This document shows, piece after piece, positions 1 to 64,000 of a stretch of DNA of 64,000 nt. Source of the stretch: Fimbriimonadaceae bacterium. GTDB lineage: Bacteria > Armatimonadota > UBA10988. The notes below the pieces were generated by a model. That model saw only the letters and a program-made list of their open reading frames with translations. It did no database searches and had not been told where the DNA came from. Positions within the stretch are counted from its first letter, which is position 1; each line of letters opens with the position of its first letter. The stretch spans positions 1 through 64,000 of the forward strand of contig JADZEX010000011.1 in NCBI GenBank assembly GCA_020850355.1, given 5' to 3'. Position numbers and translations under genes: made by a program.

Positions 1-105
1 AAAGGAGCCGGCATGAACTGGAGCCCCGACGGTCTGACCGCCCTGCTGACCGTCCTGGCCGACGAGCTGACCGACCCAGCCGTCCGCCGGCCCCGCGCCG
101 CCTGA
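1..105 (+). CDS. 3' end of an unidentified gene cut by the window edge
   Basis: A frame open from the first base runs to a TGA at 103-105 and gives a short tail ending in VRRPRAA. An internal ATG lies at 13 behind AAAGGAG, so a tiny standalone gene is formally possible. A truncated longer protein is likelier, because the same frame is open to the window edge. Nothing in these 34 residues identifies a family. It ends about 100 bp before the GntR regulator on the same strand. Confidence 0.35.
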   Translation, partial: KGAGMNWSPDGLTALLTVLADELTDPAVRRPRAA

Positions 106-142
106 CCCTACGCTGTGACTCGCACCCCCCACCCGCCGTCAT

Positions 143-171
143 TTGACCCCCCTCTCGCATCATGCTAACGT
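143..171 (+). promoter_or_regulatory. Candidate sigma-70 promoter for the GntR operon
   Basis: TTGACC at 143-148, a 17-bp spacer and TAACGT at 166-171, with TGC just before the -10 as in extended -10 promoters. It lies in the only gap before the GntR gene, with the ATG at 208. The -10 is weak (3 of 6), so the call rests on the good -35, the spacing and the TG extension. The same TG-C-TA arrangement recurs upstream of carB. Confidence 0.4.
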
Positions 172-207
172 GAGGCCGGCTCAGCCAGGACAGGACACGG
201 GGACGAC

Positions 208-972
208 ATGGCGACCAAGGTGCCGGTCTATCAGCAGCTCTGCGAGCAGTTGGCGACGATGGTGCGGGAAGGGCAGGTTGCGGCGGGCGGCCGGTTTCTG
301 ACCGAGCGGCAGGTCGCCGAACGGTTCCGGGTCAGCCGCGTGACCGCCAACAAGGCGCTCGCCAGCCTGGTCTCCGAAGGCCTCCTAGAGTTTCGCAAGG
401 GCGTCGGCACGTTCGTGCGGCGGCCGGCCATGGACTACGACCTGCGCGCCCTGGTGAGCTACACCGACAAGGCCCGCGAAGCCGGGATCGAGCCCAGCAC
501 AGAGGTCTTCTGCTGTGAGCGACGCGCCTCGGAGGCCACCCTGGCCGCGCGGCTCAAACTCTTCCCCGGCGAGCCGCTGTGGTACCTCGAACGGCTGCGG
601 CTGGCCGACGAGCAGCCGATGATCCTGGAGCACCGCTGGATCGCCGCGCGGCTGTGTGACGACCTCACCGTCGAGGATGTCGCCGGGTCGCTGTTCGGGC
701 TCTGGACCGACCGCTACGGGCTGCGGGTGGGGAGCGCCGAGCAGGTCATTCGGGCCGTGGTGGTGACCGCCGCCGAAGCCGAGCGCCTCGGCATCGACGC
801 GCTGGCTGCCGCGCTGGAAGTGACCGGCGTGGGCTTCCTCGACGATGGCCGCCCGCTGTGGTACGAGCGCACGCTCTACCGGGGCGATGCGTTCGCCTTT
901 CGGCAGCATCTGGGCGGCGAGACCAGCAGCACCAACGCGGTCCGGCCGATGGCGCGGGAGGCGACGGCATGA
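208..972 (+). CDS. GntR-family transcriptional regulator (HutC/UTRA type)
   Basis: A 254-residue cytoplasmic repressor-type regulator. Residues about 5-72 form a GntR winged helix (VPVYQQL start, then FLTERQVAERFRVSRVTANK and the GVGTFV wing). Residues about 85-240 match a UTRA ligand-binding domain, with the typical LWYLERLRLADEQPM strand and a closing RPLWYERTLYRGDAF segment. UTRA domains usually bind sugar phosphates or similar small metabolites. It is the first gene of a tight cluster, and its stop overlaps the next ATG (ATGA at 969-972), so it probably regulates the downstream sugar genes and itself. The effector cannot be read from the sequence. The start was chosen from the family-typical N-terminus; only a weak purine-rich site precedes it. 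Confidence 0.9.
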   Translation: MATKVPVYQQLCEQLATMVREGQVAAGGRFLTERQVAERFRVSRVTANKALASLVSEGLLEFRKGVGTFVRRPAMDYDLRALVSYTDKAREAGIEPSTEVFCCERRASEATLAARLKLFPGEPLWYLERLRLADEQPMILEHRWIAARLCDDLTVEDVAGSLFGLWTDRYGLRVGSAEQVIRAVVVTAAEAERLGIDALAAALEVTGVGFLDDGRPLWYERTLYRGDAFAFRQHLGGETSSTNAVRPMAREATA

Positions 973-2117
973 GCGACCTGCGCGCCGCCCTGGTTGGCAC
1001 CGGGTTCATCGGGCCGGTCCACCTCGAAGCCCTGCGCCGGCTGGGTATCGGCGTGACCGGAGTGTTGGGCAGCACGCCGGACAAGTCGGCCGCGGCGGCC
1101 ACGGCCTACGGGCTGCCCCGGGGGTATGCCGACCTGGACCAGTTGCTGGCCGACCCGGCGGTCGACGTGGTGCATCTGACGACCCCCAACCGCTGGCATT
1201 ACCCGCAGGCCCTGGCAGTGCTGGCGGCCGGCAAGCATGTGCTCTGCGAGAAGCCCCTGGCCTTGACCGGACAGGAGTCGGCCGAGCTGGTCGCCCGCGC
1301 CGCCGCGGCCGGCGTCGGCGCGGGGGTCTGCTACCACAACCGCTACTACCCGCTCTGCCTGCACGCCCGCCACCTGGTGCGCAGCGGCGCCCTGGGCGAG
1401 GTCCGGGCGGTGGTCGGCGGGGTTGAGCAGGACTGGCTGCTGCGCCGCAGCGACTACAACTGGCGCGTGCTTGCCGACCAGGGCGGTGACCTCCGCGCGG
1501 TCGCCGACATCGGCACCCACTGGCTGGACCTGGTGCTGAGCATCACCGGCCTCGACGTCAGCGCGGTCCTGGCCGATCTGCTGACGGTCTACCCCACCCG
1601 GCTGCGGCCGCGCGGCGAGGTCGAGACCTTCCGGCGCGACGGGGCCAGCGCCACCGAGCCGGTTGGCATCACGACCGACGACTGCGGCTCGGTGCTGCTC
1701 CGCTTCACCTCCGGCGCGCGCGGCAACCTCTGGGTGTCGCAGGTTACCGCCGGCCGCAAGTACCGCGTGGGCTTCGAGATCATTGGCTCGGAACAGACCC
1801 TCGCCTGGCAGAGCGAAGCGCCGAACGAGCTGTGGATCGGCAACCGCGAGCAGGGCAACCGGCTGCTGTTGCGCGACGCCAGCCTGTTCACGCCCGAGGT
1901 GGCCCGCTTCACCGACTACCCGGCCGGCCACAACGAGGGCCACCCCGACAGCTTCAAGATGCTTTTCCGCGACTTCTACACCGCCCTCGCGGCCGGCCAG
2001 ACCGGCGCGGCGGCCCCCTACCCGACCTTCGCCGACGGCCACCGCGAGATCCAGTTCTGCGACGCGGTCCTGGAAAGCTGGCGGGGCGAGGGCTGGGTGC
2101 TGCTGCCGGGGCGGTGA
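969..2117 (+). CDS. Gfo/Idh/MocA-family NAD(P)-dependent oxidoreductase
   Basis: A 382-residue dehydrogenase of the glucose-fructose oxidoreductase/inositol dehydrogenase family. Residues 8-15 hold the Rossmann GTGFIG loop. EKP at 94-96 (CEKPLALT) is the signature that places a lysine near the cofactor. DIGTHWLD near 180-187 supplies the Asp/His pair of the substrate site. The C-terminal half is the family's beta-sheet domain. Members oxidise or epimerise sugars, inositols or derivatives, and the substrate here is unknown. The ATG overlaps the stop of the GntR gene by 4 nt, showing translational coupling and a likely regulatory link. The next gene starts about 25 bp later. A longer in-frame start exists upstream inside gntR, but the Rossmann motif position favours 969. 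Confidence 0.9.
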   Translation: MSDLRAALVGTGFIGPVHLEALRRLGIGVTGVLGSTPDKSAAAATAYGLPRGYADLDQLLADPAVDVVHLTTPNRWHYPQALAVLAAGKHVLCEKPLALTGQESAELVARAAAAGVGAGVCYHNRYYPLCLHARHLVRSGALGEVRAVVGGVEQDWLLRRSDYNWRVLADQGGDLRAVADIGTHWLDLVLSITGLDVSAVLADLLTVYPTRLRPRGEVETFRRDGASATEPVGITTDDCGSVLLRFTSGARGNLWVSQVTAGRKYRVGFEIIGSEQTLAWQSEAPNELWIGNREQGNRLLLRDASLFTPEVARFTDYPAGHNEGHPDSFKMLFRDFYTALAAGQTGAAAPYPTFADGHREIQFCDAVLESWRGEGWVLLPGR

Positions 2118-2143
2118 GTTAGAATGGGGGCTGGGAGCGGGTG

Positions 2144-2578
2144 ATGAGTGCGACTGCGACCGGTCTGACCAGCGATCAGCGCGCCGCGCTGCAGGCGCTG
2201 GTGGATGAACACCGCACGCTCGATGACCACCAGTTGCTGCTGGCAGCCTGGTGCCAGCTCGGTGACCGCCCCGACGAACTCGTCCTGTTCGAGATCGCGG
2301 ACGGCTTTGGTGGCAATTGGGTCTTGGGCGAGGAGTTCTACTCGCTCTGCTGGGACCGCTGGGGCGGCCTGGAGCTGCCAGGGGATGGCCTGTTTCGGAT
2401 CATCCTGACCAATCCAGTGGAGTGGTCGGCCGCGGTCGAGCGCCGCTGGGCGAGCTTCTTGGAGCTGGCGACCGCCCTGCGTGCCGGCCAGTTCGAAGTG
2501 CTGTATGCGGATCCACGCGGGGAGCGGGCCCTTGAGCAACTCCAGGCAGAAGCTGCCGCCCAGCCGGCAGTGGCTTGA
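2144..2578 (+). CDS. Unknown 144-aa protein paired with a HEPN protein
   Basis: A small acidic soluble protein of about 144 residues with no signal peptide or membrane segment. It has a conserved-looking core (ELVLFEIADGFGGNW, then GLFRIILTNPVEW) rich in aromatic residues, which I do not assign to a family. It lacks the GS...DxD pattern of the minimal nucleotidyltransferases that usually accompany HEPN proteins. ATG at 2144 follows GGGAGCGG; a GTG one codon upstream is an alternative. Its last 47 nt overlap the start of the HEPN gene in another frame, so the two are co-translated and probably function together. It sits inside a sugar operon, between an oxidoreductase and a sugar isomerase. 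Confidence 0.65.
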   Translation: MSATATGLTSDQRAALQALVDEHRTLDDHQLLLAAWCQLGDRPDELVLFEIADGFGGNWVLGEEFYSLCWDRWGGLELPGDGLFRIILTNPVEWSAAVERRWASFLELATALRAGQFEVLYADPRGERALEQLQAEAAAQPAVA

Positions 2579-3101
2579 GCAGGCCCAGGCCGACTACCGG
2601 GCTGCTGAGATCCTGGCCGGCAGCGCAGAACCAGGCCAGTGCTGCCAGGCTTCGGCGAAGTGCCAGCAGGCCGTCGAGAAGGCCCTCAAGGGCGTCGCCA
2701 CGCTGCTGGTTGAGAGCGGCGAGCAGACTGCGGTACCACAGCTCTACGAGCATCGCGTCGACCGGTTCATGACCACCATCCGGCGCTTCCGGCGCCCACT
2801 GGGCTACCGTCAGCGGGTCCAGCAGGACTTCGGTGACACCACGCTCAGCCACCGCGTCGCCGTGCTCTGCGCCCTGGCACCGCAGCGTCCGGAGCCGGGC
2901 CAACTGCACGCGCGAAACACCGAGTACCCGTACGAAGTGGCCGCGGACCACTGGACCCACCCTGCCGCTCCCGGCCAGTTCACGACGCTGGAGGTGGAGC
3001 AGCACCTCGCCACAGCCAAACAGGTCGTTGGCCGCGCCGCCTGCCTGCTGGCCGGCCATGCCCGGCGCGCAGTGCCGACCGCCGCCCGGAGGAGCCCCTG
3101 A
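2532..3101 (+). CDS. HEPN-domain protein, TTG start
   Basis: The sequence after the start fits a HEPN helical domain: [11 protein letters not shown], then [16 protein letters not shown] (compare the family's [14 protein letters not shown]), then a late ARNTEYPYE segment where the family has an R-YP motif, and a final long helix. HEPN proteins are often RNases or inactive RNA-binding partners of nucleotidyltransferase antitoxins. The Rx4-6H catalytic motif is not obvious here, so activity is uncertain. No ATG lies between the family-typical N-terminus and the upstream gene. TTG at 2532 has GGGGAG about 8 nt before it and is the best start (189 aa). It overlaps the preceding gene by 47 nt, and its TGA overlaps the next ATG by one base. 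Confidence 0.65.
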
Positions 3102-4021
3102 TGCAACTCGGTTTCGTCTCCGCGATTCTTCCCGACCTCGACCTCGACGGCGTCCTGGCCAGCGCCGCGCGGCATGGCTACGACTGCGTCGAGGCGATGT
3201 GCTGGCCGCGCGGCAAGGCCGAACGGCGCTACGCTGGGGTCACTCACGTCGACGTCGGCGACCTCTCGCCAGCGCGGGTCGATGCCATTGGCGAGCTCTG
3301 CGCCCGGCACCGCGTGGCGCTCAGCGCCCTGGGTTACTATCCCAACCTGCTGAGCCCCGACGCGGCCGAGGCGGACGCCTGCCAAGCGCACCTGCGCCGC
3401 GTGATCGCGGGCGCCGCGGCGCTCGGGCTGGGGGTCGTCAACACCTTCATCGGTCGCGACCCGGCGCTCTCGGTGGACGCCAACTGGCCGCGGATGCGGC
3501 AGGTCTGGCGTCCGCTGCTGGCCTACGCCGCCGACTGCGGCGTGCGGATTGGCATCGAGAACTGCCCGATGTTGTTCACCGCCGACGAGTGGCCGGGCGG
3601 CAAGAACCTGGCGACCAGCCCGGTGATCTGGCGCCGGCTGTTCGACGACCTGGACAGCCCGCAGCTCGGGCTGAACTACGACCCGTCGCACCTGGTCTGG
3701 CAGATGATGGACCCGATTGCCCCGATCGCCGAGTTCGCGGGACGATTCTGGCACACCCACGCCAAGGACGTGCGCCTGAACCGCCGCGCCCTGGACGAGG
3801 TGGGCATCCTGGCGACGCCGCTGGCCTACCATCAGCCGAAGCTGCCGGGCCTCGGCGAGGTCGACTGGGGCGCCTTTTTCGCCGCCCTGACCGACGCGGG
3901 CTACGCTGGCGCGGTCTGTGTCGAAGTCGAGGACCGCGCCTACGAGGGCAGCCTGGCGGCGCGGCAGGCGGCGTTGCAGCAGAGCCACGCCTACCTGCGC
4001 CCCTACTGTGCAGCGCGCTGA
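3101..4021 (+). CDS. Sugar phosphate isomerase/epimerase, xylose-isomerase-like TIM barrel
   Basis: A 306-residue cytoplasmic TIM-barrel protein of the AP-endonuclease-2/sugar isomerase superfamily. The barrel metal ligands can be traced: E153 in GIENCPM, D194 and H197 in [10 protein letters not shown]218/H220 in FWHTHAKD, and a C-terminal CVEVED glutamate near 276. Such enzymes isomerise or epimerise keto-sugars, inositols or their phosphates. The start is well supported by GGAGGAGCCCCTG before the ATG, which overlaps the previous stop by one base (TGATG). With the Gfo/Idh enzyme upstream it makes a common oxidoreductase plus isomerase pair for rare sugars or inositol-type compounds. Confidence 0.88.
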
Positions 4022-4054
4022 GCCCGCGCACTGCTCCGCCGGCCGGCGCGCGCC

Positions 4055-4084
4055 TTGACACCCCGCGGGCGACGCGCATAGAAT
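4055..4084 (+). promoter_or_regulatory. Strong sigma-70-type promoter before yebC
   Basis: A perfect -35 TTGACA at 4055-4060, an 18-bp spacer and TAGAAT at 4079-4084 (5 of 6 matches to TATAAT). Transcription would begin near 4091, about 55 nt before the yebC ATG. It separates yebC from the upstream sugar operon. The same TTGAC(A/C)-N18-TAGAAT layout recurs before the caspase gene at 34593. Confidence 0.75.
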
Positions 4085-4144
4085 CGGCCTGGCAGCGAAA
4101 TGTCGAGGAGCCTCGCCGATCCGGGACGGGGCGGAGGGAGCAGC

Positions 4145-4894
4145 ATGTCCGGGCACTCCAAATGGGCCACCATCAAGCGCAAGAAAGAGAAGAACGACCA
4201 CGCCCGTGGCAAGGTCTTCTCGCGCCATGCTCGCGAGATCATGGTCGCCGCGCGCGATGGCGGGGGCAATGCTGAGATGAATGCCCGCCTGCGCCTCTGC
4301 ATCCAGAAGGCCAGAGGCGACGGGATGCCGTCCGAAAACATCGAGCGGGCCATCAAGAAAGGCACCGGCGAGCTCGAGGGCGAGAAGTACGAGGAGCTGG
4401 TCTACGAAGGCTACGGTCCGCACGGCGTGGCCATCATGATCGACGCGATGACCGACAACCGGAATCGCACGGTCGGCGAGATCCGCGCCGCCTTCAACAA
4501 GTGCAACGGCAGTCTCGGGGAGTCCGGTTGCGTCTCGTACCAGTTTGAGACCAAGGGCGTGATCCGCGTCGAAGCCGGTGGCCGCGACGAGGACGCGATG
4601 CTCGAAGTGGCCCTCGAAGCCGGCGCCGAGGACCTGCGGTCCGATGCCGACGGGTTCCAGGTGGTCACTGGCCCGACCGACCTGATGGCCGTCGTGGCCA
4701 CCCTCGAGGGCGCCGGGCTGAAGGTCCTGGAGGCCGAACTGGCGCGCGAGGCGCAGAGCAGCATCGCCCTGGACGAGCACCAGGCGCGGCAGGTGCTCCG
4801 GCTGATCGATTTGCTCGACGACATCGACGATGTCCAGCAAGTGCACGGCAACTTCGACATCGACGAGAAGGTGCTCGAAGCGATTTCCGCGTGA
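4145..4894 (+). CDS. yebC: YebC/PmpR-family protein
   Basis: A 249-residue protein that matches the YebC family over its whole length: MSGHSKWATIKRKK start, KIFxRLxREI-like helix (KVFSRHAREI), NIERAIKKG, YEGYGPHG, ALDNRNRT-like TDNRNRTVGEIR, and a C-terminal LDDIDDVQQVHGN. The family acts in the cytoplasm. Some members are described as DNA-binding regulators, and recent work on members of the family assigns them to helping ribosomes through difficult (for example proline-rich) stretches. ATG at 4145 is preceded by GGAGGGAGCAGC, and upstream in-frame codons do not match the family. It has its own promoter and a normal length. Confidence 0.95.
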   Translation: MSGHSKWATIKRKKEKNDHARGKVFSRHAREIMVAARDGGGNAEMNARLRLCIQKARGDGMPSENIERAIKKGTGELEGEKYEELVYEGYGPHGVAIMIDAMTDNRNRTVGEIRAAFNKCNGSLGESGCVSYQFETKGVIRVEAGGRDEDAMLEVALEAGAEDLRSDADGFQVVTGPTDLMAVVATLEGAGLKVLEAELAREAQSSIALDEHQARQVLRLIDLLDDIDDVQQVHGNFDIDEKVLEAISA

Positions 4895-4924
4895 CCGCGG
4901 CCTGCGGCGCGCCAAGGAGGCAGC

Positions 4925-6373
4925 ATGAAGGTCGGTGTGATCACCTTCACGGACGGTCGTGAACGGTGCTTTCTGGGGCAGCGCGACGACTGCTTCAAGT
5001 TCCAGGCGGCGATCGAGGACTGGCTGAAGAAGGAAGGGCACGAGGCCGTCGGCGGCCAGGAGATCATCTGGAACTGGGCCACCGTCCGCGACGAGGCGCA
5101 GCGCGTCGCCGACTGCGATGCGGTGATCTTCAACTTCTCGGTCTGGTCCTATCCCGACTTCACCGCCCAGGCGGCCAACTACATCGACGCGCCGATCTGC
5201 TTTGTCGGCAACATCAACCCCGGCGCGCCGGGCTGGGTGGCCTTCTTCGCCTCGGCCGGCACGATGGACGAGATCGGCCGCAACTTCGGCCGGGTGCTTG
5301 GTGACATCAACACCACCGAAGTCGGTGGCGACCTCCGCCGCTGGCTGGCCGACCACGCGCCCGACAAGCGCGCCGTCGGGCAGGACGCCGCCCGCCGGCT
5401 GCACGGCCAGCGCTACGGCGAGTTCGACGGGCCCTCGATGGGCATGTACACCGGCCACCTCGACCAGTCGCAGTGGATGGAGCAGTTCGGCGTTCAGGTC
5501 TACCACCGCTCGCAGTTGACACTCTACTGGAAGATGCTGGAGGTCGCCAGCGAGCGGGTCGAGGCCGGCGTGAAGTGGCTCGAAGAGGTCTGCAAGGCCG
5601 TCGAGTACGACGACCAGAACCTCACCCGCGGGCTGGACGGCACGCTCGCCCGGCAGGTCCGGCTGTACCTCGCCATCAAGGACTTCTGCCGCGTCGAGGG
5701 CGTCGACTTCACCGGCCTCACCGGGCAGCTCGACTTCACCGAGTGGGACCAGGGCTGCATCATGGATGTGCCCGAGGCGCTGCTCAACGACGTGGTCGAC
5801 TGGGAAGGCGACAAGAGCCCGATCATCACCGCCACCGAGTGCGACAGCAACGCCGCGCTGACGATGCAGATCATGCACCAGATCAGCGGCACCCCAGTGC
5901 TCTTCGCCGACCTTCGCCACTATCACGAGGACCTCGAGATGTACGACCTCGTGAACAGCGGGCAGCACGCCCCGTGGCTGGCGCACCGCTCGGCCGACTG
6001 GCGCGAGAACTGGAAAGAAGTCCGCCTGATGCCGGCGCTCGGCTTCTACTTCAAGGGCGGCGGCGCCAGCGTGCAGTTCTACAGCGATGCCGAACCGCTG
6101 GTCACCTACGCCCGGTTGACCCGCAAGGCCGGCCTCTACCGGATGCACATGTTCACCGGTTCGTGGGTCGATTACGGCTTCGAGAAGAACGAAGAACTCG
6201 GCAAGATGACGACCTACCCCTGGCCGCACGTCTGGGGCAAGTTCGACATCTCGATGCGCACCCTGGCGCAGAACTTCTCCTGCAACCACATCCACGCCGT
6301 GCCCGGCAACATCATCGCCGAGCTGGAAGCGGCCTGTGAGGTGCTGGGGATCGAGCCGATTCTGCTGACCTAG
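4925..6373 (+). CDS. L-fucose/L-arabinose isomerase-like protein
   Basis: A 482-residue cytoplasmic protein of the FucI/AraA-like superfamily. An N-terminal alpha/beta domain ([10 protein letters not shown], then [15 protein letters not shown]) is followed by the catalytic half. That half contains the probable metal ligands: a glutamate in [12 protein letters not shown], an aspartate in [12 protein letters not shown] and a histidine in NHIHAVPGN. Family members isomerise aldoses to ketoses with Mn2+, but many relatives are uncharacterised, so the substrate is open. AAGGAGGCAGC precedes the ATG. It lies 30 bp after yebC on the same strand and probably shares that transcript. A 30-bp perfect palindrome follows the stop. 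Confidence 0.82.
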
Positions 6374-6416
6374 CCGCGCCGACCGGTCGCCGGTTGGCGA
6401 CTCGGCAGGTGCAGAT

Positions 6417-6446
6417 CAGCGGGCACGGCCGCGGCCGTGCCCGCTG
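6417..6446. terminator. 30-bp perfect palindrome after the isomerase gene
   Basis: Bases 6417-6446 read the same on both strands (CAGCGGGCACGGCC/GGCCGTGCCCGCTG around GC). The RNA would form a very stable GC hairpin 43 bp after the stop of the isomerase gene. There is no U-tract, so it may stabilise the 3' end or assist factor-dependent termination rather than act as a classical terminator. Confidence 0.5.
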
Positions 6447-6458
6447 CGGCCGCTGGGT

Positions 6459-6629
6459 GCCGAACTCAGCACCCAGCAGGCCGCCGACCCGATGGAGGTG
6501 TCGCGGCCGTACTTCGTCAGGTTGCTCGAACAGCGCCCAATCCCGTTCCGCGAGGCGGTCACGCAGCGCCGCGTGCGCTGCGAGGCGTCGCAGCGTTTCC
6601 CGGTCGAGTACCAGCGGCGAGGCGGTCCA
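6459..6629 (+). pseudogene. Relic of an excisionase-type helix-turn-helix antitoxin
   Basis: The frame from 6459 reads [19 protein letters not shown], then [15 protein letters not shown] and TQRRVRCEA. This matches the MerR/excisionase-like DNA-binding domain of antitoxins found before PIN or other toxins (family pattern: LTTQQAADLLNVSRPYxVKLL...IPFRxVGTHRRIRFEDL). No start codon or ribosome site is placed to express it: the first ATG at 6492 is in mid-domain. The D-L-L of the recognition helix has become D-P-M. After about 6629 the resemblance stops, and no toxin follows. I read it as a 5'-truncated, degenerate fragment. Confidence 0.55.
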
Positions 6630-6736
6630 AGCGCTGGAGTTCATGACCACCACGGCGCAGCAAAACGGTCTCTACGGATGAGGGTGCCAGCGGTCACAAT
6701 GTGGACAGCCGCCAGGTACGGTGCGAGAGGTGAGCA

Positions 6737-6955
6737 ATGAGCCAGGTCCCGACCGAGATCCTCTTCCTGGTGGAGGAAGACCCCACCGGGGGCTACACGG
6801 CCCGCGCCGTCGGCGATGCGATCTTCACCGAGGCGGACACGTGGGATCACCTCCAGCAGCAGATCCGCGACGCCGTGCTCTGCCACTTCGACGACGGCCA
6901 GGCGCCAAAGCTGGTTCGGCTGCACTTTGTCCGAGACGAGGTGCTCGCCGTATGA
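6737..6955 (+). CDS. hicB: HicB-like antitoxin
   Basis: A 72-residue protein of the short HicB type: [20 protein letters not shown] and then an [20 protein letters not shown] helix. This is the partial RNase H-like fold that binds and neutralises HicA. Longer HicB proteins add a C-terminal DNA-binding domain, which is absent here, as in many short relatives. AGAGGTGAGC precedes the ATG. Its stop overlaps the ATG of a HicA-type gene (ATGA at 6952-6955), the usual arrangement for short antitoxin-toxin pairs. Since the toxin gene is frameshifted, this antitoxin may be an orphan. Confidence 0.75.
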
Positions 6956-7195
6956 GACAGCCTCGCGACGTGTCCGGCGAGAGCCTGGCGAGGGCTCTGG
7001 GCCGGCTGGGTTACGGCGCTACGCGCCAGACCGGCAGCCATGTTCGGCTGACCACCGAGCGCGGGGGGCGAGCACCATGTCACGGTGCCGCGGCATGATC
7101 CACTCAAGCCCGGCACGCTACGAGCCATCCTCAACGAGGTCGGCGCCCACCATGCTCTGGCGCGCGAGGAGTTGCTCCGGCTTCTCTTCGCGTGA
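6952..7195 (+). pseudogene. hicA: hicA toxin gene with a +1 frameshift in a G6 run
   Basis: From ATG 6952 the protein begins as a HicA mRNA interferase (SGESLARALGRLGYG, then TGSHVRLTTERGG, with the catalytic His in GSHV). The frame then breaks at six Gs at 7063-7068 and stops at 7098. Removing one G restores GEHHVTVPRHDPLKPGTLRA and NEVGAHHALAREELLRLLFA with a stop at 7193-7195. That is a complete HicA of about 81 residues with the family's HxVTVPxHxxLKxGTLxxIL core. The gene is therefore inactivated, or expressed only by slippage, or the extra G is a sequencing error. It overlaps hicB by 4 nt. Confidence 0.85.
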
Positions 7196-7841
7196 CTCCT
7201 GGCCGCAACGCCCATGGACCGCCCGCCAGCGACTCCGGAAGCCAGCCCGCGCACCATTGCGGACAATCGTGCTAGTAACCCCTGACCAGCGCCTCGCGAT
7301 CCGTGGAATGCCGGTTGAGGGCAATACCGGCTGGGCGCCTTCACATAGGTCGGTTGGGGTAGCAGATCCCCTGCCGCAGCGTCCGTCGACACCGGGCGCT
7401 TTCGGCCGGCGATGGTTCGGGTTCGGCCACGTTCTTCAGTAGCCGGCCAAGGCCGGAGGTCTCTGGCCCTACCCGGGGTTGCTCTCCTCTTGGCCGTTGC
7501 GCGGCGCGCGCTTGGCTGGCAGGCCGTTGGCGGCACGGACCGAGCCAGGATTCCGGCACGTCCGCCGCATTCGCCACGCTGTGCGCCTACCCTGGTGCCC
7601 AGCGTCGCGGCGCTTCGTCCTCCGGGCTCGCGCTCCGTCGTTCCGCTGCGGGTGAAGCCCCGGCGCACGAACCCGATGGAGGACATTGGGCCAACCAACG
7701 AGCCATACCCCTCGGCGAGGATGCGAAGACCAGCCTGGCCGCTGCTGGCCCGGCTGGTGGCCTGGGACAGGTGCCTCTGTCCCAGGGGCGGCACGGCCCC
7801 AGGGCTCTGGCCGACCGCCGTCTGAGCGATCTGGTCGGCTG
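7196..7841. other. About 650 bp without a recognisable gene
   Basis: Several reading frames cross this stretch on both strands, but none begins with a ribosome site or reads like a known protein. Codon use is scattered, with many rare-looking codons and stop-interrupted frames. Two small hairpins are visible: CCGGCC-AA-GGCCGG at 7443-7456 and a 10-bp stem at 7761-7786. It follows the broken hicA and may be decayed accessory DNA. Confidence 0.5.
7761..7786 (-). terminator. Hairpin downstream of the metallopeptidase gene
   Basis: CCTGGGACAG (7761-7770), loop GTGCCT, then CTGTCCCAGG (7777-7786): a perfect 10-bp stem about 55 bp beyond the stop of the minus-strand gene ending at 7842. No U-tract follows, so it may be a 3'-end stabilising hairpin rather than a strict intrinsic terminator. 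Confidence 0.4.
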
Positions 7842-8924
7842 CTAGTTCCCCTCCCCCGGCCGCAGCTCGCGCAGCCAGCGGTTGTAGAGGGTCACCTGAT
7901 CGGGCCAGCCGACCGTGCGCAGGGCCGTGTCGAGGTCGCGGTGGGTGCTCAGGGCGGCCAGCAGACGCTGGCGGTCGGCCGGGGTGGTGCCGCGGAGCAG
8001 CAGCTCGGTCAGGGCGTAGGCCTGGTTGTAGGCGTCACGGGCGGTGGCCGGGTCGTAGAACAGACGGTGTTCCAACAGCGTCGTCAGCGGCAGCTCGCGG
8101 CGATGGGCGGCCAGGTCAGCGAGGCCCTGGCGGTAGCGCTCGCCCTCGGCGGGACAGACCAACTCGCCGCAGAGCATCGCCAGGCCCTCGTCGAGCCAGG
8201 GCGGCAGCGGGGCGGTGCCCGTCTGGCGGTGCAGCGCGCAATGGCCAAACTCGTGGGCGATCACCGCGCGGAAGTAGCTGCCCGTCGGGTCGGCGATGCG
8301 GCGGCCGGCCGGGTTGCACTCGACGAACAGCAGCACCCCGCCGGTGCCGGTGCCCCACTGCCAGCCAATCGGCTGGTAGCCGCTCCAGGCCTCGAAGAAC
8401 TGGGTGTAGCGCGCCGCGTCGCGGAAGATGAAGACCGCGGTGTCGGGCAGCTCGACGCCGAAGTAGGCGGTGACGCGGTAGTGTGCTTCGGGCAGTGCCG
8501 CCCGGACCGCGGTGCCCCAGGGGTGGTCGGGCTCCTGGTAGACCCGAAAGCAGACGGTGTCGGCGGTGCTGATGGCGCTGGCCTGCGGCGGCGCGAGCTG
8601 CGCCAGGCGAGCGGCACGGCGCCGCAGGTCCGCGGGGTCCGGCCAGCCCGGCCACGGCGGCTGGTCGCTCGCCTGCGCCAGATCGACGGCCGCCGCGGCG
8701 ACCCAGCCGGTGCGGTACGAGGCCACTCCCCGCAGGTAGCGCAGCACCGCCGCGTCGGCGCCGGCCGTCGGCAGCCGGGCGGATGCCAGGGCGATCACCT
8801 GGTCGTGGCGGCCGGCGTAGCTGGCGCTAGCCAGGTCGCCGACGAGGTCGGCCAGGGCGACCCGCGAGAGCAGGCCGAGCAGCAGCAACCAACGCCAACC
8901 GTCGCGACGGGAGCGCTGCGCCAT
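7842..8924 (-). CDS. Exported zinc metallopeptidase, peptidase MA-like
   Basis: A 360-residue protein with a Sec signal (MAQRSRRDGWRWLLLLGLLS, ending ALA), so it acts in the periplasm or outside. The peptidase signature is HEFGH (HExxH) in AVIAHEFGHCALH, followed about 20 residues later by WLDEGLA, whose Glu is the expected third zinc ligand of gluzincins. The region in between and the length fit the peptidase MA-like domain often found in Planctomycetota and Armatimonadota. ATG at 8924 follows GGGAGGATGGG. A much longer open frame extends upstream, but it is antisense to the next gene and not credible. The substrate is unknown. It is transcribed divergently from the YgfZ gene. Confidence 0.82.
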   Translation of the reverse strand: MAQRSRRDGWRWLLLLGLLSRVALADLVGDLASASYAGRHDQVIALASARLPTAGADAAVLRYLRGVASYRTGWVAAAAVDLAQASDQPPWPGWPDPADLRRRAARLAQLAPPQASAISTADTVCFRVYQEPDHPWGTAVRAALPEAHYRVTAYFGVELPDTAVFIFRDAARYTQFFEAWSGYQPIGWQWGTGTGGVLLFVECNPAGRRIADPTGSYFRAVIAHEFGHCALHRQTGTAPLPPWLDEGLAMLCGELVCPAEGERYRQGLADLAAHRRELPLTTLLEHRLFYDPATARDAYNQAYALTELLLRGTTPADRQRLLAALSTHRDLDTALRTVGWPDQVTLYNRWLRELRPGEGN

Positions 8925-9018
8925 CCCATCCTCCCGACCGCCAGTACGCCCGCGCGGTGGCGTCTCCTGCCGTTCACCGACCGCACGACCGCGCCGCACA
9001 CTAGGAGTGGAGCATCCG

Positions 9019-10074
9019 ATGGCTGTCAGTCCGTTGCTGGCCCACACCCGGCCGGCCGCCACCGTCGATCTGGCCGGCTGGACCGTCGCCGAGCGGTACG
9101 GCGAACTGGCGGCCGAGACGACCGCCGCGCACACCAGCGCCGCGGTGGCCGACCTCTCGCAGCGTGGCCGGTTGCTGCTGCGGGGCGAGCAGCGCGGTGC
9201 CTGGCTGACCAAGGTGGTAACCCAGGACACCGCGCGGCTGCGGCCGGGCGCGCTGGCGCGGGCCCTGCTGCTGACGGTCAAAGGTCGGATCGCCTGCGAC
9301 TTGCTGGTGTTGGCGACGCCGGCCGGGCTGTGGCTGGACACGGCCTTCGACACGGGCGAGGGGCTGCTGCGGCAGTTACGGCAGTACGTCTTGTTCGGCG
9401 ACCGCGTCGAGTTGAGCGACGAGCGGCCGCGGACCTGCCTGCTGCAGGTGATCGGCCCCGCCGCGCCAGGTCTGGCGGCGCAGGTCGCGGAGCTGCCCGT
9501 GCCAGCGGCCGGGCAAGTTGTGGCGGCGGGTGACCGCTGGCTGGCGCGGACCGACGCGCTGGGCGAGCCGACCTGCCTGCTGGCTGGCCCGGCCGACGCG
9601 GGTCCGGCCTGGTGGACCGCGCTGGCCGCCACGGCGCAGCCGATTGGCTGGCGCGGCCTCGAGGTCCTCCGCCTGGAGGCGGGCGAGCCGCGCTGGGGGG
9701 CGGAGCTGTCTGAAGACTACCTGCCGTTGGAAGCCGAGCTGGAAAGCGCGCTGTGCCACACCAAGGGCTGCTATCCCGGCCAGGAGGTGGTTGCCCGGAT
9801 GCGCGACCGGGGCCACGCCAACCGCGTTCTGCGGCGGCTGCGGGTGGCCGGCGAGGTGGTGCCGCGGCGCGACGCCAGCTTGCTAAGCGGCGACTCGCCC
9901 CGCCCGGTCGGGACCGTCACCTCGGCAGCCTGGTCACCGCGCGACGGGGTGGTCGCCCTGGGCTACGTCCGCAGCGGCCAGGCGACGGCCGGCAGCAGCT
10001 TGCAGGTGGTGTTGCCCAGCGGCCAGGCCGCGGTGGAGGTGGTCGGACCGGCGCGGGGGGCACGGCCGGGGTGA
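9019..10074 (+). CDS. ygfZ: YgfZ/GcvT-like folate-binding protein
   Basis: A 351-residue cytoplasmic protein of the GcvT superfamily. The decisive motif is [19 protein letters not shown], the signature of YgfZ proteins: the Cys lies in K-G-C-Y-x-G-Q-E, which true glycine-cleavage T proteins lack. YgfZ is known to use folate to help build or repair certain iron-sulfur enzymes. Upstream regions ([16 protein letters not shown], then [12 protein letters not shown]) match the N-terminal beta domain. ATG at 9019 has GGAG six bases before it; a GTG at 9007 is less likely. It heads a plus-strand trio with an esterase and an FKBP lipoprotein. Confidence 0.87.
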
Positions 10075-10130
10075 TCGTCCGGGAGGTTCTGGCCCAGCCA
10101 GGGCCAACGCCACCGCTGGGAGTGGCCGGC

Positions 10131-10907
10131 ATGGCGTTGATCCACTGCGATTTCTTCTCCGAGACCTTGGGGCTCTGCTCGTCGATGTACGTGATTCTGC
10201 CGCAACCGACGAGCGGCCAGATCGGGCTCACCGGCGTGGCCGGCGGCGAGCGCCACAAAGTGCTCTGGTTGCTGCACGGGATGAGCGACGACCACACGAT
10301 CTGGTTGCGGCGGACTTCGATCGAGCGGTACGTCGCCCCGCTCGGGCTGGCGGTGGTGATGCCGGCCGTGGCGCGTAGCTACTACACCGACATGGCCCAG
10401 GGCGGGCGGTACTGGACCTATCTGGCCGAGGAGCTGCCGGCGATCTGCCAGAGCTTCTTCCCGCTGAGCACCCGCCGCGAGGACAACTACGCGGCGGGGC
10501 TCTCGATGGGTGGCTACGGCGCGTTCAAGCTGGCGCTGCGCCAGCCGGAGCGGTTCTGCGCCGCGGCCAGCCTGTCGGGCGCGCTGGATGTCTGCGCCTG
10601 GACCGACCAGGTGGTCGGCGAGCGCTCGGCTGAGATGCGGCGGATCTTCGGCGACCGCCCGAGCCTCGCCGGGTCGGACGACGATCTGTTCCATCTGGCC
10701 GCCCAGGTCGCCGCCCAGCCGCAGCCGCCGCGGCTGTTCCAGTGGTGCGGCAGCGACGACTTCTTGTACCAGCACAACCTCAAGTTCCGCGACCACTGCG
10801 CCCAGATCGGGCTGCCGCTGACCTCTGAGGAAGGACCGGGTGGGCACACCTGGGACCTGTGGGATGCGCAAATCCAGCGCGTGCTGCAATGGTTTGAGCT
10901 GGCTTAG
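10131..10907 (+). CDS. Esterase D/S-formylglutathione hydrolase-like alpha/beta hydrolase
   Basis: A 258-residue serine hydrolase. It starts [13 protein letters not shown] and continues to SMYVILPQ, as in the FrmB/tributyrin-esterase family. The catalytic triad is Ser in [10 protein letters not shown] (G-x-S-x-G), Asp in CGSDDFLY and His in [21 protein letters not shown] supplies the oxyanion-hole region. There is no signal peptide, so it is probably cytoplasmic. The true substrate may be an acyl sugar or S-formylglutathione. ATG at 10131 follows GGGAG with 8-nt spacing. A GTG overlapping the ygfZ stop at 10071 would add 20 residues that the family lacks. Confidence 0.85.
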
Positions 10908-10933
10908 GCACCAGGTTGAGAGAGAGGCTGACG

Positions 10934-11539
10934 ATGCGACGATGCTGGATGCTGTTGGGCCTGGCCGGCTGCCTGGCCGGGTGCGGTAAGAAAGACGAGG
11001 TGCCGGCGCTGCAGACCACGCCGGCGGCGGACACGATGGTCCCGGCGCCGAAGGAAACGACCTCCAACGAGCCGCCACCGGCGAGCACGAAGTACGAGGG
11101 CTACCAGGAACGTGAGGCGACCGACGAGGTCCCCGCCGCCAAGGCGGAGCCCGCCAAGGACGCCGCCAAGGTGGCGACCGAGCCGGCCAAGGGTGACGGC
11201 AAGCAGACCACTACGGCCAGCGGCCTGAAGTACGAGGACGTCAAGGTCGGAACCGGCGCGGCGCCGCAGAACGGCCAGCGGGTCAAGGTGCATTACGTCG
11301 GCACCCTGCTCGACGGCAAGAAGTTCGACAGCTCGCGCGACCGCGGTGAACCGTTCACCTTCACCATCGGCCGCGGCGAGGTGATCAAAGGCTGGGACGA
11401 AGGCGTGCTGACGATGAAGGTCGGCGGCCTGCGCAAGCTCGAGATCCCGGCCGGCCTGGCCTACGGGGCCTCCGGGCAGGGGGACATTCCGCCGAACTCC
11501 ACGCTGCGCTTCGAGGTGGAGCTGCTCGGCATCGAGTAG
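10934..11539 (+). CDS. FKBP-type peptidyl-prolyl isomerase lipoprotein
   Basis: A 201-residue lipoprotein. The signal sequence ends in a double lipobox (LAGCLAGC, Cys13 or Cys17). About 75 residues of low-complexity Ala/Lys/Pro/Glu linker follow, then an FKBP domain from about residue 90: SGLKYEDVKVGTGA, VKVHYVGTLLDGKKFDSS, GRGEVIKGWDEG, IPAGLAYG and NSTLRFEVELLGIE. The drug-site aromatic and Asp residues typical of active FKBPs are present. It would assist protein folding on the periplasmic face of a membrane. AGAGAGG precedes the ATG. A GC-rich hairpin separates it from the convergent epimerase gene. Confidence 0.92.
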   Translation: MRRCWMLLGLAGCLAGCGKKDEVPALQTTPAADTMVPAPKETTSNEPPPASTKYEGYQEREATDEVPAAKAEPAKDAAKVATEPAKGDGKQTTTASGLKYEDVKVGTGAAPQNGQRVKVHYVGTLLDGKKFDSSRDRGEPFTFTIGRGEVIKGWDEGVLTMKVGGLRKLEIPAGLAYGASGQGDIPPNSTLRFEVELLGIE

Positions 11540-11545
11540 CCGCTG

Positions 11546-11579
11546 CGGCGGCCGCTCGCCCTCGGGTGGGCGGCCGCCG
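11546..11579. terminator. Hairpin between convergent genes
   Basis: CGGCGGCCGC (11546-11555) pairs with GCGGCCGCCG (11570-11579) around a 14-nt loop, in the 46-bp gap between the ends of the FKBP gene (plus) and the epimerase gene (minus). It has no U-tract on either side and is probably a bidirectional 3'-end structure. Confidence 0.5.
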
Positions 11580-11585
11580 GCGGGG

Positions 11586-12449
11586 CTAGGCCGGGTGCAG
11601 CTCTGCCCAGCTGTGCTGCGGCTCCCAGCCCAGCAAGTCCTTGGCGCGCTGGCACGAAATCAGCGCTTCGCAGCCGGCCAGCGGCTCGCGGAAGTCGGTC
11701 ACCTGCGGGTAGCAGGCGGCGGCCAGTTCGCGGCTGGGGAGGCCCAGCGCGTTGACGCGGTCGTTGATGAACAAGGTGTGGGCGCCCGTGTAGGGCACCT
11801 CGATGCCCAGCGCAAAGGCCCGCGCGCTGTCGCGGGCATCGACCACGCACCAGAAGTCCTGCCAGAAGGTGGTCACCTGCCGCTGCTCGCGCACCCGCCG
11901 CAGCCAGTTGGCGCGGCGGTCGCTGGTCGACGGGTGCAGCACCGCCGGGATCCGCAGCGAGACGTTGGCAATCTGCCAGCGATCCCAGGCATACTGCCCG
12001 AGCTCCTCGGTGAGCTGCTTCGAGAGGCTGTAGACATCGCTGACCTGCGCCGGATGCGCCTCGTCGAGCGGGAAGTAGTGGACCGCAATCCGCCGCACCC
12101 CGAAGAGGTTGCCGAGGGCATTGATGGAGCTGGCGGTGGCCACCTGCGAGATCCCGACCTCGGCGCAGGCTTCGTACAGGTGGTACGTGCCGCGGACGTT
12201 GATGTCGAACAGCGTGCTGTCGGGCACGCCCCCGGGGCTTGGCACGGCGGCCAGGTGCACGACCCGCTCGAAACCGCGCAAGGTCTCGACGACGGCAGCA
12301 AAGTCGGTCATGTCGAGCTGGCGATAGGCGGCCGGCGTCTCGACCTGCTCGCGCCGCCCACAGACTGTCACCTCATGACCGCGCGCCAGCAGCTCGGTCA
12401 CCACAGCACTGCCGACGCTGCCGGCACCTCCCGTCACCAGGACCTTCAC
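11586..12449 (-). CDS. NAD-dependent epimerase/dehydratase (extended SDR)
   Basis: A 287-residue nucleotide-sugar-type epimerase. It begins VKVLVTGGAGSVG (the GxxGxxG NAD loop), has VVHLAAVPSP, a serine in TASSINALG and the catalytic YSLSK (YxxxK). There is no signal peptide, so it is cytoplasmic. The start was set at GTG 12449, because GGGAG lies 6 nt upstream and the Rossmann strand begins immediately. A longer frame to 12554 encodes an arginine-rich stretch unlike the family. It could modify a UDP-sugar or act on free uronates; the sequence does not say. It is divergent from the papain-like lipoprotein gene, with a palindrome between them. Confidence 0.87.
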   Translation of the reverse strand: MKVLVTGGAGSVGSAVVTELLARGHEVTVCGRREQVETPAAYRQLDMTDFAAVVETLRGFERVVHLAAVPSPGGVPDSTLFDINVRGTYHLYEACAEVGISQVATASSINALGNLFGVRRIAVHYFPLDEAHPAQVSDVYSLSKQLTEELGQYAWDRWQIANVSLRIPAVLHPSTSDRRANWLRRVREQRQVTTFWQDFWCVVDARDSARAFALGIEVPYTGAHTLFINDRVNALGLPSRELAAACYPQVTDFREPLAGCEALISCQRAKDLLGWEPQHSWAELHPA

Positions 12450-12548
12450 GACGTTCTCCCACCGCAGGAAACTGGCCACGAGGATGCGGCAGGTTCCCGA
12501 ATCGGTCAACCCGCTCCGCCGCCGCAGCCTGGTGTCACGACAACAACA

Positions 12549-12560
12549 GACCACGTGGTC
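12549..12560. promoter_or_regulatory. 12-bp palindrome in a divergent promoter region
   Basis: GACCACGTGGTC is a perfect inverted repeat roughly 100 bp before the epimerase start and 40 bp before the papain-like gene start. Its position in a 150-bp divergent intergenic region fits an operator. The CACGTG core resembles the middle of the parS sites elsewhere in the window, but the flanks differ. Confidence 0.3.
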
Positions 12561-12600
12561 ATCATATCCTCAGCCGGATGGCCGGCACTGGAGGATTGTG

Positions 12601-13917
12601 ATGCGGTGGCGGGTCTGCCTGGGCGGCTTGGGGCTGGTGGCGTTGGCTGGATGCAGCAGCGGCAGTCGGATCGGCGCGTACCAACAGCGCTATGGTCTGG
12701 ACTTCGTGGCGCCGGAGGTGGTGGCGACGTTCCCGAAGGCGCTGACGCCAACCCCGGCGGCGGGCGGGACGCAGCCGGCGGTGCGGGCCAACACCAGCGC
12801 CAGTCTGCCGCCCGTCGGCAATCAGGGGCAGCTCGGCAGTTGCACCGCCTGGGCCATCGGCTACGGCCTGGCGACCGTCGAGCAGCAGCGCCAGCGCCGC
12901 TGGGGGGCCGGCGAGGCGGCGCACCAGGGCAGCCCGGCGTTTCTCTACGCGCTCTGCCTCCGGGCCGAAGGCAACCCCTGCAACGACGGCACGCAGCTCA
13001 CCACGGCGATGGACATCCTGGTGAAGCAGGGCTGCAGCAGCCTGAAGGTGGTGCCCTACAGCGATGCCGGCTGCACCACCGCTCCGAAGACCACCGATCA
13101 GGCCAACTTCCGGCTGCGCAGCTACAAGTCGATCGACCCGAAGAACCGCCTGGCGCTGCAGCAGGAGCTGACCAAGGGGCGCACCATCGCCTTCGGCGCG
13201 CAGCTCGACAACGACTTCGACTCACCGAACGGCGCCGTGGTCTACCACGGCAGCGGGGTGCCGATGCGGGAGGGCGCGCAGCACGCCGCCCACGCGATGC
13301 TGCTGGTGGGGTACGACGACACCCGGCAGGCTTACCGCGTGCTGAACTCCTGGGGCCCCAACTGGGGTGACGGCGGCTATCTCTGGCTCGCCTACGCGAC
13401 CTTTGAGCGGCAGACCTTCCAGTGTGTCGTGGGCGACGCGGTCGAGGTCTTCGCGGCGCCGCCCAACGAGGACGCCCCGGCCGCCGGCAGCGCCCGCAAC
13501 GACTACCAGTTCGCCGACAACGCCGACGGTGGTGACGAGGAAGTCTATCTGGTGGTGGACTTCGAGTTCAACGAGCCGGTCTACATCCGCGCGATCACGC
13601 TCACCGACCCGGATGGCGTGGACGCAATCCAGACCTACAACCAGTGGTTCCAGGCCGGCCAGGTCTTCTTTGTCAAGACCGACGGCACGCAGTGGGAGGC
13701 CGGTCGCTACCAGCTCACCTTCGACCTCAACGAGCTTGACGGCGAGCTGAAGCAGGAGGTCGAGCCCTTCGATCTGGAGGCCCTCGGCGCCGGCCGGGCG
13801 GCGCACGATGCGGAGCACCAGGTGATCGTGCCGAGCTGGGCCCGTCACCTGCCGGCCGCCGGGATCACGCCGGGCGTGCTGGGCGGCAACTTGCAGCCCG
13901 CGGCGATCCGCCGCTGA
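12601..13917 (+). CDS. Papain-like (C1) cysteine peptidase lipoprotein
   Basis: A 438-residue lipoprotein: MRWRVCLGGLGLVALAGC has a lipobox with Cys18. The C1A-type core is complete: Gln75 (oxyanion) and Cys81 in NQGQLGSCTAW, His231 in AAHAMLLVGYDD and Asn249 in VLNSWGPNWGDGGY. After the peptidase (about 65-290) an acidic C-terminal region of about 140 residues, with repeated D/N-rich strands, looks like a separate beta domain of unknown role. It probably acts on the cell surface or in the periplasm. GGAGG precedes the ATG. It is convergent with the tail-collar gene, with a strong hairpin between. Confidence 0.88.
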   Translation: MRWRVCLGGLGLVALAGCSSGSRIGAYQQRYGLDFVAPEVVATFPKALTPTPAAGGTQPAVRANTSASLPPVGNQGQLGSCTAWAIGYGLATVEQQRQRRWGAGEAAHQGSPAFLYALCLRAEGNPCNDGTQLTTAMDILVKQGCSSLKVVPYSDAGCTTAPKTTDQANFRLRSYKSIDPKNRLALQQELTKGRTIAFGAQLDNDFDSPNGAVVYHGSGVPMREGAQHAAHAMLLVGYDDTRQAYRVLNSWGPNWGDGGYLWLAYATFERQTFQCVVGDAVEVFAAPPNEDAPAAGSARNDYQFADNADGGDEEVYLVVDFEFNEPVYIRAITLTDPDGVDAIQTYNQWFQAGQVFFVKTDGTQWEAGRYQLTFDLNELDGELKQEVEPFDLEALGAGRAAHDAEHQVIVPSWARHLPAAGITPGVLGGNLQPAAIRR

Positions 13918-13947
13918 GCTGGCCGGCTGGCGGGGGTGGCAGCGACT

Positions 13948-13977
13948 CACCGGCCCGGCCGCGCGGCCGGGCCGGTG
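13948..13977. terminator. Strong bidirectional hairpin
   Basis: CACCGGCCCGGCC (13948-13960), loop GCGC, GGCCGGGCCGGTG (13965-13977): a perfect 13-bp GC-rich stem in the 81-bp gap between two convergent genes. Its position and symmetry fit a shared transcription end. No U-tract is present. Confidence 0.6.
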
Positions 13978-13998
13978 GGAGCGGTCAAGGCGAGGTGG

Positions 13999-14343
13999 TC
14001 AGGGCCGAGTCGGGTAGACCCCGCTGAGGGCGATGATGTAGCGCGCCTTGCCCTCGCCGTTCTTGGCGGCCAGGGCCTTCTCGGCCTCACGCAGGTCCGG
14101 CAGGGCAAACTGCGTCGTCGCGTTGCCGCCCCACTTCGCGCCGATCAAGGAGTAGAGGGCCTGGTTCTGTGCGAGCGGCAGCATCTGGCCTTCACAGAAG
14201 GCCCAGCCCTCGGGCGCGAAGCCGTACGGCACCAGGCGGATCTCACCAACCATCGCCTCGACACCTTGGCTGGACGCTGGTTGCGGATGCACCAACAGCC
14301 AGGCCCCCACGGCCAATCCCACGCCGAGCATCAGACGCTTCAT
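13999..14343 (-). CDS. Exported phage tail-collar domain protein
   Basis: A 114-residue protein with a Sec signal (MKRLMLGVGLAVGAWLL, cleavage after ASS or so). A single phage tail-collar (microcystin-dependent-protein-like) domain follows: VGEIRLVPYGFAPEGWAFC, EGQMLPLAQNQALYSLIG, and GGNATTQFALPDLRE. Such domains form small beta-rich knobs in tail fibres, and in bacteria they occur as stand-alone secreted proteins of unknown function. No phage genes surround it. The start was set at ATG 14343, where the signal peptide begins; the longer frame upstream is arginine-rich. A good promoter lies 65 bp upstream. Confidence 0.82.
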   Translation of the reverse strand: MKRLMLGVGLAVGAWLLVHPQPASSQGVEAMVGEIRLVPYGFAPEGWAFCEGQMLPLAQNQALYSLIGAKWGGNATTQFALPDLREAEKALAAKNGEGKARYIIALSGVYPTRP

Positions 14344-14407
14344 CAGAGCCGTCACTTTCCGAGCGTTGCCCCCGACGGGTGGCCCCCCCTGTGATCTGGC
14401 CGCGCTG

Positions 14408-14436
14408 GGTGTACCACAGACGGCCCGCGAAGTCAA
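14408..14436 (-). promoter_or_regulatory. Promoter for the tail-collar gene
   Basis: On the minus strand TTGACT (14436-14431), a 17-bp spacer and TACACC (14413-14408) make a good -35 and a fair -10. The start of transcription would lie near 14401 and leave a leader of about 58 nt. Confidence 0.55.
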
Positions 14437-14512
14437 AGACGGCTCGCGCACGGGCGGTCGTCAACCGCAGGACCAGACGGTCCCACGACGAACTTCGGCC
14501 GTGGAGACTGCG

Positions 14513-17500
14513 ATGCGCGCTGCCCTGGTGCTCCTGCTGACGACCCTGGCGGTGTCGGCGGCGCCGCCCGAGCCGCTGCTGCTCTACCGCTGTGAGGCGA
14601 CCAGCGAAGCGGCCGGCGGCGAGCTGGAGACCGCCAACGTCCAAGAGGGCCGCGGCGCGCTGCGCTGGCGCAACCACCCGCAGACGCCGTCGCTGAGCTT
14701 CACCCGGCCACCGGCCGACTGGTCGGGCTACCACCTGCTGCGCTTCCAGCTCCACAACGCGGTGGCGCTGCCGGCCTCGTTCATGGTGCTGGCGGCCTCC
14801 GAGAACCCCGACACCGAGGGCCCCGACTACTACGGCTGGCAGGTCCCGCTCAACTTCACCGGCTGGCGTGAGATCACGCTGCCCTTGACCGCCGACGTGG
14901 CCGCACGGTCGCCGCGGGGCTTCAAGCAGATCGACTCCCTGACCTTCAGCAGCGCCGGCTGGGGCCAGACGCCGAACCCCCAGGCCGACCTGCTGGTGGA
15001 CGACCTCCGCCTGGTCTACGATCCGCCCCGCCCAGGGCCGCGGATGACCGACGCCGAGTTCTTCGCCGCGCTCGACCTGACCCGACCCGAACTCGCCGCG
15101 GTGCAGACCGCCGTCGGCCAGGGGGACCTGGCGGCCGCCAGGCAGGCCCTGCTGCAGCACTTCCGGAGCCGCCCCACGCCGCGCTGGTGGTTCGACTGGC
15201 GCGACCGCCCGCAGCGCCAGCCGGTCACCGGCGGCAGCGACGGCTGGGACTACTACGGCACCTCCATCAAGCTCGACTTCAGCGGCTGGCGCACGATCCG
15301 CCTGCCGCTGGCGCAGTTCGGCGCGTCGCGGCAGCCGATCGGCTGGCACCAGATCAACGACCTGCAGCTCAGCGCGACCTACAACGACCGCCGGCCCGAC
15401 CCGGCCACGCGCGTGATCCTCGACCAGATCCGCCTCGAAGGTCCGACCGGCACCACCGTCCTGGCCGACTTCGAGTCACCGGCCGACCTGGCCCGCTGGC
15501 CCGGTTTGGCGGCGACCACCGAGCAGGTCAAGTCGGGCCGTCAGGCGGCGCTCTGGGCCAGCCTCGACCAGCGGGGCAGCATCCGCAGCACACCGCTGCG
15601 GACCGACTGGAGCAAGGACCAGGCGCTGGTCCTGGAACTCTGGTGCGCCCAGCCCGGCAACGATGTGCTGACGGTGATCGCCGAGTCCGACACGCCCAAC
15701 CTGAAGGGCGCCGACGACGTCTGCCGGCACCTCTTCGGCGGCTTCGCCCTCGGCGATGACATCGACTGGACGATCAACAAGCTGCCGCCGACCGATCCGG
15801 CGTTCACCCGTGAGTGGACCTACAGCCTCAACCGCTTCCCGCACTGGAACACCCTCGGCGACGCCTACTGGGCCAGCGGCGACGAGAAGTACGCCCGCGA
15901 GTGGATCGCCCAGATGCGCGACTGGGTCGAAGACCACCCCTACCTGCTGACGGGCACCGGCAACAACACGCTGACCTGGCGGACCATCGAGGCCGGGATC
16001 CGCTGCTCGGGCAGTTGGCCCACGGCGCTCTACCGCTTCCTCGGCTCGCCCTCCCTGACGGCCGAGGATCTGGTGGTCTTCCTGAAGTCGTGGATCGAAC
16101 ACGGGCACCACCTGATGCGGATTACCGTCGAGCATCCCGAGCACGGCGGCAACTGGGTCACCATGGAGTGCAACGGCCTGGGCCACCTCGGGCTGTTGCT
16201 GCCCGAAGCGCGCGACGCCGCGCTCTGGCAGCGCACCGCCGCGGACCGCATGGCGAAGGAGCTGGACGCGCAGGTCTACCCCGATGGCACCCAGAAGGAG
16301 CTGACCACCGGCTACCACCAGGTGGCCCGCAGCAACTTCGTCGGCCTGCAGAAGTTCGCGGCCTTCAACGGCCAGCAACTGGCCGCCGACTACATCGCCA
16401 AGCTGGAGCGGATGTACCGCTACAATCTGCTGGCGATGACCCCCGACGGCTGCCTGCCGCCGCTCAACGACGCCGGCTACACCGCCGTCTTGGACTCGCT
16501 CAAGGAGGCCGCCGAGCTGTACGGCTCGGACGACTACGCCTGGGCCGCCAGCGGCGGCGTCAGCGGCCAGCCACCGCGGATCGCCTCGGTAGCCTTCCCC
16601 TACGCCGGGCAGTACATCATGCGCTCGGGCTGGGGCCGCGACGACCGCTACGCCTTGTTCGAGAGCGGACCCTACGGCACCGGGCACCAGCACGAGGACA
16701 TGCTCAGCATCTTCCTCTACGGCCTCGGCCGCGTGCTGCTGACCGAGGGCGGCACCTACAGCTACGATGCCAGCAAGTACCGCCGCTACGTGCTGGGGAC
16801 CTGGGCGCACAACACCGCGCTGGTGGATGGCCAGGGCCAACAGCGCGGCCGGGTCCGCGAGACCTATGAGACCGCTCAGCCCTGCGCCAACCTCTGGGCG
16901 AGCGGCCAGCTCTTCGACGCCGCCGACGGGCGCTACGAGTGGGGCTACGGCAACCAGCGCGACATCGCCGTGCCGCACGAGCGGACCGTGGTCTTTGTGA
17001 AGCCCGACTACTGGGTCGTGCTGGACCGCTTCCTGGGCGCCGGGCCGCACCGCTACGACGTGCTCTGGAACCTCAACAACCAGCGCGCCGAGCAGGACGC
17101 CAGCAGCCGCGCCGCCTGGGGCAGCGACGCCGCGGTCGCCAACCTGCTGGTGGTCCCCAGTCGCGCGGCGCCGCAGATGGGCCTCGACATTGTCGTCGGC
17201 CGCGAGGATCCGCCGCTGGGCTTCGCCCCGGCCAGCCGCCGCCAGCCGGTGCCCTGCCTCGACTACCAGTTCAGCGGCACCGGGCCGCAGACGGTGGCCT
17301 GGGTCTTGCGGCCCTTCCGCGGCCAGCGGCCGGCCGTCACCGTGAGCTGTCGCGACGAGCAGGGCGGCACCCTGATCGAAGTCCGGGCCGACGGCGGCGT
17401 CGACCGAGTCTGGGTTGCGCCGCGCGGGCTACGGCCCCAAGTTGAGCTGGACGGTTTCCGCGGACAGGCCGCGGTGGTCGTCTCGCGGCGCGGCGCCGAC

Positions 17501-17554
17501 GGCAGCAGCCGGATCGGCGGCACGACCGGCGGCGGGACCACGGTAGGAGGATAG
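14513..17554 (+). CDS. Large exported heparinase II/III-family polysaccharide lyase
   Basis: A 1013-residue secreted protein (signal MRAALVLLLTTLAVSAAP). The N-terminal third holds two similar jelly-roll-like modules. Each contains a DYYG...DFSGWRTIRLPL-type stretch (about 100-130 and 240-270), as in carbohydrate-binding domains. Then comes an alpha-barrel like heparinase II/III N-termini (HWNTLGDAYWASGDEKYARE, NTLTWRTIEAGIR, GNWVTMECNGLGH). The C-terminal beta domain carries the conserved GTGHQHEDMLSIFLYGLGR and GGTYSYD. Family enzymes cleave uronic-acid polymers by beta-elimination. The length is well above the usual 600-700 because of the added modules. GGAG precedes the ATG. The next gene starts one base after the stop. 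Confidence 0.88.
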   Translation: MRAALVLLLTTLAVSAAPPEPLLLYRCEATSEAAGGELETANVQEGRGALRWRNHPQTPSLSFTRPPADWSGYHLLRFQLHNAVALPASFMVLAASENPDTEGPDYYGWQVPLNFTGWREITLPLTADVAARSPRGFKQIDSLTFSSAGWGQTPNPQADLLVDDLRLVYDPPRPGPRMTDAEFFAALDLTRPELAAVQTAVGQGDLAAARQALLQHFRSRPTPRWWFDWRDRPQRQPVTGGSDGWDYYGTSIKLDFSGWRTIRLPLAQFGASRQPIGWHQINDLQLSATYNDRRPDPATRVILDQIRLEGPTGTTVLADFESPADLARWPGLAATTEQVKSGRQAALWASLDQRGSIRSTPLRTDWSKDQALVLELWCAQPGNDVLTVIAESDTPNLKGADDVCRHLFGGFALGDDIDWTINKLPPTDPAFTREWTYSLNRFPHWNTLGDAYWASGDEKYAREWIAQMRDWVEDHPYLLTGTGNNTLTWRTIEAGIRCSGSWPTALYRFLGSPSLTAEDLVVFLKSWIEHGHHLMRITVEHPEHGGNWVTMECNGLGHLGLLLPEARDAALWQRTAADRMAKELDAQVYPDGTQKELTTGYHQVARSNFVGLQKFAAFNGQQLAADYIAKLERMYRYNLLAMTPDGCLPPLNDAGYTAVLDSLKEAAELYGSDDYAWAASGGVSGQPPRIASVAFPYAGQYIMRSGWGRDDRYALFESGPYGTGHQHEDMLSIFLYGLGRVLLTEGGTYSYDASKYRRYVLGTWAHNTALVDGQGQQRGRVRETYETAQPCANLWASGQLFDAADGRYEWGYGNQRDIAVPHERTVVFVKPDYWVVLDRFLGAGPHRYDVLWNLNNQRAEQDASSRAAWGSDAAVANLLVVPSRAAPQMGLDIVVGREDPPLGFAPASRRQPVPCLDYQFSGTGPQTVAWVLRPFRGQRPAVTVSCRDEQGGTLIEVRADGGVDRVWVAPRGLRPQVELDGFRGQAAVVVSRRGADGSSRIGGTTGGGTTVGG

Positions 17555-17555
17555 C

Positions 17556-18437
17556 ATGGAGCTGGATCGCCGGCAGTTCGTCGGCTCGCTGGTCGCCGGG
17601 GCGGCGGCCGCCGGCCTGGGTCGCGCGCAGGACAACGCCCCGCCCACCTCGCCGACGGCCACCGTGCCGCTCGGCAAGTCAGGCGTACGGTGCTCCTTCG
17701 TCGGCCTGGGCACCGGCGTGCGCGGCTGGCAGCAGCAGTCCAACGCCACCCGCATGGGGATCGCCAAGTTCACGCAGATCGTCCGCCACTGCTACGATCA
17801 GGGCGTGCGCCTGTTCGACGTCGCCGACCTTTACGGGACGCACTCCTTCCTGAAACAGGCCCTGGCCGGGCTCCCGCGCGACAGCTACACCATCCAGAGC
17901 AAGATCTGGTTCCGCCCCGAAGGAATGCCCGCGCCGGTGACCGACGCCACCGCTGCGGTTGAGCGCTTCCTGCAGGAGCTGGGCACCGACTACATCGACA
18001 CCCTGCTGTTGCACTGCACCGTCCAAAGCGGTTGGGTCGACGATCTGGCGGTGCTGCGCGACCAACTGACGAAGTGCCGCGAGCGCGGGCTGATTCGCGC
18101 CCACGGCACCAGTTGCCACAGCTTCCCGGCCCTGCAGTCGGCGGCCGGCAGCGACTGGGTGCAGGTGCAGTTGGCGCGGGTCAACCACAAGCGCGTGCTG
18201 ATGGACCACTCGCCCGAGGCCATCGCCGAACACCTGCGAGCCATGCGCGCCGCTGGGCGGGGCGTGATCGGCATGAAGCTGTTCGGCGAGGGGCGCTTCA
18301 AGACCGTCGAGGACCGCGAGGCCAGCCTGCGCTTCGTGCTGCAACAACGCTGTCTCGACGCGATGGTGATCGGCTTCGAGGAAACCAGTCACGTCGACGA
18401 AACCCTGGCGCTGCTGCAGCGGCTGCTGGCAACCTGA
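17556..18437 (+). CDS. Aldo/keto reductase with a Tat-type signal
   Basis: A 293-residue aldo/keto reductase whose N-terminus (DRRQFVGSLVAGAAAAGLG) looks like a Tat signal, so the enzyme may be exported folded with its cofactor. AKR active-site residues are traceable: Asp in LFDVADLYG, Tyr of the same motif, Lys in IQSKIWF, and His in TLLLHCT. The C-terminal Rossmann-binding segment is CLDAMVIGFE. AGGAGGATAGC precedes the ATG, and it lies one base after the lyase gene, so the two are translated from one message. It could reduce a sugar aldehyde released by the lyase, though this is inference from position. Confidence 0.85.
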   Translation: MELDRRQFVGSLVAGAAAAGLGRAQDNAPPTSPTATVPLGKSGVRCSFVGLGTGVRGWQQQSNATRMGIAKFTQIVRHCYDQGVRLFDVADLYGTHSFLKQALAGLPRDSYTIQSKIWFRPEGMPAPVTDATAAVERFLQELGTDYIDTLLLHCTVQSGWVDDLAVLRDQLTKCRERGLIRAHGTSCHSFPALQSAAGSDWVQVQLARVNHKRVLMDHSPEAIAEHLRAMRAAGRGVIGMKLFGEGRFKTVEDREASLRFVLQQRCLDAMVIGFEETSHVDETLALLQRLLAT

Positions 18438-18499
18438 CGAGAGGGGTGGGCCTCGGCTGGGCGAAGGTGACGCGACAGTTTGGACAAGGAGGCGGTACG

Positions 18500-18919
18500 G
18501 TGGGATACCTGCTCTCGGAGTTGACGGGCCCGCTCATGAAGAGCTGGTTCGACGCGGCGTTCATCGACTGCAGACTCGACCGGGACGGCGATCTGGTCGT
18601 CGAGTCGCGCATCAAGATCATCGTCACGCCGCACGCTGACCGCAAGCTGATCCACTTCTTCGCGCTGTTCAGCGTGCAGTGCGACCGGCTGGCGGTGCTG
18701 GAGGTCTGCAACCGCTTCAACCGCCAACTGGTGATGGTGCGGGCGTCGGTGCTCAACGACCAGTTGGACGGCGGCAGTTGGCGGCTGATGTTCGACCACG
18801 AGAAGTACCTGCTGGAATCCGAGGCCTTGGACCCGAAGCACCTCGTCCGGCTGGTGCGCAAGCTCGAAGAGGTGATTGTCGGCGGCATCCTGGAAGTGGA
18901 CGACGATGACCTCTTCTGA
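18500..18919 (+). CDS. YbjN domain protein, GTG start
   Basis: A 139-residue soluble protein with the YbjN/type III chaperone-like fold pattern: KIIVTPHADRKLIHFFALFS strand pair, LEVCNRFNRQLVMVRASVL, and a C-terminal HLVRLVRKLEEVIVGGI helix. YbjN-like proteins are small and cytoplasmic, often of unknown function, and some are proposed to act as chaperones or sensory regulators. No ATG fits. GTG at 18500 has AAGGAGG with 7-nt spacing, which fixes the start. Its last 14 nt overlap the SDR gene that follows. Confidence 0.75.
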   Translation: MGYLLSELTGPLMKSWFDAAFIDCRLDRDGDLVVESRIKIIVTPHADRKLIHFFALFSVQCDRLAVLEVCNRFNRQLVMVRASVLNDQLDGGSWRLMFDHEKYLLESEALDPKHLVRLVRKLEEVIVGGILEVDDDDLF

Positions 18920-19637
18920 GCCGCTGCTGGCAGGCCGCACGGCCATCGTGACCGGCGCCGGCAAGGGGATCGGCCGCGCCGTCAGCAAGGCCCTGTTGGC
19001 CGCCGGCGCCAGCGTGGTGGGAGTCGCGCGGACCGCGGCCGATCTGGCGGCCGTGGCTGCCGAGGTCGGCGACCTGCCGTTCGACCCGCAAGTCGGCGAT
19101 GTCTGCGACGAGGCGGTGGTGGAGCGCGTCTTCGCGCAGGTCGACGCCACCTATCCGCGGCTCGACATCCTGGTCAACAACGCCGGCCAGGCGCCGTTCG
19201 GCTCGATCTGCGAGCTCGCCCCGGCGCGCTTTCGGGAGTGTCTGGAGCTGAACATCTGGGCCGCCTTCTTGTGGACGCAGCAAGCCGTGCGGCGAATGCG
19301 CGACGGCGGCGGCGGCAAGATCGTCAACATCGGATCGGTGCGCAGCCACTGGACCGAGGCCGGCGACGCCGGGGCCTACAACGCCAGCAAGTTTGGGCTG
19401 CGCGGGTTCACCGAGTCGGTCGCCCGCGAGTTGCAGGGCAGCGGGCTGCGGATCGCCGTCAGCCTGATCTGCCCTGGCCTGGTGGACACGCCGCTGGTCA
19501 ACCCGCAGGGCCGCGAGTTGCCGCACGCGCTGCAGGCGGAGCAGATTGCGCGGGCCGTGCTGCACACGGTCAGCGCCCCGCTGGATGTCAACGTCTACGA
19601 CACCATCGTGATGTCGACCAGCCAGCGGCCCTGGTAG
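18906..19637 (+). CDS. Short-chain dehydrogenase/reductase
   Basis: A 243-residue classical SDR with all landmarks: TGAGKGIG (TGxxxGxG cofactor loop), NNAG in ILVNNAGQAP, Ser in NIGSVRSHW, and YNASK (YxxxK). It is cytoplasmic and uses NAD(P)H; the substrate is unknown. It is encoded in the same plus-strand run as the aldo/keto reductase and overlaps the YbjN gene by 14 nt, with GGAAGTGGA upstream of the ATG. The next epimerase begins 15 bp after its stop. Confidence 0.9.
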   Translation: MTSSEPLLAGRTAIVTGAGKGIGRAVSKALLAAGASVVGVARTAADLAAVAAEVGDLPFDPQVGDVCDEAVVERVFAQVDATYPRLDILVNNAGQAPFGSICELAPARFRECLELNIWAAFLWTQQAVRRMRDGGGGKIVNIGSVRSHWTEAGDAGAYNASKFGLRGFTESVARELQGSGLRIAVSLICPGLVDTPLVNPQGRELPHALQAEQIARAVLHTVSAPLDVNVYDTIVMSTSQRPW

Positions 19638-19652
19638 TGGAGGTCACCAGCG

Positions 19653-20501
19653 ATGCAGATTGCCATCACCGGCGCCGCCGGACATCTCGGCTCGCACCTC
19701 GTCGAACAGCTTGTCGCCAGCGGCCTGACCGACCTGCTGCGGATTGACCTGCTGCCGCTGCCGGCGGGCCCGGGCCTTGCGCGGCAGGCCGATCTCAGCG
19801 ATCCAACGGCGTGCCTCGCCGCGCTGGACGGCGCCGAGGTGCTGGTCCACGCCGCCTCGATCCATCCCTGGAAGCCGTACACCGACCAGCAGTACCTGGA
19901 CCTCAACGTCCGGGCAACCTGGCAGGTCTACAGCGCGGCCCGCGCGGTCGGGGTGCGGCGGGTGGTGTTGTGCAGCAGCATCGCCGCGTCGGGGTACCGG
20001 CTGGACCCGGCCTGGTGGCCGGTCGACGAGAGCCGCTGCGCGACCGGCAACGACATCTACGCCTTTACGAAGCACGCCCAGGAGGACGTCGCGCGCTGGT
20101 TCGCGGCCAACCACGGCCTGCGAACCATCGCGCTGCGGCCGCCGGCGTTCATGCCGAAAGACCCGCTCAGCACCGGCGCCGGGCTGCTCGGCTGCTTCAC
20201 CCTGGTCGACGACATCGCCGCGGCGCACCTCGCCGCGGTGCAGGCGGCCGACCCGCCCGAGCTCTTCACGCCCTGCTTCGTGACCAACCCGCTGCCCTAC
20301 ACCACGGCCGACCTGCCGCTGCCGGCCGACCTCTGGGACCTCGCCGACCGCCACTTCGCCGGCGTCAAGGCCTGGTTCGCCGCGCGCGGCAACTACAGTT
20401 TCTGGCTGCCCGCAGTCTACGACACCCGGCGCGCCCGCGAGCTGTTGGGCTGGACCCCGCACTGGTCGTTCGAGCGCTGGTGGGCCGCCAACCGCGACTG
20501 A
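19653..20501 (+). CDS. NAD(P)-dependent epimerase/dehydratase
   Basis: A 282-residue extended SDR: MQIAITGAAGHLGSH carries the GxxGxxG motif, VLVHAASIHPW and LCSSIAASG supply the substrate-site Ser, and YAFTK is the YxxxK. It is shorter than typical GalE-like enzymes, and the C-terminal WTPHWSFERWW is characteristic of uronate dehydrogenase or epimerase-like proteins. It may oxidise or epimerise uronic acids released by the upstream lyase, but this is inferred from context. GGAGG lies nine bases before the ATG. Confidence 0.85.
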   Translation: MQIAITGAAGHLGSHLVEQLVASGLTDLLRIDLLPLPAGPGLARQADLSDPTACLAALDGAEVLVHAASIHPWKPYTDQQYLDLNVRATWQVYSAARAVGVRRVVLCSSIAASGYRLDPAWWPVDESRCATGNDIYAFTKHAQEDVARWFAANHGLRTIALRPPAFMPKDPLSTGAGLLGCFTLVDDIAAAHLAAVQAADPPELFTPCFVTNPLPYTTADLPLPADLWDLADRHFAGVKAWFAARGNYSFWLPAVYDTRRARELLGWTPHWSFERWWAANRD

Positions 20502-20558
20502 GCAGCGACGCAGGAACGCCGCGCCGCGGGGCCAAGTCTGTCTGACGGGAGGCCCCCG

Positions 20559-21866
20559 ATGCACCTCTGGTGGCTGGGACTTAGTCTGCTCGCGCCGACG
20601 GTCGAAGAGGTCGTCGAAACCGTCGACCTGGCGCCCGTCTGGGCCGGTCATCCGGTCGGGTTCGCGCTGCTCACCGCGGGCGACCGGCAGTGGGTGGCGT
20701 ACTATGCGGCCGACCGGCAGTTGACCGTGGCCGAGCGCGTCCTGCCGGGCGGCGCCTGGTCCTTCACGCGGCTCGACACCGCCGTCGGCTGGGACAGCCA
20801 CAACTACGTCACGCTGGCCATCGACGACGCGGGCCACCTGCATCTGTCGGGCAACATGCACGTCGTACCGCTGATCTACTACCGCACGACGCGCCCGCGG
20901 GAGGCCGCCAGTCTGCAGCGGGTCGCGCAGATGGTCGGCTCGCAGGAACTGCGCACGACCTACCCGCGCTTCTTCCGCGGGCCCGCCAACGAGTTCATCT
21001 TCACCTACCGCGACGGCTCCAGCGGCAACGGCAACCAGATCTACAACGTCTGGGACCACGCCACGCAGACCTGGAGCCGCCTGCTGGACCAGCCGCTGTG
21101 CGACGGGCAGGGCGAGCGGAACGCCTACCTGGACGGCCCGACCCAGGGACCCGACGGCTTCTTTCACCTGGTCTGGGTTTGGCGCGAGACTGGCGACGCC
21201 GCGACCAACCACGACCCCAGCTACGCCCGCAGCCGCGACCTGCGACACTGGACCCGCAGCGACGGTACGCCGCTGAAGCTGCCGATCACCCTCGCCACGG
21301 GCGAGATCGTCGACCCGATCCCGGTCGGCGGCGGCGTGATCAACGGCAATGTCAAGTATGGCTGGGACGCCCAGCAGCGGCCGATCGTGAGCTACCACAA
21401 GTACGACGCGGCGGGCTTCGTGCAGGCCTACTGCGCGCGCCTCGAGGAAGGCCGCTGGCGGATCGTGCAGGTCAGCGACTGGGACTACCGCTGGGCCTTC
21501 GGCGGCGGCGGGTCGATCCCGTTCGAGATCCGCGTCGGGGCGGTGCGGCCGGAACCCGATGGCACGCTGGCGCTGGGCTATGGCCACCCGAAGGCCGGCA
21601 GCGGCACCTGGCGCCTGGACCCGCAGACCCTGCGGCCGATTGGTAAGGTCGAACCGAAGTCGACCACGCCCGCCAGCCTCGGCAAGATCGAGGGCAGTTA
21701 CCCCGGCCTGCAGGTCCGCACCGGCGGCGACGCCGGCAGCAGCGGTGAGGCGGGCGGGCGCTATCTGCTGCGCTGGGAGACCCTCGGCCCGAACCGCGAC
21801 CGGCCGCGTGCGGAGGCTCCGCCGCCGAGCCAGTTGCGGCTGCTGAAGCTGCGCCTGCCGCAGTGA
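20559..21866 (+). CDS. Exported BNR-4 type propeller, PL24/PL25-like lyase candidate
   Basis: A 435-residue protein with a short hydrophobic N-terminus (MHLWWLGLSLLA), probably exported. It matches the BNR repeat-containing family that forms a seven-bladed propeller and includes ulvan lyases: WDSHNYVTLAIDDAGHLHLS with two histidines, GNMHVVPLIYYRT, TYPRFFRG, FTYRDGSSGNGNQ, and later VKYGWDAQQRPIVSYHK. The His residues are those used in the lyase subfamilies, but activity cannot be assigned by eye. GGGAGGCCCCC precedes the ATG. It ends only 3 bp from the convergent serpin gene. Confidence 0.8.
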   Translation: MHLWWLGLSLLAPTVEEVVETVDLAPVWAGHPVGFALLTAGDRQWVAYYAADRQLTVAERVLPGGAWSFTRLDTAVGWDSHNYVTLAIDDAGHLHLSGNMHVVPLIYYRTTRPREAASLQRVAQMVGSQELRTTYPRFFRGPANEFIFTYRDGSSGNGNQIYNVWDHATQTWSRLLDQPLCDGQGERNAYLDGPTQGPDGFFHLVWVWRETGDAATNHDPSYARSRDLRHWTRSDGTPLKLPITLATGEIVDPIPVGGGVINGNVKYGWDAQQRPIVSYHKYDAAGFVQAYCARLEEGRWRIVQVSDWDYRWAFGGGGSIPFEIRVGAVRPEPDGTLALGYGHPKAGSGTWRLDPQTLRPIGKVEPKSTTPASLGKIEGSYPGLQVRTGGDAGSSGEAGGRYLLRWETLGPNRDRPRAEAPPPSQLRLLKLRLPQ

Positions 21867-21869
21867 CGG

Positions 21870-23162
21870 CTACTCGGTGGTCGGGTCGACCAGGCGTCCG
21901 ACGAACAGCACGGCGCCGGTCGGGCGGTCGCGGATCAGGTAGAGGAACGGCCGGTCGGCGCGGACCGACACGGGCTCTTCGGGCACGCTGGTGATCCCAC
22001 CGACGACCCCCGTGGCCGCCGCGGCTTCGGTCCCGGCCTCGTCGACGTTCACATAGGCTTGTTGCACCACCGCCGTCAGCACCAGATTGCGGGTGCCGTC
22101 GATCCCGGAGAAGTCGGCCTCGCCCGGGTCGAAGGCAGCGCGCAGGCCGAGGGCCTGGAGGCTTGGGATCAAGGCCAGGTTGGTGCGCGTGCTGAACCGC
22201 GGCAACGCCAGGGCGATCGGTCGCGGCGCGAGCGCGCCGACCGTCCGCTGCAGCCACTCCGGGTCGAGTTGCGCTGCCACCGCGGCGAACTGGCCGGCTG
22301 CCGGGAGCAGCAGCAGCAGCGCCAACTGACCGTCGGCGTAGGGCACCTCGACGGCTTGCCAGTTGGCGCCGGCGGCGTACGCCAGGCTGGCGGTCTGCTG
22401 CATCAGCGGCGCGCTGACGCGACTGCCGTCGAGCCGAGTGAACGGAGCCGCGGCCGTCGCCGCAGGGTCGAACGGACTGCTCCAGGGCGCCAGGAAGTAG
22501 ATCGCGTTGGTCAACACGAACCGCGTCAGCGAGTCGATGCTGCCTTCAGGGAGCAGGTCGCGGATCTTCTGGGCGGTCTGCTGGCTGACCCAGTCGTTGA
22601 TCGTCCGGCGCGCTGGTTCGGGCGCGGCGGCGAAGTCAAGCGGCCGCAGGCCGGCGCCATAGTGCAGCGCCAGGACGTCCAAGAAGGCGTCCTGGAAGGT
22701 GTAGCCTTGCTGCCCCCAGAGCGCGTTGGCGAGGCTCAGTTGGAAGCCCGCACCGCCCCGCGAGGCGCTCGCGCGGCTGGCCAGTTCGAGGTCCAGCCGG
22801 TTGCAGGCCGGGTGCAATCGCGCCGTCGGCAGCTCAAAGTGCAGCGCCGCGGCGAGCTCGCTGGCGGTCGTCGTGCGGGCCCCAGCCAAGACCTGGGCAA
22901 AGGCCAGCGAAATGCTGTGGGGCGAGTAGAACAGATTCGTCCCGCCCGGCTGCTCGTCGTAGAAGTCGCAGGCGAAGGCCAGGTTGGCCGCGGTCAACGC
23001 CGCCAGGTCGCCCGGCGCGACGGCCGGGTTGGTCTGGCGGTCGAGCCGGCTGGCAACCAGTCCCGGGTCGCGCGCCGGCGCCGCCGCCCCGCCGCTGCAG
23101 CCGCCCACCTGCAGGCTGCACACCGCGCAGCCCACCATCGTCAGCCACCACCCGTGTCGCAT
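21870..23162 (-). CDS. Serpin lipoprotein (serine/cysteine protease inhibitor)
   Basis: A 430-residue protein. The signal ends near LQVGGC (probable lipidation Cys), so the inhibitor is likely tethered at a membrane surface. The serpin fold is recognisable throughout: NLFYSPHSISLAFAQVLAGA, SLANALWGQQGY, FVLTNAIYFLAPW, VEVPYADGQLALLLLLP, LPRFSTRTNLALIPSLQALG. The reactive-centre hinge reads DEAGTEAAAATG, and the end reads ADRPFLYLIRDRPTGAVLFVGR. The small-residue hinge (GTEAAAATG) is typical of inhibitory serpins. The P1 residue cannot be fixed, but lies in the VVGGITSVPEEP stretch. The start is at 23162 with GGGAG 7 nt upstream. Confidence 0.93.
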   Translation of the reverse strand: MRHGWWLTMVGCAVCSLQVGGCSGGAAAPARDPGLVASRLDRQTNPAVAPGDLAALTAANLAFACDFYDEQPGGTNLFYSPHSISLAFAQVLAGARTTTASELAAALHFELPTARLHPACNRLDLELASRASASRGGAGFQLSLANALWGQQGYTFQDAFLDVLALHYGAGLRPLDFAAAPEPARRTINDWVSQQTAQKIRDLLPEGSIDSLTRFVLTNAIYFLAPWSSPFDPAATAAAPFTRLDGSRVSAPLMQQTASLAYAAGANWQAVEVPYADGQLALLLLLPAAGQFAAVAAQLDPEWLQRTVGALAPRPIALALPRFSTRTNLALIPSLQALGLRAAFDPGEADFSGIDGTRNLVLTAVVQQAYVNVDEAGTEAAAATGVVGGITSVPEEPVSVRADRPFLYLIRDRPTGAVLFVGRLVDPTTE

Positions 23163-23229
23163 CGGCCGACTCCCTTGCCAACCTGCAACGACGCGGCGCA
23201 GGGCTCTGTTCAACGGTCGGGGCGCGGCC

Positions 23230-24516
23230 CTACCAGGGCGGCAGCGTCAACTCGAGGCGCTGCTCGCCGCGCAGCACCGTCACCTTGACCGGGTCCTGCG
23301 GCCCCCAGGTGGTCCGCAGGAGGACCAGGAACCGCGATTCGTCGAGGTCAGCGGTCTGGCCACCGAGCTCGACGATCAGGTCGTTCTCGCGCAGGCCGGC
23401 GGCGGGGAGCACCTTCTGGGCGTTGCCGAAGAGCTTCCGTACCCGCAGCGCCAGGCGGTCGGCGGCGAGACCCCGCGCGGCTCTCTCGTCCGTCGTCAGC
23501 GGCGTCGTCTGAAGGCCGTGCCGCAGACCGGCCCAGCTCGAGGCCCGCCAGGCCAGGTCGGACTGGCGCCAGTTGCCACTCAGATGCAGCGGCACGTCGA
23601 GCACCGGCAGACCGCGTCGCACCTGCGCCAGGACGGTCGTTGTGGCCGGCAGGTGGTGCAGCACCCATTGCAGGTCGGCGAGGGAGGTCAACGGCTGGCC
23701 GTGCAGCGCGATCAGCTCGTCGCCCACCTCCAGACCGGCGCGGTTGGCCGGCGAGTCGGGCAGCACCCCACGGATCCGCCGACCATCGTCGAGGTCGATC
23801 TGCAGGCCTATCGTCTCAGGCAACGGGTAGACGTACAGGTCGGCCGGCCGCAAGGTGCCGGCGTTCCACTGCGTCAGGATCTGCTGCTCGCGGATCATGT
23901 GGCAGTGGATGCAGGCGCGCCGATTGACCGGGTTGACGTTCCGCTCGGCCAGCCCCGGCATCTGCTCGGGCACCGCCCAGGCCGGCGCCGGGCCGGTCTT
24001 GGCCGCCAACTGGGCCGCGTTGCCGGGGTAGCGGCGGTGGAGTTCGAGGGCTCGCTCCAGCGCCTTCTGCGCGGCAGCCAGCGAGTGCAGGTTGTCGGAG
24101 TTGCCGGCATTGCCGTTGCGCGAACCGTAGCGGCCGTAGATCGTCCCGTCGGCGTTCAGCATGAAGACCATCGTCGAGTTGTCGAGGTCGAACTGGAACA
24201 ACCGCAAGTCGAGGCCCTGCCCCTTGATCACGCGGACGCAGACGAACTGCTGCTCGACCGCCAGCAGCTCCGGCGTGGGGTGCGTCAGCGCGGCGTCGAG
24301 TTTGCTGCCCGCGGGACAAGGCACGCAGCGCAGCACCACCAGCAGCGGCTTGCCGCTCTGCCGGGCCTGCTCCCGGGCCGCGGGCAGGTCGTCGTAGATC
24401 CAGTGCGGCGCCAGGTCGGGGTCCTGCAGCTCGGTCTGCAGCGCACTGCTGGCCGCCAGCAGCGCCACCGCCCCGAACGCCAGCCCGCAGAGCAGCGCGC
24501 GCCAGGCAGTCGACAT
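23230..24516 (-). CDS. Thioredoxin-like/PDZ protein with a CXXCH heme-type motif
   Basis: A 428-residue exported protein (signal about 1-25). Residues about 35-140 form a thioredoxin-like domain with C64-V-P-C67. CIHCH at 202-206 is a perfect c-type heme attachment motif, though it could bind metal instead. Two PDZ-like domains follow: GVLPDSPANRAGLEVGDELI near 250-270, and a second near the C-terminus (VLPAAGLRENDLIVELGG). The layout matches the Trx7/PDZ (seleno)protein family, and here cysteines replace any selenocysteine. Its job is probably periplasmic redox work, but the substrate is unknown. GAGGAG lies before the ATG. The next gene upstream in the operon is another thioredoxin-like protein. 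Confidence 0.8.
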   Translation of the reverse strand: MSTAWRALLCGLAFGAVALLAASSALQTELQDPDLAPHWIYDDLPAAREQARQSGKPLLVVLRCVPCPAGSKLDAALTHPTPELLAVEQQFVCVRVIKGQGLDLRLFQFDLDNSTMVFMLNADGTIYGRYGSRNGNAGNSDNLHSLAAAQKALERALELHRRYPGNAAQLAAKTGPAPAWAVPEQMPGLAERNVNPVNRRACIHCHMIREQQILTQWNAGTLRPADLYVYPLPETIGLQIDLDDGRRIRGVLPDSPANRAGLEVGDELIALHGQPLTSLADLQWVLHHLPATTTVLAQVRRGLPVLDVPLHLSGNWRQSDLAWRASSWAGLRHGLQTTPLTTDERAARGLAADRLALRVRKLFGNAQKVLPAAGLRENDLIVELGGQTADLDESRFLVLLRTTWGPQDPVKVTVLRGEQRLELTLPPW

Positions 24517-24537
24517 GCAAGGTCTCCTCGACGACGT

Positions 24538-25104
24538 TCAGTCGGCCGGCAGGATCTTGGCCAGGTCGGCCAGGATCCGATCGACCGCGGTGGCGGTCAG
24601 GTCGCCGGCCCGGAGGGCGTGGTTGGCGGCGACGGTGTGGGCCCGGTAGAGCACCACGGTGAGGTCGGCGGCGGCGGCCAGCTCGTAGCCGTCCGGCCCG
24701 GCCGGCTCGTCGATCGCCAGCACGGTGGTGGTCAGCCGCTGCCGTTCAGCCAGCTCCCGCAACTGCGCTTCGAGGCCGGTGGCATCGCTCAGAAAGACCG
24801 CGAAGCTGCCCAGCCGCTGCTCGCGATGGGCTGCCGTGGCGGCGTCGAGGCGTTGCAGGAAGGCCGCGGTCTGGTCGTTCACGGTGCGTGCGAAGACCAT
24901 CACCGTCGGTGCCCGACCGGCAGCGCAGACCAGGCAGTAGCGCTCGCCGGCGTGCTCGCCGGTGACGTTGAGCGGCTCGAAGGTGCCGGGCAGGGTCTCT
25001 CCAGGCTGCGGCCCAGAGCGCAGCTCCGCCTCCGCCAGGGCTGGCCATACGGCCAGCAGCGCCACGACGACCAACGTCTCAAGGCTCCGCCGGCAGGTCG
25101 GCAT
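24538..25104 (-). CDS. Exported thioredoxin-fold protein with a CXXC motif
   Basis: A 188-residue protein with a signal peptide (SLETLVVVALLAVWPALAEA). The body has a thioredoxin-like outline: FEPLNVTGEHAGERYCLVC (CLVC redox pair), a PTVMVFARTVNDQ strand, GSFAVFLSD, and a late DLTVVLYRAHTVAANHAL. Similar small proteins occur beside Trx7/PDZ proteins in Planctomycetota-like genomes. It lies 21 bp before the Trx7/PDZ gene in the same orientation, so the two are probably co-expressed and may exchange electrons. GAGGTGCCCG precedes the ATG. Confidence 0.72.
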   Translation of the reverse strand: MPTCRRSLETLVVVALLAVWPALAEAELRSGPQPGETLPGTFEPLNVTGEHAGERYCLVCAAGRAPTVMVFARTVNDQTAAFLQRLDAATAAHREQRLGSFAVFLSDATGLEAQLRELAERQRLTTTVLAIDEPAGPDGYELAAAADLTVVLYRAHTVAANHALRAGDLTATAVDRILADLAKILPAD

Positions 25105-25181
25105 CGGGCACCTCGTCCGCCGCCGTAGCGGCTCGGCGCCTGGCTTCGCCAGCGCGTCGGCGGATCCTTCGGCCGCTGCGG

Positions 25182-27443
25182 CTACCCTTCGGTGGGCGGG
25201 GCCGGCGCCGGGTCGGGGGCGGGGGCCGGGGCGGGATCCGGCGCTGGTGCGGGAGTCGGCGCGGGGGTTGGCGCCGGGGTCGGCTCGACTGGCGCTGGCG
25301 TTGGCTCGACCGGCACGGGCGCCGGACCCTCGGGCGCGCCGCCGCCGCCTTCTTGGAGCCCGGGCTGCGGACCGTCACCGGGACCGGCACCCGGCGTGCG
25401 CTCGGCGCCGACCGGAGCATCGGTCGGCAGCGGCTTGTTGCCGGTGCTGGTCGGCGCGGTGCTGGCGGCCGGCCCCTTGCCGTCGCGGGCCGCCTGCTCC
25501 TCGCGCTTCTCCTGCTCGATGGTCTGGGCGTCCTTCGGCGGGGCCGCCGGCTGCAGCGGCCCGGCGTTGCCGGGGTCGGGGAAGTCGGCCGGCCAGGGAT
25601 CCTGGCGGTCGCGAGCGCGTTCGCGCGCAAACAGCGCCACGCGGCGCCAGAGCGGGGCGCAGAAGCCACCGCCGGTGGCGCCGTACATCCGCAGGTTGGC
25701 GTCGTTGCCGATCCAGACGGCGGCCACCATGCCGGGCGTGAGGCCCATGAACCAGACGTCCTTGGCCGAGTTGGTGGTGCCGGTCTTGCCGCCGGCGGGA
25801 GACGAGATGGCCGCATCGCGGCCGGTCCCGTAGCTGATCACGCCGCGCAGCATGGCATTCATCTGCTTCGCGGTGCGCGGCGAGAGGACTCGCGTCAGCC
25901 GCGGCTGGGCGCGGTAGATCGGCGCGCCGGAGCTGTCGGTGATCTGGCTGACATACACCGGATCGGCCCGGAACCCACCGTTGGCGAAGGCGGAGTAGGC
26001 GACGGTCATCTGCAGCGGCGAGACCTCGCCCGAGCCGAGCGCCAGCGACGGGAACGGCTTCAGGTACTTGCCCTCGGGATCGAGCCCCATCCGACGCGCG
26101 TGGTCGACCACTTCCTGCGGGCCGGTCCGGATGATCACCCGCACCGCCACCAGGTTGCAGCTAATCGCCAGGGCGTGGGCCACGGACATCGGGCCGGCCT
26201 GGCTCTCGCTGTAGTTCTTCGGCGAGTAGGTGCCCCAGTAGCCGCGGAAGGTCGCCGGCGTGGCGCTGTAGCTGTCGCCGGGACTGAGGCCGATCCGCTC
26301 CATCGCGCAGGAGTACATCACCGGCTTGAAGGCCGACCCCGGCTGCCGGCGGGCCTGCCAGGCGCCGTTGAACTCGTCGTGCTGGAAGTCGGCGCCGCCA
26401 ACCATCGCCAACACCTCGCCGGTACGCGGGTCGAGCACCACGATGGCACCGCGGTTGGCGCGCAGGCCGGCCAGTCGCTCGAGCCCGGCGCGGAGCACCT
26501 CCTGCGCATACTCCTGCAGCTTCAGGTCGACCGTGGTGTAGATCTGCAGCCCGCCGCGGAGGACCTTGTCCTCGCCGTAGCGGTCGATCAACTGCTGGAT
26601 CACGTAGGTCGTGAACCAGGGCGCCTTGTAGTTGCGCAGCTTCCACGGCTGGGCTGTCGGCGGGCGGGTCACGACCGGCTCGTTGCGCGCCGTGTCGTGC
26701 TCGGCGCGGCTGATGTAGCCGAGCTCCAGCATCTTGGTGAGCACCACGTTGCGCCGCCGGGCGGCGGCCTGGGGATGCTCGATCGGGCTGTAGCCCTGCG
26801 GGTTCTTGGCCAGTCCAGCGATCAGCGCGCACTCGCCGAGGGTCAGCTTGTCGAGGGGCTTGCCGAACAGCGTCTCGGCCGCGGCGTTGACGCCATAGGC
26901 GCGGTGGCCGTAGCAGATCACGTTCATATAGAGGCCGAGGATCTCTTCTTTCGAGAACCGCCGCTCGATCCGCAGCGCCAGCAGCGCCTCCTGCAACTTG
27001 CGGGTGACGCTCTTCTTCTGCGACAGGTAGATCGACCGCGCCAACTGCTGCGTGATGGTCGACCCGCCCTGCATCCCGCCGCCGAGCGTCTCGCGCACGG
27101 CGCGGGCGATGCCGCGGGGGTCGATGCCCGGGTGCTCCAGGAAGCGCTCGTCCTCGATGGCGACGGTGGCGTGCTTGAGGTGCAGCGGAATCCGGCTGAC
27201 CGGGACGACCTTGCGGTTTTCGTCGAACAGCGCCGCCAGCAGTTGGCCATCGCGTGAGAAGAGCCGGGTGGTTTCCTGCGGCCGGTACCGTTCGAGCTGG
27301 CTCTCGTCGGGCACCAGCGGCGCCACGGTGGCGTAGATGCCGGCCACCAGGCCAATCACGCAGGCATCCGCCAGGAGGGTCAGCAGGACGACCCACTTGA
27401 CCACCGAGAGCCCGCGGGGCCGCCGTCGGACGGCTGGTCTCAT
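25182..27443 (-). CDS. Penicillin-binding protein 1A (bifunctional transglycosylase/transpeptidase)
   Basis: A 753-residue inner-membrane enzyme that polymerises and cross-links peptidoglycan. It has one N-terminal membrane segment (about 14-40). A GT51 domain carries the catalytic Glu in EDERFLEH (97-104) and GGSTITQQLARS. The transpeptidase carries SAFK (SxxK), SCN (SxN) and KTGTT (KTG). The last 130 residues are a disordered tail with repeated VEPTPAP and PAP/DPAP units. ATG at 27443 was chosen; a GTG two codons earlier is possible. A consensus promoter lies 40 bp upstream. Confidence 0.95.
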   Translation of the reverse strand: MRPAVRRRPRGLSVVKWVVLLTLLADACVIGLVAGIYATVAPLVPDESQLERYRPQETTRLFSRDGQLLAALFDENRKVVPVSRIPLHLKHATVAIEDERFLEHPGIDPRGIARAVRETLGGGMQGGSTITQQLARSIYLSQKKSVTRKLQEALLALRIERRFSKEEILGLYMNVICYGHRAYGVNAAAETLFGKPLDKLTLGECALIAGLAKNPQGYSPIEHPQAAARRRNVVLTKMLELGYISRAEHDTARNEPVVTRPPTAQPWKLRNYKAPWFTTYVIQQLIDRYGEDKVLRGGLQIYTTVDLKLQEYAQEVLRAGLERLAGLRANRGAIVVLDPRTGEVLAMVGGADFQHDEFNGAWQARRQPGSAFKPVMYSCAMERIGLSPGDSYSATPATFRGYWGTYSPKNYSESQAGPMSVAHALAISCNLVAVRVIIRTGPQEVVDHARRMGLDPEGKYLKPFPSLALGSGEVSPLQMTVAYSAFANGGFRADPVYVSQITDSSGAPIYRAQPRLTRVLSPRTAKQMNAMLRGVISYGTGRDAAISSPAGGKTGTTNSAKDVWFMGLTPGMVAAVWIGNDANLRMYGATGGGFCAPLWRRVALFARERARDRQDPWPADFPDPGNAGPLQPAAPPKDAQTIEQEKREEQAARDGKGPAASTAPTSTGNKPLPTDAPVGAERTPGAGPGDGPQPGLQEGGGGAPEGPAPVPVEPTPAPVEPTPAPTPAPTPAPAPDPAPAPAPDPAPAPPTEG
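25185..25330 (-). repeat. Proline-alanine coding repeat at the PBP1A C-terminus
   Basis: GC-rich low-complexity DNA made of short units encoding VEPTPAP, TPAP and PAPDPAP. It forms the periplasmic end of PBP1A, probably a flexible tether. Such DNA is prone to copy-number slippage, so its length may vary between strains. Confidence 0.7.
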
Positions 27444-27482
27444 GCGCACCCATCCCGCGGCCGAGTCGGCCGCCTGCCCAGG

Positions 27483-27511
27483 AGTATAGGGACGCGCCGA
27501 CGGAGCGTCAA
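27483..27511 (-). promoter_or_regulatory. Near-consensus sigma-70 promoter of the PBP1A operon
   Basis: On the minus strand TTGACG (27511-27506), 17 bp, TATACT (27488-27483): 5 of 6 matches in each box with ideal spacing. Transcription would start near 27475 and leave a leader of about 32 nt before PBP1A. It can serve PBP1A and the thioredoxin and serpin genes that follow. Confidence 0.8.
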
Positions 27512-27534
27512 GGCGAGCGGCGGCACCGGGCCGG

Positions 27535-27757
27535 TCAGAACGGCGCGTTCGGGACCGGTGAGCTGTTCAGGTTGACCACTCTGCCACGGTCGCCACCCAG
27601 GCGGTCGACGACCCACCAGCCAGTGTCCGAACCGGCCCTCTGGCCGTGTTGCGAGGCCACGGCGTGGCGGCCAACGGCGGCGTCGCAAGTCAACCCGTTG
27701 GGCGCCACTCTGAGCGACGACCAGCAACTCGATCAGCGTGAAGCCCCGCCGCCGCAT
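27535..27757 (-). pseudogene. Pseudopilin gene with an internal deletion
   Basis: The gene starts MRRRGFTLIELLVV, the prepilin cleavage site plus hydrophobic helix of type II secretion or type IV pilin-like proteins, but the helix breaks off at once. In the next frame a coherent C-terminus follows: LRVAPNGLTCDAAVGRHAVA, SQHGQRAGSDTGWWVVDRLG, then GDRGRVVNLNSSPVPNAPF and a TGA at 27537-27535. It looks like the end of a DUF1559-style major pseudopilin. The middle of the gene has been lost and the junction is out of frame. The product would be neither exported nor assembled. Confidence 0.75.
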
Positions 27758-27803
27758 CGCGCCCGTCCCGTCTGGCGTTCCCCTCGTCCAGACGGCTTGC
27801 CGC

Positions 27804-28973
27804 TCAGGTCACCAGCGGCGGGTCCTGCTGCGGCAACCCCAGGCAGTCCCAGAATCGGGTGCCGCTGAAGCGCTCGCGTCGCAGGTTGGGAATCGGCACC
27901 GGCACGCCCCCGAGGTCGGCCGACTCCGCCGCCAAGATGCCCGGAAGAGCGTACTCAATCGCCCGGTAGACGTCAATCGGCGACGGCTGGCCGCCCAGCA
28001 CGGCGTCGGTGAAGGCCCGCACCACTTTGAGGTCGGCCCCGCCGTGGCCGGTGGACGTGTCGTCGAGGGCGCCGGCGAGGCCGATGGCGTGCTTCCGCCA
28101 GCCCTCGCGGTGCTCCATCAAGGTGTCGTAGTAGCGGCCGAAGTTCTCATAGAGGAACCACTCGCAGCCGCCGCTGGTACCGAACAGCCTGTAGCGATGC
28201 TCGTCGGGCCGGGGGCAACTGAGCGTCACCAGAATCCGGATCAGCGCCCCGCCAGCGGTCTCGAAGAGCGCAAACTGGCCGTCGCTGCGGAGCGGCGTCT
28301 CGGCACAGCGCCACGGACCGGAGCGGCAGGTGACGCTGACGCAGCGGTCGTCGAGGACCTCCAGCAGCGGTCCCAGGTCGTGCGTGCTGTACTGAATCGG
28401 CGGCTGGTCGGCCCGCCAGACCGGACGCGCGTCGCTGCGGCCAGCGGCCCGGACCTGGCTGGGGGTGAGGTACTCGCCGCTGGGCACCTCCAAGGTGTGC
28501 GGCAGGTAATGGACGTACTCGCCCTCGGCCAGGCTGAGCGCCCCGAAGCGGCCCTCCACGACCCACTTGCGCCAGTAGCGGAAGAAGTCCCAGAAGCAGG
28601 TGTTCTCGGCCAGCATGTAGAAGCCGCCGGTGTGCTCGACGGTCGCCCGCAGGCGCAGCAGCTCGTCGAGGGTGTAGCCACCGGGGATCTCGGAGAGCAC
28701 CGCACAGCCGGCTTCCAGCGCCATGCAGGCGTGCTGCACCTGCAGCTTGGCGTTGGAGGCGACCATCACCGCGTCGGGCCGCAGCGCGAGCAGATCGTCG
28801 TACTCGGCGAGCATCACCCCGCCGGCCGCCTCAACCCGCTCGCGGACCCGCTCGCGCCGCTCTGGCACGCGGTCCGCCACGGCAATCACCTGGGCCTGCG
28901 GCAGGGCCAGGAAGTTGTTGAGGTGGCAGACGCCGCGGCGGGCGCCCAGGATGCCGACGCGTAGCTTCTCCAT
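27804..28973 (-). CDS. Gfo/Idh/MocA-family oxidoreductase, EIPGG variant
   Basis: A 389-residue protein: KLRVGILGARRG forms the Rossmann turn and VIAVADRVPERRERVRERV the next strand, with CAVLSEIPGGYTLDEL where most members have EKP. The usual lysine is therefore replaced by Ile, a variant that may be redox-altered or use a different proton path. STHDLGPLLEVL carries the substrate-site His and Asp. No signal peptide is present, so it is cytoplasmic. The substrate is unknown. ATG at 28973 has GGAG nine bases upstream, and the long upstream extension is antisense noise. It follows the OPT-like transporter gene on the same strand, which suggests import and processing of one compound. Confidence 0.82.
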   Translation of the reverse strand: MEKLRVGILGARRGVCHLNNFLALPQAQVIAVADRVPERRERVRERVEAAGGVMLAEYDDLLALRPDAVMVASNAKLQVQHACMALEAGCAVLSEIPGGYTLDELLRLRATVEHTGGFYMLAENTCFWDFFRYWRKWVVEGRFGALSLAEGEYVHYLPHTLEVPSGEYLTPSQVRAAGRSDARPVWRADQPPIQYSTHDLGPLLEVLDDRCVSVTCRSGPWRCAETPLRSDGQFALFETAGGALIRILVTLSCPRPDEHRYRLFGTSGGCEWFLYENFGRYYDTLMEHREGWRKHAIGLAGALDDTSTGHGGADLKVVRAFTDAVLGGQPSPIDVYRAIEYALPGILAAESADLGGVPVPIPNLRRERFSGTRFWDCLGLPQQDPPLVT

Positions 28974-29035
28974 CCGGCTGCACTCCGCCGCCGGAGTTGG
29001 TCGCCGCGCCGGGCTCCCCTCCCGCGGTCGGTCGG

Positions 29036-31003
29036 TCAGAAGGGCAAGTCGCTGAGACTCTGGAAGATCAGCGCGGCGGCGATGCTGACCATCGCGCTGA
29101 GCCCCATGCCGCAGGCGAACCCGGCCGCGACCACCGGCGTGTAGCGGCGCCACTGCTCCGACCCGTAGCGCCGCGCGAAGTAGAAGCGGCCGAGCAGCGC
29201 GCCGATGAACTCGGGGATGAAGAGGTGGGGAATCTGGCCCATCCCGCGGATGAAGCCGTAGATCGACAGCACCGGCCAGCGCAGCACGCTGAACAGCCCG
29301 AAGACGCCCAGCCCGGTGCCCAGCCCGGCGGCCATCACGCCCGGTTTGACGGCCTGCAGGAAGACCTTGTTATCTTCGGTCGTGGCGGTGATCCAGAAGG
29401 CCTGCTGCATCGCCGTGAACTCCCAGAACTGCTGGGCGTAGGGGTAGCTGACGTGCGGGATCGGGTTGAGCTTCCAGATGTAGCTCCAGAACAGCAGGCT
29501 GCAGAGGAACAGCAGCACGGTCATCAGCAGCTCGGCGCGGATTACCGAGGTGAACCGCGTGCCGGTGAGCTGCACCTCGCGGAACTTCTGCGCGTAGGCG
29601 CCGTAGTTGGCGAACGGCAACGGCGCGAACCAGATCGCCACGCCCTTGTAGCCCGACAGGATGAAGGTCGCCTCGCGGATGAACGGGAACGGCACGAACT
29701 GCCCGGCGACGCCCAACATGCGGGCGTTGATGTAACTGTTGAGCGGTGTCCAGATCAGCCCGAAGAAGACCAGGATGGGCCACGGGAACTCGGGCACCAG
29801 GCGGTGGCAGAGCAGGATGATCACCACGTCGGCCAAGAGCCAGGCGGTGAGCGCCTTCCACAGCGGCACGTCGCCGCGGCCGGCCGGTAGCGGGCGCGCC
29901 GCGCGGTCGCGGGTGGTCCGCCAGTTGGCGACCATCTTGCCAATCCCGATCAGCGCAATGGAAAGGGCCGTGCCGACGCCGAAGCTGAGGTAGAAGTCGA
30001 GCTGGTTGGCGAACACCGTGTTGATGGTGTCCATCCCCGGCTCCCACTGCGTGAGGTACCCGAAGTGGTGCAGCGCGGGGTTGATCACGACGCTGCCCAG
30101 CGTCGCGGCGGTGGTGCCGACGACCACCCAGAACGGCAACACCATGCCGGTGATCACCGACTGCAGGCTGGTCCCAACACCAAGCGGGGTGGCTGGAAAG
30201 ACCGCCTCGGTGGCCGCGGTGAAGTCGAGCCAGGGGATCTTCAGCAGGTAGATCGGCCGCACCAGCACCAGCCCCGAAACGGCCGGCAGGGCGACGTAGA
30301 TGATGCCGAACAGAATGCCCAGCATGGTCGCGAAGCTGAACACGCGCCAGCGCCAGGTCTCGGTCTTGGCAGTCGTCTCGGCGAGCGCGGTGGCGCCCTG
30401 CGCGGCCACTGGGGCCAGCGGGAAGGTGAGCTGCTCGATGTCGCAGGTGACGCGGAAGAGCGAGTAGCCGAGCCCGAACCAGGACAGCCGCGAGAGCACC
30501 TCGCGGGCCATCAGCAGCAGGATCGGCTGCAGCCAGTCGGCGTGGAAGAAGGTCCGCTGAATAAGCGCTTCGGATCCGGCGTGCGGGGCGACCCAGTCGG
30601 GGATCTGCGCCGCGAAGCTGGCCGCGGCCGGGCTGGTGGCGAGGTACTGGTTCCAGATCAGCGTCGCGAACGGCCCCCCGCTGAGCGCCGCCACGCCGAC
30701 GATGCTCGTCAACCCGCCGGCCAGGTAGTAGAGCATGTAGACTTCTTGGCGGGTCAGCTTGACGAACGAGCGCTTGGCGATCTCGGTGAACAGGATGATG
30801 GTCACCCAGACCGCCGCCGGACCCATCGTCTCGCCGGCCACCAAGCCGAGGTAGATGCTCGCCGGCATCATCACGAATCCGATGAACAGCGCGCCGATCA
30901 CCCCGACCCAGGTCATGCCCTCGGCGTAGGTCTCGGGCACTTCGAGGATGGAGCTGAACTCGGCGAGCTCCCGTTCTTCCTGCGACTGCCGCACGGCCGC
31001 CAT
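29036..31003 (-). CDS. Polytopic membrane protein, OPT-transporter-like
   Basis: A 655-residue integral membrane protein with about 14-16 hydrophobic segments, beginning with a cytosolic acidic helix (SQEERELAEFSSILEVPETY). Features such as GVIGALFIGFVMMPASIYLG, TPLNSYINARMLGVAG and FIREATFILSGYKG recall oligopeptide (OPT) transporters and the DUF6785/DUF6784 proteins of Armatimonadota and Planctomycetota. The transported compound is unknown. GAGGG lies 5 nt before ATG 31003. It probably shares a transcript with the Gfo/Idh gene downstream and is divergent from the SGNH gene. Confidence 0.65.
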   Translation of the reverse strand: MAAVRQSQEERELAEFSSILEVPETYAEGMTWVGVIGALFIGFVMMPASIYLGLVAGETMGPAAVWVTIILFTEIAKRSFVKLTRQEVYMLYYLAGGLTSIVGVAALSGGPFATLIWNQYLATSPAAASFAAQIPDWVAPHAGSEALIQRTFFHADWLQPILLLMAREVLSRLSWFGLGYSLFRVTCDIEQLTFPLAPVAAQGATALAETTAKTETWRWRVFSFATMLGILFGIIYVALPAVSGLVLVRPIYLLKIPWLDFTAATEAVFPATPLGVGTSLQSVITGMVLPFWVVVGTTAATLGSVVINPALHHFGYLTQWEPGMDTINTVFANQLDFYLSFGVGTALSIALIGIGKMVANWRTTRDRAARPLPAGRGDVPLWKALTAWLLADVVIILLCHRLVPEFPWPILVFFGLIWTPLNSYINARMLGVAGQFVPFPFIREATFILSGYKGVAIWFAPLPFANYGAYAQKFREVQLTGTRFTSVIRAELLMTVLLFLCSLLFWSYIWKLNPIPHVSYPYAQQFWEFTAMQQAFWITATTEDNKVFLQAVKPGVMAAGLGTGLGVFGLFSVLRWPVLSIYGFIRGMGQIPHLFIPEFIGALLGRFYFARRYGSEQWRRYTPVVAAGFACGMGLSAMVSIAAALIFQSLSDLPF

Positions 31004-31025
31004 AGAATCCCTCGCGTCGGCGCGG

Positions 31026-31053
31026 AGTGTATCACAACAGCGGCCGGCTGGAA
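31026..31053 (-). promoter_or_regulatory. Candidate promoter for the OPT-like gene
   Basis: On the minus strand TTCCAG (31053-31048), a 16-bp spacer and TACACT (31031-31026). The -10 is fair (4 of 6) and the -35 poor. It is placed correctly about 23 bp before the ATG in a short divergent region. Confidence 0.35.
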
Positions 31054-31108
31054 GGGGCTGTCGGGATTGGCACGGCCGGCCCACACTTGCCACCACGGAG
31101 GACCGCCA

Positions 31109-32290
31109 GTGCCGCCAGCCGCACGCGCCAAGACCTGGGCAGCCCGGCTGCTGACGCTGGCCGGCGGCCTGTTGGCCGGCCTGCTGCTGTTGGAGGGCCT
31201 GCTGCGGCTGACCTACCCCTCCGACGAGACCTGGGGGCCGTGGCGGCCCTGGTCGCGGCACATGCTGTTGCACGACCAGTCGGTCTTCCCGCAGCTCGGG
31301 CCGTCCGCGCGCTTCGTGGTCGGACGGTACGGGGTGCGATCACCCGATCCGACACCACCGCAGACGTACCGCCTGCTGTGCATCGGAGGCTCGACCACCG
31401 AGTGCCTGGCCCTCGACACTGCGGACGCCTGGCCGGCACGGCTGCAAGATCTCCTGACTGCCGACGGCCCGCCCACCTGGGTGGCCAACGCCGGGCGGAG
31501 CGCGCTGGACAGCCGGCACCACCTGGTCACCCTGACTCACCTCACGCCGCAACTGCCGAACATCGACGCGGTCCTGATCCTGGTAGGCGTGAATGACTTG
31601 CTGCGCCCGCTCGCCAGACAGCAGCAATGGCGGCCCCAGACGCCGGCCGAGGCGTTGGGTGACGCCCGCGTGCAGGCCGCGGCGGCGCGCTGGCATCCCG
31701 GCCGTTGGCAGGATGAGGCCTGGTTCCGCCAGACCGCGTTGGCGCGGCTCCGCCGCGACCTGCTGGCGTCACAGTGCCCCTGGGTGACCGGCCAGCCGCG
31801 CAGCCGGGAAGCGTTAGCCGCCGCCGTGCTGCGGGTCCGATCCGCCCGCCGGCAGCACACCGCCGTGGCGACGTTGCCACCGCCGGAGCCGGCCCTGCGG
31901 CAGTACGCCGCGATGCTTGACGCGTTGATTGCCGAGGCCAAACGGCAGCGACGGCGGTTGGTGCTCGCCACCCAACCGACGATCTGGTCGCAATGGCGGC
32001 GACCCGAGGTGGCCAACACCCTGGTCGCTGGCGCCTTGGGGGCTGACCCGTTCGAAGGTCGCCACTGCGCACCCGCGGCGTTGGACCAGGGTATGGCGAA
32101 GTTCAACGCTGTGCTGCGCCAGGTCTGTGGCCACCGCCAGACCGAGTGTCTCGACCTCGCGCGGCAGTTGGAGCCGCTGCCGCGGTATTACTACGATGAC
32201 TTCCACTTCACGCCAGCCGGCGCCGCGCGGGTGGCCGAGCTGGTGGCGGCGCACTTCCGGCAGCGGCCGCCCTACACCAAGGAGCGGTAG
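31109..32290 (+). CDS. Membrane-anchored SGNH/GDSL hydrolase-like protein, GTG start
   Basis: A 393-residue protein with one N-terminal membrane segment (LLTLAGGLLAGLLLLEGLLR), so the catalytic part faces the periplasm. SGNH blocks are visible: CIGGSTTE (block I, Ser), ILVGVNDLL (block III GxND), and YDDFHFTPAGAARVA (block V DxxH). Such proteins remove or transfer acetyl groups on polysaccharides. It is close to two glycosyltransferases, which fits surface-polysaccharide modification. GTG at 31109 has GGAGG with 7-nt spacing. Its 3' end overlaps the convergent glycosyltransferase gene by 19 bp. Confidence 0.82.
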   Translation: MPPAARAKTWAARLLTLAGGLLAGLLLLEGLLRLTYPSDETWGPWRPWSRHMLLHDQSVFPQLGPSARFVVGRYGVRSPDPTPPQTYRLLCIGGSTTECLALDTADAWPARLQDLLTADGPPTWVANAGRSALDSRHHLVTLTHLTPQLPNIDAVLILVGVNDLLRPLARQQQWRPQTPAEALGDARVQAAAARWHPGRWQDEAWFRQTALARLRRDLLASQCPWVTGQPRSREALAAAVLRVRSARRQHTAVATLPPPEPALRQYAAMLDALIAEAKRQRRRLVLATQPTIWSQWRRPEVANTLVAGALGADPFEGRHCAPAALDQGMAKFNAVLRQVCGHRQTECLDLARQLEPLPRYYYDDFHFTPAGAARVAELVAAHFRQRPPYTKER

Positions 32291-33363
32291 ATCCGCAGCA
32301 GCCCCGCGGCGGTCTGATCGACGTTGTGCGCCACGGCCCACTGGCGGGCGGCAGCGCCCATCGCCGCTCGTCGGGCCGGGTCCGCCAGCAACGCGCAGAT
32401 GCCCTCAGCCAGGGCCAGCGGGTCGCCCACCGGCGTCGCCAGACCGACCTCCGGGGGCCAGTCGTGGAGGTACCCGACGCGGGTGCCGACGCAGGGCAGC
32501 CCGCTGGCGGCAGCTTCGGCCAGCGCCAGGCAGGCGCCCTCGTGCAGCGAGCTGTGCACATACAGATGGGCCCCACGATAGTGCGCGGCCAGGTCGGCGC
32601 TGGCGATCACGGGATGAAACGTGACGCGGTCTGCCAGACCCAACTCCGCCGCCTGCCGCGGCCGCTCGCCGTCCAGGATGTCGCAGCCGAAGAGGTCGAG
32701 GCGCACGTCCCAGCCGCGCCGCACCACCTCAGCGCAGGCGCGCAGTAACGTGCCCTGGTCCTTCACCCGATTCTGGCTCCCCACGTGCAGTAGCCGGTAA
32801 GGAGGGGCGGCGGGCGGGGCCGGGGCCGGTGTGAAGAGGTCGGTCGGGCAGCCCAGCGGCAGGCGTTCCAGCCGGCGCCGGTAGCGGCGGGCCTGGTGTG
32901 CGATGAAGTCCGTCCAACAGATCACCACGGCGGCCCGCTGCAGACAGCGCCAGGTGACCAGCCGGCCGCGCCAGGTACAGCAACCGCCGTAGCGGATCTG
33001 CGGCAGGCAGGCGACTTCACCGCCAGTCAGGCTGACCACGGTGGGCGGCAGCGGTCCGGCGGCGGCGCGCGCTGGGAAGAGTTGCGGTTCGCCCGCCCAC
33101 ATCGCGTGGAGCACGTCAAACGGGCCGTGCTGCTCGAAGCTCTCGCGGAAGCGCTCCAGGCGCGCGGCGCGCGACCCGTCGCCGAGGCAGTGGACCTGCG
33201 CGCCGCAGAGCGGCCAATCGCCCGGCTCCGGCTCCTGGCGCAAGGCCCAGACATGCAGCTCCACCTCACGGCTGAGCCGCTGCATCAGCCAAAGCTGGAA
33301 CGGGATGACCCGCTCCACGCCGCCACGGTCCACGCCCCCGGGAACGACCCAGGCCACTCTCAT
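32272..33363 (-). CDS. GT4-family glycosyltransferase
   Basis: A 363-residue cytoplasmic, probably membrane-associated, GT-B enzyme. The donor-binding half is clear: LHVGSQNRVKDQGTLLRAC, DLFGCDIL, and the EGACLALAE glutamate pair (E-x7-E) in SSLHEGACLALAEAAASGLP. The N-terminal half starts RVAWVVPGGVDRGGVERV, typical for GT4 acceptor domains. It would move a sugar from a nucleotide donor to a lipid-linked or extracellular polysaccharide. Its ATG overlaps the stop of the upstream glycosyltransferase (ATGA), so the pair is translationally coupled. Confidence 0.88.
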   Translation of the reverse strand: MRVAWVVPGGVDRGGVERVIPFQLWLMQRLSREVELHVWALRQEPEPGDWPLCGAQVHCLGDGSRAARLERFRESFEQHGPFDVLHAMWAGEPQLFPARAAAGPLPPTVVSLTGGEVACLPQIRYGGCCTWRGRLVTWRCLQRAAVVICWTDFIAHQARRYRRRLERLPLGCPTDLFTPAPAPPAAPPYRLLHVGSQNRVKDQGTLLRACAEVVRRGWDVRLDLFGCDILDGERPRQAAELGLADRVTFHPVIASADLAAHYRGAHLYVHSSLHEGACLALAEAAASGLPCVGTRVGYLHDWPPEVGLATPVGDPLALAEGICALLADPARRAAMGAAARQWAVAHNVDQTAAGLLRIYRSLV

Positions 33364-34529
33364 TGGACTGCCGCCCTCCTGGCCAGCGCCGTAGCGTAGA
33401 CCGCGCTGGCGATCCGGCCGATCGCTGGCCAGCTCAACAACTCCTCGAACTGCCGGCGCGCGGCCGCCCGCTGCTGCGGCCGATCGCCCGCCAGCACCTG
33501 CTCCAGCGCCGCTGTCAGCGCCGCCGGCTGCCCGACTGGCCAGGTCGCCCCGACGCTGCCCACCATGTAACGATGCGGCGGCAGGTCGCTCACGACCGGG
33601 AGGCAGCCACAGGCCAGCGCTTCGCAGAGCGCGTAGCTGCTGCCCTCGCGGTGGCTGGCGCTGACGTACAGGTCCGCCGCCCGCAGCGCCGTCTCAACGT
33701 GGTGGTGGGGCAACTCGCCCAGCAGGTCCACCTGCGCGGCCGAGGGCTGCGCCGCGAGCTGGGCGCGAACCTCGGGTAGCAGGTCGGTGCGCCGGTAGAC
33801 CAGCGCCAGCCGGGCGGCCGGGCGTGCCGCCAGGACCGGCCCGGCGCCAGCCAGCAACGTCAGCGGGTCCTTGCCGGCGACCAGGTGGCCAATCGCCAGC
33901 AGCAAGGGCTCACCGCGCCAGCCGAGCGCGGCCTGGGCCGCCGCGCGGTCACCGGGCGTGAAGCTGGTGCTGCCCTCCATCACCTCAGCCACGCGGTCCA
34001 GATCGGGGAGCACGCCCGCGGCGACATACGGCAGCGCCGTCTCGCGACCCGTGAACAGGAAGGCGTCGGCCAGGGGACAGCAGCGCCGCTGCAGCCAGCC
34101 GGTCAGCCGCTGCCGGGGCTGCTCGGCGTGGTGCTGGACGACGATGGCGGCCGCCTGTGGCAGGGCCCTTCGCAACCGGCGCAACGCGAGCGGCTGCAGG
34201 AACGAACCGTAGTGTACGACCTGCGGCCGCGCCGCCACGACCGCCGCCACCATCTGGCCAAGGCCGTGCAGCGCCCGCGGCCAGGGTGGCAGGCCATCGG
34301 CGACGAAGACCCAGCGCACCCCGTCGGCCGTCCACTGTGCGGCCTGCGAGAACCGCTGCACGACGGTCACCGCCAGCCCCTGGGCGGCCAGCCCGGCGGC
34401 CCAGCCGGTGAGCGTCTCCCAGGCCGCGAGCGCCTCCTGCGGCGTCGTGTGCCGCGGGTCGTAGACGGCGTTCACCAGGCACACTCGCCGGGCAGCCGCC
34501 GCGCCAGCCTGCTGTTTCACGTGAAACAC
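33360..34529 (-). CDS. GT4-family glycosyltransferase whose first codons contain a parS site
   Basis: A 389-residue GT-B enzyme: acceptor-side VNAVYDPRHTTPQEAL, LAIGHLVAGKDPLTLLAGAG at the inter-domain junction, and REGSSYALCEALACGCLP with the E-x7-E donor motif. Like its downstream partner it probably builds a surface polysaccharide. The start is unusual. No ATG is available, and GTG codons at 34529 and 34520 lie within TGTTTCACGTGAAACA, giving MFHVKQ or MKQ. GGTGG upstream is a weak ribosome site. I chose 34529. The centromere site thus constrains the protein N-terminus. Confidence 0.82.
   Translation of the reverse strand: MFHVKQQAGAAAARRVCLVNAVYDPRHTTPQEALAAWETLTGWAAGLAAQGLAVTVVQRFSQAAQWTADGVRWVFVADGLPPWPRALHGLGQMVAAVVAARPQVVHYGSFLQPLALRRLRRALPQAAAIVVQHHAEQPRQRLTGWLQRRCCPLADAFLFTGRETALPYVAAGVLPDLDRVAEVMEGSTSFTPGDRAAAQAALGWRGEPLLLAIGHLVAGKDPLTLLAGAGPVLAARPAARLALVYRRTDLLPEVRAQLAAQPSAAQVDLLGELPHHHVETALRAADLYVSASHREGSSYALCEALACGCLPVVSDLPPHRYMVGSVGATWPVGQPAALTAALEQVLAGDRPQQRAAARRQFEELLSWPAIGRIASAVYATALARRAAVQ
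34513..34528. other. parS: parS centromere site, perfect consensus
   Basis: TGTTTCACGTGAAACA, the exact 16-bp palindrome bound by chromosomal ParB (Spo0J) in many bacteria. ParB loads here as a CTP-dependent clamp and, with ParA and SMC, segregates the origin region. The site lies at the 5' end of a glycosyltransferase gene and 65 bp from the -35 of the caspase promoter. A second perfect copy is 10 kb away. parAB are not in the window. Confidence 0.9.
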
Positions 34530-34592
34530 CCCACCGTGGTGGTGGGCGACCCGCTGCGGGACCGGGCACGCCACAACCGACTCCCGGGTAGG

Positions 34593-34622
34593 TTGACCCG
34601 GCGCTCTGCCGCCGACTAGAAT
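34593..34622 (+). promoter_or_regulatory. Promoter of the caspase-FGE operon
   Basis: TTGACC (34593-34598), 18-bp spacer, TAGAAT (34617-34622), the same layout as the yebC promoter. The start of transcription should lie near 34629, 50 nt before the ATG at 34679. It is the only promoter-like site before the caspase gene. Confidence 0.75.
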
Positions 34623-34678
34623 GGCAACGGGTGGCGCAGCGTTGGGGAATCGGCCGCTGGGCGGCAGCGAGGGAACAG

Positions 34679-36655
34679 ATGCGTGTGGCACTCGGGCTGT
34701 GGTTGGCCACCTGGAGCATCGCGACGGCGGCACCGATCCCTGGCGGGGTGCCGCTCCGCGCGATCCTGGTCGGTGTCAACAACTACCAGAGCCGGCAGAT
34801 CAACCCCTTGACCTACGCCGTCGCCGACGCCACCGCGCTGCGCGACTTCCTGGTCGCGGGCGATGGCGCCGGGGTGCCCGCGGATCGCATCACCCTGCTC
34901 GAGGATGGGGCCAGCGCCGACCTGCGCCCGACGCGTGAGAACCTGCTCCACCACCTCGGCAGCGTGGCCGCGGCGACCGCCAAGGGTGAGACGTTGCTGG
35001 TCTACTTCGCCGGCCACGGGGTCAACCGCAAGGGCGAGGACTACCTGCTGCCGGCCGACGCCGACCTGCGCAGCGAGACCTCCCTCGCGGCCAGCGCCCT
35101 GGCCGTCAGCGACCTGACGACCGCGCTGCTGCCGGCGAAAGCGCGCCAGGTGCTGTTCATCGTCGACGCCTGCCGCGACACCGCCAAGAGTCCCGGCGGG
35201 ATCTTTGGGTCGGCGCTGCGCATCGCCAGCACCGACGGCCTCGACGCCGACCGCGTGCGGGCCACCTTCTCGGCGGCGCGGCCGGGGCAGCGGGCCTACG
35301 AATGGCCGCAGGTCGGCCACGGCGTGTTCACCTGGTTCCTGCTGGAAGGTCTCCGCGGCGCCGCGGTCGATGATGCCGGCTGGGTGACCGTCGACAGCCT
35401 GGCACGGTACGTCCAGCGGGAGGTCAACGACTGGACCCGCAAGGCCCTCAAAGGCCGTGAGTCGCAGTTGCCCTGGCTGCTCAAGGACGGCGTCGCGCCA
35501 TTGGCCCTGGTGCGGTTCCAGCCGGCCCGGCTGGTCTCCGTGGCGCTCGACAAGACGCCGCTCAAGCAGGCGCTCCAGACGATGGCGCGGCAGGCCGACT
35601 GCGACCTGCTGTTGGCGCCCGGGGTGCCCGAAGAGGCGCCGCTCAGCTTGACGCTGCGGGGCCGGCCCCTGTCCGAGGCGCTCGGCCTGGTGCTGCGCCC
35701 GCTGAACCTGGCGTTTGAGGTGCAGGACCGCATCGTGGTGGTCAGCCCGAAGGTCAGCGAGGGCGGCGGGGTGAAGGCCACTGGCCTCCCCGATGCCGTC
35801 GGCGGCGGCCCGGTCGGGGCCGTCCCGCTGGCGGTCCAGCGTCCGTTGGGGCAAGACCAGATGCCACTGGTGCTGATCCCCGGCGGCCGCTACCAGCGGG
35901 GCTCGACGCAGGCCCGGATCGAAGCCGACCTGCAGTTGCCCGGTCTCGGCGAAGTGGCCGAGTTCCTGTTCTTCAACGAACTCAGCAACCGGGCGGTGGA
36001 GATCAGCAGCTTCTACCTGGACGAGACCGAAGTCACCGTCGGGCAGTACCGGGCCTTCGTCGCCGCAGGCGGCTACCGTGACCCACAGTGGTGGGGACCC
36101 GACGGCTGGTCATGGCTGCAGCAGGCCGGCGTCAGCGCCCCGGCGGGGTGGCCCGCAGCGACGACTCCGGCGGACCTGCCGGTGGCCGGGGTGGCCTGGT
36201 ACGAGGCCAGTGCCTACGCAGCCTGGGTCGGGCGCCGGCTGCCGACCGAGGCGGAGTGGGAGTACGTCGCCCAAGGCGGACAGGGCTGGCGCTACTCCCT
36301 CGGCGACCGCTGGGACCCTGTCCAGCTCGGCATCGGGCCGGCGGCGGGTTCGATCAAGCGGCATCCGGCCAACCCGCTGGGCTGCTACGACCTTACCGGC
36401 AACGTCGCCGAGTGGGTCACCGACGTCTACGAGAACGACTTCTACCAGTGGGGCGAGGCGGCCAACCCGATCTGTGTGGCGACCGTCAAAGTCGATGTGA
36501 CCGAACCCCGGCGGGTGGTCCGCGGCGGCGGGTTCGATGCCGATGCGGTCACCGCGCGGGTCCGCAAGCGGGCGGCCCTGGCTCCTGGCGAGCGTCGGCT
36601 GAACACCGGCTTCCGTTGCGCCGCCGACCTGCGCACCGTGAAAGGGATGCCATGA
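34679..36655 (+). CDS. Exported caspase-like peptidase fused to STN and FGE-sulfatase domains
   Basis: A 658-residue protein with a signal peptide (about 1-18). Residues about 25-275 form a caspase-like (C14) domain with the catalytic dyad His113 in YFAGHG and Cys165 in IVDACRD. Residues about 286-357 match the secretin/TonB short N-terminal (STN) domain (SVALDKTPLKQALQTMARQA, GRPLSEALGLVLRPLNLAFE). Residues about 395-655 form a formylglycine-generating-enzyme/C-type-lectin-like domain (VLIPGGRYQRGS, LPTEAEWEYVAQGG, TGNVAEWV, RVVRGGGF, LNTGFRCA). FGE domains of this kind often act as ligand-binding modules. GAGGG lies 5 nt before the ATG. It is coupled (ATGA) to a DUF4384 partner. The role is unknown; a surface-sensing protease is an inference. 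Confidence 0.85.
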   Translation: MRVALGLWLATWSIATAAPIPGGVPLRAILVGVNNYQSRQINPLTYAVADATALRDFLVAGDGAGVPADRITLLEDGASADLRPTRENLLHHLGSVAAATAKGETLLVYFAGHGVNRKGEDYLLPADADLRSETSLAASALAVSDLTTALLPAKARQVLFIVDACRDTAKSPGGIFGSALRIASTDGLDADRVRATFSAARPGQRAYEWPQVGHGVFTWFLLEGLRGAAVDDAGWVTVDSLARYVQREVNDWTRKALKGRESQLPWLLKDGVAPLALVRFQPARLVSVALDKTPLKQALQTMARQADCDLLLAPGVPEEAPLSLTLRGRPLSEALGLVLRPLNLAFEVQDRIVVVSPKVSEGGGVKATGLPDAVGGGPVGAVPLAVQRPLGQDQMPLVLIPGGRYQRGSTQARIEADLQLPGLGEVAEFLFFNELSNRAVEISSFYLDETEVTVGQYRAFVAAGGYRDPQWWGPDGWSWLQQAGVSAPAGWPAATTPADLPVAGVAWYEASAYAAWVGRRLPTEAEWEYVAQGGQGWRYSLGDRWDPVQLGIGPAAGSIKRHPANPLGCYDLTGNVAEWVTDVYENDFYQWGEAANPICVATVKVDVTEPRRVVRGGGFDADAVTARVRKRAALAPGERRLNTGFRCAADLRTVKGMP

Positions 36656-38787
36656 ACGCGGCCCTGAGCTGTCTGCTGCTGCTGACCCTAGGCGCCCCGG
36701 CGGAGCGGCTGAAGCTGGCCGTTGAGGCGTTCCGCGATCCGGCTGGCAGCGGGGCCTCGGCGGAGGCCACGACGCATGTCTTCAACCGGCTGGTGAACGT
36801 GCCCACCCTGACGGTCTTCGAGGTCGAAGAGGGCGTCCGACCCGATTACCGCTACGCCATCCGCGGCGACATCTTCCGGCGTGACGGCGGCTACCAGGTG
36901 ACCGCGCGCTGCGTCGAGGTGCAGACGGCGCAGGTCTGGCCAGGCTCGGCGGTCACCAAAGAAGGCGCCGATCTGGCGCTGCTCTGTCGCGATATCGCCG
37001 ACGGGCTGGCGGCCCGGCTGACCGGCGGCCTGACGGCAGGCGCCGAGAGCGAAGACCAGCAGGCCCGTAACGACAACAGCAACGTCGTCCTGAGCGCCCA
37101 GCTTGGCGGCGGCGAGACCGCCGGGCAGGCCGCGCGCCTGCCAATCTACCTGCGCGACTCCCTGGCCAAACTGACCCTCACCGCCAGCGAACCGGGCTAC
37201 TACCTGGTGATCGGAATCGGCACCAACGAGGTCTATCAGCTCTATCCGCCAGCGCCGACGGCGCTCAAGCTGGTCAGCGCGACGCGCCCGCTGACGATCC
37301 CGAATGCCGACTACCAGGCCTATGGCTACAGCCCCGAAGGGTTCGAGCTGGTGGGCGACCAGCCCGGCGTCGAACGGGTCCACATCTTCTTCGCCCGGCG
37401 GCCGATCGCCCGGCACCTGCCCGATCCGCAGGTCAATCCGGAGGCCACCGCGCTGCTGCCGCGGGCCTACTACGACCGCTGGCTGCCCGAGCTGCGCGAC
37501 TATCTGAAGGACCTCGACCCGCTCTGGAACGGCACCACGGCCGCCTACTACTATGCGGTCACCCGCGACGGGATCCCCAACACGCCGCCGGCCGCCACCG
37601 CGGCGCCACCGCCGGCCGCCGCCGATCGAGGGGCCGTGGTGAAGGTCGACGAGGTGGTCGGCGTTGCCAACATTGGCGACCTGGCCCGCGACAAGGCCCA
37701 CGATCTGGCGCTGCTCGACGCGCGCCGCAACGCCCTGGAGGCAGCCCTCGGGGTGATGCTGAAGAGCACCACGCGGGTCGACAAATACGAGCTGCTGGAG
37801 GACAAGATTGACCTCGAAAGCCGCAGCGGCTTCGTGCGGATCACCCGGGAGTTGGGCGACCCGGTGGTGCAGGACGGCGCCCTGTTCGTCAAGATTGCCG
37901 CCGAGGTGACCGTCACGCCGTTGTTGCTGACCGTCCGTGGCGACCAGGAGCTGCGCGATCTGTACGAAGACTTGGAGCGGCCGCGGGTGCTCTGTCTGGT
38001 CAGCGAAGAAGCGGCCGGGCAGAAGCTGGCAGCCGGTGGCGCCGCTGAGACGCAGTTGGTCAGCCACTTCCGCCAGGCGGGCTTCGACGTGATCGACGCC
38101 AACCAGGCGCAGGCGCTGAACGACCGCGAGAAGGCCATCCAAGCGCTCAGCGACAACGCCACGGCGGCGCAGTGGCTGGAGGCCAACGCCAGCCTGCAGG
38201 CCGAGCTGGTGGTGGTCGGCAGCGCCAGCGGAGCCGTGGCGGCCCGGCAGAACGGGGTGCGCGTCCAGACCGACCTGGCGCTCAACATCGTCAACGCCGC
38301 CGACGGCCGGGTGCTCTGGGCGGAAACCCCCACGCGCACCGCCAAGGTCGGCGGCGGCGACGACCGGCTGTGCTGCCGCGATGGTCTGAAGCAGGCCGTC
38401 GACGCGCTGATCCAACCGGCTGGAGGGCTCGGCTTCCTCGACAAGCTGGCAGCCGAATGGGTCGCCCAGCCGGCCGTCTTCAAGCTGATTCTGAGCAAGG
38501 TCAAGAAGCCGCAGGTCGACGCGTTCCTGAAGGCGCTGGCGCCGGCCCCGTTGAGTGCCCAGAAGGTAGCGGTCGACATGAAGGCCCAACGCGGCTACAA
38601 GCCGGCGCTCTCGCCGTTCAACAGCGCGCGCCTGGACAGCTTCAGTGCCGCGCTGACCCAGATCACGGTCCGCTCGCCGCTCCGCCCGGCCCGCGCGCGG
38701 GTCTTGTTGGAGGAGCTGATCGCGAAGCAGGGCTGGGAGATCACCGACCTGGTCGGCACCCGCCTGAACGCCGCGGCGAAACCGTAA
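36652..38787 (+). CDS. Exported DUF4384-containing partner of the caspase-FGE protein
   Basis: A 711-residue protein with a short signal (NAALSCLLLLTLGAPA). The N-terminal region (about 18-125: LKLAVEAFRDP, then FEVEEGVRPDYRYAIRGDIF) resembles TolB/CsgG-like proteins. Residues 165-250 are a DUF4384-like domain (LTASEPGYYLVIGIGTNEVY, LYPPAP, PEGFELVGDQPG). Residues about 330-425 resemble FlgT/SIMPL-type domains (ALLDARRNALEAALGVML). A second CsgG/FlgT-like stretch follows (VLCLVSEEAAGQ, VVVGSASGAVA). DUF4384 is known as a companion or fusion partner of bacterial caspases. ATGA overlap with the caspase gene implies a fixed ratio. It lies probably in the periplasm or outer membrane; its function is not known. 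Confidence 0.72.
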   Translation: MNAALSCLLLLTLGAPAERLKLAVEAFRDPAGSGASAEATTHVFNRLVNVPTLTVFEVEEGVRPDYRYAIRGDIFRRDGGYQVTARCVEVQTAQVWPGSAVTKEGADLALLCRDIADGLAARLTGGLTAGAESEDQQARNDNSNVVLSAQLGGGETAGQAARLPIYLRDSLAKLTLTASEPGYYLVIGIGTNEVYQLYPPAPTALKLVSATRPLTIPNADYQAYGYSPEGFELVGDQPGVERVHIFFARRPIARHLPDPQVNPEATALLPRAYYDRWLPELRDYLKDLDPLWNGTTAAYYYAVTRDGIPNTPPAATAAPPPAAADRGAVVKVDEVVGVANIGDLARDKAHDLALLDARRNALEAALGVMLKSTTRVDKYELLEDKIDLESRSGFVRITRELGDPVVQDGALFVKIAAEVTVTPLLLTVRGDQELRDLYEDLERPRVLCLVSEEAAGQKLAAGGAAETQLVSHFRQAGFDVIDANQAQALNDREKAIQALSDNATAAQWLEANASLQAELVVVGSASGAVAARQNGVRVQTDLALNIVNAADGRVLWAETPTRTAKVGGGDDRLCCRDGLKQAVDALIQPAGGLGFLDKLAAEWVAQPAVFKLILSKVKKPQVDAFLKALAPAPLSAQKVAVDMKAQRGYKPALSPFNSARLDSFSAALTQITVRSPLRPARARVLLEELIAKQGWEITDLVGTRLNAAAKP

Positions 38788-38810
38788 CGCCGGGCGCACC
38801 GGAGAGTCGC

Positions 38811-40583
38811 ATGTGGTGGTCGTGCAGTCTGCTGAACCTGATCTGTCAGGCGCCCGTCGAGGTGCCGGTCCGGCCAACCGAGTCCCTGGCCGCCGCGGTG
38901 GTCAGGGCGCGAGCCCTCGGTCCGGGGCCGCGCAGCCTGGTGCTGGCGCCAGGTCGTTACTTCGTCGAGCAGCCGATCACGCTGACCGCAGCGGACTCCC
39001 AGCTCACCATCGCCGCGGCGCCGGGGGCCACAGTCGAGCTGATCGGCGGCCGGCGCGTGGCCGACTGGACGGTGGCGGACGGCCTCTGGTCGGCGCCGCT
39101 GCCGGCCGTCGCGGACCGGCCGTGGGACTTTCGCGCCCTGATCGTCGCCGGCGCCCACCGACGCCGCGCCCGGCTGCCGCGTGAAGGCACCTTCCTGAAC
39201 CGCAACGAGTGGAAGGTGCCCTGGATGAGCACCACCGGCGGCGGCTGGCAGCGCAAACCGACGCCCGACGAACTGACCACGATGCTGACCGCGCCGGGCG
39301 ACCTCCCGGCCACCCTCGACGCACGGAATGCCGAAGTCACGGTCTACCACATGTGGGACGAGTCCCTGGTCGGCGTGAGCAGCTTCGACCCCAGCAGTGG
39401 CACGCTGCGGTTCAGCAGCCCGGCCGGCCATCCACCGGGCGCCTTCAGTGTCCGGAAGTACGTCGTCTGGAACACCCGCGAGGGTCTCACCGAGCCGGGA
39501 CAGTGGTACCTTGACCGGCCGACCGCCCGGCTCTACTACCGCCCGTTGCCGGGTGAAGATCCCGCCACCACCGAGGTGCTGGCGCCGACCTGCGAGAGCA
39601 TCATCCGCCTGCAGGGCACGCCCGAGGCGCCGGTCCGCGGCGTCACGCTGCGGGACCTGCGGCTCAGCGTGACCACCACCCCGCTGGTCAGCGGCGGCTT
39701 CGGCGCCGGCCGCTTCGACGGCGCGGTGACCCTCCAACAGGCCGCCGAGGTGCGGCTCAGCGGCCTGCAGATCACCAACACCGGCGGCCAGGGCGTGAAG
39801 GCTGCCAACACCACCAACCTGACCATCGAGCGCTGCCGCACCCAGCAGACCGGCGCCTGTGGCCTGACGGTCCGCGGCGACCACCTCAGCGTGGCCGACT
39901 GCACCATCGCCGAGAGTGGCGTCCTCTACCCGAGCGCCATCGCGGTCAGTCTGGGTGGCAGCCAGGTGGTCGCCGAGCACAACCAGATCCACCACTGCCC
40001 TTACAGCGCCCTGACCTTCGGCGGGACCGATTGCCGGCTGGAGGCCAACCTGATCCACCACGCGATGCAGGAACTGCACGACGGCGCCGGGATCTACATC
40101 ACCTTCTGCAAGCGTGTCACCGTGCGCGGCAACGTCGTCCGCGACATCGCCGACACCGGCGGCTACGGCGCCAGCAGCTACTACCTCGACGAGCAGGCCG
40201 AGGACTGCCTGGTCGAGAACAACCTTTCGCTGAACGTCGTGCGCGCCAGCCACAACCATATGGCCCGCAACAACATCCTCCGGAACAACGTCTTCTGTTC
40301 CAACGCCGACCTGCATTTGACGTTTCCGAAGTCGAGCGGCTACACGTTGGAGCGCAACGTGCTGGTGGCCGCTGGTCAGGCCAAAGCGACGACGCCCGAG
40401 GCGGTGGCCACCTGGACGGCCAACCTGCTCCAGGCAGCGAGCCTGGCTGGCCTGCCGGAGTCGGTGCAACGCGGCGATCCGCAGTTCGTCGACGCGCTGG
40501 CCGACTGGACGTTCCGGGCCGGCTCGCCGGCTTTGGCGTTAGGGATCCAGCCGCTGCGCTGGACCGCGGTGGGCCCGCGGTAA
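38811..40583 (+). CDS. Exported right-handed parallel beta-helix protein
   Basis: A 590-residue protein with a short hydrophobic start (MWWSCSLLNLICQA). Repeating beta-helix coils fill the second half: ITNTGGQGVKAANTTNLTIE, CRTQQTGACGLTVRGDHLSV, ADCTIAESG, VVAEHNQIHHCPYSALTFGG, LEANLIHHAMQELHDGAGIY, VTVRGNVVRDI, and VENNLSLN. This pattern (Beta_helix, NosD/pectate-lyase-like) is found in polysaccharide lyases and glycan-binding proteins. No catalytic residues can be fixed by eye. GGAG precedes the ATG, and it begins 23 bp after the DUF4384 gene, so it may be in the same transcript. Confidence 0.8.
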   Translation: MWWSCSLLNLICQAPVEVPVRPTESLAAAVVRARALGPGPRSLVLAPGRYFVEQPITLTAADSQLTIAAAPGATVELIGGRRVADWTVADGLWSAPLPAVADRPWDFRALIVAGAHRRRARLPREGTFLNRNEWKVPWMSTTGGGWQRKPTPDELTTMLTAPGDLPATLDARNAEVTVYHMWDESLVGVSSFDPSSGTLRFSSPAGHPPGAFSVRKYVVWNTREGLTEPGQWYLDRPTARLYYRPLPGEDPATTEVLAPTCESIIRLQGTPEAPVRGVTLRDLRLSVTTTPLVSGGFGAGRFDGAVTLQQAAEVRLSGLQITNTGGQGVKAANTTNLTIERCRTQQTGACGLTVRGDHLSVADCTIAESGVLYPSAIAVSLGGSQVVAEHNQIHHCPYSALTFGGTDCRLEANLIHHAMQELHDGAGIYITFCKRVTVRGNVVRDIADTGGYGASSYYLDEQAEDCLVENNLSLNVVRASHNHMARNNILRNNVFCSNADLHLTFPKSSGYTLERNVLVAAGQAKATTPEAVATWTANLLQAASLAGLPESVQRGDPQFVDALADWTFRAGSPALALGIQPLRWTAVGPR

Positions 40584-40587
40584 GAGC

Positions 40588-40616
40588 TTGCGACGGGCGC
40601 CGCGGCGGACCACAAT
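40588..40616 (+). promoter_or_regulatory. Weak promoter candidate before the second HEPN pair
   Basis: TTGCGA (40588-40593), 17 bp, CACAAT (40611-40616), in the 53-bp gap after the beta-helix gene and 20 bp before the ATG at 40637. Both boxes are partial matches (4 to 5 of 6); spacing and position are right. Confidence 0.35.
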
Positions 40617-40636
40617 GTCCGTGTCGGGAGACGGCG

Positions 40637-40966
40637 ATGAAACGCGCTGAACGGGAGGTGGTGGACCGCCTGGTTCGTGAGGCAGTCGCCGCACACCAGG
40701 GCGAGCCGCCGATTCTGCGGGCGGATTGGTCCCCATTCACCGACCAGGATGGCATGGAGGCGGTTGAGGTCGCCCTGGTCATTCCAGAGCCGTCTGACGA
40801 TGCCTCATTTCAGTGGCTCAATGACTTCGGACTGGGCCTGATCCGAGCCTTCCGCGAGGAGGAACTCGACCGCTTCGCGTACGTCGCTGTGGTTGGCGCC
40901 GACGAGGCCCCCGAGGGTATCGCCGTGTCTGGCTGGCTGCACGGCGAGCGGGCACCGGTGCCGTGA
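40637..40966 (+). CDS. Unknown 109-aa protein paired with a HEPN protein
   Basis: A small acidic soluble protein with no signal. It begins KRAEREVVDRLVREAVAAH and has two predicted strands (MEAVEVALVIPEP, FAYVAVVGADEAPEG) and a central helix. I do not recognise the family, and it lacks the nucleotidyltransferase motif that usually accompanies HEPN. GGGAG lies six bases before the ATG. Its TGA overlaps the GTG start of the HEPN gene (GTGA, 40963-40966), so the two are made together. A toxin-antitoxin or RNA-processing pair is an inference from the arrangement. Confidence 0.65.
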   Translation: MKRAEREVVDRLVREAVAAHQGEPPILRADWSPFTDQDGMEAVEVALVIPEPSDDASFQWLNDFGLGLIRAFREEELDRFAYVAVVGADEAPEGIAVSGWLHGERAPVP

Positions 40967-41475
40967 CGCACGCCGACCACTTGCTGGAGCAGGCGGCCCA
41001 CCTGGCGCGGCGCCAGCGCGGCAGGCCACGCCAAGCTGACCTCCGACGGGCGGTCTCGGCGGCCTACTACGCGCTGTTCCATGCCCTGATCGATGCCTCC
41101 ACTCGGATGGCGCTCGGTTCCAGCCCCAGCCGGGCGCCATTGCGGGGAGTCCTCGCGCGCTGCTTCGACCACGGCGAGATGGCCCGCGCCTGCAAGGCGC
41201 TGGCTGGTGGCACGTTGCCGTCAGCGCTGCAGCAGGTCCTGCCGGCTGGGCTGCCAAGTCCCGATCTCCAGCGCCTCGGCATCGCCTTCGGACTTCTCCA
41301 ACGCTGGCGACACACAGCGGACTACGACCTCAACCAGCCCCTGGCCAGGGCCGCTGTGCTCTCGATGATCGATCTTGCCCGCACCGCCTGCGCCGTTGCC
41401 GCCACCCTCCCCACCGACGACACCTCTCGCCTGTTCCTCGCGCTGCTGCCGCTGTGGGGTCGCTTGCGGCCCTGA
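40963..41475 (+). CDS. HEPN-like helical protein, GTG start
   Basis: A 170-residue all-helical protein: DHLLEQAAHLARRQRGRPRQ, RRAVSAAYYALFHALIDAST and, near residue 120, QRWRHTADYDLNQPL. The RRAxSxAYYAxFH helix with a distant RHxADYD is characteristic of a HEPN subgroup in which the R..H residues form the RNase site, so catalytic activity is plausible. GTG is the only sensible start and overlaps the previous gene by 4 nt. The next gene begins 12 bp after its stop. This is the second HEPN two-gene unit in the window; its sequence is not obviously a close paralogue of the first. Confidence 0.75.
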   Translation: MTHADHLLEQAAHLARRQRGRPRQADLRRAVSAAYYALFHALIDASTRMALGSSPSRAPLRGVLARCFDHGEMARACKALAGGTLPSALQQVLPAGLPSPDLQRLGIAFGLLQRWRHTADYDLNQPLARAAVLSMIDLARTACAVAATLPTDDTSRLFLALLPLWGRLRP

Positions 41476-41487
41476 GGAGTTGGACGG

Positions 41488-43344
41488 ATGCGACTCCCTT
41501 GGATCGTGCTGGGCCTGCTGCTGGCTGGTGCTACGCTGGCGGCGCCGGTGCGGTACGTCTTTCCGAACGACCCCGCCGTGGCCGACGCCAGGCGCGACTT
41601 CGGCGCGGTTGGTGACGGTGTCGCCGACGACACAGCCGCGCTGCAGCGGGCGATTGACGAGACCGCGCGCGGGCCGCGCCCGACGACACGGGTGCTTTAC
41701 CTGCCGAACGGCACCTACCGGGTGACCCAGACGTTGGTCGTCAAGTCGGCGCTGGGGCCGTGGATCTACGGCGAGACCCGCGATGGCGTGCGGATCAAGC
41801 TGGACGATGCGGTCACCGGCCTCAACAGCGTGCTGCGGACGCATCCCAACGAGAGCGGACCGACCTCGGCCGACTGGTTCATGCGGAACATCCGCAACCT
41901 GACCATCGACGTCGGCAACAACCCCGAGGTCGACGGCATCCGCTGGTTTGCCACCAACACGGGCATCCTGCAGCAGGTCCGCGTCACGGGGCGGGGCAAG
42001 ATCGGCATCAACGCCGGCTTCCTGGGCCAGAGCGGTCCGCACCTGCTGCAGGAGGTCGAGGTCGATGGCTGCGAGGTGGGTGTGCGGGCGGCCTGGATCT
42101 GGGGCAGCACGCTCTCGCGGGTGACTATCCGCAACTGCCGCGAGGTGGGGGTCTACGTCAACGCGACGCCCTGCGCCATCGAGGATCTGGTCGTCGAGAA
42201 CACCCCGCAGGCGATGCGCTGCGAGTACCCCAACGACTGGGGCTGGTGGGGCGGCGTGGTGGCCCTCGTCGGGGGACGTTTCAGCGGCGGTTCGGCTGAC
42301 CGCGCGGCCATCGAGAACAGCTCCATCGTCTACGCGCGCGACGTGCAGACCAGCGGGTTCAAGCAGGCGGTCGCCAGCAAGTCGCCCGGCGGCGATGTCG
42401 CGGGACCGAACCTCGACGAGTACGTTTCGCACCCCGAGAAGCGGCTCTTCGCCGGCCGCCCCGGGGCCCTGCGGCTGCCAATCCGGCAAGCACCCGACCT
42501 GCCCTGGGAGACCAGCCCGCGGCGCTGGGTCTGCGCCAACGACCACGGCGCCGTGGCCGGTGACAACAAGGACGATACCGCCGCGTTGCAGCGGGCGATC
42601 GACGCGGCCGCCGCAGCCGGGGCGACCACGGTCTACCTGCGCGGCGTCGGCGGCGGCGACCCGAAATGGTACACCCTGGAAGGCGAGGTGCGCCTGCACG
42701 GTAGCGTCAGCCGGTTGCTGGGACTGGGCTTCGGGCGGATCCTGGGCCTCAAGCAGGGCCAACTGGTGATCGATGACCGATCCGCGCCGGTCGTCAAGGT
42801 GCAGCACCTCGACAGCTTCGGCGGCCCGGCCCTGCCGGTGATCAACCGCTCTGCCAACCGCACGCTGGTGGTCGAGAGCTGCGGCGTGACGGTGATCGGC
42901 GACGGTGGCGGCGACATCATCGTGACCGACTGCCCCGCCCGCGTCGAACTGCGGCGGCCCGGTCAGAAGCTCTGGGCCCGCCACCTCAACCCCGAAGGCA
43001 ACAGCGACGAAGGTCTCGTGCGCAACGTCGGCGGCGACCTGTGGGTGCTCGGTGTGAAGCACGAAGGGCCGGGGGTTCGTTTCGCGGTCAGTCAGAATGG
43101 CCGCAGCGAGGCCTTCGGGATGTTCCTCTACGGGCCGGGCAACCTGCCCGAGGGCGACCCGCGGCCGATCGCGTTGGTGGACAATGCCCAGTTCTCATTG
43201 GCCGGCTTGCGCGAGATTCAGTTCGGTAACGGCACCTGGCCGGTGAAGGTGCGGCAGATCCGCGGCGGCGAGACCCGCGAACTCACCAGCCGCACCGAGA
43301 GCGGCTGGACCGGCTGGTCGCTGTTCAGTGCCACCGCCCCGTAG
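41488..43344 (+). CDS. Exported protein with two pectate-lyase-3 beta-helix domains
   Basis: A 618-residue secreted protein (signal MRLPWIVLGLLLAGATLAAP). Two copies of the pectate-lyase-superfamily start motif are present: RDFGAVGDGVADDTAALQRA at about 36-55 and NDHGAVAGDNKDDTAALQRA at about 352-371, each followed by VLYLPNGTYRVT- or TVYLRGVGGG-like strands and beta-helix coils. This double layout is seen in tailspike-like and exo-glucanase-type glycan-degrading proteins. The target polysaccharide is unknown. GAGGAGTTGGACGG precedes the ATG. It closes the plus-strand run that starts with the caspase gene. Confidence 0.85.
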   Translation: MRLPWIVLGLLLAGATLAAPVRYVFPNDPAVADARRDFGAVGDGVADDTAALQRAIDETARGPRPTTRVLYLPNGTYRVTQTLVVKSALGPWIYGETRDGVRIKLDDAVTGLNSVLRTHPNESGPTSADWFMRNIRNLTIDVGNNPEVDGIRWFATNTGILQQVRVTGRGKIGINAGFLGQSGPHLLQEVEVDGCEVGVRAAWIWGSTLSRVTIRNCREVGVYVNATPCAIEDLVVENTPQAMRCEYPNDWGWWGGVVALVGGRFSGGSADRAAIENSSIVYARDVQTSGFKQAVASKSPGGDVAGPNLDEYVSHPEKRLFAGRPGALRLPIRQAPDLPWETSPRRWVCANDHGAVAGDNKDDTAALQRAIDAAAAAGATTVYLRGVGGGDPKWYTLEGEVRLHGSVSRLLGLGFGRILGLKQGQLVIDDRSAPVVKVQHLDSFGGPALPVINRSANRTLVVESCGVTVIGDGGGDIIVTDCPARVELRRPGQKLWARHLNPEGNSDEGLVRNVGGDLWVLGVKHEGPGVRFAVSQNGRSEAFGMFLYGPGNLPEGDPRPIALVDNAQFSLAGLREIQFGNGTWPVKVRQIRGGETRELTSRTESGWTGWSLFSATAP

Positions 43345-43364
43345 CCGAGGCCGCGCGGTACCGC

Positions 43365-44531
43365 TCAGCGGTACAGCCAGTCCACCTCGAACGAGGTGAC
43401 CTGCGTGCGGTTCAGCCCACCAACCTGGGCGTCGCCAGCGCAGTGCGCCAGGACCACCCGACTGCCGACGAAGGCGATGGCGGTGTAGCAGTACCAGCCG
43501 TCGGCGGCGTCTTCCAGCGTCCGCGGCGGGCTCCAGGTGGCGCCGTCGTCGCGGCTGACAGCGACGGTCAGGGGCGTCCGCTTGCCTCGCAGGGCGGGGG
43601 CGATCTGGCGGTGGTCGTTCCAGACCAACAGCAGATCGCCAGTCGCCGGGATTCGTTCGCAGGCAGCCGGCGAGAGCGGTGAGACGATGCTCGTCGGAAG
43701 CGCGGCGTCCCAGGTCTCGCCGCCGTCGCGGGAGGTGCAGCCCCACTGCGTGCCGCGGTCGGTACGCGCCAGCATCCAGAGCCGGCCGTCCCGGCGCTCG
43801 ACCACCAGGGGCTCTTGCAGGCCGGCCCCGCTGCCGGCCGGCGGCAGCACCATACCCAGCCCGCGCCGCCAGGTCCGGCCGTCGTCATCGCTCCGGAAGC
43901 AGACCAGCGCCGAGGGGCGGAAGCGTGGGTTGGGCGGCCAGACATGCTGCGAGGCGGGCACCACCAGCCGCCCATCGCGGAGCCGCACGACGCGGTCGTT
44001 GTTGACCACGAAGTAGCCGACTTCCGGCATACAGAGCGTTGGCTCGCCCCAGGTGGCGCCCTCGTCGGTGGAGCGCCGCAGGTACATCCGGCAGTCGCTG
44101 CCGCTGTTCTTGCGCAAGTAGAACAGCCCGATGCTGTCGTCCGCCATCCGGCGCAGGGTCACCGACATCACGTTCTGGCCGCCCTCGTTGCGCAACACCA
44201 GCCCGTCGGTGTCGCTCCAGGTGCGGCCCTGGTCGGTCGAGACGCGACTGGCCAGGTGGGCCGTGGCATGGTCGGCCCCGCCGCCGGTGAAGTGGGTGTA
44301 GACCAGCAGCAGCCGGCCGTCAGTCAGTTCGAGCAGGTCGCCCTCGCTGTTGCGCGGATTGCCCGGTCCGGGCGACAGCAGGCGGTTGCGGACGACACCG
44401 TCGCGCTCGCTGACATCGGCCGCCAGCAGCGCCGGGGTGAGAGCCAGGCAGAGGCAGAGCACGAGGCATCCCCAGGACACCTGGCGGTGTTGGCGGCCGC
44501 GGCAGCGAGTCCTGCCGCGGCGCTGTTTCAC
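43365..44531 (-). CDS. Exported sialidase-like Asp-box propeller
   Basis: A 388-residue secreted protein with a signal after a basic start (SWGCLVLCLCLALTPALLAA). Five Asp-box motifs mark a six-bladed propeller: STDQGRTW, STDEGATW, SDDDGRTW, SRDGGETW and SRDDGATW, with further sialidase-type features (NPRNSEGDLLEL, LQEPLVVER). Family members cleave sialic or other acidic sugars or simply bind glycans; the arginine triad cannot be confirmed by eye. The start GTG at 44531 lies in the centre of a parS palindrome (giving MKQ) and has no clear ribosome site. It follows the GH127 gene by about 20 bp on the same strand. Confidence 0.8.
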   Translation of the reverse strand: MKQRRGRTRCRGRQHRQVSWGCLVLCLCLALTPALLAADVSERDGVVRNRLLSPGPGNPRNSEGDLLELTDGRLLLVYTHFTGGGADHATAHLASRVSTDQGRTWSDTDGLVLRNEGGQNVMSVTLRRMADDSIGLFYLRKNSGSDCRMYLRRSTDEGATWGEPTLCMPEVGYFVVNNDRVVRLRDGRLVVPASQHVWPPNPRFRPSALVCFRSDDDGRTWRRGLGMVLPPAGSGAGLQEPLVVERRDGRLWMLARTDRGTQWGCTSRDGGETWDAALPTSIVSPLSPAACERIPATGDLLLVWNDHRQIAPALRGKRTPLTVAVSRDDGATWSPPRTLEDAADGWYCYTAIAFVGSRVVLAHCAGDAQVGGLNRTQVTSFEVDWLYR

Positions 44532-44539
44532 GTGAAACA
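44524..44539. other. parS: Second perfect parS centromere site
   Basis: TGTTTCACGTGAAACA again, 10,011 bp from the first copy. It lies in the 20-bp gap between two minus-strand genes and reaches into the start of the sialidase-like gene, whose GTG is the core of the palindrome. Two exact 16-mers in 64 kb cannot be chance, so this is very probably a ParB-loading region near the chromosome origin. Confidence 0.9.
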
Positions 44540-44550
44540 GCGCGGCGGTT

Positions 44551-46932
44551 TCACGGTCTGGCGCGCAGTTCGAGGACCCCGCCGGAGTAGCCCGGCGCGA
44601 GGTCCACCTCCAACCGGAGCGCGCTGCTGGTCAGCGGCGCGAAGCGGACTTCGTTCCAGGCGTCGCGCTGTCGGCCCGGCTCCTGCGCCGTGGGGACCGG
44701 CAACCACTGCTCGCCCACCTGCTGCCACAGCCGCCAGGCGGCCGGCACGCGGCACGAGCCGACGCCAGTGTCGTCGAACCAGTAGACCGCGAGGCCGCTG
44801 ACCTGCCGTGGCTGCGGCCACCTCAGTTGCAGCCATTCGCGCCCGCCGCGGTGGTCCCACCAGGTGAACCGCGGCATCCGCAGATCGCCCGATCCGGTCG
44901 GCTCCTGCCCGTCGTTGACCGCCTCCAGCGTGTCCGCCTGCCAGCAGTGCGAGGCGCTGATCGTGGCGTCGCCGGCCAGCGTGCGCGGCGGTAGCTTGAG
45001 CTGCTCCGGCCGCTCCGGCAGCCAGACCGCCATCTCGTTGGGGCCGCGGTGGCACCAGGCGTAGTAGGGGATCAGCGTCACCGGCGCGGCGTCGCAGGTG
45101 ACGCCGCCATCCGCCTGCCGGGTCGCCCGCTGCCCGGCGCCGCGTAGCAGCGTGAGGCCACCCAGCAGCGTCGGCTGCCAGTCGGGCCGCAGCTCGGCCG
45201 CCGGCGGCAACAGCAGATCGCGGGTCCGGCCGGCGTGGTCAGCGCCCTCCCAGCAGTAGACCAGCGGCCCGCGCTCGACGGCCACCAGGCCGGCCAGGTC
45301 GCGCACCTGGTGGTGCGCCTGCACGCGGCGCACGGGCATCGGCAGCTCCAAGCGGACCCGGTCGCCCGGCCGCCAGTGGCGCCGCAGCGGCAGGTAGCCG
45401 TGGTCCAGTCGCATTGGCAGCGGCTCGCCGTTGAGTTGCGCCTGCGGTCCCGGGCCGGCGGCTGCGCGGTAGGCGTAGAGGTCGCTGGGCAGCGGCCGGC
45501 CCTGACTCCAGCCCGGCACGCGCAGGCGCAGCGTGAACGTCGCCGGCCGCTGTGGGCGCACGGTGACCTCAACCGTGCCGTCCCACGGGTAGCGGGTCTG
45601 TTGCCGCAGGGTGACGGTCTGCCCGCCGACTGCCAGGTCGAGGCTGCCAGCGGCGTAGAGGTTGAGATCGACCACGTCGCCCCGGCTGCTGGCGAAGTAG
45701 CGCAGCAGGCTGGGCATGAAGCGCACCACGTTGACCGGGCAGCAGGAGCAGCCGAACCACGGCGCCCGTTCGCGCGAGCCGTGGTTGAAGGCCCGGCGGC
45801 CGTCGCTGACCAGCGGGTTCGGGTAGAAGAAGCGGTCTCCGCTCAGGGCCACACCGCTGAGGAAGCCGTTGTAGAGGATCCGCTCCAGGACATCGTAGTA
45901 GCGCCCATCGCCGGTCAGCCGGCCGAGCCGCTCGCTGAACAGCGCCGCGGCGATGGCGGCACAGGTCTCGTTGTAGGCGTCGTTCGGCAGCTCATACTCG
46001 GCGCCGAAGGCCTCGCCACCGTGCGACGCCCCGACGCCGCCGGTCAGGTACAGCTTGCGCCCCACCATGTTCTGCCACAGCCGCACCGCGGCCGCGGCGT
46101 AGGCCTGGTCGCCGGCCAGCAAGGCCTGGTCGACCATCGCCGCGTACTGGTAACCGGCCCGCACGGCATGCCCGACCACCTCGCTCTGCTGCAGCACCGG
46201 CAGGTGGTCCTGCTGCCCGGCACCGCGCAGCGCGTGAGTCTCGGGGCGCCCGCGCAGATCCAGGAAGAACCGCGCCAGGTCGAGGTACTTGCGCTGGCCG
46301 GTCGCCTGATAGAGCCGCCCCAAGCCGAGCTCGATCTCCTGGTGACCCGGCGGCTCCAGCAGCTTGCCGGGGCCGAAGACCGTGCCCAGGAAGTCGGCGT
46401 TGCGCAGCGCGACGTCCAGCAGACTGCGCTGGCCGGTGGCCTGGTAGTGCGCCGCGGCGGCCTCGTAGAGGTGGCCGACGTTGTACAGCTCGTGGCTGCT
46501 GGCCAGCCGACTCCAGCGCGTCGGACCGCTCATGCCCGGCATCTGGTCGGCCGGCAACAGCCGCCGCGCCGTGTAGAGGTAGCCGTCTGGTTCCTGCGCC
46601 CCGGCGATGTCGGCGATCAGCGCGTCGAGGTAATGCTCCAGCGCTGGGTCGCGCTGCCGCTGCAGCTCGTAACTCGCGCCCTCGATCACCTTGAACACGT
46701 CACTGTCGTCGAAGGGCGTGCCGACGAAGGTGCCCGGCAGCCGGCCCGCGGCCTTGGCGAAGTTGGCGTTGCGGCCGGTCTCGTCACACTTCGCGAAGTC
46801 GTAGGGCACGGTCACGCGCCGGTTGGTCTCCAGCCGCTGCGACCAGAAGCCGTCGTGCAGCCGCACCGCCGTCAGCGGCACCGGTTCGCGGACGGCGGTG
46901 GCGAGGATCACCAGGGACCACGTCAGCAGCAT
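44551..46932 (-). CDS. GH127-family beta-L-arabinofuranosidase-like enzyme
   Basis: A 793-residue glycoside hydrolase. The (alpha/alpha)6 domain contains FAKAAGRLPGTFVGTPFDDS, GTGNxE-like and GGVGASHGGEAFGAEYELPN. The zinc/catalytic set is complete: Glu322 and Cys324 in YNETCAA, and Cys395, Cys397 and Cys398 in GCSCCPVN, equivalent to the Cys-nucleophile site of the bifidobacterial HypBA1. The C-terminal 160 residues form a discoidin-like module (ISASHCWQADTLEAVNDGQE, VYWFDDTG). A short hydrophobic N-terminus (LLTWSLVILATAV) suggests export. GGAG lies 7 nt before ATG 46932. It would release arabinofuranose from plant or microbial glycans. Confidence 0.9.
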   Translation of the reverse strand: MLLTWSLVILATAVREPVPLTAVRLHDGFWSQRLETNRRVTVPYDFAKCDETGRNANFAKAAGRLPGTFVGTPFDDSDVFKVIEGASYELQRQRDPALEHYLDALIADIAGAQEPDGYLYTARRLLPADQMPGMSGPTRWSRLASSHELYNVGHLYEAAAAHYQATGQRSLLDVALRNADFLGTVFGPGKLLEPPGHQEIELGLGRLYQATGQRKYLDLARFFLDLRGRPETHALRGAGQQDHLPVLQQSEVVGHAVRAGYQYAAMVDQALLAGDQAYAAAAVRLWQNMVGRKLYLTGGVGASHGGEAFGAEYELPNDAYNETCAAIAAALFSERLGRLTGDGRYYDVLERILYNGFLSGVALSGDRFFYPNPLVSDGRRAFNHGSRERAPWFGCSCCPVNVVRFMPSLLRYFASSRGDVVDLNLYAAGSLDLAVGGQTVTLRQQTRYPWDGTVEVTVRPQRPATFTLRLRVPGWSQGRPLPSDLYAYRAAAGPGPQAQLNGEPLPMRLDHGYLPLRRHWRPGDRVRLELPMPVRRVQAHHQVRDLAGLVAVERGPLVYCWEGADHAGRTRDLLLPPAAELRPDWQPTLLGGLTLLRGAGQRATRQADGGVTCDAAPVTLIPYYAWCHRGPNEMAVWLPERPEQLKLPPRTLAGDATISASHCWQADTLEAVNDGQEPTGSGDLRMPRFTWWDHRGGREWLQLRWPQPRQVSGLAVYWFDDTGVGSCRVPAAWRLWQQVGEQWLPVPTAQEPGRQRDAWNEVRFAPLTSSALRLEVDLAPGYSGGVLELRARP

Positions 46933-46990
46933 CAAGCGCTCCGGCCGGGCGCTTCGGGGCGTTGGCCGGCATCCCTGCCGTCTGGCCGGC

Positions 46991-47734
46991 TCAGACGTCG
47001 GGGAACAGCTCCCCCGCCAGCGGCGCGCCGACCGCCAGGTCCAGCGGGGCGGTGCAGACATGGGCCGCGCCGTTGAAGGTGGTGGTGCGCTCCATGAAGA
47101 TCACGACATGCGCCACCCGCGCCTCGGTGGTCAGGTTGGGCGTCGCCATATGGGCGCAGCGGCCGTGGTGGAAGGTGCAGTCGCCAGCTCGCAGCGGCAG
47201 CGTCACGCGCGGCTCCCACTGCAAGTCGGGGCACAGGCCGAAGAGACTGCCGGCGTCACGCAGGTTCTGGGCCGGCAGATCGCGGCGGGCGTGGCTGCCG
47301 GGAAGGAAGGTCATGCAGCCCCGTTCGACCGGCACGTCCTGCAGGGCAATCCAGGCCGAAATCGGGTCGGGCGAGTTGGCGTGCGGCCAGTAGGGCTGGT
47401 CCTGGTGGAACTCCGTGCTGACGTTGCCGTGCGGCCGCTTGATCAGCAGGTGGTCGTGCCACAGGCGCAGCGGCTGCCCGACCAGCGCAGTCGCCGCCGC
47501 CGCCAGGCGCGGCAGGAGGGTCAGCTCGCGGATCACCGCGTCGTGGCGCCAGACATTGACGTGCTGGTCGAACACCTCGCCGCCCGACCGGACTTCCTCC
47601 CGCGACTCCATCACCGCCAGCGCGGCCGCCCGAAAGCGAGCCGCTGCAGCCAGCGACAGCAACCCACCGACCTTCACAAAGCCGTCGGCACGGTACCGTG
47701 CCACCATCTCCGCCGTGACCAACTCACCAGCCAT
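46991..47734 (-). CDS. PhyH-family Fe(II)/2-oxoglutarate dioxygenase
   Basis: A 247-residue cytoplasmic phytanoyl-CoA dioxygenase-like protein. The metal triad is His and Asp in EFHQDQPYWPH (HxD) and the distal His in HHGRCAHMATPN. The Arg that binds 2-oxoglutarate is probably the one in TEARVAHVV. The N-terminus (VTAEMVARYRADGFVKVGGL) is typical. Such enzymes hydroxylate lipids, secondary metabolites or sugar-related molecules; the substrate is unknown. GGGGAG lies 7 nt before the ATG. It is upstream of the GH127 gene in the same orientation, with about 58 bp between, so co-transcription is likely. Confidence 0.87.
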   Translation of the reverse strand: MAGELVTAEMVARYRADGFVKVGGLLSLAAAARFRAAALAVMESREEVRSGGEVFDQHVNVWRHDAVIRELTLLPRLAAAATALVGQPLRLWHDHLLIKRPHGNVSTEFHQDQPYWPHANSPDPISAWIALQDVPVERGCMTFLPGSHARRDLPAQNLRDAGSLFGLCPDLQWEPRVTLPLRAGDCTFHHGRCAHMATPNLTTEARVAHVVIFMERTTTFNGAAHVCTAPLDLAVGAPLAGELFPDV

Positions 47735-47772
47735 CAGAGCGCTCCCCGGCAGCCGCGCTGCCAGGGCCTAGG

Positions 47773-47975
47773 GTGGTGCAAGGGGGCGGCGACGTCAGCG
47801 GGAGCGGGCTGCCCCCGGCGCCGCTGCTGTGCGGCCCCAACGCCTCGGGCAAGACCAACCGGCGGTGCGGGCCAGCGTCGCGGAACTGCTGGCGCTGGGG
47901 CGGCGGATCCGGGTCTGGACCGCCGATCAGCAGCATCTCAGGCGATACGACCCGGTAGCCCGGCGAGGTACCTAG
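47773..47975 (+). pseudogene. Relic of a P-loop ATPase gene
   Basis: A frame containing PLLCGPNASGKTN (47821-47859) is a perfect RecF/SMC/AAA-type Walker A motif with its usual strand. The sequence then loses sense. In another frame a short plausible C-terminus follows (VAELLALGRRIRVWTADQQH, LRRYDPVARRGT, stop at 47973). No Walker B motif or full domain exists in the 200 bp available, so this is probably two ends of an ATPase gene fused by a deletion. Confidence 0.4.
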
Positions 47976-48247
47976 CGCTCAGTCCACTGGTCGCTGGCGT
48001 CGCTGCTGCCGGGCAGGTCGGGGTCGATGGACTCGCCGAGGGTGAAGGTGGCGTCGGGGGACTTGAGCTTCTCGCGAGCCTGCTGCCGCAGCGCGGCGGC
48101 CTCGGCTTCCAGCGAGGCGTCCTCCATCCCCAGCTCGCGCAGCAGGTCGGCCGCCTCCCAGAGCTCGGAGGCGGTCAAGTGCCGCGTCTTCTGGAGTTGG
48201 GCCAGGACCTTCAAACGGGCCCTCGCGGTGACCTGATCTTCTGACAT
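47972..48247 (-). CDS. Small acidic protein of unknown function
   Basis: A 91-residue protein, mostly helical: SEDQVTARARLKVLAQLQKT, HLTASELWEAADLLREL, and ASLEAEAAALRQQAREKLKS, then an acidic tail ending SDASDQWTER. It has no signal or known motif. GGAGAG precedes the ATG and a promoter-like pair lies 32 bp further upstream, so it is probably a real gene. Its stop region overlaps the end of the ATPase relic on the other strand. Confidence 0.6.
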   Translation of the reverse strand: MSEDQVTARARLKVLAQLQKTRHLTASELWEAADLLRELGMEDASLEAEAAALRQQAREKLKSPDATFTLGESIDPDLPGSSDASDQWTER

Positions 48248-48286
48248 GACGCCGTCTCTCCGCCCGCTACGCCGGAGCCTGCTGGC

Positions 48287-48317
48287 AGTATAACACGTCC
48301 GCGGGCCGCCGCTTCAA
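48287..48317 (-). promoter_or_regulatory. Promoter candidate for the small acidic protein
   Basis: On the minus strand TTGAAG (48317-48312), 19-bp spacer, TATACT (48292-48287). The -10 is excellent, the -35 fair and the spacing one or two bases long. Transcription would start near 48279, about 30 nt before the ATG. Beyond it, 48318-48475 holds no recognisable gene. Confidence 0.5.
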
Positions 48318-48475
48318 CCTGCACCCGCGGTGGTCTTGTAAGGTTTCGCAGGGACTTCTTGCCAACCACTTCGCCGTCCTGCCCAGCCCGCGCTGATCTC
48401 TGCAGCGTGGTGCGCTCGCGTGTGTCGACGCAGCGCTGGGGGGAGACGTTCCCGTACCAGGCGACGGCCACCCGG

Positions 48476-49525
48476 CTACTCGGCCGCGGTCAGCAACTCG
48501 TCGTCAGCCACCCAGAGGGCCAGGTAGGGCTCGGACAGGCCGCGCCGGCGAAGCAACACCAGGAAAGGTCGGTCGACCCGGTAGGCGTGCGGCGTGCAGG
48601 CCGGCAAGAGGGCTTCGGCCGCCACGGCCGCGCCGGCGCGGTCAAGGCGGAACTCCACGTCCATCTGGACGCCCGGTAGCCCGCCGAACGCCGGACCCAG
48701 CTCCGGGAACCGCCGACTCAACTTCCAGAGCATCGTCGGGACGGCCAGACGGTCATTCGGTCCGAGCGTGACGGCCGGGCCGCACCGGGCGAGGACCTGG
48801 GCGACGGTCTCGGCCAAGGTCGAGCCGGGTGAGACCACCGCCAGGATCACCTGATCGGGCTGGCTCGCCAGGTCCAGGTCGAGGATGAACTCCGGCAGCG
48901 CTTCCGCTGGCGTGTCGGCTGGCCACAGGCGGCCGGCCTGACGCGGCAAGGCCGGGTCGTAGCCGGGGGCGTCGGGATCAACGCCGAACGCCTGCACCGC
49001 TCGCACCCCGCCGCGAGTTCGGAACGGCAGCGGCTGCGGCAGGTCCTGGTAGGGTCGTTGGAAGTTCACGGCGGCTTCCAGGTAGGCGTAGACCTGGAAG
49101 CCGGGCGGTAGCTGCGGGGTCGCCTTGCCGGGGAACCTGGCGGCGAGCGCCGCAGCCCAGTCGGCTGCGCTGCCGTCGCGCGGGGTGAACGTGAAGAGCT
49201 GCTGCGGCGGGCACCAGCTCGCCGGATCCGGCAGCCGCTCCAACGCTGCAACCCAGCCGCGGCTGGTCGGGCGGGGTGTCGTTCCAGGTGACCAGCGCTT
49301 CCAGGCCGCGCGCAGCGCAGGGCTGTAGACCAGATTGCGGTCTGGCTGCAAGGGCACGTCGAGCAACGGCACCACCGTCGTCCGGTCGGCAGTCCGCAGT
49401 TTGGCCCCCACGATCCGGGGCGCCGGCGAGATCGGCGCAACCGCTTCCCGCGCTGCGCCTTGGCAGCCCCCGAGGAGGCCCGGACTCACGACACCCAACA
49501 GCAGCATCCGGCACCAGCGCGGCAT
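48476..49525 (-). CDS. Divergent serpin-like lipoprotein
   Basis: A 349-residue lipoprotein (signal MPRWCRMLLLGVVSPGLLGGC, Cys21). Weak serpin landmarks recur in order: NLVYSPALRAAWKRW (compare the serpin's NLFYSPHSISLAFAQ), RLAVPTMLWKLSRRFPELG, a hinge-like FRLDRAGAAVAAEA (compare VDEAGTEAAAAT), and the C-terminal VDRPFLVLLRRRGLSEPYLA. The middle is shorter and unlike canonical serpins. This may be a degenerate or specialised inhibitor related to the serpin at 21870. The start at 49525 is favoured by the signal peptide, although the ribosome site is weak. The assignment to the serpin fold is mine and needs a structure-based check. Confidence 0.5.
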   Translation of the reverse strand: MPRWCRMLLLGVVSPGLLGGCQGAAREAVAPISPAPRIVGAKLRTADRTTVVPLLDVPLQPDRNLVYSPALRAAWKRWSPGTTPRPTSRGWVAALERLPDPASWCPPQQLFTFTPRDGSAADWAAALAARFPGKATPQLPPGFQVYAYLEAAVNFQRPYQDLPQPLPFRTRGGVRAVQAFGVDPDAPGYDPALPRQAGRLWPADTPAEALPEFILDLDLASQPDQVILAVVSPGSTLAETVAQVLARCGPAVTLGPNDRLAVPTMLWKLSRRFPELGPAFGGLPGVQMDVEFRLDRAGAAVAAEALLPACTPHAYRVDRPFLVLLRRRGLSEPYLALWVADDELLTAAE

Positions 49526-49611
49526 CGACCTGCCCCCAGTGGTTGGCGACCTGATCCTGCCCGCCTTGCCAGCGCTCCAAACCTGACGCGTCAAGGCCGC
49601 CGCACGCTCGC

Positions 49612-50208
49612 TCAGCGCCGGCTCTTGACCTTGTCGGGCAGGTACAGCCAGCGGTGCTGTTGCAGCAGCAGGTCCCAGGCGGCGAGGCCGGTGCAGCGCA
49701 GCAGCAGCAGGTGCAGGGCCCGGCGGGGTGGGCGCGGCAGGTCCAGGTTGACGCCACACCGCGGCACCTGCGGCACCACGCGGGGGTCCCAGTCGGCCAG
49801 GTCGGCCAGCGGGTTGGCGCGGTAACGATCCAGCAGATCAGCCAGGGCCGTCAACAGTTTAGGCAGGTCGCCCTGCAGCAGTTTGCGCTTCGTCAGACGC
49901 CGGACCAGCCGCGGCAGGGACCGCGCAGCGGCCTCCTTGCCAGGCAGCTTGTGGTACTGCGCGACACGGGCCAGGGCCACTTCGAACCAGGTGCCCAGGG
50001 TGAACACCAGCGGCCGCGCCGTCGGCAGCTCCAGGCAGTCGCGCCGCAAGTTGAGATGCCACAAGCGGCAGGGGTGACCGCCCAGACCGAGCAGGCAGTT
50101 GGCCCCGACCCGCTCGTAGTCGCCAGGATCGAGGGTCGCCACCGCAGCGAACAGGCGGGTGGCGAGATCGGATGAGACCAACGCCGAAGGCAGCTCTGAG
50201 TGGCTCAA
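49612..50208 (-). CDS. Unknown basic protein, probable TTG start
   Basis: About 198 residues, arginine/leucine-rich, no signal or clear membrane helix: DPGDYERVGANCLLGLGGHP, LGTWFEVALARVAQYHKLPG, LVRRLTKRKLLQGDLPKLL, and a C-terminal RALHLLLLRCTG, ending KVKSRR. I do not recognise the family. The frame is open upstream to 50322. TTG at 50208 has GGGAG at suitable distance, but the start is uncertain. It is divergent from a DUF6785-type gene, with about 93 bp between. Confidence 0.5.
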   Translation of the reverse strand: MSHSELPSALVSSDLATRLFAAVATLDPGDYERVGANCLLGLGGHPCRLWHLNLRRDCLELPTARPLVFTLGTWFEVALARVAQYHKLPGKEAAARSLPRLVRRLTKRKLLQGDLPKLLTALADLLDRYRANPLADLADWDPRVVPQVPRCGVNLDLPRPPRRALHLLLLRCTGLAAWDLLLQQHRWLYLPDKVKSRR

Positions 50209-50301
50209 CGACAACTCCCGTGGGCCCGGCCCCCACCACGATGCGATCACTCGCCGTTCGGCGCAGGGAGCAGCCGTCGGTCGGCGAATGCAGACCTCGC
50301 C

Positions 50302-52218
50302 ATGGCTGCCGCCCCACCGCACCGGCCGTCACCACGGGCCGTGCTGCTCGGCCTGCTGGGGGTGGTCTGCCTAAGCTGGGGCACGCCCTACAGCGATCTG
50401 GTGTTGCGCGGCACCTGGGTTGGCCTGACGGCGTTCCCGATCGGCGCCTTCACGGCGCTGCTGCTCTTGCTGCTGCTCAATGCGCCCTGGCGGGCGGCCG
50501 GCCGCGGCCTGCGGCGGGCGGAGCTGCTGACGGTCTACGCGATGCTGCTGGTCGCGGCGGGGCTGAGCAGCTTCGGGCTGGTCGGTCTGCTGGTCCCTTA
50601 CGCCGCTGGCCCGGCCTACTTCGCGACCCCCGAGAACCACTTCGCCGAGACCGTGCTGCGCCATCTGCCGCACTGGCTGCTGCTGCCGGCCGATCTCAGC
50701 CAGGCGCTCTACGAGGGCCTGCCACCCGGCCGCCAGGTGCCCTGGGACTGCTGGCTGCGGCCGGCCGTCGGGTGGGGCCTGCTGGTGGCCGGCGTCTACG
50801 CACTGCTGATCGCCTCCACCGCGGCCTTGCGGCGACCGTGGATCGCCGAGGAACGGCTGACCTTCCCGCTGGTCGAGTTGCCCTGCCAACTGGCCACCGA
50901 CGGCGCCGGGCCATGGCCCGAACTGCTGCGGTCGCGAGTGCTCTGGGCCGGCTTCGCGGTGCCCTTTCTGGTCCACGCCATCAACGGCCTGCACTACCAC
51001 TTCCCGGCGCTCCCGGCCATCAACATCCACCGCATCGACCTCGGCCCGTACCTCTCCGGCCGCGTCGGCGAGGCCGTTCAGCCGCTCTGGCTGCGAGTGC
51101 TCTTCACGGTGATCGGCCTGACCTACCTGCTGCCGAGCGAGATTGGCCTGTCGCTGTGGGTCTTCTTCGGCTTCTTCCTGGCGCAGGCCGCCGGCGGCGC
51201 CCTGGCCGGGGCGACGATGCCGTTCGTGCAGGCCTATCCGGTCCGCCGCTTCGTGGCGCTGCAGATGATCGGCGGCGTGATCGCGGCGGGGGGCAGCCTG
51301 GTCAGCCGCGCCGGGCGCGCCCTGGCGGCCAGTCGCCGGGCAGGCCCCGAGCCGGGCGCGCCGCGTCGCGCTGAGCTGTGGGTCCTGGCCGCTGTGGGCG
51401 CCGGGCTGCTGGCGCTGTGGGCGCACCTGGTCGGCCTGGGCGTCGGCTGGGCGGCGCTGCTGGTGGTGCCGTTTCTGCTGTTTCAGGTGGTCGGCACGCG
51501 CCTGGTGGCCGAGGCAGGGATGCTCTACGTGCAGCACCCGGCGCGGCCGCTGAACCTGCTGCTGAGCGGGCTGGGCACCGCGGCCAGCGGTCCGCCGCGG
51601 CTGCCGGCGATGGTCCTGCTGGACCACCTCTTCATGCTCGACAACCGCAGCCCCCTGCAGCCGGCGCTGCTGCAGGGCTGGAAGCTGGCCGAGGTTGCCG
51701 GCGTCAGCGCGCGCGGGCTGCTCGGGGCGATGTCGCTGGCTCTGCTGGTGGCCGGGCCGGTGGCGCTGCTGAGCACCCTGGGCCTGCTGCTGCGGCACGG
51801 CGGCACGATGCTCAACCCGTGGTTCACCAGCTACTACACCAACAACCTGTTCTGCTCCTGGAGCGCCCACCTGGTGCTCAACGGCGAACCGGCGCGGCCG
51901 GGCGACCTGCTCTGGGTGCTCCTCGGCGCCGTCACGATGGGCGGCTTGACGAGCCTCCACCGTCGCCTCGGCTGGTGGCCGCTGCACCCGCTGGGCTACC
52001 TGATGGGCGCCAGTTGGCCGATGATCAACTTCTGGTTCGCCGTGCTGCTGGGCTGGCTGCTGAAGGTGGTGACCCTCAAGCTGGGCGGCGCGCGCGCCTA
52101 CCGCCGCCTGCTACCGGCGGCCCTCGGACTGATTCTCGGCGAGTACGCCGCGGCCGGACTCTGGACCCTGCTCGACGCCCTGGCTGGCGTCCGCGGGCAT
52201 GAGATCTTTAGCTTCTGA
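50302..52218 (+). CDS. DUF6785-family polytopic membrane protein
   Basis: About 638 residues with a dozen or more hydrophobic segments. Family signatures are shared with the protein at 55965: EERLTFPLVELPCQLA, INGLHYHFPALP, LNPWFTSYYTNNLF near the C-terminus, and WWPLHPLGYLMG followed by FWFAVLLGWLLKVVTLKLGG and GLILGEY. These proteins are abundant in Armatimonadota and Planctomycetota and have no assigned function; a transport role is a guess. No good ribosome site was seen, so ATG 50302 is provisional. Its last 11 bp overlap a convergent DUF2442 relic. Confidence 0.75.
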   Translation: MAAAPPHRPSPRAVLLGLLGVVCLSWGTPYSDLVLRGTWVGLTAFPIGAFTALLLLLLLNAPWRAAGRGLRRAELLTVYAMLLVAAGLSSFGLVGLLVPYAAGPAYFATPENHFAETVLRHLPHWLLLPADLSQALYEGLPPGRQVPWDCWLRPAVGWGLLVAGVYALLIASTAALRRPWIAEERLTFPLVELPCQLATDGAGPWPELLRSRVLWAGFAVPFLVHAINGLHYHFPALPAINIHRIDLGPYLSGRVGEAVQPLWLRVLFTVIGLTYLLPSEIGLSLWVFFGFFLAQAAGGALAGATMPFVQAYPVRRFVALQMIGGVIAAGGSLVSRAGRALAASRRAGPEPGAPRRAELWVLAAVGAGLLALWAHLVGLGVGWAALLVVPFLLFQVVGTRLVAEAGMLYVQHPARPLNLLLSGLGTAASGPPRLPAMVLLDHLFMLDNRSPLQPALLQGWKLAEVAGVSARGLLGAMSLALLVAGPVALLSTLGLLLRHGGTMLNPWFTSYYTNNLFCSWSAHLVLNGEPARPGDLLWVLLGAVTMGGLTSLHRRLGWWPLHPLGYLMGASWPMINFWFAVLLGWLLKVVTLKLGGARAYRRLLPAALGLILGEYAAAGLWTLLDALAGVRGHEIFSF

Positions 52219-52529
52219 ACGTGCCCGCAGCGGGCGCGGCGAGGCGAGGCTCCAGGACCCGCCAGGCCCGGCCAGGAGCCAGCAGCGCCTCCACCTCGCC
52301 GACGGTGCGTGGGCGGGAGCTCGCGTCAAGGCGGTCGGGGCACAGGTCCAAGCCGTTAGGCCAGCAAATGGTGCCGTCCTTGGCCCTGACCGTGCCGAAG
52401 TACGCAGGGTCCTGCCAGGTGCGAAGGACGCCCCGATCCGGCAGCGTCTGCGCGTCGAACAGCCGCGTCTCGCCCGACGTGAAGCCCAGCAGCAACCGGT
52501 AGCCTTCGAGGGGGCCTGACCGCGGTCAC
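52208..52529 (-). pseudogene. DUF2442 gene broken by an extra base in a C5 run
   Basis: From GTG 52529 the frame reads TAVRP, as DUF2442 proteins begin, and then breaks at five Gs (plus strand 52510-52514). One frame over it continues GYRLLLGFTSGETRLFDAQT, then DPAYFGTVRAKDGTICWPNG and LDLCPDRLDASS, the typical DUF2442 body. Removing one base joins them as RPLEGYRLLLGF. It is the downstream, more decayed member of a tandem pair with the DUF2442 gene at 52660. Confidence 0.75.
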
Positions 52530-52612
52530 CCGTTCCAGCGGCTCATGGTGAGGACGCCATCCAGGCAGTGGAGGTGGAGCATGGTCCCGTTGAACGTGCA
52601 GATGGCAGGCGC
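52526..52612 (-). pseudogene. Truncated DUF4160 relic
   Basis: The frame from 52612 reads APAICTFNGTMLHLHCLDG and stops at 52526. It aligns residue by residue with the start of the neighbouring DUF4160 protein (PAISMFFGIVIYLHFLEN). The remaining two thirds of the domain is gone, and the stop overlaps the GTG of the DUF2442 relic, just as intact modules are coupled. It is best read as the first gene of a decayed second module. Confidence 0.55.
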
Positions 52613-52654
52613 GTCGCGGCTTCACCAGACCAGACTCTGCACCGCCGCTGGCGC

Positions 52655-52678
52655 GCCTCTCAACCCAGCCCGCTGGCC
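52655..52678. repeat. 24-bp direct repeat, copy 1
   Basis: GCCTCTCAACCCAGCCCGCTGGCC. It differs by one base from the copy at 53241-53264. It overlaps the last codons of the intact DUF2442 gene (ASGLG stop). The two copies bracket one DUF4160-DUF2442 module and are 586 bp apart. Confidence 0.8.
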
Positions 52679-52920
52679 ACCGCCGCGGGTTCCCGCTGCG
52701 CAAGATGCCACAGGGTCTCGGGCGCGATGTCGAGGTCGGGGGGCCAGGTCACGGTGCCCCCCAAGACCGTCGCCCGGCCGAAGCGCGCCGGGTCACGGAG
52801 CTGTCGGAAGGCAGGCAGGTCAAGGTACGGCCGGACGTCGAAGACGCCGCGTTCACCGTGCGCAAAATCGATCAGCAACTGGTACTCGGGCAGCACCCGC
52901 ACGCTCGCGACCTCGATCAT
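52660..52920 (-). CDS. DUF2442 protein
   Basis: An intact 86-residue protein: VASVRVLPEYQLLIDFAHGE, VFDVRPYLDLPAFRQLRDPA, GTVTWPPDLDIAPETLW. This is the standard small DUF2442 fold, commonly encoded right after DUF4160 genes. The function is unknown; the pairing and small size suggest a toxin-antitoxin-like or regulatory pair. AGGAG lies 7 nt before the ATG and only ten bases separate it from the DUF4160 stop. Its C-terminal AASGLG-like end is shared with the upstream NmrA gene through the 24-bp repeat. Confidence 0.8.
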   Translation of the reverse strand: MIEVASVRVLPEYQLLIDFAHGERGVFDVRPYLDLPAFRQLRDPARFGRATVLGGTVTWPPDLDIAPETLWHLAQREPAAVASGLG

Positions 52921-52929
52921 ATCGCGCTC

Positions 52930-53198
52930 CTACCGCAGCGGGTCGATCTGAAAGACCACCTCGCCGCGCACGGCCAGATCCCAGTCGGCCCGCAGCTCCT
53001 CACGCCGCAGTTCATCCAGGCACTCACCAGGCGCGTCTGCCGGGGCGGTAGCGAGCCTGCCAGAACCTCGGCCGATTCGATGCCGAAGGCCGCGTGGCTC
53101 CCCTGGTACCGGGCGTGGATGTGAGGTTCGTGGTGCTCGACGTTTTCGAGGAAGTGCAGGTAGATGACGATCCCGAAGAACATGCTGATCGCTGGCAC
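52930..53198 (-). pseudogene. DUF4160 gene with a one-base deletion
   Basis: GTG 53198, with GGAGG six bases upstream, starts PAISMFFGIVIYLHFLEN, EHHEPHIHARYQGSHAAFGI, ESAEVLAGSLPPRQTRLVSA and WM, a normal DUF4160 protein. At about 53011-53013 the frame then slips. In the next frame the expected end follows: LRREELRADWDLAVRGEVVF, then QIDPLR and a TAG at 52932-52930. Adding one G after the ATG codon repairs it (WMELRREEL). As read, the product has a wrong C-terminus that runs on to 52917. Confidence 0.75.
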
Positions 53199-53219
53199 CG
53201 CTGACCTCCGCCGCAGCCT

Positions 53220-53249
53220 ATTCTCGGATGTCAGCGTGTCGCCTGTCAA
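53220..53249 (-). promoter_or_regulatory. Promoter of the DUF4160-DUF2442 module
   Basis: On the minus strand TTGACA (53249-53244), 18 bp, GAGAAT (53225-53220). The perfect -35 overlaps the stop codon of the NmrA gene and lies inside the 24-bp repeat. Transcription would start near 53212, just before the GTG at 53198. Confidence 0.6.
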
Positions 53250-53264
53250 CCCAGCCCGCTGGCC
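53241..53264. repeat. 24-bp direct repeat, copy 2
   Basis: GCCTGTCAACCCAGCCCGCTGGCC, 23 of 24 identical to 52655-52678. It contains the last codons of the NmrA gene and the -35 box of the module promoter, so copying it duplicates both a gene end and a promoter element. Confidence 0.8.
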
Positions 53265-54202
53265 GCCCTTAGCGGCTCGCGGTGGGCCGCCAGCCACTGC
53301 GCGAAGGTCTGCAACTGCGGGTTCAGTTCGCGGCTGCGCGCGACGCTGCGGGCGGCGCAGAAGACCGGGCTGAAGTCGCGCTTGAACTGGAACATGTTCC
53401 CCAGATCCTCGGCGCCGGGGAAGCCGAGGCCGCGGTAGGCGTCGGGCGAGATGGCGTTGTACCGCACCTCACAGCCGAGCGTCGTGGCCAGGGCCGCGGC
53501 CATTTGCGTGCCGGTGAGATGCTCCCCAGCGATGCCGATGGTCTGGCCGACCAACTCCGGGCGCTGCAAGATGCCATAAGCGCAGCGACCGATGTCCTCG
53601 GCGGCGATGCCGGGCAAGGGGACCTCGTCCATCGGCAGGGTGATCGCCCGCACCCCGTCGGGGCCCGGCTGCGGCGCCATCCCGAAGCCGATGAAGTTGT
53701 CCCAGTAGAACGACGTCAGCAGGAAGGTGGTGGGCACGCGGGCCGCGCGGAAGAAGCCGTTCGCCTCGCCCTTCGCATCGAAGTGCGGCACGCGGTAGAG
53801 GCCAATCAAGGGCATCCGTTCGTCGTGCAGGTCGAGGTAGTCGCGCGTGTCTTCGAGCGTCGACCAGATGACATGCTGCAGCCCGGTCGCCTTGGCCGCG
53901 TCGGCCATCGCGCGCGCTTGCGCCAGCTCGCGCTCGGGTGAGAAGTGGTCCCAGAAGAAGGTCACGCAGTATGCGCCGTAGGCCCCCTCGAAGGCTCGCC
54001 GCAGGCTCTCTGCGTCGTCCACATTGGCCGCCACCAGCTCGGCCCCCAGCGCCGCCAGGGCCTGCGCCGCTGGCGAGTTGACATCCCTCGTCAGCGCCCG
54101 GGCCTGGAACTGACCGCTGGGGTCAGCCTGAATCGCCCGCACCAGCCCGCCGCCCTGCGCCCCGGTGGCACCCACCACCGCGATGATCTTCCGCTCCGCC
54201 AC
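53246..54202 (-). CDS. NmrA-like NAD(P)-binding protein, GTG start
   Basis: A 318-residue atypical SDR: KIIAVVGATGAQGGGLVRAI has the GxxGxxG loop, ARALTRDVNSPAAQALAALG the NmrA-type second strand, YCVTFFWDHFSPERE a substrate-side loop, and LTSFYWDNFIGFG and GIAAEDIGRCAYGILQ the C-terminal half. NmrA-like proteins bind NAD(P) and act as redox sensors or as quinone and ether reductases; they usually lack the YxxxK pair, as here. GTG at 54202 has GGGAG with 7-nt spacing. Its 3' end merges into a repeat and the promoter of the next module. Confidence 0.83.
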   Translation of the reverse strand: MAERKIIAVVGATGAQGGGLVRAIQADPSGQFQARALTRDVNSPAAQALAALGAELVAANVDDAESLRRAFEGAYGAYCVTFFWDHFSPERELAQARAMADAAKATGLQHVIWSTLEDTRDYLDLHDERMPLIGLYRVPHFDAKGEANGFFRAARVPTTFLLTSFYWDNFIGFGMAPQPGPDGVRAITLPMDEVPLPGIAAEDIGRCAYGILQRPELVGQTIGIAGEHLTGTQMAAALATTLGCEVRYNAISPDAYRGLGFPGAEDLGNMFQFKRDFSPVFCAARSVARSRELNPQLQTFAQWLAAHREPLRAASGLG

Positions 54203-54247
54203 GTCGCCGCTCCCAGGGAGTCGCCGCTCAGGCGACCGCCGGGTCCA

Positions 54248-55912
54248 TTATGGTGCGCCGCCGTCGCCGTGCAGCTCCTCGAAGTACCGCTTGACGCGGT
54301 GCCGCTCGGTGAGAGGGATGTCCCCGCGGGAGACGGCCGACTCGGCGGCCGCTTCGTACTCGCCGATCACCTCGGTGTAGGGCACCTTGGCATCGTCGAG
54401 GGTGGGCGCCTGCCGGCTGCCCTGCTCGGTGCGATAGGTCCCGCGGGAGTTGGCCTGCCCCTTGGCCCGCTCGTCGTGCTGCCGGGTCTCGGTGCGGCGG
54501 GGCGCGTAGAGCTGTTCCCACTGCTGCTTGCTGTCGTCGTCCGGCGAGTCGCCGGGGTGGTAGGGTTGCTGCGGCCCGCCGTGGTCGGGCGTCGGCTCGG
54601 CGGCTTCGTTGGTGCTGCCGGGCCCGCGGCTACGGCCGGCCGGGCCGCCGGTTGGCGGGCCGTCCTGCGGCTGGCATAGCCCGCCGGGGCACTGGCCGCC
54701 CTGCCGCTGCGCCTCCTCGCGCAGGCGCTCGGCGTCGCCGAGGGACTCCTTGCCCTGCTCCAGGTACTCCTGCAAATCGTCGAGCATCTCCTGCGAGGCG
54801 TCGCCGCCCTGCTGCAACGCCTCGGCAGCGTCTTGCAGGGCCTGCTGCGCGGCCTTGGCGCCCTCGCCCTGGCAGTCCTGCTGCGCGGCCTTCTCCAGCG
54901 CTGCGGCTGCCTTCTGCAGGGCCTCGCCCTGTTTCTGTTGCGGCGAGTTGCGCAGCGCCTCGGCGGCTTTGCGGAGTTCGGCCGCGGCCTGGCGGGCCTG
55001 CTCGGGGGTCAGCTTGCCGCTCTGCAGCTCCTTCTGAAGCTGCCGCAGCAGTTCGCTGGCGGCGTCCAGTTGCGGGTTCTCAAGCTGCTCGGCGATCCGC
55101 TCGCCCAGTTCGCCCTGACTGCGCAAATCGCGCCGCGCCTGTCGGCCGGTGCGCTCCACGGGACGCCCGGCGACCCGCTCGCGGGTCTGGCGGACCTCCT
55201 GGTTGAGCTGCTCCAACCGCCGCAGGGCCTCTTCTTTGTCGAGCCGCGCGCGCCGCAGCTTGAGCGCCTCGCGCAGCACCCGGCGGGCCTGTTGCTGCGC
55301 CGTCGCGGCGTGCGGCCCGCGGGCCTGCTGCTCGACCTCGGCGGCCTTGGCAGCCAGCTCCTCGCCGACCTGCCGCGACACCAGCTCCGTGGCCAGATCG
55401 GTCTCGCTGCGCCAGAAGCTGAAGCGGGGGAGGCAGTGGCAGCCGATCAGCAGCAGCGCCAGCCCGGCGCAGAGGCGTGACTCGAAGCCGATCCGCCGCG
55501 GCATCGCGCGCCGCAGGTCGATCTCGGCAGCCGCCCGGCGAGCGTCGGCTAGCCGCGGCTCCAGGACCGGTCCGGCGTAGCCGGCCTGCCGCATCGCCAA
55601 GGCCGAGGAGAGGCGTTCATCGAGGCCGAGGCGCTCGTCCAGCAACAGCGCGGCGCGTTGCGCGCTCGGCCGCCGCCGCCAGGCCAGCGCCACGCCGGCC
55701 AGCACCGCCAGCAGCAACATGCCGCCGACCACCCACCAGGGTTCGAAACGCAGCCGCCAGACGCGGTCGGCCGCCAGCAGCACGACCCCCACCGCCAGCG
55801 CCAGCCGCAGCGTGCGGGCCAGGCGTCGCTCGCACTCCTGCCCCCAGATCCGCCGCTGGGCCGCGGTCACCAACCCGTCCAGTTCGTCGCGCATCGCCGT
55901 TCTCGCGATCAT
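54248..55912 (-). CDS. Membrane protein with long coiled coil (DUF4175-like)
   Basis: A 554-residue protein with two N-terminal membrane helices (about 33-50 and 58-75) and a third near 150. An Ala/Glu/Gln-rich coiled coil of about 230 residues follows (LAAKAAEVEQQARGPHAATA, AAAELRKAAEALRN, AAQQALQDAAEALQQGGDAS), then a disordered Gly/Pro-rich stretch and a compact end (VPYTEVIGEYEAAAESAVSR, VKRYFEEL). The layout resembles DUF4175-type proteins often linked to MoxR/DUF58 clusters, which are not present here. ATG 55912 is uncertain; an internal ATG at 55894 is as likely. It is probably co-transcribed after the DUF6785 gene. Confidence 0.6.
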   Translation of the reverse strand: MIARTAMRDELDGLVTAAQRRIWGQECERRLARTLRLALAVGVVLLAADRVWRLRFEPWWVVGGMLLLAVLAGVALAWRRRPSAQRAALLLDERLGLDERLSSALAMRQAGYAGPVLEPRLADARRAAAEIDLRRAMPRRIGFESRLCAGLALLLIGCHCLPRFSFWRSETDLATELVSRQVGEELAAKAAEVEQQARGPHAATAQQQARRVLREALKLRRARLDKEEALRRLEQLNQEVRQTRERVAGRPVERTGRQARRDLRSQGELGERIAEQLENPQLDAASELLRQLQKELQSGKLTPEQARQAAAELRKAAEALRNSPQQKQGEALQKAAAALEKAAQQDCQGEGAKAAQQALQDAAEALQQGGDASQEMLDDLQEYLEQGKESLGDAERLREEAQRQGGQCPGGLCQPQDGPPTGGPAGRSRGPGSTNEAAEPTPDHGGPQQPYHPGDSPDDDSKQQWEQLYAPRRTETRQHDERAKGQANSRGTYRTEQGSRQAPTLDDAKVPYTEVIGEYEAAAESAVSRGDIPLTERHRVKRYFEELHGDGGAP

Positions 55913-55964
55913 TGTGCCCCAAGTCGCGGGCCGAGGCGACCAGAATCCGCGGCCGGGCGGCCGG

Positions 55965-57914
55965 TTACGGGAAGGCCTGGTAACCGGCCTGCGGGACCAG
56001 CGCCCCGACCACGCCGAAGAGGCCGGCCATGAAGAAGTCGCCGAGGATCAGGCCGAGGCAGAAGACGGGCAGCTTCTGGTGCCAACGGTGCCCGCCGACC
56101 TTCAGCACCACCGCCTTCAGGAGCCAGCCCAGCAAGAAGGCGAACCAGATCCAGGGAATCGTGCGCTTGGTGAAGCCGACGGCGTAGCCGATCGGGTGGA
56201 GCGGCCACCAGAGCACCTTCATGCGCAGGCTGGTCAGCCCGAAGAGCACCGCCGCGCCGAACAGCACCGCCTGGATCCGCAACCAGTCGCGCTCGCGGGG
56301 GGTCTGGATCCAGCTCACCAGCATGTTGTACCCCTCAGTCGGCACCTGGCTGAAGCGCCAGGTGTTGAGGGTGATCCCGCCATGCTTGTAGATCACGCCG
56401 AGCGTGACGTAGGACGCTACGACCATCGTGAAGACGGTCGCCACGCCCACCGCAGCGACCACATGACGCACCGAGGCGCCGACGCTGTCGGCCATCTTGA
56501 GGGCTTCGAGCTGGTAGCCCATCACCGTCGGCGCGCCGCGGAACTCGACGGTGAACCAGCGGTAGGTGGTCATCACGGTCAAGTCGCGCAGCGTGTAGGC
56601 GCGGGTGCCGGTGGTCAGCAGCAGCAGGTCCTGCGGCATCATCGGCCCGGAGATGCAGCCGACGCCGGCCTCGCCGCGGATCCGGGCGAGGGCCAGGCAG
56701 AGCATGAAGACCAGCCCGAAGAAGACGGTCGCCACCAGCGGCGACATGCCCGCGGTGCAGCTCCAGGTGACCAGCACCGCCAGGCAGCAGGCAAAGGCCA
56801 GCAGCGCGGTGCGGTGCAGCCGAATATCTTCAGCGGTCGCGGGCGCGTCGCCCGTGCCGAGCAGCACCGCTCGCAGGTGGTGCCGCGCGAACCAGAGGTT
56901 GACCAGCACCAGGCCCAGCCAGGCCCCGACCGACTGCTCCGGCGCGAACGGAAAGGCCGTCGCCCCGCCGCTGGTGGCCGCGGTCAACCCGGTGATGCCG
57001 CCAAACAGGCTGAGCAGGCACTGCACCACGAAGAAGAACCAGACGCTCAGCGAGACATCGAGCGGCAGCAGCGCCGCAAACGCGATGATGCAGGGGTAGA
57101 AGTTGAGCGGCATCGACCCAAGCTGGCGCCATGGCTCGGTCATCCCGCGGGTCAGGTTCAGCTCGTTCTTGAAGGGCAGCAGCGGCACCGCCGGGAAGTA
57201 GGTGTGCAGCCCGTTGAAGAGGTGCGGCACGATGGCGATGCTGAAACCGATCCAGAGGATTTGATTGCGCCAGATCGGGCTGTAGGCCTGGCCCTGCTCG
57301 ACCGCGGTCAGCTCGAGCGGCAGGTAGACCAGCGGGAAGGTCAGCCGCTCGCTCCGGATCCACTGCTGGTGGACCAGCAGCACACACGACAGCAGGCCGA
57401 AGTTGAAGGCCAGGACGAAGATGCTCCACATCGCCAGCGGTGTGCGCCACAGCCGCCAGGGCACGCCATCGGCGCTACCCTCCCAGAAGTGGCGCGCCTC
57501 GATGGCATCGGGGATCGCGAACCAGTTGGGGTAGGCCGAGGTGAACAGGTCCCACTTGTTCTCGGGCCGGGCGTGGTAGAACGGCGCCTCGACGACACTG
57601 TAGAGGAAGTGGACCAGTCCGATGCTCGACAACGGCGAGCCGATGCTGAGCATGATGTAGAGCAGAATCTGCTCTCGCCCGTCGAGCGCCCAGCCCGGCC
57701 GCAGCCGGCGCAGCAACGGGTTGACCGCGCCGGTGAAGACGGCCAGCACAAAGACCAGCGCAATGCTCGGCGCCAGGGAGTTGAAGCTGGTGCTGTTGAC
57801 GACCAGCGTGCTGTTCTCGGTCCAGACGACGATCACCGTCATCCAGAACGCGAACCAGGCGCAGACGCGCAGGTTGAACGGACGTCGCTGGGCCGGGGCG
57901 TCGCTGCTGCTCAC
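55965..57914 (-). CDS. DUF6785-family polytopic membrane protein, GTG start
   Basis: A 649-residue membrane protein with about 13-15 hydrophobic segments. Shared family signatures: RSERLTFPLVYLPLELTAVE, FNGLHTYFPAVPLLP, LNTWRFSQVPTEGYNMLV, WWPLHPIGYAVG and FLLGWLLKAVVLKVGG. No ATG fits. GTG 57914 has GAGG with 6-nt spacing and directly precedes SSSDAPAQRRPFNLRVCAWF, the cytosolic lead-in to the first helix. Its function is unknown; transport or envelope biogenesis is possible. It is followed at 52 bp by the coiled-coil membrane protein, so the two may form one complex. Confidence 0.75.
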   Translation of the reverse strand: MSSSDAPAQRRPFNLRVCAWFAFWMTVIVVWTENSTLVVNSTSFNSLAPSIALVFVLAVFTGAVNPLLRRLRPGWALDGREQILLYIMLSIGSPLSSIGLVHFLYSVVEAPFYHARPENKWDLFTSAYPNWFAIPDAIEARHFWEGSADGVPWRLWRTPLAMWSIFVLAFNFGLLSCVLLVHQQWIRSERLTFPLVYLPLELTAVEQGQAYSPIWRNQILWIGFSIAIVPHLFNGLHTYFPAVPLLPFKNELNLTRGMTEPWRQLGSMPLNFYPCIIAFAALLPLDVSLSVWFFFVVQCLLSLFGGITGLTAATSGGATAFPFAPEQSVGAWLGLVLVNLWFARHHLRAVLLGTGDAPATAEDIRLHRTALLAFACCLAVLVTWSCTAGMSPLVATVFFGLVFMLCLALARIRGEAGVGCISGPMMPQDLLLLTTGTRAYTLRDLTVMTTYRWFTVEFRGAPTVMGYQLEALKMADSVGASVRHVVAAVGVATVFTMVVASYVTLGVIYKHGGITLNTWRFSQVPTEGYNMLVSWIQTPRERDWLRIQAVLFGAAVLFGLTSLRMKVLWWPLHPIGYAVGFTKRTIPWIWFAFLLGWLLKAVVLKVGGHRWHQKLPVFCLGLILGDFFMAGLFGVVGALVPQAGYQAFP

Positions 57915-57966
57915 TGCCAACCTCGCCGAGAGGGTACCACACCCGCCGCGTGCCGCGCCGGGCGAG

Positions 57967-61189
<3,223 letters not shown>

Positions 61190-61203
<14 letters not shown>

Positions 61204-61297
61204 GTGACGCTCCCGGCGATATGAAAAAGCCTTCCCGACCCCGGGAAGGCTCTGCCTGAACTCTGGGCTGCCCAACCTGCTGACTTGGCTGCTTCAT
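61190..61297 (-). CDS. Possible glutamine-rich leader peptide before carB
   Basis: A 35-codon reading frame starts at ATG 61297: [17 protein letters not shown], with five CAG glutamine codons in the first 14. It runs through the intrinsic terminator and ends 14 nt inside carB in another frame. No strong ribosome site is seen (AAGGGA lies about 13 nt upstream), so translation is unproven. If it is translated, ribosome movement could control the terminator. Glutamine is the nitrogen donor for carbamoyl phosphate, which makes the composition suggestive. Confidence 0.3.
61224..61251 (-). terminator. Intrinsic terminator (attenuator) in the carB leader
   Basis: On the minus strand GCCTTCCC (61250-61243), loop GGGGTC, GGGAAGGC (61236-61229), then TTTTT (61228-61224). 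This is a classical rho-independent terminator, 20 nt before the carB start codon and downstream of the carB promoter. It would stop transcription before the gene unless disrupted. Confidence 0.88.
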
Positions 61298-61340
61298 CCG
61301 CCGACCAAATCCCTTCGCGGGCGGTGATTGCCTGGGAGCA

Positions 61341-61369
61341 ACGGTAGCACCGTGACCGCTACCTGTCAA
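61341..61369 (-). promoter_or_regulatory. Promoter of carB
   Basis: On the minus strand TTGACA (61369-61364), a 17-bp spacer and TACCGT (61346-61341) preceded by TGC, an extended -10. Transcription would begin near 61335, giving a leader of about 130 nt that contains the attenuator. Confidence 0.65.
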
Positions 61370-61397
61370 CGCAGATCGCCGCCCGCGCTCGGGCGAC

Positions 61398-63506
61398 TCA
61401 GGGCGTCGTCAGGCGGAGTTCGTCGAGCTCCAGAACCACCTCGTCGGCGCCCGGCGGCTTGGCTAGCAGCAGCGCCCCGAGCGGCCCCGCGACCGGCTGC
61501 GCCGGCCCCACGGGCTGTCCGTCGGCGGTGACCGCGAGGCGTCCGCCGGCCAGGCGCCAGCGGACCGCGACCCACCGCCCGAGCGGCCAGGGCCGGGCCG
61601 CGCCGGCGGTCGGGTAACCGCAGACGGTGCCATCGGGCAGCAGCCGCAGACCGGCCACGCCGGCCCGGTCGGCAGCCGTCCCCAGGAGCACCAGCCGCAG
61701 GCCGCGCGGCGGGCTGCTCAGCCGCAGCCAGCCCTCCACGGTCAGCGCGGGCTGCGCGTCGAACGGCAGGTAGAGCGCGCCGGCGTCGGTCCCGGCGGGC
61801 TGCCACCGCAGGCCCTGCCCGCCGCGTTGGCCGGGCGGCGCGACGGTGAGCGTGGCGACCGTCTGGTCGAAGCCCGGCAAGGCGCTCCAGCGCGGCGGGC
61901 TGCTGCCAACGGCCAGCTCGTCGCTGGTGAGCGTCAGCGGCGCGGCGGCACTGAGCGGGTAGCTGCCGCGCTCCGGCCGCAGCCGCGGCCGCGTCAGCCA
62001 GGGCAGCGCGGCGAAGGTCATCCGGAACGGCTCCAGCGCCGCGTCGACCGGCTCGCCGCAGGCCGCTTCGAGCGCCAGTCCCTGCGCCGCCCGAGTGGCG
62101 CGCTCGGCCTCCAGGCTGAGGTCCAAGGCGCTTCGCAGGTAGCCGTGATCGAGCGCCCGGGCGGCCTCGGCGAGGATCTCCCGGGCGGCCTGCCAGGCCC
62201 CGTCGCCACCGGCCGCGCGGCCCTCGGCGCGCAACGGCTGCAGGGTGTAGCCGACCTGCAGCACGCGCTCCGCGGCGATCCGGAAGGCGCGCTGGGCGAC
62301 CGCGGGCAACTCGGCGGCGCAGCGCGCCGCCAGCTCCGTCGGCGGCCGCGGCGTCAGCAGCACCGCGGCGGTCAAATCCAGACCGGGCAACTGCACCCGC
62401 ACGGCATCCTGCCGCAAGTCGGCCGGACGCACTTCGGGACCGGCCGGCGTCAGCAGCACCTGCTGCAGGCCAGCCGGCGGGTGCGGCAGCGGCAGGTCGA
62501 TCCCCAGCGGCGGCCACGGCGCGTCGCCAACCGACCGCGTGTCGAGCCGGCTGTCACGCCAGAGCAGCAGCAGCGTCTCCTCGCCGCGCTGCCAGACCCC
62601 GCCCGCCAGGCCGTCCGGCAGGTCCGGCGCCGGCAGCCACTGCCCGCTGGCCAGGTACGGTGCGAACCAGTCGGCCTCGCGCGCCAGCTCGGCAATCGTC
62701 AGCGCGCGCGCCGCACCGCTGAAGGGGGCCGGGCCGCTGACCAGGTGGCCGAGCTGGTTCCAGATCACCCCTCGCGAGCCGCTGCCCCAAGCGGCGTACG
62801 CCTGCAGCCGCAACTGCGCCGGTTCGGGCAGCAGCAGCCACTCCCCCGCGTAACGCAGCACGCTGGCCTCGCGGAGCTGTCCGTCCCGGTACAGGTCGGC
62901 GTGCGGCGCGGCCGCCTGCAGCGCCGCACTGGCGATGGCCTCCGGCGGCGGGCAGGCGGCCAACTCGGTCCACCAAACCCCCGGGCTAGCCTCGCGCTGA
63001 CGCTGCAACTGCTGCGCCCACCGGCCGGCGCCAAGGCCCTCACGGTAGAGGAAGGGCAGCCGGCTGAGCCAGGCTCCCGGCGGGCCGGGCACCTCACCGG
63101 CCACCCGCACGACTGGCGCGCCGAGCGGTGGCGGCGGTGCCGTCGCGGGCCAGACCCACAGGTCGGGCTGCAGATCCAGCCGGGCCGCCAGCCGTTCGGG
63201 CCGCTCGACCCGCGGCTCGACCGCCACCGCCAGCCCCGCCGCATGGGCCACCGGCAGCAGCGCGCGCAGGTCGTCCAGCCCAGGGCCATCGGCCGCGCCG
63301 ACCAGCACCAGGTTGGCGCCGAGGGCCCGCAACCGGGCGACCGTCGCGGCGGGATCGCACGGCTGGCCTTCGCGGCGGGCGTCCAACGGCAGCCGCACCG
63401 CATAGACCGCGGTCGGGCGACCGTCGTGCAGCCACTGCTCGCCGACCACCTCCCAGGCGGCAGCCAACGGGTGCAGGCAGAGCAGCAGCGAAAGCAACAC
63501 GCGCAT
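61398..63506 (-). CDS. Large exported protein, possible glycoside-hydrolase-like barrel plus LamG-like end
   Basis: A 702-residue protein with a signal (MRVLLSLLLCLHPLAAA). The first 300 residues look like a TIM-barrel hydrolase: WLHDGRPTAVYAVRLPLD, RLRALGANLVLVGAADGPGL, AHAAGLAVAVEP, and GSRGVIWNQLGHLV at barrel-strand-like positions. The middle is alpha-helical, and the last 170 residues resemble a concanavalin/LamG jelly roll (GALYLPFDAQPALTVEGWLR, LAGGRLAVTADGQPVGPAQP, VVLELDELRL). I cannot name a catalytic residue, and the family is not recognised. It is rich in Ala, Leu, Pro and Arg like its neighbours. ATG 63506 was chosen over a GTG one codon earlier. It is divergent from the aldo/keto reductase. 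Confidence 0.6.
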   Translation of the reverse strand: MRVLLSLLLCLHPLAAAWEVVGEQWLHDGRPTAVYAVRLPLDARREGQPCDPAATVARLRALGANLVLVGAADGPGLDDLRALLPVAHAAGLAVAVEPRVERPERLAARLDLQPDLWVWPATAPPPPLGAPVVRVAGEVPGPPGAWLSRLPFLYREGLGAGRWAQQLQRQREASPGVWWTELAACPPPEAIASAALQAAAPHADLYRDGQLREASVLRYAGEWLLLPEPAQLRLQAYAAWGSGSRGVIWNQLGHLVSGPAPFSGAARALTIAELAREADWFAPYLASGQWLPAPDLPDGLAGGVWQRGEETLLLLWRDSRLDTRSVGDAPWPPLGIDLPLPHPPAGLQQVLLTPAGPEVRPADLRQDAVRVQLPGLDLTAAVLLTPRPPTELAARCAAELPAVAQRAFRIAAERVLQVGYTLQPLRAEGRAAGGDGAWQAAREILAEAARALDHGYLRSALDLSLEAERATRAAQGLALEAACGEPVDAALEPFRMTFAALPWLTRPRLRPERGSYPLSAAAPLTLTSDELAVGSSPPRWSALPGFDQTVATLTVAPPGQRGGQGLRWQPAGTDAGALYLPFDAQPALTVEGWLRLSSPPRGLRLVLLGTAADRAGVAGLRLLPDGTVCGYPTAGAARPWPLGRWVAVRWRLAGGRLAVTADGQPVGPAQPVAGPLGALLLAKPPGADEVVLELDELRLTTP

Positions 63507-63600
63507 CACGCCGCGAGTTGGCCGTCTGGCGGCGGTTCCCCTTCAGCCGGCGCCACCTGTGGCACACTACCGTTGCCGGGAGCGGGCAGGAGACGACGAT

Positions 63601-64000
63601 GCAGCGACGAGAGCTGGGCAAGACCGGGCAGCAGTTGTCGGTGATCGGGTTCGGCGGGATTGTCGTCCGTGACACCACCCCGGCCGAGGCGGCCCGCTAC
63701 GTCGGTGAGGCGGTCGACGCGGGCGTCAACTACTTCGACGTCGCACCCAGCTACGGCAACTCCGAGGAGCGCCTCGGACCGGCGCTGGAGCCCTACCGCG
63801 AGCAGGTCTTCCTGGCCTGCAAGACCGCCAAGCGCACCCGCGACGAGGCCGCCCTCGAGCTGCGCCAGTCGCTGGCCAAGCTGAAGACCGACCACTTCGA
63901 TCTGTACCAACTCCACGCCCTGACCAGCGACGAGGACATCGAGCGCGCCTTCGGCCCGGGCGGCGCGGTGGAGGAACTGGTCGAGGCTCGCGCCCTGGGG
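63601..64000 (+). CDS. Aldo/keto reductase, N-terminal part (cut by window end)
   Basis: The first 133 residues of an aldo/keto reductase: QRRELGKTGQQLSVIGFGG, VNYFDVAPSYGNSEERLGPA (catalytic Asp and Tyr), FLACKTAKRTRDEAA (Lys) and FDLYQLHALTSDEDIE (His). It has no Tat signal, unlike the relative at 17556. GGAG lies six bases before the ATG. The gene continues beyond 64000. Confidence 0.88.

Follow-up and report, generated by a model that had tools for sequence, protein, structure and literature searches.

A genuine-looking parS site in a draft bacterial genome with 112 or more perfect copies, concentrated at the origin and sparse elsewhere

The window analysed here is a stretch of 64,000 nucleotides (positions 1–64000 of contig C12) from a 6.67-Mb (6672 kb) draft genome that is ~95% complete in 117 contigs. 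It contains a perfect copy of the parS palindrome TGTTTCACGTGAAACA at 44524–44539, a feature without assigned strand, located between the end (44551) of a GH127 beta-L-arabinofuranosidase-like gene (44551..47061, minus strand; PF07944, E 6.7e-101), its upstream neighbour, and a gene for a BNR-repeat (sialidase-like) protein (43365..44531, minus strand; PF13088, E 1.7e-34). Read directly from the sequence, the palindrome extends to 24 bp with GCGC flanks. An earlier note on this DNA described the site as a second perfect parS whose counterpart lies 10,011 bp away, and both statements are confirmed: the exact 16-mer is present, and another exact copy occupies 34513–34528 (also without strand), with a start-to-start distance of 10,011 bp. 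This first site is situated between divergently transcribed genes coding for a group 1 glycosyltransferase (33360..34520, minus strand; PF13692, E 1.4e-13) and a protein with caspase and FGE-sulfatase domains (34631..36655, plus strand; PF00656 and PF03781), the latter gene lying between the two parS sites. In its product a Peptidase_C14 caspase is joined to a formylglycine-generating-enzyme-like (FGE-sulfatase) domain, with a weak STN match in between.

A scan of the window for further matches to TGTTTCACGTGAAACA with up to three mismatches found none besides those at 34513 and 44524, and an Rfam scan of the window gave no match. Dinucleotide shuffles of the window (n=100) yielded a mean of 0.02 matches and none of the 100 contained two. 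The independent-base expectation is ~5e-7 per 64 kb, lower than the 1e-5 given in the note, which held that two copies are not chance. The left end of the window (1–127) shares 126 identical bp with L032:1-126 on contig C96, where this sequence immediately precedes rpmH at the origin; the duplicated stretch ends a small ORF.

The central GTG of each site had also been proposed as the start codon of a minus-strand gene beginning VKQ. Both sites do encode FHVKQ on the minus strand with the GTG in frame, at 44524 with the BNR gene, where it is a candidate start inside parS, and at 34513 with the glycosyltransferase ORF 33360–34733, where the GTG (34518–34520) is one in-frame candidate start in a frame that stays open further upstream, to 34733. 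The codon-usage caller prefers starts downstream of the GTG, by 36 nt at 34513 and 69 nt at 44524, and use of the parS GTG as the actual start of the two genes is possible. As a general theme the idea fails, and a systematic parS–GTG start codon was rejected: of 102 cases across the genome, 33 have the GTG in the reading frame of the adjacent gene, about the one third given by chance.

Exact copies of TGTTTCACGTGAAACA number 112 in the genome, where ~5e-5 would be expected by chance and a reversed control pattern gives none; the looser core GTTKCACGTGMAAC has 161 matches. Of the 112 exact sites, 110 were assigned to contigs. Densities of exact sites per 100 kb are 33.7 on C46, 19.1 on C96, 18.2 on C59, 9.7 on C22 and 2.7 on C12. 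C46 bears dnaA (at 873) and, at 3343, a gene read as recF-like from its position and an SMC_N match, and the left end of C96 carries rpmH followed by yidC, jag and parA-parB (rpmH, yidC and jag identified by eye). These two gene groups flank the origin and the parS array is therefore origin-centred, so that the concentration of sites near oriC typical of chromosomal ParABS systems is present genome-wide. C46 and C96 together hold 65 of the 112 exact sites on 270 of 6672 kb, and with C59 and C22, whose place relative to the origin is not fixed, at least 92 of 112 lie on 515 kb. Sparse sites occur on many contigs of this unordered draft, C12 among them. The earlier suggestion that the window pair defines a ParB-loading zone is not borne out, as the pair accounts for 2 of 112 exact sites on a contig with 2.7 per 100 kb, compared with 34 and 19 on the two origin contigs.

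The sites also differ in their local arrangement, with a neighbour within 110 bp for 120 of 134 sites on the four dense contigs versus 2 of 11 on the sparse contigs. Intergenic sites mostly come in groups of 2–4, and close spacings are 24–25 bp and mainly 42–68 bp (mode 55–59); helical phasing of these spacings is weak (best Rayleigh R 0.29, at a period of 11.5). The right ends of C46 and C59 share an identical 127 bp with a parS array of 25-bp period, and since this is an assembly branch point the true number of parS sites may exceed 112. Joining of contigs by end overlap was attempted and abandoned, there being no unique joins; the C46/C59 right ends (127 bp) and C12/C96 left ends (126 bp) are branch points.

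Several features point to selection on the sites. Among sites with up to two mismatches (n=145), placed relative to gene calls from a custom codon-usage script, 137 are intergenic although intergenic DNA makes up 10% of bases (binomial p ~1e-126). Gaps between convergent genes are enriched, with sites in 19 of 48 versus 36 of 291 other gaps (Fisher p 2e-5), a bias that speaks against promoter operators. One-mismatch sites (n=36) vary at the outermost base alone in 31 cases (p 2e-23), so that the 14-bp core is nearly invariant. Spacers within most arrays resemble each other no more than shuffled sequence does while the core is kept, suggesting that the sites persist as the DNA around them changes; recent tandem duplication accounts for a few arrays, with spacer identity of 0.77–0.89. 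A mobile repeat was rejected for most copies, their flanks being unrelated. Two one-mismatch sites on C96 (L032:14711 and 14744) lie inside a coding frame, CobS-like by eye, and encode FHVKL twice; these are possible in-gene parS insertions.

The genome encodes one ParB_N-family protein. It has a ParB_N (CTPase), an HTH_ParB and a C-terminal ParB_C (dimerisation) domain, ParA adjoins it upstream, and it matches solved Spo0J/ParB structures in the PDB (E ~1e-55) and ParB proteins of named genomes at 34–54% identity. An SMC gene (1214 residues) is also present. The parS-reading residues R173 and G201 (Caulobacter numbering) are kept; a mutational study found both in every ParB, with substitutions in Noc (PMC7383237). 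The Noc residues Q173 and R201 are absent, with R and G in their places, so by residue the protein would not be classed as Noc. The 16-bp TGTTTCACGTGAAACA palindrome, a putative cognate ParB adjoining ParA, and R173/G201 are all present, as in a chromosomal ParABS system. The identification of 44524 and 34513 as parS is thereby supported by their sequence, the single predicted cognate ParB/ParA operon, the core constraint and the intergenic placement.

Three genomes of the same family contain 1–2 looser-core sites each, and those located (in G001 and G003) adjoin parB and bear a G variant, TGTTGCACGTGAAACA or TGTTGCACGTGCAACA (L124:4004 and 5989, L125:1095). These few, loosely matched sites point to a lineage-specific expansion and not to absence of function. 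In a survey of the phylum (291 genomes) the next highest count after this genome is 89, in G098, a member of another family, and all others have 13 or fewer. The G098 sites have their own outer bases (C...G), some form 58-bp arrays and some lie near parB. Its arrays include L140:5253-5592 and L156:376-895, and several coincide with assembly breaks at the ends of contigs. The maximum in Planctomycetota (392 genomes) is 13 sites. Among 397 genomes of Actinomycetota, 394 have 0–33 sites, and a Streptomyces control (G291) has 25 core sites; the other three, G452, G581 and G656 (3.4–4.0 Mb; L148-L153, L159), have 110, 114 and 135 parS cores among them. G452, a single 3.38-Mb contig, has 114 sites. 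Among the 100 of these that were listed, 41 are within 100 kb of dnaA and the remainder extend across much of the chromosome, including 15 that lie 1.5–1.7 Mb from dnaA, near the terminus, a layout that resembles the dense origin and scattered minority of the genome described here. Small clusters recur along the G452 chromosome, one of which packs six sites into 8 kb close to the point opposite dnaA. Of 71 sites sampled in G452, G656 and G098, 67 are intergenic. The outer bases differ by lineage, which suggests independent parS expansions, and the hyper-arrays (89–135 sites) in one distant phylum member and three Actinomycetota suggest that giant ParB-loading systems, in part chromosome-wide, have evolved more than once.

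The 44524 site is a genuine-looking bacterial centromere sequence, and its perfect copies, at least 112 in this chromosome, crowd around the origin with a thin scatter elsewhere. It is probably a parS site at which ParB loads, as a scattered secondary point outside the dense array. ParB is a CTPase clamp that loads at parS, closes, and slides onto flanking DNA. The sequences, the site counts, the origin-centred density on the two origin contigs, the intergenic placement, the core constraint and the ParB, ParA and SMC genes are observed; ParB binding and sliding, the loading of SMC and consequences, if any, for segregation or nearby genes are inferred. The single chromosomal ParB would bind each parS copy, form a closed clamp and slide along the DNA on either side. 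With more than 90 copies on ~0.5 Mb, mostly around dnaA and parAB, this would present ParA with an unusually large partition complex, and the origin array could double as an SMC loading zone. The two isolated copies in the window would belong to a sparse set of secondary loading points beyond that dense array.

Four other explanations can be weighed against this reading. The site-rich contigs could be foreign to the organism that the window comes from, through faulty binning or assembly, given that the genome is a draft and its same-family relatives have just 1–2 sites. We regard this as exceedingly improbable. Tetranucleotide correlations of C12 with the site-rich contigs are 0.94–0.97, compared with 0.76 for a same-family genome, and the value of 0.97 with C96 together with the common 126-bp repeat indicates that C12 is from the same organism; the only strong DnaA match and the only ParB of the bin are on site-rich contigs, and the pattern recurs in single-contig genomes of another phylum. 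Scarcely more credible is that an ordinary regulator happens to recognise this palindrome and uses the sites as operators to control flanking genes. The window sites are indeed 28 nt and 61 nt from called gene starts, yet the strongest enrichment is between convergent genes, away from promoters, the motif is standard parS, the array is centred on dnaA and parAB, and density tracks parB.

Selfish or repeat-driven spread would have multiplied short parS-bearing repeats, the window pair included, by local duplication, leaving little function now. The few recent tandem duplicates and the parS-bearing 127-bp stretch common to two contig ends speak for it, but most copies have unrelated flanks, avoid genes and keep the 14-bp core while spacers are not kept, and isolated sites such as those in the window have no surrounding repeat; we consider this reading doubtful. 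It is likewise unlikely, if somewhat easier to entertain, that ParB at the scattered sites, again including the window pair, also marks the nucleoid and keeps the division machinery away, with ParB and Noc roles in one protein. The presence of a single ParB_N-family protein leaves no separate Noc, and the sparse sites on many contigs here and the far-from-origin sites in the single-contig actinobacterial genome would suit such a role. The protein, however, keeps R173/G201 and not the Q173/R201 of Noc, and in G452 15 of the 100 listed sites are near the terminus, from which, to our knowledge, Noc sites are absent. The distribution itself speaks for a Noc-like role, as Noc sites are chromosome-spread and parS sites usually origin-confined (PMC7383237).

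Under the favoured reading of the window copies as parS, the scattered sites are the surprising part, because in Caulobacter an additional parS outside the native cluster is disfavoured at mid-arm positions (PMC5815017). They contradict this rule, and the sparse copies may therefore be weak, inert or otherwise used. Genomes that carry more than 100 parS, among them single-contig actinobacterial genomes with sites along much of the chromosome, are natural counter-examples to the Caulobacter pattern. They would allow tests of how ParB loading is balanced with SMC loading and parS position, and of whether bacterial centromeres can expand. More tentatively, ParB–parS in several unrelated lineages may have become a chromosome-wide nucleoid organiser, with a giant centromere of ~0.3–0.5 Mb built of close-spaced parS arrays in numerous gaps between genes and with loading points scattered along the chromosome; if true, this would be a bacterial analogue of a polycentric chromosome. 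A literature search for genomes with more than 100 parS sites, whose range did not extend to the main 2007 survey, found no report, and a search for parS in Rubrobacter or Armatimonadetes returned nothing relevant.

Most bacteria have one to five parS sites. The system described here is like the chromosomal ParABS systems of Bacillus (Spo0J) and Caulobacter (ParB) in its 16-bp palindrome, its ParB domains, the adjoining ParA and ParB and the origin-centred placement, but those have few sites, near the origin, whereas here there are 112 perfect copies over more than 0.27 Mb and a scattered minority. A review gives up to 20–23 parS sites in Streptomyces and Listeria, and poses as open why parS number varies and why copies cluster (PMC7333895). 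The multi-parS chromosomes of Streptomyces are similar in having many sites, densest near oriC, with some close pairs; matrix prediction across 20 closed streptomycetes puts the mean at 22.8 and the range at 11–65 (PMC8743542), in contrast to 112 exact and 161 looser-core matches here. Noc and its NBS sites share with this system a ParB-family protein and sites spread over the chromosome, but differ in that the site here is parS and not NBS, the ParB has parS-reading residues, and the sites are densest at the origin.
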